The translations under genes were made by a program, and so were the position numbers. A DNA stretch of 21,929 nt, taken from a virus. Below the pieces are notes generated by a model. It was not told the origin of the DNA. It searched no databases and saw only the letters and a list, made by a program, of their open reading frames with translations. Positions 1 to 21,929 of this stretch are shown in pieces. Every line of letters starts with the position of its first letter. Positions within the stretch are counted from its first letter, which is position 1. Location: IMG/VR virus record IMGVR_UViG_3300032238_000700, positions 1 through 21,929 of that record; one strand, given 5' to 3'.

Positions 1-307
1 AACTGCGTAAAACCCGCTGAGAACGCCCGGAACTAGCCCTGCGCCTCTCACCGGAGTCCTCAATATAGCCCTTCTTGATTAGAGGGGCAATCCTTGGAGT
101 GATGCTATTCAACTTCACTCCAGGTATCGATTTCTCGATTTCCTCTGCGGTAAGTCCATTGGGGGCGGCCTTTATCGCCTCATAGACCAGTTTTTCCAGC
201 CTCTGCACAGGTACGAACTCAGCAGCCTCTTTGGAGGTGTCTGGGTCTGTTTTACGGAACAGGGCTTTGAATTTTTCCAGTGACGGGAAATACGCATCCA
301 ATTTCAT
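1..307 (-). CDS. Winged-helix DNA-binding protein, 3' end cut by window
   Basis: The gene reads leftward off the window edge, so about 102 residues are visible and the C-terminus is missing. An N-terminal stretch (about residues 1-35) is followed by a winged-helix-like segment: helices in VQRLEKLVYEAIKAAPN and LTAEEIEKSIPG, then a recognition-helix-like SITPRIAPLIKKGYI and a basic wing (ERRRASSGRSQRV). The pattern of branched residues before an Arg-rich wing is usual in small phage DNA-binding proteins that act as regulators or in replication. The start is chosen because AAGGA lies a few bases upstream of the ATG. It is the most distal visible gene of the leftward early operon. The fold is inferred from pattern only; target and function are unknown. 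Confidence 0.6.
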   Translation of the reverse strand, partial: MKLDAYFPSLEKFKALFRKTDPDTSKEAAEFVPVQRLEKLVYEAIKAAPNGLTAEEIEKSIPGVKLNSITPRIAPLIKKGYIEDSGERRRASSGRSQRVLRS

Positions 308-412
308 ATCAATCCTTGAGTTGGTGGGCGGGTCACATAAAGCAGTGGTGGCATGAACAACACTTTAGAAAAGTGGCCCCGGCGCTAACCCGGTTTCCCG
401 CCCGTATTTAGT

Positions 413-538
413 TTAACGGCAGCCGCAAGACATCTTGCCGTTGAAGGTGCTTTGGCAGTCGTAGCGTGTACCCATAGGGCAGGAAGCAGCGGCAATGCCA
501 GAGATGGTCAACAATGCAATAGCAATCAATTTTTTCAT
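413..538 (-). CDS. Tiny exported cysteine-rich peptide (41 aa)
   Basis: This short gene encodes 41 residues. MKKLIAIALLTISGIAAAS is a textbook signal peptide: two lysines, a hydrophobic core, then small residues before the likely cleavage site. The mature part of about 22 residues holds four cysteines (C20, C28, C38, C40), enough for two disulfides in the periplasm. AASC is only a poor match to a lipobox, so a lipoprotein is possible but less likely. A strong AGGAG ribosome site lies five bases before the ATG. It sits between the SpoVG-like gene and the winged-helix gene in the leftward early operon. I do not recognise a family. Possible roles are an effect on the host envelope or superinfection, but nothing in the sequence decides this. 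Confidence 0.6.
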   Translation of the reverse strand: MKKLIAIALLTISGIAAASCPMGTRYDCQSTFNGKMSCGCR

Positions 539-550
539 GGTTTACTCCTG

Positions 551-850
551 TTAAAACGGTACATCATCTTTCATGTCATCAAACCCACTCGAGCGCACTT
601 GCCCTTCAGCAGGTTGACTTTGGAGCGCCTTTTCAAGTACCGCACGATTGAAAAGATCATTCCCAAAGAAGAATTTGAAATATTTGCCATCATCCTGTTT
701 TTTTGCAGGGTAGCTAATAAATTTGCCGGTGGGGCCATCCTTGATCTGGCAACTACGGATGGTCATAAACGGCTCCTTGCCTGGAGTGCTTGACACCTTG
801 ATGTTGAAGGACGGGTACTTGCCGTTTGTCCATTCAGTTTTGATTTCCAT
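551..850 (-). CDS. SpoVG-like nucleic-acid-binding protein with SSB-like acidic tail
   Basis: The protein has 99 residues. Residues 28-75 resemble the SpoVG fold: a strand FMTIRSCQIKDG, then the loop GKFISYPAKKQDDGKY and a helix FNRAVLEKAL, matching the SpoVG order of 'IRVIDG', 'FVAMPSKR.PDGE' and a C-terminal helix. SpoVG proteins are small DNA/RNA-binding proteins. The last nine residues, DDMKDDVPF, look like the acidic tip of bacterial SSB (DDDIPF type), which recruits recombination and replication partners. It lies directly downstream of the ERF annealing gene with a one-base gap, where many phages place SSB. The likely role is ssDNA binding or partner recruitment during ERF-mediated recombination. 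Family similarity is recalled, not computed. Confidence 0.65.
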   Translation of the reverse strand: MEIKTEWTNGKYPSFNIKVSSTPGKEPFMTIRSCQIKDGPTGKFISYPAKKQDDGKYFKFFFGNDLFNRAVLEKALQSQPAEGQVRSSGFDDMKDDVPF

Positions 851-851
851 T

Positions 852-1481
852 TCAACTTCCTTCTTTCAGGCTTTCGCCATATTTTTTGATTGATGACCGA
901 ACTTTGCTATTCAACATATCCCAAAGGACTGTTTTCTCATCAGGGTCGGTTATTCCTGAATACTCTTCAAACGCTCCAATGATGTCATCAACTTCAAAAC
1001 GCTCATAAATAGCTTGTTGGACATCAACAATGACACTCATTCTGTCATCATCAATTTTTGTGTCGCCTCTTGGCGTGATGATGGGTGCATCACCTTTCTT
1101 GGGCTTGTCTTTGACTGCATCTAATTCATCATGTTCAACGATCTCAAGCGCAGACACCCACAGATAACGGCGCAAATAGGTTTGCACTGCTCCCAGGTTC
1201 TGAACCTCTTGGTTGCCCTTCATTGCCGCATTGGACATAGGGGATGTGAAAACAATTTTTTCTTCAGGATTTTCAGTGTTGACAATGGTCATGCTGGCAA
1301 ATTCTTTGTCAAAAGAAATTAGCGACAGCAGGCCAACGTCTTTGAAAATACGCATGGCAGGGATGGTGAAGTCACCGAGTTCGAAGTATCGGTAGTTTGC
1401 AAATTGATTGTGTCCACTTTTCTTCAACTTCTGTTGATGGAACACATCCCTAGCTTCATTGAGTTTCTGATATACGTTCAT
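852..1481 (-). CDS. erf: ERF-family single-strand annealing protein
   Basis: This 209-residue protein carries the ERF signatures: NYRYFELGDF at 29-38, a Met-rich loop (MSNAAMKGNQE) before QNLGAVQTYLRRYLW at 94-108, and ALEIVEHDELD at 111-121. ERF proteins, such as P22 Erf, bind ssDNA and anneal complementary strands, circularising the genome and promoting homologous recombination. The length fits the family. The C-terminal 80 residues are acidic and less conserved and may bind partners. The SpoVG/SSB-like gene follows immediately in the same operon. The ATG start is preceded by a modest GGAA site. Confidence 0.9.
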   Translation of the reverse strand: MNVYQKLNEARDVFHQQKLKKSGHNQFANYRYFELGDFTIPAMRIFKDVGLLSLISFDKEFASMTIVNTENPEEKIVFTSPMSNAAMKGNQEVQNLGAVQTYLRRYLWVSALEIVEHDELDAVKDKPKKGDAPIITPRGDTKIDDDRMSVIVDVQQAIYERFEVDDIIGAFEEYSGITDPDEKTVLWDMLNSKVRSSIKKYGESLKEGS

Positions 1482-1501
1482 TTTCTATTCCATTCAATTG
1501 T

Positions 1502-1729
1502 TTAATTTTTTTCCCACCATGACGCTGGTTTGCATTCAAGAATCAAACCTTCTTCATCAGGATCGCCTCCATAACTCAAAACAAAGTGTTTTTTGCCATT
1601 GACCATGATTGTTAATGGAACATCAGGGTTGCACATTTCACTTTTGTCATCTGCTTCAGCGTATTTAACGCAAGATTCACCCATTGCTTCCCACAAGGAT
1701 TTGGTTGTAAATTTTTGAAAGAAACTCAT
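1502..1729 (-). CDS. Hypothetical phage protein (75 aa)
   Basis: I do not recognise this 75-residue protein. It has an aromatic, basic N-terminus (MSFFQKFTTKSLWEAM), then a predicted beta-rich middle (VPLTIMVNGKKHFVLSYGGD) and an acidic to aromatic end finishing in ASWWEKN. No signal peptide or membrane segment is seen. Its start overlaps the stop of the upstream gene by four bases (ATGA), indicating translational coupling, and it lies just upstream of ERF in the leftward early operon. A role in early DNA metabolism is suggested only by position. Confidence 0.65.
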   Translation of the reverse strand: MSFFQKFTTKSLWEAMGESCVKYAEADDKSEMCNPDVPLTIMVNGKKHFVLSYGGDPDEEGLILECKPASWWEKN

Positions 1730-1989
1730 TTGCTCAACCTTTCATATTCATCGATTTGTTCTTGGATCAAGTATTTCTGACTATCGTCATCCAATTCACT
1801 AAAGTCAACAAAGTGGTTTTCTTGGCAGCAGTGCCACTTATCGCCTTTTGCTTTTGCACAGTAACAGCAGTACAACTCATCTGATTTATTCAACTCCTCG
1901 CGGATGTTGTCTGCAAATGTCTTTAGTTTCATATCATGTTCCCATTCTTGTTCACGTTGCACGGTTTCGTAGAATTGTTGCTGGCTCAT
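1726..1989 (-). CDS. Cys-rich hypothetical protein with zinc-knuckle-like cluster
   Basis: The 87-residue protein has an N-terminal charged helix (about 1-37), a compact Cys/His cluster, CCYCAKAKGDKWHCCQENHF at residues 41-60, and an acidic C-terminal helix ending QEQIDEYERL. Five cysteines and two histidines within 20 residues suggest zinc binding. I recall similar small proteins with a KWHCC.ENHFVDF core in other phages, all without known function. It overlaps the next gene by four bases and touches the previous stop by one base (TAATG). It may be a nucleic-acid-binding or host-takeover factor; the function is unknown. Confidence 0.7.
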   Translation of the reverse strand: MSQQQFYETVQREQEWEHDMKLKTFADNIREELNKSDELYCCYCAKAKGDKWHCCQENHFVDFSELDDDSQKYLIQEQIDEYERLSK

Positions 1990-2195
1990 TATTTGTCCCC
2001 GAAAGGATCACCAAATGAGCTACCAACTCCGGTTTTCTGGTTGTACAGTTCGTCACCCATGTACTGAACTATGTTGGACTCATCATCAATCCACAGGTCC
2101 CCAGACTTGTAGTAGGTCTTGCCGTCATCACGGGTGATGGTGTTGTCGGTCTGTGTGTATGAACTGCCAGAAAAGAAGTTAAGAAGCCATTTCAT
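1989..2195 (-). CDS. Hypothetical protein (68 aa)
   Basis: The encoded protein begins MKWLLNFFSGSS and ends SSFGDPFGDK. The ATG at 2195 is preferred over an in-frame GTG at 2213 because GGAG lies seven bases upstream of it. After the hydrophobic N-terminus the body is polar and acidic, with predicted beta strands (DDGKTYYKSGDLWIDDESN). No known motif is seen. It overlaps the upstream gene by 17 bases and the downstream gene by one base, as expected for a tightly packed early operon. Function unknown. Confidence 0.6.
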   Translation of the reverse strand: MKWLLNFFSGSSYTQTDNTITRDDGKTYYKSGDLWIDDESNIVQYMGDELYNQKTGVGSSFGDPFGDK

Positions 2196-2391
2196 CTTTT
2201 TGCTCCATTTCACGTTTCATAATCGACAGGAATGCTTTGACTATGGAAATCGAGTCGCTGCACTTGCGATACTTTTCAAACACCGAGTCATCTCGACCAA
2301 TGTATTTGATAGCCAGTTGACAGTACTCATCACGGGCCTGCTCCAGGTTGTCGATGTGCTTCTGGAACTCCTGGGGGGTTTTAATAATCAT
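2179..2391 (-). CDS. Hypothetical coiled-coil-like protein (70 aa)
   Basis: The 70-residue product starts MIIKTPQEFQKHIDNLEQ and is almost entirely charged helix, with a heptad-like spacing of hydrophobic residues through residues 8-65, so a helical hairpin or short coiled coil is likely. Several in-frame ATGs exist; the one at 2391 is chosen because GGAG lies eight bases upstream, while the ATG at 2397 would be too close to it. The chosen start overlaps the upstream stop by 11 bases. Function unknown; the position suggests an early protein. Confidence 0.6.
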   Translation of the reverse strand: MIIKTPQEFQKHIDNLEQARDEYCQLAIKYIGRDDSVFEKYRKCSDSISIVKAFLSIMKREMEQKDEMAS

Positions 2392-2647
2392 TGTCATCAC
2401 TCCGGTAGTCTTTGATAAGACGCTCGATTTGCTCACGGTCATAGTCGGTCAACTTCTTTTCCAGCCAAGGGGCGTGACGGCCCCTACGATCCAGAATTTC
2501 GTAGGACATATCGGTATAGCCGTAGTAATCGTCACTACTAGCTGCGTGGTAGGAATACGATCCTTCAGCTTCATAGTAGGAGGTGACACCCACTAGGCAG
2601 GGGATGCCTGATACCCGTGCGGGTAACTCTGCAATGTAATCTTTCAT
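2381..2647 (-). CDS. Conserved phage hypothetical, first gene of leftward early operon
   Basis: The 88-residue protein begins MKDYIAELPARVSGIPCLVG and ends in the charged helix DREQIERLIKDYRSDD. The MKDYIAELPARV..IPC..GVT opening and the ILDRRGRHAPWLEKKLTD segment match a small hypothetical family that I recall as common in proteobacterial phages; no function is established. The middle is Tyr/Ser/Asp-rich. The ATG at 2647 is favoured over a GTG nine bases upstream because AAAGG sits at good distance. It is the first gene after the leftward promoter candidate, so it would be made first after infection. Confidence 0.75.
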   Translation of the reverse strand: MKDYIAELPARVSGIPCLVGVTSYYEAEGSYSYHAASSDDYYGYTDMSYEILDRRGRHAPWLEKKLTDYDREQIERLIKDYRSDDNDY

Positions 2648-2660
2648 CTGTTTCACCTTT

Positions 2661-2684
2661 CATGCGCCTTGATTGGCGTACATG
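2661..2684 (-). promoter_or_regulatory. Leader hairpin upstream of leftward operon
   Basis: In the leftward transcript, CATG-TA-CGCC, a six-base loop and GGCGCATG form a stem with a two-base bulge. It ends about seven bases before the AAAGG ribosome site of the first gene. It could tune translation, protect the 5' end, or act as a DNA operator. Stem pairing is seen directly; the role is inferred. Confidence 0.45.
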
Positions 2685-2685
2685 A

Positions 2686-2714
2686 ATTCTCAGGGATTCC
2701 TGAACGTGTGTCAA
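2686..2714 (-). promoter_or_regulatory. Leftward early promoter candidate
   Basis: On the minus strand a perfect -35 TTGACA (2714-2709) is followed after 17 bases by GAGAAT (2691-2686; four of six matches to TATAAT). It points at the leftward early operon, whose first ATG is at 2647. The palindrome at 2690-2703 lies in its spacer. Confidence 0.6.
2690..2703. promoter_or_regulatory. Operator candidate inside leftward promoter
   Basis: TCAGGGATTCCTGA is a 14-bp near-palindrome (12 of 14 positions symmetric) placed between -35 and -10 of the leftward promoter candidate. Bound repressor would block RNA polymerase. The adjacent Cro-like gene is the obvious candidate ligand. TCAGG/CCTGA half-sites recur at 3001-3018. 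Confidence 0.5.
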
Positions 2715-2751
2715 ACCCAGGTACACCAAACCTTAGTTAAGTATAGGGTTA

Positions 2752-2780
2752 TTGTCAGATGGCTCAATACATAGTACAGT
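2752..2780 (+). promoter_or_regulatory. Rightward early promoter candidate
   Basis: TTGTCA (2752-2757), a 17-base spacer and TACAGT (2775-2780) match sigma-70 elements at five and four of six positions. It lies about 22 bases before the Cro-like start codon and would drive the rightward early operon. Confidence 0.45.
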
Positions 2781-2801
2781 CGCGTAGATTAGGAGATTTC
2801 C

Positions 2802-2975
2802 ATGACTGTCGATGAACTGCAAAAGATTGCTTCCCTGTACCGTGTAGCCAAGATTCTGGGCGTGACTGCGGTGTCTTGCTACAAGTGGAAGAAGACAGGT
2901 CGTATCCCTGCTCTGCGTCTGTATCAACTCAAAGAGAAACGTCCTGAATGGTTTGCAGACAGTCCGAAACGGTGA
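2802..2975 (+). CDS. Cro-like transcriptional regulator
   Basis: The 57-residue protein has the compact Cro/YdaS layout: a short leader, then a helix-turn-helix at residues 14-36 (RVAKILGVTAVSCYKWKKTG) followed by IPALRLYQLKEKRPEWF, the typical Cro ending where IPA and a last helix close the domain. Cro proteins bind palindromic operators as dimers and repress early promoters. A strong AGGAG lies seven bases before the ATG. It is the first rightward gene, divergent from the ERF operon, and TCAGG/CCTGA inverted repeats flank it on both sides. No CI partner is seen in the divergent position. The protein is small, but the family pattern is clear. Confidence 0.8.
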   Translation: MTVDELQKIASLYRVAKILGVTAVSCYKWKKTGRIPALRLYQLKEKRPEWFADSPKR

Positions 2976-2999
2976 TATAGTTTTTTGAAACCCGGCTAG

Positions 3000-3019
3000 A
3001 TCAGGATTGATCCCCTGAT
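3000..3019. repeat. Inverted repeat ATCAGG-8-CCTGAT downstream of cro-like gene
   Basis: ATCAGG (3000-3005) and CCTGAT (3014-3019) are perfect complements around an eight-base spacer. The arms repeat the TCAGG/CCTGA half-sites of the 2690-2703 operator candidate with wider spacing. It lies between the cro-like gene and the replication gene. No T-run follows, so it is not a standard terminator; it may be a further operator or an RNA hairpin. Confidence 0.4.
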
Positions 3020-3078
3020 TGAAAAGCGTACCTCCCGCCTGCCGTAGGTTTCTCTCTGGAGGGAAGCGAGGAAGTGCA

Positions 3079-3807
3079 ATGCACTACTACCAGTTCCATA
3101 TAGGTGACTATGCTAGTCACACGCGACATTTGTCGCACCTAGAAGACTTGGCCTACAGACGGCTGCTCGACTTCTATTACCTGCACGAAAACCCCATCAA
3201 AACACATGATGTGGCCCGTCAGATCGGCATGAGGGATTATGAGCAGGATGTGTTGACAGTTCTGAATGAGTTCTTCATGTCCACGCCTGATGGTTTTGTA
3301 AACACCAGGGCAGACAAGGAAATTGAGAACTTTAAGGCTATGTCTGAGGGTGGTAAGCGTGGGGCGGCTATAAGGTGGTCAAAGGGTAGTCATAGCCCCC
3401 CTATCGACCCCCTAATAGCAACCAATAACCATAAACCAATAACCAAGAACCAGATACAAACACCTGAAGGTGTTGATGATCTTGTTTGGAAAGACTACGT
3501 TGAGTTTCGTAAGAAACGGAAGTCGCCGATAACCGAGCGAGTCATCGAAGGTTTAATCAAAGAGGCCAAGATTGCCAAGATGTCATTGAATGACGTTATC
3601 AAGGAGTGTGTGGTTCGCGGTTGGCAGTCTTTCAAGGCAGAATGGGTGGCTGGCAAGCAAAACCCTGCCGACAGAGTTCATGTGACTGTTCCAGGAACTC
3701 AGGAACGCGATCCAGCCCTTGTCAAACTAGACCAAGACAGACAACTGACCAAACCCCCTACTTTGGAGACTTTGGCCCGATTGGCAGAACTGAGGAGGAA
3801 GGCATGA
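3079..3807 (+). CDS. YdaU/DUF1376-family phage replication protein
   Basis: The 242-residue product starts MHYYQFHIGDYASHTRHLSH, the clear hallmark of the DUF1376 (YdaU) family; LEDLAYRRLLDFYYLHE follows at about 21-37. A linker rich in N, P and T covers about residues 104-130, and a C-terminal helical domain (LVWKDYVEFRKKRKSPIT... to WQSFKAEWVAG) resembles the ends of phage replication-initiation proteins. Members often stand where lambda O or a helicase loader would, so a role in replication initiation is likely. The ATG at 3079 is chosen because GAGGA lies six bases before it and the family starts exactly there; upstream in-frame codons are only TTG. It overlaps the next start by four bases. 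Confidence 0.8.
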   Translation: MHYYQFHIGDYASHTRHLSHLEDLAYRRLLDFYYLHENPIKTHDVARQIGMRDYEQDVLTVLNEFFMSTPDGFVNTRADKEIENFKAMSEGGKRGAAIRWSKGSHSPPIDPLIATNNHKPITKNQIQTPEGVDDLVWKDYVEFRKKRKSPITERVIEGLIKEAKIAKMSLNDVIKECVVRGWQSFKAEWVAGKQNPADRVHVTVPGTQERDPALVKLDQDRQLTKPPTLETLARLAELRRKA

Positions 3808-4040
3808 CCAGAGAAGACATCACTCGCATGGCGCGGGAAGCTGGGTTTGAACAGGCAGGACATACTTCTCATCAAGTATTCACCGCAATAATTGAACGCT
3901 TTGCCGCCCTTGTCGCCGCCGCAGAGCGTAAGGCGTGTGTGAGGGTGTGTGAGGATAATGCAGATGATCTGACCGAAGGAGAGTGGGATTCTGCCTGCAT
4001 CAGTTGTGCAAACCACATCCGAGCAAGGGGACAAGCATGA
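3804..4040 (+). CDS. Small hypothetical phage protein (78 aa)
   Basis: This protein begins MTREDITRMAREAGFEQAGH and continues with FTAIIERFAALVAAAERKAC, then a Cys-containing acidic end. The MTREDI..MAREAGF...LERFA.LVAAAERE.C pattern is very common among small hypothetical proteins of Burkholderiales phages. GAGGAGGAAGG precedes the ATG, which overlaps the replication gene's stop (ATGA). Three of its cysteines lie in the last 32 residues. No function is known. Confidence 0.75.
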   Translation: MTREDITRMAREAGFEQAGHTSHQVFTAIIERFAALVAAAERKACVRVCEDNADDLTEGEWDSACISCANHIRARGQA

Positions 4041-4132
4041 GCGATTGGCCTTTTGCCCCCTTCCCATTGCCCCCCTATAAGGAGCCCAAAGGCCCCCGAT
4101 ACCCATCTGATGCAGAAGAAGCACCATTATGA
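4037..4132 (+). CDS. Proline-rich 31-residue peptide
   Basis: This tiny gene is linked on both sides by ATGA overlaps: its ATG overlaps the previous stop and its TGA overlaps the next ATG, so it sits in a continuous coupled chain. The peptide MSDWPFAPFPLPPYKEPKGP... holds nine prolines and an acidic end. I recognise no family. The coupling and the lack of any gap argue that it is translated; composition alone would not prove it. Confidence 0.5.
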   Translation: MSDWPFAPFPLPPYKEPKGPRYPSDAEEAPL

Positions 4133-4323
4133 ACATTGAACAAGCAAATCAAATCCTTGACCGACACAAAGAAGGAAGCCGTGTCTACTCAATCCTCACA
4201 GTTACCAAAGCCCTTTTCCTCACAGGAGATATTCCAGACGAACCTCCAGCACTTGGTGAGGATGGCGAGGATACCTGGGGCGAAGAGTCATGCATGGATG
4301 AGAGCACAGCAATTGGATGCTGA
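4129..4323 (+). CDS. Small hypothetical protein, overlaps next gene out of frame
   Basis: The 64-residue protein begins MNIEQANQILDRHKEGSRVY and contains VTKALFLTGDI, a combination I recall in small phage proteins. The second half (from about residue 36) is strongly acidic and overlaps another frame that itself looks protein-like. The ATG overlaps the previous stop by four bases. Either the two frames are genuinely overlapping genes or a frameshift joins what was one protein; the sequence shows both frames open. Confidence 0.55.
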   Translation: MNIEQANQILDRHKEGSRVYSILTVTKALFLTGDIPDEPPALGEDGEDTWGEESCMDESTAIGC

Positions 4324-4384
4324 CCCATCTGGGCTGTTTGAAGGCATTGCCGAGGCACTGATAAAGGAAATGAAATGCTCATAG
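4181..4384 (+). CDS. Small hypothetical protein in overlapping frame
   Basis: This frame encodes SSQEIFQTNLQHLVRMARIP, then AWMRAQQLDADPSGLFEGIA and a Lys-rich end; the AW..A..LDADPSGL..G...AL..EM pattern recurs in small phage proteins. The GTG at 4181 is taken as start because AAGGA lies five bases before it; an ATG at 4262 is the fallback and would give 40 residues. It overlaps the previous gene by 143 bases in another frame and the RuvC-like gene by 10 bases. Function unknown. Confidence 0.5.
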   Translation: MSTQSSQLPKPFSSQEIFQTNLQHLVRMARIPGAKSHAWMRAQQLDADPSGLFEGIAEALIKEMKCS

Positions 4385-4827
4385 TCGGAATAGACCCAGG
4401 TTTCAGTGGGGCCTGGGGCATGATTGACCACCACGGCAAATATTGGTCATGTGGCGATATGCACAACAACAAAGCCGTCATAGACACCCGTGCCATTTAT
4501 GCCGAAATGCTTCAAGCTAGGGATGGTCAGGACTGCGAGGTTGTCATTGAGTCTGTTCATGCCATGCCTGGACAGGGAGTTAGTAGCACTTTTAAATTTG
4601 GAATGGCCTTTGGAGCGGCCCTAGCGCTCGCTGAGAGGCTTGGAACCACCGTCCATATGGTCACCCCCCAACAATGGAAAAAAACGCTCAAACTCGATTC
4701 TGACAAAGACAAGAGTTTGGCGATGGCGCGAGAACTTTGGCCTAACGCTCCACTAAAACGCAAAAAAGACAACGGCAGGGCAGAAGCATTGTTGATGGCA
4801 CATTGGTGGCGGCTCGAAAATGAGTGA
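4375..4827 (+). CDS. RuvC-like Holliday junction resolvase
   Basis: The 150-residue protein has the RNase H-like resolvase pattern: first acidic residue D7 in MLIVGIDPGFSGA, second E59 in CEVVIESVHAMPGQGVSST, and the C-terminal acidic pair D132/E137 in KRKKDNGRAEALLMAHWW. The PQQWKK segment at 98-103 and the spacing are usual in RuvC-like phage enzymes. Such enzymes cut Holliday or branched DNA to resolve recombination intermediates and clear DNA for packaging. It overlaps both neighbours by 8-10 bases in the rightward early operon. The family call is firm; junction specificity is inferred. Confidence 0.85.
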   Translation: MLIVGIDPGFSGAWGMIDHHGKYWSCGDMHNNKAVIDTRAIYAEMLQARDGQDCEVVIESVHAMPGQGVSSTFKFGMAFGAALALAERLGTTVHMVTPQQWKKTLKLDSDKDKSLAMARELWPNAPLKRKKDNGRAEALLMAHWWRLENE

Positions 4828-5050
4828 GACATTGCCTAAGTGGATCGAGGAGCAAATCCGCGAACAGCAGGTCGCTATGGGTATGCGTAAGCAGTGGGGC
4901 GGCAAACGTCCAGGTGCTGGCAGGCCAAAACAATATAACCGATTGACAATAGTAGTGAAGTTTAATAGGATTCAAAGACTGAATCTAGAAGAGATGGCAG
5001 ATGGAGATGTCCAGAAGGCGGTTCAGATGTTGATTGACAAACACACATAG
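4820..5050 (+). CDS. Small basic protein with GKRPGAGRPK motif
   Basis: The 76-residue protein has an N-terminal charged helix, then GGKRPGAGRPK at 27-37, an AT-hook-like basic motif often seen in phage DNA-binding proteins, and a C-terminal RLTIVVKFNRIQRL..LEEM segment that could be a strand-helix-helix (ribbon-helix-helix-like) domain. It overlaps the RuvC-like gene by eight bases and has no strong ribosome site of its own, so coupling is likely. A DNA-binding regulator is a reasonable guess, not shown. Confidence 0.65.
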   Translation: MSETLPKWIEEQIREQQVAMGMRKQWGGKRPGAGRPKQYNRLTIVVKFNRIQRLNLEEMADGDVQKAVQMLIDKHT

Positions 5051-5058
5051 GAATTGAA

Positions 5059-5325
5059 ATGAGCATAGAAGCAATGAAAAATGAGCCGGTGGCGTGGGTG
5101 ACAGACCTTGAGTTTGATAGCGAAACAGAACTGATCCCCGCCAGACGCAAGGGCAAGCTCGGAACCGATGGCATGGACATTCCCCTTTACGCGCAGCCAA
5201 AGCGTGAATGGGTTGGGCTGACTCAGCAAGACATCGACATTGCCTTTGATGATACGCAAGAGGGTGGTGGGTTTAATGAGTTTGCTATAGCGATTGAACA
5301 GACATTGCAAAGGAAAAACACATGA
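5059..5325 (+). CDS. Conserved phage hypothetical (88 aa)
   Basis: The protein contains EPVAWVTDLEF, then IPLYAQPKREWVGLT, a DIDIAF segment and a final FAIAIEQTLQRKN helix. The order 'EPVAW... PLYAQP... GLT..DI... F..AIE..L..KN' is a widespread small phage protein of unknown function. AGGA stands six bases before the ATG. Its stop overlaps the next start by four bases. Confidence 0.75.
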   Translation: MSIEAMKNEPVAWVTDLEFDSETELIPARRKGKLGTDGMDIPLYAQPKREWVGLTQQDIDIAFDDTQEGGGFNEFAIAIEQTLQRKNT

Positions 5326-5489
5326 ACGAAAAGAAAAAAAGACTCACTGTTTTTGTATCTCAAGACATCGACAAAATCAGACAACGACTCTATGAAGAGA
5401 CAGGCGTATTGATGACATATGTTCAGTTGTTTGATTACCTCATCAACTACTACTACAAGAACCAGAAGGTTCAAACCACTTGGAGATAA
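5322..5489 (+). CDS. Ribbon-helix-helix-like small protein (55 aa)
   Basis: The 55-residue protein starts MNEKKKRLTVFVSQDIDKI. A basic tip, one beta strand (RLTVFVS) and two helices (DIDKIRQRLYEETG and MTYVQLFDYLINYYYKN) match the size and order of ribbon-helix-helix DNA-binding proteins such as Arc/MetJ types. The start overlaps the previous stop (ATGA). It may be a transcriptional regulator of the phage; sequence pattern only. Confidence 0.55.
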   Translation: MNEKKKRLTVFVSQDIDKIRQRLYEETGVLMTYVQLFDYLINYYYKNQKVQTTWR

Positions 5490-5491
5490 GC

Positions 5492-5797
5492 ATGGATAGT
5501 TATCGCATTTTGGAATTGGATGTGTTGCGTTGGGCAGAGCAGCGGAAGATCATTCCGAATAGCACACCACTGGCACAGGCAATTAAGACCACAGAAGAGG
5601 TTGCAGAATTGCTCAAAGCACTGAGCAAAGGCAACCATGAAGAAGCAGTTGATGCCTATGGTGATGTGCTTGTGACTCTCATCATTGGGGCGGCGCTCCT
5701 CGATGTTGACCTAGTGGAATGCTTGGGTAAGGCATACAACGTCATTAAGGACCGCAAGGGCACGTTGACTAAAGACGGCATCTTTGTGAAGGAGTGA
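5492..5797 (+). CDS. MazG-like nucleotide pyrophosphohydrolase
   Basis: The 101-residue protein begins MDSYRILELDVLRWAEQRKI and carries the all-alpha NTP pyrophosphohydrolase motif: EEVAE at 35-39 and HEEAVDAYGD at 49-58, giving the metal-binding E..E and E..D..D pattern, followed by the helix VLVTLIIGAALL. Such enzymes hydrolyse (d)NTPs or ppGpp-like nucleotides to monophosphates. Phage copies may adjust nucleotide pools or blunt the host stringent response. The ATG at 5492 with GGAG seven bases upstream is chosen over an in-frame TTG. The next gene's ATG follows within three bases of the stop. Confidence 0.75.
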   Translation: MDSYRILELDVLRWAEQRKIIPNSTPLAQAIKTTEEVAELLKALSKGNHEEAVDAYGDVLVTLIIGAALLDVDLVECLGKAYNVIKDRKGTLTKDGIFVKE

Positions 5798-5799
5798 TG

Positions 5800-6120
5800 A
5801 TGGAAATCGATCCCAACAAAGCTATCGAGTACATTGTCCTGAATGCTCCACTGTATGCCCAGGCCAAAGCTAATCGAGTGTTCATTGAAAACAATCTGCG
5901 CGTTGTTAAGGCGCGTTTGATGAACCAAGAAGACGGCACACTTGGGGCCAAAGAAGCATTTGCATACGCACATCCTGAGTATGAGATGCAACTCATTGCT
6001 TTGCGTGAAGCAGTGGAAGAAGAAGAGAAGTTGCGGTATATGCTTGAGGCGGCAAAGTTGCGTGTCGAGATTTGGAAGACCAATGAGTTCACCAAGCGCA
6101 CAGAGATGAAGAACCTATGA
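5800..6120 (+). CDS. Helical hypothetical phage protein (106 aa)
   Basis: The protein is almost all helix: MEIDPNKAIEYIVLNAPLYA, a middle with GAKEAFAYAHPEYEMQLIAL, then EAVEEEEKLRYMLEAAKLRVEIWK. I recall a phage family with this exact order ('YAQAKA.R', 'E.AYAHPEY', 'EEEEKLRWML.AA..RIE.W'), function unknown. Two tandem ATGs exist at 5797 and 5800; the second gives the better distance from AAGGAG. The stop overlaps the next start (ATGA). Confidence 0.7.
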   Translation: MEIDPNKAIEYIVLNAPLYAQAKANRVFIENNLRVVKARLMNQEDGTLGAKEAFAYAHPEYEMQLIALREAVEEEEKLRYMLEAAKLRVEIWKTNEFTKRTEMKNL

Positions 6121-6500
6121 GAAGCGGTGTGTTTTGCAAGTATAAAGCGTGTGGTGCAACAACGAAACATATCAGTGGATACTGCCACACACACAACAAA
6201 CAATGGATGGCTGGTTACAGATATGCGCTCAACGAATTATCGGGATGCAAACCTGCTGAAGCTGGCACAGGGCGAACCCTGCTTATTGACAGCGGTGCAG
6301 AGATGTCAGACAAACCTGGGCGAAACAACCATAGCCTGTCATTCGAATTTACTTTCGGACGGGAAGGGCAGGGGGCTGAAGGCGTCAGATGCCAAGACAG
6401 TGTGGGGTTGCCTACACTGCCACACTTGGCTAGACCAGGGGATGGCCCCGGCGTCACAAAAGAAAAAAGCCTGGGATGCGGCATATCAGAGACAAATTGA
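6117..6500 (+). CDS. Zinc-finger-like small protein, 3' part overlaps nuclease gene
   Basis: The frame is open for 127 codons from an ATG coupled to the previous stop. Residues 1-40 look real: C7, C12, C23 and H25 in FCKYKACGATTKHISGYCHT form a possible zinc site, followed by a helix. From about residue 36 onward it overlaps the DUF1364 gene in another frame and the composition (Gly/Pro-rich, no clear fold) looks like a shadow. Only the first part may be functional, or the gene may once have ended earlier. The boundary cannot be decided from sequence alone. Confidence 0.45.
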   Translation: MRSGVFCKYKACGATTKHISGYCHTHNKQWMAGYRYALNELSGCKPAEAGTGRTLLIDSGAEMSDKPGRNNHSLSFEFTFGREGQGAEGVRCQDSVGLPTLPHLARPGDGPGVTKEKSLGCGISETN

Positions 6501-6603
6501 AGAGTGGGTAAAAATAGCGGAAAATATCTGCTTGAAACCCTGGCGCGTTGAAGCAGCCAGGAATGTCCTTGACCATTTGGGGGTGAGTTATGCAAAACTA
6601 TGA
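6223..6603 (+). CDS. DUF1364 / Ref- and YbcO-like HNH nuclease-fold protein
   Basis: The 126-residue protein contains MRSTNYRDANLLKLAQGEPC, then ACHSNLLSDGKGRGLKASD (38-56) and WGCLHCHTWLDQG (61-73). These match the DUF1364 family: a His/Asn-containing loop with GKG..KASD, followed by C..CH..LDQG. The family includes E. coli YbcO and is related to P1 Ref, a RecA-dependent HNH endonuclease that cuts at displacement loops. The role here is probably a recombination-linked or structure-specific nuclease. The ATG at 6223 lacks a good ribosome site, so coupling with the overlapping frame may matter. It overlaps the next gene by 14 bases. Confidence 0.75.
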   Translation: MRSTNYRDANLLKLAQGEPCLLTAVQRCQTNLGETTIACHSNLLSDGKGRGLKASDAKTVWGCLHCHTWLDQGMAPASQKKKAWDAAYQRQIEEWVKIAENICLKPWRVEAARNVLDHLGVSYAKL

Positions 6604-6964
6604 AGAAGCCGTGGGCGAGTTTGCTCAGATGATGCTCCATGCGGTGACTAACACTCACATCCTGCACTGGCGCATCATTGACAAGTCTGACCCAGCACAT
6701 CGAGCCCTGGGTGAGTTCTATGAGCAGCTACAGAAAAAGATCGATCCCGCCATTGAGAACATCATGGGCAAATATCAATGTGGTCTGCCTATTGAACCAA
6801 ACTACTATCCTCCCTTGGATGACCCTAAGGAAGAACTAGAGATGCTTTCAGACTATGTAATGGAGGCCAGAAACACTCTGCCGCCAGATAGTGAGATTCA
6901 GAATTTGATCGATGAGATTCAATCTTTGATCAACCAGACCAGATACCGACTACGCGCTCCTTAA
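6590..6964 (+). CDS. Ferritin/Dps-like helical protein
   Basis: The 124-residue protein is all-helical. HILHWRIIDKSDPAHRALGE and FYEQLQKKIDPAIENIMGKY (residues 23-62) give the spaced residues H23/H26, H37, E42, D52 and E56, a pattern like phage DUF5856 and Dps/ferritin-like proteins in which His/Asp/Glu line a metal site between helices. The C-terminal half has two further helices. Dps-like proteins bind iron and DNA; that function is not shown here. It is the last gene of the rightward early operon and is followed by a strong terminator. Confidence 0.5.
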   Translation: MQNYEEAVGEFAQMMLHAVTNTHILHWRIIDKSDPAHRALGEFYEQLQKKIDPAIENIMGKYQCGLPIEPNYYPPLDDPKEELEMLSDYVMEARNTLPPDSEIQNLIDEIQSLINQTRYRLRAP

Positions 6965-6990
6965 TTTCTGCTCCAGCAAATCCAAACTAG

Positions 6991-7023
6991 GGCCCTCACT
7001 AAAAATGAGGGTCTTATTTTTTT
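6991..7023 (+). terminator. Rho-independent terminator of rightward early operon
   Basis: GGCCCTCA (6991-6998) pairs with TGAGGGTC (7006-7013) around a seven-base loop, with one G-T pair, followed by TTATTTTTTT. It begins 27 bases after the stop of the ferritin-like gene. Confidence 0.9.
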
Positions 7024-7082
7024 GCCTGGGGGGGGTGTCGCGCCTGGAAAATCATGTGCCACTTTTTTAAGCAGGCGTTTGT

Positions 7083-7094
7083 GAGTGATCACTC
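7083..7094. repeat. Perfect 12-bp palindrome GAGTGATCACTC
   Basis: GAGTGATCACTC reads identically on both strands and stands alone about 60 bases after the early terminator. It may be a protein-binding site; no function is assigned. Confidence 0.5.
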
Positions 7095-7115
7095 CGGAAA
7101 CGATTTGGGAACCCC

Positions 7116-7181
7116 TTTGTAGCGAAAAAGTACTACAAACCCCTCCCGAAATAGGGTAAATTACTGAAAAAGTATTACAAA
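7116..7181. repeat. Two 16-bp direct repeats 42 bp apart, with TTTGTAG inverted repeat
   Basis: GAAAAAGTACTACAAA (7124-7139) and GAAAAAGTATTACAAA (7166-7181) differ at one base and are exactly 42 bases apart, close to four helical turns. The first copy is also part of an inverted repeat, TTTGTAG (7116-7122) and CTACAAA (7133-7139). Same-face protein binding is suggested. Confidence 0.55.
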
Positions 7182-7220
7182 ACACACGCGCCACAGCGCC
7201 AACGCAACAAACACGGCATA

Positions 7221-7275
7221 GCAGGCGCACAATGGCGCACAGCAGGCGCACGGCACTGGTACAAAATCAGGCGCA
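7221..7275 (+). repeat. Tandem GGCGCAC repeats (10-11 bp spacing)
   Basis: GGCGCA starts at 7224, 7234, 7245 and 7270. The first three are in tandem 10-mers (GCAGGCGCAC, AATGGCGCAC, GCAGGCGCAC) spaced 10 and 11 bases apart, one helical turn. A further copy starts at 7418. This is iteron-like. Confidence 0.5.
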
Positions 7276-7284
7276 TATCAGTCT

Positions 7285-7318
7285 GCCCCCATATTCGCCC
7301 CCATATCTGCCCCCATAT
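7285..7318 (+). repeat. Three 12-bp tandem repeats (GCCCCCATAT core)
   Basis: GCCCCCATAT occurs at 7285-7294, 7297-7306 and 7309-7318, exactly 12 bases apart, with two variable bases between copies. These are too short and regular to be chance. They sit next to the GGCGCAC repeats in the convergent intergenic region. Confidence 0.75.
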
Positions 7319-7342
7319 CAGGCACGGCAAAGCTACCGCATA

Positions 7343-7357
7343 CCCGGACAATCCGGG
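7343..7357. repeat. Hairpin CCCGGA-CAA-TCCGGG
   Basis: A perfect six-base stem with a three-base loop. No T-run follows, so it is not a terminator on either strand. It lies 24 bases after the 12-bp tandem repeats and may belong to the same element. Confidence 0.5.
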
Positions 7358-7420
7358 CGCGTTGATACATCACGCCACACAGGCGCGAATAGTCGAACCC
7401 CTGCCACTAGGGCATAGGGC

Positions 7421-7445
7421 GCAAAAAAAAGCCCCGTAGGGCTTT
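7421..7445 (-). terminator. Terminator of leftward accessory operon
   Basis: On the minus strand AAAGCCC (7445-7439), loop TACG and GGGCTTT (7434-7428) form a perfect stem running into TTTTTTTT and then GC. It overlaps the stop codon of the last leftward gene. Confidence 0.85.
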
Positions 7446-7767
7446 AGAATGGTTTCGGGTTGTCCAGTGTGGCAGCGAATCTGTCGAACCCGATGCGATC
7501 CACAATCCCATCGATATCAGATAGTGCTGCCAGCCTAGCGTGTTTAAGGGGCAGATCGCCAGACGCCACTGGCATTCCCTTATAGTGCGCCGTTACTGTG
7601 CATATCTTTGCACCGCTTTCCGGGTGCGAGACAATCCATTGTCTACCGCTTTTATGCAGCGCAAAACGCCACATTCTATCGATGCGGGTATAGATTAACG
7701 GGTTATAGGGTGTCGGCGCTGGTAATGCATCGCGCCGTGCCATCATAAAAACGGGTTTTTTGCTCAT
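7444..7767 (-). CDS. Hypothetical protein, last gene of accessory operon
   Basis: I do not recognise this 107-residue protein. It starts MSKKPVFMMARRDALPAP and is basic in its first half (DRMWRFALHKSGRQWIVSHP), with predicted beta strands, then a more helical acidic end (ALSDIDGIVDRIGFDRFAAT). No signal peptide or membrane segment is seen. AAGGTG lies five bases before the ATG and overlaps the stop of the GP88-like gene upstream. It is co-transcribed with that gene and ends in a terminator, so a shared process is possible. Confidence 0.6.
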   Translation of the reverse strand: MSKKPVFMMARRDALPAPTPYNPLIYTRIDRMWRFALHKSGRQWIVSHPESGAKICTVTAHYKGMPVASGDLPLKHARLAALSDIDGIVDRIGFDRFAATLDNPKPF

Positions 7768-7776
7768 GTCATCACC

Positions 7777-8457
7777 TTAGTGCAAAGCATAGGAAACAGT
7801 GACATCTGTCCAGCAGGCACGGCAATCCAGACACGCACCGCCCTGGTCTGGGGCTTTGCAGGCATCACCCAGGGGCTGAGATGTGGTTTTATGCACATTC
7901 GACACCGCCACACCCTTGATACCCTGCAATGATGCCGGGAGCTTAACGGGCTGGTCTGGATACATTGCAGACAGGCGAATTGTCAGATTAGCAGGCAGTG
8001 CGCCATGCTTGGAAATGTAATCCTTCACAATGCCATATTCGCGTGTGGGCAACCAGTGCTGACAATGGGGTGTCGCATTGCACACTGCAACGATTAATTC
8101 CAGATGCGCCAGCCCCTGCAAATCGCCGGAGTCGTGAAAACGAAAATAATTATCTGCCCCGATCAGGGAAACCATGCCAGATACCCACAATTCAGCCTGA
8201 TGAGCGTCAGCCATTGCCTGCCAGACAGCATCTAGCCGTGCAAATTGTGCAGGCTTGATAGTCTTAGCGTACATTGAAAAAAAACCCTTATCTGCATAGC
8301 AGTCTGAGCAAATAGAACCTTCAATCTGTGCCATCTTGAATCCGGTGATGCATGATTCAGTAGGCAGGGATATCGATTTGCAGGGCATCTTACTGGTCTG
8401 GGTGAGCGAACCACAGACAGCCTGGGCGCTGGCCTTTGCAATGGGAATGATTTTCAT
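7777..8457 (-). CDS. GP88-family phage protein
   Basis: The 226-residue protein has the full set of motifs of the 'gene product 88' family, first known from mycobacteriophages: SLPTESC at 30-36, C50-SD-C53-Y-ADKG, FRFHDSGDL at 105-113, HWLPTREY at 134-141, IRLSAM at 160-165, and a C-terminal C200...C209-LD-C212-RA-C215-W cluster. Paired cysteine groups at both ends suggest an iron-sulfur or zinc site and the conserved H-D-S-G-D an active site, but no reaction is established. The ATG at 8457 is preferred to an in-frame TTG at 8532; AGGA lies about eleven bases upstream. It is the largest gene of the leftward accessory operon. Confidence 0.8.
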   Translation of the reverse strand: MKIIPIAKASAQAVCGSLTQTSKMPCKSISLPTESCITGFKMAQIEGSICSDCYADKGFFSMYAKTIKPAQFARLDAVWQAMADAHQAELWVSGMVSLIGADNYFRFHDSGDLQGLAHLELIVAVCNATPHCQHWLPTREYGIVKDYISKHGALPANLTIRLSAMYPDQPVKLPASLQGIKGVAVSNVHKTTSQPLGDACKAPDQGGACLDCRACWTDVTVSYALH

Positions 8458-8528
8458 AATGTCAATTTTCCTGAATAGACGCGACAGTGCGCCCCATTGC
8501 CCATCACGATAGGCAATAGGTTGAACTG

Positions 8529-8726
8529 TCAAACTCCCTCGATTTGTATGGTTATGCGCTCACCCTGAAAAACGATATATAACCGATTTAATTGAATATG
8601 AACCCGCCGCCACTTACCTTCAAACCACGCAATCCATCGATCACCGTATTCGTTTTTTACAGTAACTTTTTCAGTCCTAAATGGGCCAACTGACCCCGAG
8701 CCATGATGCAAATATCCGTAATCCAT
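8529..8726 (-). CDS. Small hypothetical beta-rich protein (65 aa)
   Basis: The product MDYGYLHHGSGSVGPFRTEK... alternates aromatic and basic residues (DRWIAWFEGKWRRVHIQLNR, then LYIVFQGERITIQIEGV), which reads as a small beta barrel or sheet. No known motif is found. The ATG at 8726 has AGGGG upstream, placed inside the preceding tiny gene; the in-frame TTG six bases earlier is less likely. Seventy-one bases separate its stop from the GP88-like start. Function unknown. Confidence 0.6.
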   Translation of the reverse strand: MDYGYLHHGSGSVGPFRTEKVTVKNEYGDRWIAWFEGKWRRVHIQLNRLYIVFQGERITIQIEGV

Positions 8727-8728
8727 GA

Positions 8729-8806
8729 TCAACCCCTATAAAACAGAAAAAACGCCAGCATCAGGCCAATGGTGATGGCTGTGAGAATATCCAGTAATTT
8801 GCTCAT
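8729..8806 (-). CDS. Tiny single-pass membrane protein (25 aa)
   Basis: The gene encodes MSKLLDILTAITIGLMLAFF followed by LFYRG: one hydrophobic helix of about 20 residues with charged ends, enough for a single membrane span. The ATG overlaps the previous stop (ATGA) and the next gene starts two bases after its stop, so it lies in a coupled chain. Such tiny spans can regulate other membrane proteins, act as toxins or alter the membrane. It could also be a shadow, but the coupling and clean membrane pattern support it. Confidence 0.5.
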   Translation of the reverse strand: MSKLLDILTAITIGLMLAFFLFYRG

Positions 8807-8913
8807 TTTTTCCCTTTGATTCGGTCGATAACATCTGTCGCAATGATTGAAAATGCACCGGCACAGATGAGAATCATTAAACCGATAACGTATAGTGCGT
8901 TGGCTGTTGTCAT
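8803..8913 (-). CDS. Small membrane protein (36 aa)
   Basis: The 36-residue product has one hydrophobic span, about ANALYVIGLMILICAGAFSI, followed by an amphipathic basic tail (TDVIDRIKGKK) that should stay in the cytoplasm. The ATG at 8913 is chosen since AAGGG stands seven bases upstream; longer in-frame versions lack one. Its stop overlaps the start of the 25-residue membrane gene. The pair recalls phage membrane-active proteins such as small holins or toxins, but no lysis enzyme is adjacent. Confidence 0.55.
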   Translation of the reverse strand: MTTANALYVIGLMILICAGAFSIIATDVIDRIKGKK

Positions 8914-8923
8914 GTGATGCCCT

Positions 8924-9121
8924 TCACAGTGTGGCGCGATTAGCCAGGGTTTCGCTGATTTGCCCAGACTGCTGCAAATAATCCACAAAATCAACGAATG
9001 CACAGCGCGTATCGGTTTGATGCATTTTCCCAGTGCCTGAATAATCGCGGATTTTTCGGCGCGGCAGGTTTGGGAAAGCTGCCCAAAATTCGGCGCGGAT
9101 TTGTTTTTGTGTGGTGATCAT
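8924..9121 (-). CDS. Small hypothetical protein (65 aa)
   Basis: The protein reads MITTQKQIRAEFWAAFPNLP, then a basic turn and TDTRCAFVDFVDYLQQSGQI ending SETLANRATL. The TDTR.AFVDFVD.L..SG.ISE.LA.R.TL pattern is known to me from small phage proteins of unknown function. AAGGGG lies six bases before the ATG. It is second in the leftward accessory operon, ten bases before the 36-residue membrane gene. Confidence 0.7.
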   Translation of the reverse strand: MITTQKQIRAEFWAAFPNLPRRKIRDYSGTGKMHQTDTRCAFVDFVDYLQQSGQISETLANRATL

Positions 9122-9131
9122 GGTTTTCCCC

Positions 9132-9347
9132 TTAAAAAATGATAGATGTCAGGCGAATGATGTTAGCCCGTGATGTATCAGGATTCGCCAGCCATGATTG
9201 ACGCCATGCCAGCATATCTGTGCCCCGTGATGCATCCCAGGCAGCCTGCAATGCGCTGATATCGCCTAGCAGGGCATGGGATAGGGTGTAACGATAGCCG
9301 TTATCCCTGATGGATCGGTGATAAGCGCGGTAAGTGTCGCGATTCAT
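9132..9347 (-). CDS. Small hypothetical protein, first gene of accessory operon
   Basis: This 71-residue protein, MNRDTYRAYHRSIRDNGYRY..., is basic and helical at the N-terminus with an Ala/Trp-rich middle (ALQAAWDASRGTDMLAWRQS). AAAGG lies just upstream of the ATG. It is the first leftward gene next to the operator-like palindromes and thus may be the most strongly expressed of the set. I recognise no family. Confidence 0.6.
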   Translation of the reverse strand: MNRDTYRAYHRSIRDNGYRYTLSHALLGDISALQAAWDASRGTDMLAWRQSWLANPDTSRANIIRLTSIIF

Positions 9348-9386
9348 GATTTACCTTTCAGTGTGCCGTTAATGATGTATTACATA

Positions 9387-9404
9387 TTGCACGATTCGTG
9401 CCAA
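9387..9404. promoter_or_regulatory. Palindrome TTGCACGATTCGTGCCAA upstream of accessory operon
   Basis: GCACGA (9389-9394) and TCGTGC (9396-9401) are perfect complements around one base, with outer TT/AA also matching. It lies 40 bases upstream of the first leftward start codon. On the minus strand it contains a -35-like TTGGCA with a weak TAATAC 16 bases on, so it could be an operator over a leftward promoter. Confidence 0.5.
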
Positions 9405-9454
9405 TGGTTTAATAGTCCTATGGTATTCAATTTAAGCTAAATAAATGCACACAG

Positions 9455-9511
9455 CGGCAAATACTGCCGATGCACCGGCAAAAATTGCCGATTACCCTGC
9501 AAATATTGCCG
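9455..9511. promoter_or_regulatory. Three 15-bp palindromes at exact 21-bp period
   Basis: CGGCAAATACTGCCG (9455-9469), CGGCAAAAATTGCCG (9476-9490) and CTGCAAATATTGCCG (9497-9511) share the consensus CGGCAAATATTGCCG. They start exactly 21 bases apart, two helical turns, so bound dimers would line up on one face of the DNA. A half-site TGCCGTTAA at 9364-9372 repeats the end of the third copy. This looks like an operator or iteron array for a phage-encoded DNA-binding protein; the ligand is unknown. Confidence 0.75.
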
Positions 9512-9901
9512 TTAAGGGTTGTCTTACTGTAGGACAGCAGACAAAAAACACCCCATAAAAGTGCAACTATTTGATTAATCCAAAATAATCAAGATTCGCG
9601 AATAAAGATATCAGCCCCATGCCTAGGTGATGTCAGCTAATGGGGTGCTATAGGGGTCGCGCAAATAAACCCTGCAACCCGGAATCTGTGTGTTTTCATA
9701 GGGAAACGATAGGGAAAAGCATAAAGAAAGACACACACCCTGGCACACACCACAGCATTAAAACCATGCCATAAAACGGAAAGTGATAGGGCCCCTCAAT
9801 CCAGAAAACAAACAGCGCAACGCCCCACCAATTAATCGACCGCTATTAGGGGAGGGGGTACAGACGGATACCACCCCAAAATTAGGGGGCCCACTCCCCC
9901 A

Positions 9902-9931
9902 TTCCCAAAATTTTTTCAAAAAGTTTATACT
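9902..9931 (+). promoter_or_regulatory. Late-operon promoter candidate
   Basis: TATACT (9926-9931) is a good -10 element. TTCCCA lies 18 bases upstream (9902-9907; four of six to TTGACA), with A/T tracts between. It stands 33 bases before the first late gene. The -35 is weak, which would suit an activated late promoter. Confidence 0.35.
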
Positions 9932-9964
9932 CACCCCAGGCTAAACACACTTTAGGGGCATGGT

Positions 9965-10498
9965 ATGGAATGGACATTGGCGCATCCTTTGACGGATGTT
10001 GAGGATATTGTTGCGTTGGCAGATGAGAACTATGGGCCAGAGGCAGATGGCATCACGGGGAGGGATAAGAATGTATTCCGCAAGAACGTGACCATAGCGA
10101 GTACCGTACAGATATTTGATAAGGGGCGGGAGTTCTTGGCTGTTTGCCGGGACTATCGGTTCAATGATGGTGCTTATGTGGGTACTGATGAACTCCTGGG
10201 GTTCTGCTGGTTTGATCGCGGGGGTTATACAACCTATTCCAATGATGAAATTTCGAGCGCCAAGTTCCATCATGTCAAACTGGACTTGCCACTAAAAACA
10301 CGGGTGAGGTTAATTAACCAGATGATTGACCAACATATTCTTTGGGCGCATACTTGGGGTGTGCCTGTTCTTTGCTCGACTTCTGTGAGGGTGGAGCATG
10401 ATGGGTTTATGAAGATTCACAAGAAGCGTGGATTCAAGGTCCACGGGTCGTATGCTTATATGAGGACTGAAGAGGCGTTCAAATGTCTGAACAAGTAA
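9965..10498 (+). CDS. Putative GNAT-fold protein, first gene of late operon
   Basis: The 177-residue protein starts MEWTLAHPLTDVEDIVALAD. Its order of elements fits a GNAT acetyltransferase fold: a strand pair with FLAVCRDY and DELLGFCWFDRGG, a helix KTRVRLINQMIDQHILWAHT, then VPVLCSTSVRV and the terminal 'FMKIHKKRGFKVHGSYAYMR' like the GNAT C-terminal motif. The classic acetyl-CoA loop (Q/RxxGxG/A) is not clearly seen, so it may have lost activity. AGGGG lies several bases before the ATG. It overlaps the small-terminase-like gene by 16 bases. Similar proteins near terminase genes occur in some podoviruses. Confidence 0.5.
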   Translation: MEWTLAHPLTDVEDIVALADENYGPEADGITGRDKNVFRKNVTIASTVQIFDKGREFLAVCRDYRFNDGAYVGTDELLGFCWFDRGGYTTYSNDEISSAKFHHVKLDLPLKTRVRLINQMIDQHILWAHTWGVPVLCSTSVRVEHDGFMKIHKKRGFKVHGSYAYMRTEEAFKCLNK

Positions 10499-10917
10499 GT
10501 TCCGAGGAAGTTCGTGCCAAGCGGCGTGAGTACAAGAAACGCTACCGCGCTGAGAAGAAGGCTATGGAACTGGCGACCGGCAAGGCATTGCCTAGCGAAC
10601 CCAAACCTCGTGGGCGACCCAAGTCTATTGTTAACAGGGTCACCGAATATGGCGCACTGTTTAATGAACTGAACCAAGAGCGCGTAGAAAAGGGCCTGCC
10701 GCCACTGAAGACTGCTATGGAAGTCCTGATCGAGGCCATGCAATCAGATGAGTTAGACATCAAAGACAAAGCCAGGATTGCTGACAAGCTGGCTCCGTTT
10801 GAGTCCTCCAGGGCTCCGGTCATCTCGATTGAACACGTTCAGAATATCCAGAAAGATGAAGAAGTCGATGCCGATGAGGCACTCGATGATTTCCTCAATT
10901 CACTACGAAAGGTGTAA
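10483..10917 (+). CDS. terS: Putative terminase small subunit
   Basis: The 144-residue protein has a very basic N-terminus ([20 protein letters not shown]), an AT-hook-like PRGRPK (42-47), a helical centre with [20 protein letters not shown] and an acidic C-terminal tail ([19 protein letters not shown]). Basic DNA-binding N-terminus, helical core and acidic tail are usual in small terminase subunits, which recognise the packaging site and load the large subunit. It lies upstream of the large terminase, separated by six small genes. The family is not certain from motifs alone. Confidence 0.55.
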
Positions 10918-10919
10918 TA

Positions 10920-11063
10920 ATGCCTCTGGTTAAATCTAAGTCTGAAAAGGCTTTTAAGAAAAACGTTGCTACTGAAGTCAAAGCGGGTAAACCGCAGAAG
11001 CAAGCAGTGGCAATCGCATATTCAACCAAACGTGCTGCCCAGCACAAGAAAGGTAAGAAATGA
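10920..11063 (+). CDS. Small basic protein (47 aa)
   Basis: The 47-residue product [20 protein letters not shown] then [20 protein letters not shown] and a Lys-rich end belongs to a small phage and bacterial family with [11 protein letters not shown]...[16 protein letters not shown], often found beside terminase genes and of unknown function. It starts two bases after the small-terminase stop and overlaps the next gene by four bases (ATGA). Confidence 0.75.
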
Positions 11064-11350
11064 GTGGTTACACTTCTGGCAACAAAGCCCCGACTTTGAT
11101 GGCTCAAGCCCCCAATCGCCGTGGCAATCAATCTAAGCATACCGCTACCGGCTCTGGTGGCGTTACCGCTGTGACCCGCCCTCAAGGTAGCACGGCTTAT
11201 GCCGGTGGTCATCAAGGCGCTGCTTCTACGGGTAAAGACGCTACCACTGGTCGCGGTCAAAAAGTTTCCGTGAGCCGCCCCGCTTGCTACGACAAAACGC
11301 CCAACAACTCTGGTTACATGAACAGTGACCGGACCAACTACCTGAAGTGA
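11060..11350 (+). CDS. Low-complexity Gly/Ser/Thr-rich protein (96 aa)
   Basis: The protein [20 protein letters not shown]... is rich in Gly, Thr, Ser and Asn, basic, and lacks hydrophobic core stretches, so it is probably disordered. AAAGG precedes the ATG, which overlaps the previous stop. Nothing in it identifies a family. Position in the late operon between small and large terminase suggests a virion or packaging accessory protein. Confidence 0.65.
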
Positions 11351-11357
11351 GGCAATC

Positions 11358-11582
11358 ATGTCCTACGGAAAAGTAATTGATGGTGGCGCTCAAATGCGTA
11401 AAGGTGTCAGCAAAGGCATCAATAGCAAAGTTGCAAGCCGCGAAAAAGAATATTCCCGCCGCGACAGCGTTGCCGCCCAGGTTGTGGATGCGTACAAAGT
11501 CCGTGTGTTGTCCAACCAATCCACGAATGATGTTCGCAATGGTGATAAATTCAAAAAGGGCACTGTGCCCTCAAAGGTGTGA
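11358..11582 (+). CDS. Small basic hypothetical protein (74 aa)
   Basis: The product is MSYGKVIDGGAQMRKGVSKG followed by a Lys/Arg-rich helix (SREKEYSRRDSVAAQVVDAY) and a basic end. No signal peptide, membrane segment or known motif is seen. A GAGG ribosome site lies before the ATG. It is a late-operon gene of unknown function that may bind nucleic acid given its charge. Confidence 0.6.
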   Translation: MSYGKVIDGGAQMRKGVSKGINSKVASREKEYSRRDSVAAQVVDAYKVRVLSNQSTNDVRNGDKFKKGTVPSKV

Positions 11583-11584
11583 TT

Positions 11585-11734
11585 ATGAAAATCGCTGATT
11601 TCAAACGTGATGAAAACAATGCCGTGGTCGCCATCCTTGATGACGATTCGGAAAAGGTTCTGTCTGCTGAATATGTGGCTGCAAACAAGCCGCAAATCGG
11701 TGATGAACTTATTGAAGAAGCCCCCGCTGAGTAA
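11585..11734 (+). CDS. Small acidic hypothetical protein (49 aa)
   Basis: The 49-residue protein MKIADFKRDENNAVVAILDD... is acidic and beta-like in its first half, ending DELIEEAPAE. AAGGTG precedes the ATG and overlaps the stop region of the previous gene. No family is recognised. It directly precedes the 213-residue structural-like gene. Confidence 0.55.
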   Translation: MKIADFKRDENNAVVAILDDDSEKVLSAEYVAANKPQIGDELIEEAPAE

Positions 11735-11749
11735 TTGAAAGGACATAGT

Positions 11750-12391
11750 ATGGCAACGTATGACATCGAGGCCCTCAAGGCCGACCTTCCCACGGCTAAA
11801 GACCTAGCGCAGTTTGTGTATGACCGCACAACCATTGCGCTAGACCTCATTGGCAAACCCAAAGATGAGCAATACCAAGTTGCTAAAAATGCTTTGGAAG
11901 GCAAGAAGGTTCCCGCTGAGTTCCTGACTCAAGAGAACCCGTATGTGGAGCGCAAGGACATCATTCCTGAAGACCCCCTGCCTCCCATGCCTGGGCGCGT
12001 AGATGGTCTGCCTCCTGAAGAAAGCCGAGTCCATTACTTTGGCGCAACCAATATGCCTCACCCTGAAGACCCGCAATCGGATCGCAAGGTGGCTATTGAT
12101 TTCCGCAAGTACGACAACGGCATGATTACTTTCCAGATCGTTGGTCCTGTTGAGCAGGTCGCCGTGGGCGAGAAGCTGAACAAGTATGGTCAACGTGTGC
12201 CTGAGAAGTATTCATGGATTGACCCGCGCACCCCTGAGATGGTGTGCCGCCGTGTTGATGGCTCATTCACTGAGCGTGGTCGTGGCCTCTACACTTATTG
12301 TGTGGGTGAAAAAGGCGCTGGCATTTGGACTCTGATTGACCGTGATGTGGTCAGTGTGAACTCCAAGAACATTGCTAACCCCTGGGCATAA
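11750..12391 (+). CDS. Late-operon hypothetical protein (213 aa)
   Basis: This protein has an N-terminal helical part (about 1-60), a Pro-rich central stretch (EDPLPPMPGRVDGLPPEE), then a beta-rich C-terminal half with VAIDFRKYDNGMITFQIVGP and a GAGIWTLIDRD segment. I recall related proteins in other podoviruses upstream of the large terminase, all unassigned. The ATG at 11750 with AAAGGA upstream is chosen over a TTG codon at 11735. Its stop shares one base with the next ATG (TAATG). Confidence 0.65.
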   Translation: MATYDIEALKADLPTAKDLAQFVYDRTTIALDLIGKPKDEQYQVAKNALEGKKVPAEFLTQENPYVERKDIIPEDPLPPMPGRVDGLPPEESRVHYFGATNMPHPEDPQSDRKVAIDFRKYDNGMITFQIVGPVEQVAVGEKLNKYGQRVPEKYSWIDPRTPEMVCRRVDGSFTERGRGLYTYCVGEKGAGIWTLIDRDVVSVNSKNIANPWA

Positions 12392-12579
12392 TGGACGATC
12401 TGTCGGGCGTCTTTCAGGACAAGCTGTCAGGTCAAGCAGAGATTTGCGCCAGGAAAGCGTTGGAGTGGTTGCAGAAAGATTTGCAACGCGACCACAAACT
12501 CGATCCTGAGGCAATCTACTACTTGGCCTGTGCAGCCGAAATCCTTTTGTCTTTAAGAGACAAATATGGCAAAAAGTGA
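12391..12579 (+). CDS. Small helical protein (62 aa)
   Basis: The 62-residue protein MDDLSGVFQDKLSGQAEICA... is fully helical with mixed charge and two cysteines, ending in SLRDKYGKK. Its start shares one base with the previous stop and its end overlaps the large terminase start by 14 bases, so it is translationally coupled to terminase. It may assist packaging, but no family is recognised. Confidence 0.6.
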   Translation: MDDLSGVFQDKLSGQAEICARKALEWLQKDLQRDHKLDPEAIYYLACAAEILLSLRDKYGKK

Positions 12580-14158
12580 AGCAAGCGACTATATCCAGCC
12601 CATCTACAAACAGAGGGCTACGAAATACCTTGTTCAACTTTCTGGCGGCAAGAAAGAAGTAGAGAAACTAGAGAAAGAGCAACTGCACAAGATGCGTGTT
12701 GCCAGGGACAAGATTGCACATGATATGCAATTCAATGCCCTGAAATGGTTTCGTCCTTTCCCCTACCAAAAGAAGTTCTTCAAAACCGGCAAGAACTTTG
12801 CCCGTAGGGGCATGATTGCTGCCAACCGTAGTGGCAAGACCATTGCGTCTACCTACGAAACCGCATACCACCTAACCGGCAGATACCCAAATGACTGGGA
12901 CGGCAAGACATGGGACCGCCCCATCATTGGTATGTGTACCGGCGAATCCTGGGAACAGGTCGCAAAGACTTTGCAGTCCAAACTGCTTGGGTGTGATGAC
13001 ATCAAGCAGTTGTACAAACTCGGAACTGGTTCTATACCACGGGAGTGCATCGATGAAAAGTCAATCCGTTCGGATGGCGCAAACGTGCTGGCTATTGAAG
13101 TCTGGCACAAAACAGGCGGCAAATCCAAACTCTACTTCAGCAACTACACACAGCAAACACGACACCTCCAAGGTTTCGAACTCGACCTTGTTGTCCTCGA
13201 TGAACAACCACCAGACGAAACATTCTCAGAACTTGTTGTACGAACGGCAGCACGGGAAGGTCAAGTTATCTGCTCATTTACTCCGCTCAAAGGGTTGTCT
13301 GGCCTAGTCCGCAAATTTTGGGATGAGGTTGACGGGTACTCTCATGTGCGCGTAACATGGGACGATATCCCATACAAGAACGAATGGGGGGAGGACTTCT
13401 TTTCGCAAAAAGAACGTGACCAACTCTCCCGCGACTTTATGCCCTGGGAACGCGAATGCCGCATGAAAGGCATCCCCCTTGTTGGCAAAGGTGTTGTTTT
13501 TCCGCTACTTGAGTGGCCCACCTACAAAAGTAATGATTTAGACCTACAAGACGATCCAAAACTTGAGCGTTTGATTAGTTTTGATCTGGGGATTAAGAAT
13601 GACCCGACCGTTATCTCGTTCTTTTTTAGAGATGCAAGTACGGAGGTTATCTACCTCCACCGCCAGATCAAAATCGCGTCTGGGGAAACGCCAGATGAAT
13701 ACGTCCATTATTTGCTGGACAAAGATACTCGAAACGTCCCCATCGCGCTCCCGCATGATGCTGCAACGGCAGGTCGCTATACGCTTACTGAACAGTCAGT
13801 GAGGGAAGTGTTTGAAGACAAGTATGGGTTGAATTGTATTGCCGGGGCTATATTGAACCCACCAAACGAACAAGGCAAAGTTACCAACCATAAGTCTTAT
13901 GGAATAAATATAATGCGCTTGGGTATGGAGCGTAAAACCTTTATGATTAACGAATCATGTAAGGAATTCCTTGATGAGGCCCGGAACTATGCTATTGACG
14001 ATGCTGGACGATTTTCTGATCCTGACGATCACATTGATTCTGCGCGGATTGGTATTCTGGCGTTGATTCAAGGCCACGGCGAGGCTGTTGTCAGTCGTGC
14101 AAACAACTTTGTTCACAAGAGAATCGAGGCTCTTGAGGGTAAGGTTCAACGGATTTAA
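12566..14158 (+). CDS. terL: Terminase large subunit
   Basis: The 530-residue protein is the packaging motor ATPase and nuclease. Residues 85-92 AANRSGKT form the Walker A loop, LVVLDE at 208-213 the Walker B with catalytic E213, and CSFTPLKG at 236-243 the coupling motif. The C-terminal RNase H-like nuclease has FDLG with D340, LPHD with D398 and DDHIDS with D488/D491 as likely metal ligands. It pumps DNA into the prohead and cuts it. The length is normal for the family. An N-terminal basic coiled region (about 20-55) may contact the small subunit. It precedes the portal by eight bases. Confidence 0.95.
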   Translation: MAKSEASDYIQPIYKQRATKYLVQLSGGKKEVEKLEKEQLHKMRVARDKIAHDMQFNALKWFRPFPYQKKFFKTGKNFARRGMIAANRSGKTIASTYETAYHLTGRYPNDWDGKTWDRPIIGMCTGESWEQVAKTLQSKLLGCDDIKQLYKLGTGSIPRECIDEKSIRSDGANVLAIEVWHKTGGKSKLYFSNYTQQTRHLQGFELDLVVLDEQPPDETFSELVVRTAAREGQVICSFTPLKGLSGLVRKFWDEVDGYSHVRVTWDDIPYKNEWGEDFFSQKERDQLSRDFMPWERECRMKGIPLVGKGVVFPLLEWPTYKSNDLDLQDDPKLERLISFDLGIKNDPTVISFFFRDASTEVIYLHRQIKIASGETPDEYVHYLLDKDTRNVPIALPHDAATAGRYTLTEQSVREVFEDKYGLNCIAGAILNPPNEQGKVTNHKSYGINIMRLGMERKTFMINESCKEFLDEARNYAIDDAGRFSDPDDHIDSARIGILALIQGHGEAVVSRANNFVHKRIEALEGKVQRI

Positions 14159-14166
14159 GGTCTAAT

Positions 14167-16317
14167 ATGCTGGATAAACAGAACATTGTGGTTGAGAACC
14201 TTGCCAGTGGTGAGGGGCATCGCAGTCTGGCTGAAAAACTGGGCCATGAAGTCTATGTGAAGATGGTTGATTACTTGCGGCTTACACAGTCCAAGAACAC
14301 CTACAACCGATTCACTGACTACCACTACCTCAATATTCCTGTTGCCAACAGTACCGAGCCCATTCGCGGTCTTGACTACATTCAACCGATTGTTTCTAGC
14401 GGCATCGATTACGCAACTGCCGTAATCACCAAATGCCTGTTGCCCAACGGACGCATCAATTTTGAATTTGAACGTTTCTCTGAAGCTGATGATACGCAAG
14501 CGCGTCAGTCAACTGAGATGGTCAAATATATGCTCAACAGTAAGAACGACCCGTATCAGTTCGTTCGCGCCTGGGTGCAAGATGGTCTGTTGCACAAGAA
14601 CGGAATTGCTATGGTTTCTCCTCTGCGAGAGCCGATTACGCAATACAAAGAAGTTGAAGGCACACGCGACCAACTGCGCTCATTTGAGATCATGGCTGCG
14701 GAAAAAGGTCTGACCAGCAAACGTCAGAATATGCGCCGCATCGATGTCGATCTGCAAGGCGTGATGGCTGAAGTCATGCAAAACGGCGAAGGCGAACTTG
14801 GCATCGAAGATTCGCTACAGACCAACACTGTCTACCGCGCCAAATACAAGTTGACTGGTTATTCGACCACAATGCGTATTCGTCACGTTGCTCAACACTA
14901 CTTTGTGTGCAACCCCACAATACCGCGCATTCAGGATCAAGACTTCTGTGGTTTCTATGATCCAATGACGATCCATGAAGCAAAAGCACAGTACCCCTAC
15001 ATCGACATGGAAAAATTCGCAGATCATGCGGCTTATGGTCCTGCGGGTGCTTATCAGGCTGGCGCTTTGGAAAATGATCTGGCACTCCACGCCCGTGACT
15101 CAACTCCCGTTCCAGGTCAGGGTGTCATTGCATCTCAAGGCGCTGATCGCTACAGCCGTGTGGTCATGCTTACGACTGCATGGCTACGCAAAGACATTGA
15201 TGGTGACGGCGAAGAAGAGATCGTAGAGGTTTGCTTCTCCGGTTCGTACATTCTGTACGTCAAAGAAGTTGAGTTTATTCCCCTGGCTAACATCTGCCCA
15301 AAACCGATTGTTGGCAACTTCTTTGGCTACTCACTGGGTGAGCGTCTAGTCCCGATTCAGGAATATGCCACGGCAATGCGCCGCGCAGAGCAGTCTTTTG
15401 CTATGCAGGCATCCACCCCGCGCATAGGTGTAAACCCTGAGTTCATGGATGCTGAAGAGATTCAGCGAGGCGTGTCTGCCATGTTTGTGTTGGATCGTAA
15501 GTTTGATCCGGGCAAACACGTTTTTGAATTTGCTCCTTTGCAAGGCAATATTGCCTACATTCAAGACTCGATGGAGCGACTCGAAAACGACCGCATGGCA
15601 ATGGTTGGGATGTCCAATCCTGGCGACACCATGAACCCGGAAGTGATGAAGGACGGCAACAGCGGCTACAAGCTGCAACTTGCTATGGGTCCCAATCAGT
15701 TGGTGCAGGATGACACAGTTAAGAACTGTGCAATTGGCTTGTCCGATCTGATCTACATTACCTGGAAGACAATGATTCAATATGCGGATGACTACAACAT
15801 CCAACAGTTGGCAAACACTTGCGCCCAGGGTATGCCGTTTATGGATGCAGAGTCCGTAAAGAACTTTGAATTTATTGACCGCAAGTTAATTAATGTTGAT
15901 CTGGCTATGGGTTTCCTGTCTGAAGAAAACCGTTTGACCCGTCAACAATTGATTCTCCAGACCCAGGTTCAGTTTGCCCAAGCAATGATGCAAGTGCCGC
16001 CTGAAGTGCCTGAAATGTTTGCTAAGGTTCGCCGCCCCTACGAAGACACTTTGCGTGTTTTGGGGGTCAAAGACGTTGACGCATATTTGCCGACTTTGGA
16101 AGAAGCCGCTAAGATTGCCCAAGCGCAAGCAGCCAAAGGTCCTGGCGCTGATGAGCAAGAAACGCAATCTAAAGTTGCACTCAATCAGGCCAAGGTTCAG
16201 GAAACTGCGGCAAATACTTATCTACTGCAAAAGAAAGCAGAAGATATTGATACGGACAATATGTTTGAAGCATTGGCTGCTAAAAGAGGCAATTTGAAAG
16301 CAGTCCAGATTGATTAA
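14167..16317 (+). CDS. Portal protein, P22-like
   Basis: The 716-residue length is close to that of P22 portal (725). Recognisable stretches include PIRGLDYIQPIVSSGIDYAT near 60-80, WLRKDIDGDGEEEIVEVCFS in the middle, then PIVGNFFGYSLGERLVPIQE, where short-tailed phage portals carry the conserved stem and clip region. The C-terminal 80 residues (AAKIAQAQAAKGPG... to QETAANTYLLQKKAED) form a long helix, like the P22 barrel or tail helix. Portal dodecamers form the DNA channel and dock the terminase. AAGG lies before the ATG. Position after terL fits the call. Confidence 0.9.
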   Translation: MLDKQNIVVENLASGEGHRSLAEKLGHEVYVKMVDYLRLTQSKNTYNRFTDYHYLNIPVANSTEPIRGLDYIQPIVSSGIDYATAVITKCLLPNGRINFEFERFSEADDTQARQSTEMVKYMLNSKNDPYQFVRAWVQDGLLHKNGIAMVSPLREPITQYKEVEGTRDQLRSFEIMAAEKGLTSKRQNMRRIDVDLQGVMAEVMQNGEGELGIEDSLQTNTVYRAKYKLTGYSTTMRIRHVAQHYFVCNPTIPRIQDQDFCGFYDPMTIHEAKAQYPYIDMEKFADHAAYGPAGAYQAGALENDLALHARDSTPVPGQGVIASQGADRYSRVVMLTTAWLRKDIDGDGEEEIVEVCFSGSYILYVKEVEFIPLANICPKPIVGNFFGYSLGERLVPIQEYATAMRRAEQSFAMQASTPRIGVNPEFMDAEEIQRGVSAMFVLDRKFDPGKHVFEFAPLQGNIAYIQDSMERLENDRMAMVGMSNPGDTMNPEVMKDGNSGYKLQLAMGPNQLVQDDTVKNCAIGLSDLIYITWKTMIQYADDYNIQQLANTCAQGMPFMDAESVKNFEFIDRKLINVDLAMGFLSEENRLTRQQLILQTQVQFAQAMMQVPPEVPEMFAKVRRPYEDTLRVLGVKDVDAYLPTLEEAAKIAQAQAAKGPGADEQETQSKVALNQAKVQETAANTYLLQKKAEDIDTDNMFEALAAKRGNLKAVQID

Positions 16318-16325
16318 GGATTGAT

Positions 16326-16646
16326 ATGTATAGCATGGTAAAGAATATCCGCGATTACTTTAATCGCAGATCAAACGCAAAGGATACTGAGAAAGGGGCA
16401 AGTACAGAACGAAGGATTCTGGCAATCGAAAATGGTGAATGTGCTTCACGCCTGTTGAGGAATGAAGATTTTGCATTGATGTTCAACCTATATAGGTTTG
16501 ACCTCTTGAGCGCACTGGAAGAGTCCAGTGATGATTCAAAAAGAATTGGCAACGCATATCTGGTTGCTGGGGTCCGGGATTTTCTTACTTTTGTCGAAAA
16601 GATGGAATATCTCGGAAAGGTGGCTCAAAAAAGAGCCGAAACTTAA
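16326..16646 (+). CDS. Hypothetical protein between portal and scaffold (106 aa)
   Basis: The 106-residue protein is helical, with a basic N-terminus (IRDYFNRRSNAKDTEKGAST) and a conserved-looking GECASRLLRNEDFALMFN, then SALEESSDDSKRIGNAYLVA. Small helical proteins at this position occur next to P22-like portals in several podoviruses. AAGGA lies six bases before the ATG. Role unknown; portal or head accessory by position. Confidence 0.65.
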   Translation: MYSMVKNIRDYFNRRSNAKDTEKGASTERRILAIENGECASRLLRNEDFALMFNLYRFDLLSALEESSDDSKRIGNAYLVAGVRDFLTFVEKMEYLGKVAQKRAET

Positions 16647-16663
16647 CCAAGTGAGATAACATA

Positions 16664-17779
16664 ATGGAAACTGACGTTATTGCCAATGCAACCGTCAATG
16701 AGCAAACTGGGGGAACCCCGGTAGATCAAATCGCTGCAATGATTGCCGCTAACAAGCGTAACAGTCAGCAGCCTGATGGGTCTAACCCGCCCCCAGCCGG
16801 ACAAGAAGAGGCGAAAGCCAAATCCCCGGAGGCGGCTCCTGCTGAAGGTGCTGAACCTGAAAATGTTAATGGTGAGACTGAAGAAACTGTAGACACAGAG
16901 GATTCCGAGGAACCCGCCGCTGGCGATAGTGATCCGGTTAATTTCTTTGAGTTTGCGGAGCAGAACCCGGACTTCAAATTCCGTATCCCCAATAAAAACG
17001 CTGACGGCGGGTTTGTTGAGGTAACGGCAAAGAAGGCGGCAACGCTTCTTGGTCAAACTAGCGACATTGATGAGAATGCTCGGAAATTGAAGCTAGAAAA
17101 AGCTGATTTTGAAGAGGAATTACAGAAACGCCGAAATGAACTCGATGGTTTGCAAATTGGTCTAGAGTTGACCATTGTTCCGCAGTTGCAATCTGCCGCT
17201 GATGAACTAATCACTCTACAGCAATACAACCAGCAATGGACGCAAATCAGAGATAGGGCAACTAATGAGACTGAGCGTAGTCAGGCTGAAGCGGCTATCC
17301 GACAGAATGCTACCTTAATCGAAGAGAAGACCAGTTTCATTCAGGCGAATCGTCCGAGGATTGAGCAGTTCTTTCAAACCCGTACAGCTTTTGTACAACA
17401 AGAGCTGGAAAAGGCCCGTCAGAGTTTTTCTGACAAAGAATTGAGCAATAAGGCGGCTTTCACGGAACTCCGTGACAAGTTGTCGAAAGAGTGGAAGGGT
17501 GCTAGTGGTTCTTTTGTTCCTGGTGTGCCAAACATCGATTTGGTCAGCAGTGATGAATACCTTCTGGGTTTGATCCGAGATGGTATGAAGTTCCGCGAAG
17601 GCCCGAAAGTGCGAAATGCAGGTGGTTCATTGGCTGCGGCTAGTAAACCAACGGCAAAGAGCAAAACCGCTCCTGAGGATGAGATGAGTTCCTTGAAGAA
17701 GAAAGCCGACTCTGGTGACAAGAAAGCCCAGCAAGACTTTTTAGCAACTTTGTTGTCTGCAAACAAACGCAGACGCTAA
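16664..17779 (+). CDS. Capsid scaffolding protein
   Basis: The 371-residue protein has the standard scaffold layout: a long disordered acidic and Pro/Ala-rich N-terminus (about 20-90), a helical coiled-coil centre (KLKLEKADFEEELQKRRNEL and onward to about 270) and a basic C-terminus ending in SANKRRR, the kind of helix that binds coat protein. It lies directly upstream of the major capsid gene. Scaffolds guide prohead assembly and leave before DNA filling. The call rests on composition, coiled coil and position, not on a conserved motif. Confidence 0.8.
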   Translation: METDVIANATVNEQTGGTPVDQIAAMIAANKRNSQQPDGSNPPPAGQEEAKAKSPEAAPAEGAEPENVNGETEETVDTEDSEEPAAGDSDPVNFFEFAEQNPDFKFRIPNKNADGGFVEVTAKKAATLLGQTSDIDENARKLKLEKADFEEELQKRRNELDGLQIGLELTIVPQLQSAADELITLQQYNQQWTQIRDRATNETERSQAEAAIRQNATLIEEKTSFIQANRPRIEQFFQTRTAFVQQELEKARQSFSDKELSNKAAFTELRDKLSKEWKGASGSFVPGVPNIDLVSSDEYLLGLIRDGMKFREGPKVRNAGGSLAAASKPTAKSKTAPEDEMSSLKKKADSGDKKAQQDFLATLLSANKRRR

Positions 17780-17794
17780 CTTCAGGAGTTTTTT

Positions 17795-18955
17795 ATGTCC
17801 ACGATCACCTCTACCTCCCTCGGTAACGGTAATGGCGCATACGCTACCGATATCGTTGTCAAAGACCTTGACATGACCGTTTCTAACTATGTGAAGGACC
17901 GCACCCCGGTCACGAACATGGCTATGAGCAAAAAGCGCAAAGTCAACTCGACTCTGCACATTTGGCCTAACGACTACTTCCGCACCCCCAGCCTGAACGC
18001 CAAGCTGGAAGGCGCATCTGTGGACGCTACGACCGCCGCTTCCAACACCCGTTCGAATTTGGGCAACTACACCCAGATTTTCACGACCGTGATTGGCGCA
18101 ACCGGCACGGCTCGTGCTGTTGAGCAGGCTGGTGGTGATCCCCAGGCTTACCAAGAAGTCAAACAGTTGACCGAAATCATGTTTGACGTTGAACTGCAAA
18201 TGGTTCGCGCTGACGGTGCTTCTATCAAGTACTCCGGTCAAGCAGCCACGCAGGGCGGCGGCACTCCCAACAACGGTCGCCGTTTTGGTTCGCTTTACTC
18301 GTTCGCAGGCACTCGTTCTGGCAACCCGACCTCTGGTACGGCTGTCCTGAACTTGGCTGCTTCTGACAGCAACGACACGACCTCTACGACCAGCACCAAC
18401 ACCCCCTTCAACGGTGTGTTGTCCAACGCTGGCCTGGGTTACTTCTCGTTCTCCACGGGTCAGACGCTGCAACAGTTCAGCCCCTACCTGTACAAGCAGT
18501 TGGTCACGACCGCTGAACAACGCTTCAATGCGAAGATCACCAACATGGTGGTTCCGACCTCGATGCGTACCCACATCAGCGACATGATGCCGACCAGCCG
18601 TTCTATCAACCGTTTCAACCCGGCTGACAAGGGCGACACGATCAGCACCTACGAAGGTGACTTCAACTACACCTACCAGATCGATGACAACTGGATCATG
18701 GACCAGACCGGCGCTGACAATACGTCCGTTCTGTTTATGAACCCGGACGTTATCCAGTGGGGTTCGTTGCGCGAACTGGGCCCGAACAATGAGGTTTACA
18801 GCAACGCTGACGCCTCGTTGGACCAGTACATCATGGAAGGTACGCTGATTGTGCGTAACCCCGCTGGTGTGGCTGTTCTGGCTGGCGTGTCCTCCACGGG
18901 CGCTGCCGTGACGGCTCCTCGTGCCGCCGGTCAAGTGGCTCGTTACTTGACCTGA
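17795..18955 (+). CDS. Major capsid protein (DUF5309/SU10-like)
   Basis: The 386-residue protein begins MSTITSTSLGNGNGAYATDI, followed by VVKDLDMTVSNYVKDRTPVT, a signature of the DUF5309 family of major capsid proteins typified by phage SU10 (HK97 fold). Later stretches (LTEIMFDVELQMVRADGASI; NMVVPTSMRTHISDMMP; the ending FMNPDVIQWGSLRELGP and LIVRNPAGVAVL) fit the family's helix and P-domain order. A strong AGGAG precedes the ATG. Codon choice is heavy in AAC, ACC, CTG and GGC, as expected for a highly expressed gene. It follows the scaffold. Confidence 0.9.
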   Translation: MSTITSTSLGNGNGAYATDIVVKDLDMTVSNYVKDRTPVTNMAMSKKRKVNSTLHIWPNDYFRTPSLNAKLEGASVDATTAASNTRSNLGNYTQIFTTVIGATGTARAVEQAGGDPQAYQEVKQLTEIMFDVELQMVRADGASIKYSGQAATQGGGTPNNGRRFGSLYSFAGTRSGNPTSGTAVLNLAASDSNDTTSTTSTNTPFNGVLSNAGLGYFSFSTGQTLQQFSPYLYKQLVTTAEQRFNAKITNMVVPTSMRTHISDMMPTSRSINRFNPADKGDTISTYEGDFNYTYQIDDNWIMDQTGADNTSVLFMNPDVIQWGSLRELGPNNEVYSNADASLDQYIMEGTLIVRNPAGVAVLAGVSSTGAAVTAPRAAGQVARYLT

Positions 18956-18993
18956 TTGACTTAATTGTCTTTCTGAAGGGGCTCCGAAAGGGG

Positions 18994-19009
18994 CTCCTTT
19001 GGAAAGGAG
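18994..19009 (+). promoter_or_regulatory. Hairpin covering the ribosome site of the gene after capsid
   Basis: CTCCTTT (18994-19000) and AAAGGAG (19003-19009) are perfect complements around GG. The second arm is the ribosome-binding site of the gene starting at 19019, so the hairpin would hide it. A second CTCC at 18982-18985, in a GGGGCTCC direct repeat, could pair as well. It may lower expression relative to capsid. Confidence 0.55.
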
Positions 19010-19018
19010 TAGAGTCGC

Positions 19019-19525
19019 ATGGGATTAAACGCAAACAACGAAGAAGCCATCATCAACGAAGAGTACTACACCAAGGGTATTCTGGAGGGTGGTGTGGATG
19101 GTGTTTTCCGCAAGAACGACAAACTCTTTAACGAAGTCAAATCCGGCACATGGTCACAGACCTTCAACACCGGAAACATGAAATACAAAGTGGGAGCCCA
19201 AGATGGCGAACGCTATGTACAGTACGAACAAAACAACGTAGAAGCCATTCGCCAGGAATGCAAGAATCTGCGCGAGTTCTACAAAGAGCACGGGACGGAT
19301 AACCCGTTTTTCCCCGGCACTGCTCACATGATGAATCTTCCCAAATGTTTTGCCAAGGAAATTGAATCCAAGTGGTTTAATAACCGTCCCTGGGAACTCA
19401 TCAAAAGGGACAAGGAAGACAAGATTAAGTTCTACGCAATCATTAATGAGTTTTACTCAGATTTCGTCTGCCATCCTAGCGGAAAGATTCCAATTCCCTA
19501 TAATCCACTAATTGCCACCAAGTAA
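19019..19525 (+). CDS. Hypothetical virion-related protein (168 aa)
   Basis: This protein starts MGLNANNEEAIINEEYYTKG and is mixed alpha/beta with VRxDN-like basic and aromatic patches (ESKWFNNRPWELIKRDKEDK). I recognise no family. It stands between the major capsid and the adaptor, where head decoration or head-completion proteins are often found. Its AAAGGAG site lies nine bases upstream of the ATG, within a possible hairpin. Confidence 0.6.
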   Translation: MGLNANNEEAIINEEYYTKGILEGGVDGVFRKNDKLFNEVKSGTWSQTFNTGNMKYKVGAQDGERYVQYEQNNVEAIRQECKNLREFYKEHGTDNPFFPGTAHMMNLPKCFAKEIESKWFNNRPWELIKRDKEDKIKFYAIINEFYSDFVCHPSGKIPIPYNPLIATK

Positions 19526-19534
19526 GGATGCGCT

Positions 19535-20521
19535 ATGGCTTCATTCATCCAATCCGCTAATGCTTTAGTTAGCCGTGTCGCTCAATGGGTTGGAGCCGTA
19601 CCAAAATCCACCGGCATTAACGTTACCGCATTTAATGCTTCAACTGGCGTTTTGACCGTTTCCAGCACCCCTGTCGGACAGGTGGCAAATGGCAGTTTTG
19701 TTGGATATAGCGCACTTATTCCTTACACTGTAGTTACAAACGTAACCTCTGGCACTATTACCGTCAACGATCCTGATGGATTTTGGGCTTCTGCCACTTA
19801 TCCACAAACTTTGCTGGTGATGCCGAACAACATGACGGCAGACATTTTGGCTTGCGTCCAGAATGCCGAACTGAAAATGCGAACGCTGGAGTTGCCTGCC
19901 CTGCGTTCTGACCCTTATGCAGATTCTCCATCGGTGTTGACCACCAATGCAAACGGAATGGCTCCTATTCCTGCGGATATGACGTTTCCCATTCTGTTTT
20001 TCCAAGAGACTCCCAATTCCTCGGTCCCCCCAGGCACTCCCGCTGCCTCGATGGGCCCTTGGATTATTTACGACCGAGTTGGTGACCGCGAGATTATTCG
20101 CCGCCGAATGATTGACCAGTTGTATGTCAAACCGTTTGGTGTACCACGGGTTATTCGCGCTTCATTCTCTGAAGTTGGCCCAAATTATGTGTTCACGCCA
20201 AATCCTGGCGCAAACGTGGCAATTAAAGCTTATTTTCAAAAAACATTCCCATTTTTGTTTAGCCCGACAACAGATACTTTGAACCCTCTGGTTCAGAATA
20301 ATGCAGTGCTAACGTCCTTCCCTGAAGGCTATCTGTATGGTACGCTTTGGGCTTATTACGACAAGGCAAAAAACAGTGCTGAGTCGCAAAAATGGTTGAG
20401 CCGTTTTGATGATTCGTATGGTCTGATTGAAGATCAGAATTACAAAGGAAAATGGCGCGGCGGCGATCAACATTTGTCCTCTGAGTTCCAACCCCGCGAT
20501 TTCCGTTACAACTTCAAGTGA
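19535..20521 (+). CDS. Head-tail adaptor protein, SU10-like
   Basis: The 328-residue protein has an N-terminal helix (MASFIQSANALVSRVAQWVG), then a Thr/Val/Asn-rich beta region (about 25-95), helices with MTADILACVQNAELKMRTLE, a central beta part with PWIIYDRVGDREIIRRRMID, and a C-terminal helix FPEGYLYGTLWAYYDKAKNS followed by WLSRFDDSYGLIED. The final helical part is typical of podovirus adaptors that attach beneath the portal. It agrees with the SU10-like capsid. The beta-rich stretch after residue 24 looks like an inserted module. It precedes the tail fibre genes. Confidence 0.7.
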   Translation: MASFIQSANALVSRVAQWVGAVPKSTGINVTAFNASTGVLTVSSTPVGQVANGSFVGYSALIPYTVVTNVTSGTITVNDPDGFWASATYPQTLLVMPNNMTADILACVQNAELKMRTLELPALRSDPYADSPSVLTTNANGMAPIPADMTFPILFFQETPNSSVPPGTPAASMGPWIIYDRVGDREIIRRRMIDQLYVKPFGVPRVIRASFSEVGPNYVFTPNPGANVAIKAYFQKTFPFLFSPTTDTLNPLVQNNAVLTSFPEGYLYGTLWAYYDKAKNSAESQKWLSRFDDSYGLIEDQNYKGKWRGGDQHLSSEFQPRDFRYNFK

Positions 20522-20529
20522 GAATGTAA

Positions 20530-20994
20530 ATGGCAACAGTTGGTCTTTACGGCACAAGCCTTGCTGGCGCAACTCCTGCTGTCCCTAGCGCGGAGTCTAC
20601 TGGTCTATATGGTCAAACCACGACCTTTGGCGGCACATATTTTGAATGGTTGATTTTCAAACCATCTGCCAATTCTCCTTTGATTCCTACTGGTGGTTCT
20701 TGGAATTTTGAAACCAATGTAGGAACTCCTCCTTCTGGGTGGTTGACTTCTCCTCCGGTTAACCCAACGCTGCCCACATGGATGTCGATTGCATTGGTTA
20801 ATAGCCGTTCGCCTTCCACATTAACTTGGTCTGCTCCTAGTCCAATTTATCGCGCAGGACCCACTGGCCCACAAGGCGCGGGTATTCAAATCAATGGCAG
20901 TGTTGCAACTCCTGGCGATTTGCCTGCTTCCGCACCTCCCGGTTCTGTGTTCTTTGTTGAAAGCACCAGAACCACTTACATTTTTGGGGCATAA
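20530..20994 (+). CDS. Tail-fibre-associated protein with short collagen motif
   Basis: The 154-residue protein starts MATVGLYGTSLAGATPAVPS, has a Pro/Ser/Gly-rich middle, then a short collagen stretch AGPTGPQGAG (109-118) and a final module GIQINGSVATPGDLPASAPP to TTYIFGA. The last module resembles residues about 21-66 of the next gene's product ([20 protein letters not shown]), so the two share a domain. It is probably a fibre base or a shorter fibre protein that assembles with the long collagen-like fibre downstream. Family assignment is by composition. Confidence 0.65.
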   Translation: MATVGLYGTSLAGATPAVPSAESTGLYGQTTTFGGTYFEWLIFKPSANSPLIPTGGSWNFETNVGTPPSGWLTSPPVNPTLPTWMSIALVNSRSPSTLTWSAPSPIYRAGPTGPQGAGIQINGSVATPGDLPASAPPGSVFFVESTRTTYIFGA

Positions 20995-20997
20995 ACT

Positions 20998-21929
20998 ATG
21001 GCATGGGCAGATGCAGGACCAGTAGTAGGCCCCACCGGACCAACCGGGGCAATGGGTCAAGGTATTAACATTAAAGGCGCACTACCTAGTGTTTATACGT
21101 TGCCTGAAACTGGTAATGAACTAGGCGATACCTATCTTGTTTCTGATAACGGACATATTTATGTCTGGGCAGATTACTGGGCTGACGGAGGTCAAGTTCA
21201 AGGTCCTGCTGGACCTACAGGTCCTACGGGGGCTGAAGGCATCCGTGGCGCTCAAGGTTCTGCTGGTCCAACTGGTCCTACAGGCGTAGCGGGGACACTT
21301 GGACCCACTGGTCCTAGCGGCACTGGTCCTACTGGGCCTACGGGCGCTGCAAGCACTGTAGTTGGTCCCACTGGACCCACTGGGCAACAAGGAAATGCGG
21401 GAGCCACTGGCCCTGCTGGTCTTCAGGGTTTGAGTGGAGCGCAAGGACCAACTGGCCCTACTGGCTCTACCGGATCGGTTGGATCAACTGGCCCGACTGG
21501 ACCTACAGGAACTACCGGCTCTACAGGTGCATCTGGTCCCACGGGTCCCACTGGAGCGCAAGGCAATCAAGGTAACACTGGCGCAACTGGACCGCAAGGT
21601 GTGCAAGGACTTGGCGATAGATATCAAACAACTAGTGTTACTTCGCTGAGTATCACTGTGGCGTCAAAATCGTTAACCATTGGCACAGGATTAAACTATA
21701 GTATTGGGCAAAGCGTAACCATTGCCAACGACGGTTCTAACTACATGATAGGCACTGTAACTTCTTACACATCGGGTACAGGTGCGTTTGTTGTCAATGT
21801 CACTAGCATTGTAGGAACAGGTACATTTAGTTCATGGTCTGTTAACTTGACAGGAGCACCTGGACCAAGTGGAGCTCAAGGCACTACAGGTGCACAGGGC
21901 ACCACCGGAGCACAAGGAACAACAGGCGC
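20998..21929 (+). CDS. Collagen-like tail fibre protein, 3' end cut by window
   Basis: The frame is open without a stop from the ATG at 20998 to the window end (about 310 codons). An N-terminal GPTGPTG stretch leads to a module (about 21-66), then long Gly-X-Y repeats rich in GPTGPTG (about 69-205), a non-collagen beta-rich module ([20 protein letters not shown] to [10 protein letters not shown], about 210-285), and Gly-X-Y again ([19 protein letters not shown]). Collagen-like triple helices with interspersed globular modules are known in phage tail fibres and bind receptors. The codons vary (ggt, ggc, gga) rather than repeat exactly, so this is not simple DNA expansion. Confidence 0.85.

Follow-up and report, generated by a model that had tools for sequence, protein, structure and literature searches.

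The window, by which we mean the whole 21,929-base virus record IMGVR_UViG_3300032238_000700, harbors on its minus strand an annealase module with the following genes and features:

2..307, minus strand: small downstream gene of the module, running off the window (open reading frame; the start of its protein matches that of the L003 gene).
551..850, minus strand: gene P0001, 99 amino acids, a SpoVG-like core with an SSB-type tip (translation, orthologues, fold).
554..586, minus strand: codons of the SSB-type tip GFDDMKDDVPF, P0001 residues 89-99 (sequence; low pLDDT in the tail).
611..850, minus strand: SpoVG-like core, P0001 residues 1-80 (core-only hhalign; elements of the predicted model).
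698..703, minus strand: codons of P0001 K50-K51, aligned with the basic pair of SpoVG, K50-R51 in S. aureus (alignments; a passage of PMC3688583).
848..854, minus strand: stop of the ERF gene and start of P0001, TGA-A-ATG (sequence).
852..1481, minus strand: P0002, ERF-family single-strand annealing protein (PF04404, 4.7e-9; phrog_155, 4.2e-21).
855..1094, minus strand: C-terminal segment of ERF, residues 130-209, common to the Sak-type annealase of L025 (blastp, alignment).
1726..1989, minus strand: gene of 87 amino acids kept upstream of the annealase in L002-L004, L024 and L025 (gene-family comparison).

P0001 ends in SSGFDDMKDDVPF (translation of 551-850, minus strand). A single base separates the stop codon of the ERF gene from its ATG, a junction that would be compatible with translational coupling of the two genes. 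Orthologues with 93-94% identity occur on three other contigs (3300043448_000527, 3300051212_000674 and 3300028948_000473) and diverged ones with 45-48% identity on 3300027969_000236 (L017 and L024, one contig) and 3300032284_000936 (L025); on this comparative evidence from sequence, P0001 is therefore a real gene. With a seventh contig, 3300037488_000954 (L091/L197), where the contig end truncates the gene (HMM, 1.3e-13), the family was found on seven contigs, window included, and is thus rare. A homologue of the small 2..307 gene, whose family had no match in Pfam, comes after the P0001 relative in L002-L004, L024 and L025. Between P0001 and that gene, a short frame was noticed by eye at 413-538 (minus strand); its 41-residue peptide has a signal-like start and several cysteines.

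The neighbor of P0001 had been called ERF in an earlier reading made from the sequence only, and this assignment holds, as P0002 obtains 36.8 bits against PF04404, above the gathering cut-off of 25, in addition to its match to phrog_155. The neighborhood search suggested by the same reading revealed an annealase directly before the P0001-family gene in all six contigs with the upstream flank present, namely ERF in five and a Sak-type protein in one (L025). These types were assigned by Pfam for four annealases (ERF in the window, L003 and L024; SSAP_Sak, PF06378, 3.5e-42 in L025) and by homology to ERF for L002 and L004. The spacing is one base or a short overlap. In the L197 contig the upstream side is lost and NinB (4.8e-30) lies downstream. 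One and the same C-terminal segment is found on two annealase cores, ERF (855-1094 of the window) and Sak (L025:3259-3486), the L025 Sak-type protein and the L024 ERF sharing 55% identity over 117 amino acids (E 1e-38 in a four-sequence set). The annealing core was thus replaced, but the C-terminus stayed in place, as did the relative of P0001. Given this shared segment and a passage on E. coli SSB in PMC8303780, the C-terminal segment may be considered a candidate docking module for an SSB-type tip. When a Red-beta-like C-terminal domain was looked for, the ERF segment had no match among PDB sequences at a useful E-value.

The tail of P0001 was proposed early on to be of SSB type, and its end, GFDDMKDDVPF, proved to be a near-copy of the tip of an OB-fold SSB. 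Indeed, it is acidic and PF-terminal, as is demanded of a canonical SSB tip, and is identical at 10 of 11 residues to the tip of the L011 protein, which ends in GGFDDMKDDIPF. By comparison, the SSB of E. coli ends in DDDIPF and that of phage HK620 in NDYPPF, as given in a passage of PMC5928155. A chance origin of the tail was rejected, since P0001 alone has the ending [DE][DE][IVLYT]PF among 653 mechanical ORFs of at least 60 amino acids, taken from the window and 22 loci chosen without regard to the tail. Within the family, the tip reads DDVPF in the window and L002-L004, DDTIPF in L025 and DDDIPF in L197; the L024 variant, DDIKF, in which K replaces P, counts against the SSB reading.

The tail is also found on other cores. 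In eight of the 11 loci of the first scan for relatives, the tail alone of P0001 was matched, and reading these loci revealed three further cores with a P0001-type tail. The L011 protein is a canonical OB-fold SSB (PF00436, 1.7e-33), the six loci L006-L010 and L012 encode a protein similar to phage SSB families (in L006, weak matches to phrog_6015 and phrog_2300, next to an AAA_24 ATPase, PF13479), and L005 encodes a 100-residue protein with a core distinct from that of P0001. A census of viral contigs then gave at least 119 tip-bearing proteins, which were clustered by single linkage; seven groups were compared with family libraries through one representative each, as were three further singles. 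The representative of the largest cluster (at least 54 proteins) belongs to PF00436 (1.3e-36), that of a cluster of at least 40 to phrog_862 and that of a cluster of at least eight, which includes the L005 type, to phrog_18187, both without annotated function, and that of a cluster of at least five to phrog_743, an SSB family. The L006-type cluster counts at least two members and there are at least 10 singles, two of them of the P0001 family (L004 and L091). Among the matches listed, most tip carriers with an assigned function are ssDNA-binding proteins, which supports the tip of P0001 as an SSB tip; L062, L095 and L134 are carriers that are not obviously ssDNA-binding. When genome contigs were scanned with the tail, one contig of a Flavobacteriales MAG matched. 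When the final 12 codons (counting the stop) are compared with those of P0001, third positions agree at nine of 12 in L011, L005 and L162, at eight of 12 in L085 and at four to six of 12 in L024, L025, L057 and L197, which is no more than suggestive of a tail cassette at the DNA level.

Some tip carriers merit a mention in their own right. The L062 protein (11091-11981, plus strand) has a TIR domain and is of the CAP12/Pycsar effector type (PF10137, 7.5e-34; PADLOC TIR effector, 9.8e-50), and its C-terminus is an SSB tip, SGFDDMDDDIPF. Its gene lies beside what we take to be an integrase gene, and the protein might serve in prophage defence, docking in the manner of SSB. SSB-tip proteins without Pfam family are encoded at L134:4328-5431 (368 amino acids), L095:5748-6377 (210 amino acids) and L101:9832-10125 (98 amino acids), the last matching phrog_24909, whose function is not annotated. 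Similarly, a small beta-rich phage family with SSB-type tips occurs in 40 loci (L158:4001-4300, L162:4001-4261, L182:1311-1571 and others); the protein chosen to represent its tail cluster has matches to phrog_18187 and phrog_37570, and in L005 the family is found after ERF and YqaJ. It is a candidate for a further SSB core.

The slot occupied by P0001 is itself informative. L011 and L005 have further genes in common with the carriers of the P0001 family (families 4, 5, 7 and 11 of the gene-family comparison), and both encode YqaJ (6.3e-24 and 8.1e-27, respectively); L005 also has ERF (9.8e-22), and L011 begins within an upstream gene or immediately ahead of it. The slot after YqaJ holds the OB-fold SSB in L011 and the third core in L005, for which a model with pLDDT 70.5 had no PDB match with E below 0.6. 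The gene following the slot is homologous between L003 and L005 (28% over 82 amino acids, E 1.7e-4 in a six-sequence set). Comparison of L011, L005 and the carriers therefore indicates one slot with three unrelated cores and nearly one tip. The window and the five further P0001-family records that were searched contained no match to the SSB family PF00436, and among related records it was present in one of nine, that of L011; records may be incomplete, so that a canonical SSB could sit elsewhere. Alternatively, P0001 could be a SpoVG-fold nucleic-acid binder that acts not as the coating SSB but as a mediator or loader, with a role as that of UvsY in T4 or Orf in lambda, its tip gathering the annealase and host SSB partners on ssDNA coated by the host SSB. 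Its small gene and short linker would suit such a role, as would the C-terminal segment of the annealase retained when the annealing core was swapped, and host SSB may serve in the P0001-family records tested, where PF00436 is lacking. However, the very slot of P0001 is held by a canonical SSB in L011 and, in most erf modules of Firmicutes phages, by an SSB (ssb is associated with about 80% of their erf genes; PMC8093625), and we regard a mediator as an unlikely, if sensible, alternative to P0001 being itself the SSB of the module.

The core was first suspected to be of SpoVG type from its residue pattern. This proposal remains weak in single-sequence searches, as P0001 obtains 13.6 bits (E 0.074) against Pfam SpoVG (PF04026), for a gathering cut-off of 29.6 that its relatives L017 (13.6 bits), L025 (16.6) and the partial L197 (15.8) do not reach either, E 0.021 against NCBIfam SpoVG, and rank 2 with E 1.3 for 2ia9 in the PDB. 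It becomes clear by profile. A five-row family alignment (A3) placed three SpoVG entries at ranks 1-3 in the PDB (E 0.25-0.89), and hhalign of the P0001 family gave 94.7% against 13 SpoVG rows, some of which had been found with a motif from P0001 itself. The comparison was repeated with eight rows found by tblastn, the seed of which was itself motif-found, and gave 91.8%, or 92.6% when restricted to the core; shuffling the columns of the eight-row comparison 200 times yielded at most 7.9%, with a score of 20.6 vs 39.6 for the real alignment. P0001 carries, without gaps, G39, G42, F44, P48, K50, D54 and G55 at the positions of S. aureus SpoVG, and K51 stands for R51. The pair K50-K51 is invariant across the P0001 family and in register with K50-R51 of SpoVG in the alignments, a basic pair (50-51) required for DNA binding according to the mutational data in a passage of PMC3688583. 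Residue 63, in the same register as in S. aureus SpoVG, is a glycine, so that P0001 lacks Pro-63, which a passage of PMC3362512 describes as essential for function. P0001 is thus, as judged from sequence profiles, a distant SpoVG homologue outside PF04026 as drawn, and it should not be filed under this family because it scores below the cut-off and has no Pro-63. Matches to Nup120/160 (Pfam, E 0.02, ranked above SpoVG) and to butyrophilin (PDB, E 0.83) were rejected as due to chance, each being a single weak match without profile or fold support.

P0001 has no family in PHROGs and no match in named phages (E 0.1) or plasmids, its core, searched at E 10, found nothing better than E 1, and no relative appeared in the scan of genome contigs. 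The L025 relative matches the faecal phage clone MT836115.1 at 1e-3 and the part of L197 preceding the tip matches the faecal clone MT836463.1 at 8e-3, both clone proteins being clear SpoVG (4.7e-17 and 5.3e-24, respectively); the same part of L197 had no match in plasmids.

A structure was predicted for P0001 from the A3 family alignment alone, with middling confidence (pLDDT 70.2). The model consists of four strands followed by a helical part (E2-7, E14-20, E29-39, E42-46, H58-61, H65-77) and of a tail with pLDDT below 50 at residues 83-92 and 94-97. In Foldseek against the PDB, the best 10 of 200 matches were all ten SpoVG chains (prob 0.66-0.99), and three SpoVG entries had VIA Z values of 7.4, 7.2 and 6.8, the next entry being at 5.1. 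No OB fold was present among the listed structural matches, and no SSB-titled entry among 45 VIA rows, a re-alignment of Foldseek's own choices that excludes nothing. The structural comparison with SpoVG and OB folds, which the sequence-only reading had called for, thus comes out on the side of SpoVG, and computation supports a SpoVG fold for P0001; the protein is probably a dimer, as SpoVG is. An ordinary OB-fold SSB was rejected, with no PF00436 match in P0001 up to E 10, SpoVG chains at the top of the fold search and a profile match to SpoVG. The tip and the slot could still be explained by an OB-fold SSB diverged past recognition, but these same results, with SpoVG chains and not OB folds heading the fold search, render this very improbable.

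What a SpoVG core might do beside an annealase is suggested by its relatives. The SpoVG of Listeria binds ssDNA non-specifically, although weakly (Kd 1.2 uM), and does not bind dsDNA significantly, as described in a passage of PMC4959528; it is therefore credible that a SpoVG core binds ssDNA. The same passage reports a preference for RNA (273 nM), and SpoVG of S. aureus and Borrelia are reported as site-specific DNA binders in part of PMC3688583, so that another nucleic-acid role is possible for P0001. Another alternative is that P0001 is a mimic whose tip, of the host SSB type, fills the SSB-docking pockets of host repair proteins (e.g., RecO, PriA, exonucleases) and keeps the phage DNA free, the core being a scaffold or an RNA/DNA-binding regulator. 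The RNA preference of the Listeria protein and the sharing of the tip by unrelated cores, including the TIR effector of L062, agree with this idea, but annealase pairing in six of six contigs, the one-base spacing or short overlap and the conserved K50-K51 better suit DNA handling, and we hold a mimic to be improbable.

We rather favor as likely that P0001 is a SpoVG-fold, non-OB phage ssDNA-binding protein that stands in for SSB in the ERF module, a replacement suggested by its tip, its slot beside the annealase, the SSB found in that slot in L011 and the ssDNA binding of Listeria SpoVG. In phage HK620, stimulation of Sak4 by SSB occurs both in vivo and in vitro, and the six-residue tip of SSB is required for the binding of Sak4 to SSB-coated ssDNA, according to a passage of PMC5928155; together with the Listeria protein and the association of erf with ssb, this makes P0001 most likely the SSB of its module. 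The small beta-rich core would bind ssDNA non-specifically through K50-K51, and the tip at the end of the flexible acidic tail would dock partners, the co-encoded annealase being the most likely one and host SSB-interacting proteins probable further ones. P0001 would then coat the phage ssDNA and pass it to ERF for annealing, as may be compared with SSB and Sak4 of HK620. More generally, and with somewhat less assurance, we lean towards the SpoVG fold being a non-OB ssDNA-binding scaffold made into a true phage SSB by the tip, in modules where ssDNA-binding cores (OB, SpoVG and a third small beta core) and annealing cores (ERF and Sak) would be interchangeable and the tip, the gene slot and the C-terminal segment of the annealase conserved.

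P0001 resembles SpoVG (PF04026; S. aureus, B. subtilis, Listeria) in its predicted fold, conserved positions and basic pair, but differs by its score below the Pfam cut-off, its glycine instead of Pro-63, its location in a phage annealase operon and its SSB-type tip, which is absent from S. aureus SpoVG. The HK620 SSB is, like P0001, a tip-bearing SSB of non-canonical type directly beside an annealase, but belongs to the DUF669 family and is paired with Sak4 rather than ERF or Sak. The canonical SSB of L011 (PF00436) shares with P0001 the slot after the annealase module and the nearly identical tip, but has an OB-fold core without similarity to that of P0001. SpoVG-like proteins of phi29-like C. 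perfringens podoviruses also lack Pro-63 and their role is called unknown in a passage of PMC3362512; unlike P0001, these proteins and those of L016, L023 and L027 have no SSB tip and are not beside an annealase.

Such tipless SpoVG-like proteins were seen in phages that look phi29-like, at L016:8479-8805, L023:1187-1483 and L027:3720-4019. Their neighbors are a gene of about 700 amino acids, which we take to be a protein-primed DNA polymerase, and presumably an ATPase-like gene; there, too, the SpoVG-like protein could act as the SSB. A further viral contig encodes a SpoVG at the Pfam level (L026:2924-3247, minus strand, 3.9e-12) that ends in DGTQDKIPY, a sequence with a faint likeness to an SSB tip.

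Phage SSBs from other families are already known next to annealases; a SpoVG fold in the SSB role of an annealase module appears to be new, and no such proposal was found in the titles and abstract openings of the papers listed on SpoVG with phage ssDNA, SSB or ERF and on non-canonical phage SSBs. The role of SpoVG is disputed between septation, site-specific DNA binding and RNA binding, and P0001, with its SpoVG-like core, SSB tip and annealase neighbor, offers a simple system to probe the ssDNA activity of SpoVG directly. We suggest that the SSB tip is usable as a search handle for unrecognised phage ssDNA-binding cores, and matched annealase-SSB pairs may be of use in recombineering. If true, the reading of SpoVG as an ssDNA-binding scaffold would suggest that binding ssDNA is an ancient property of SpoVG.
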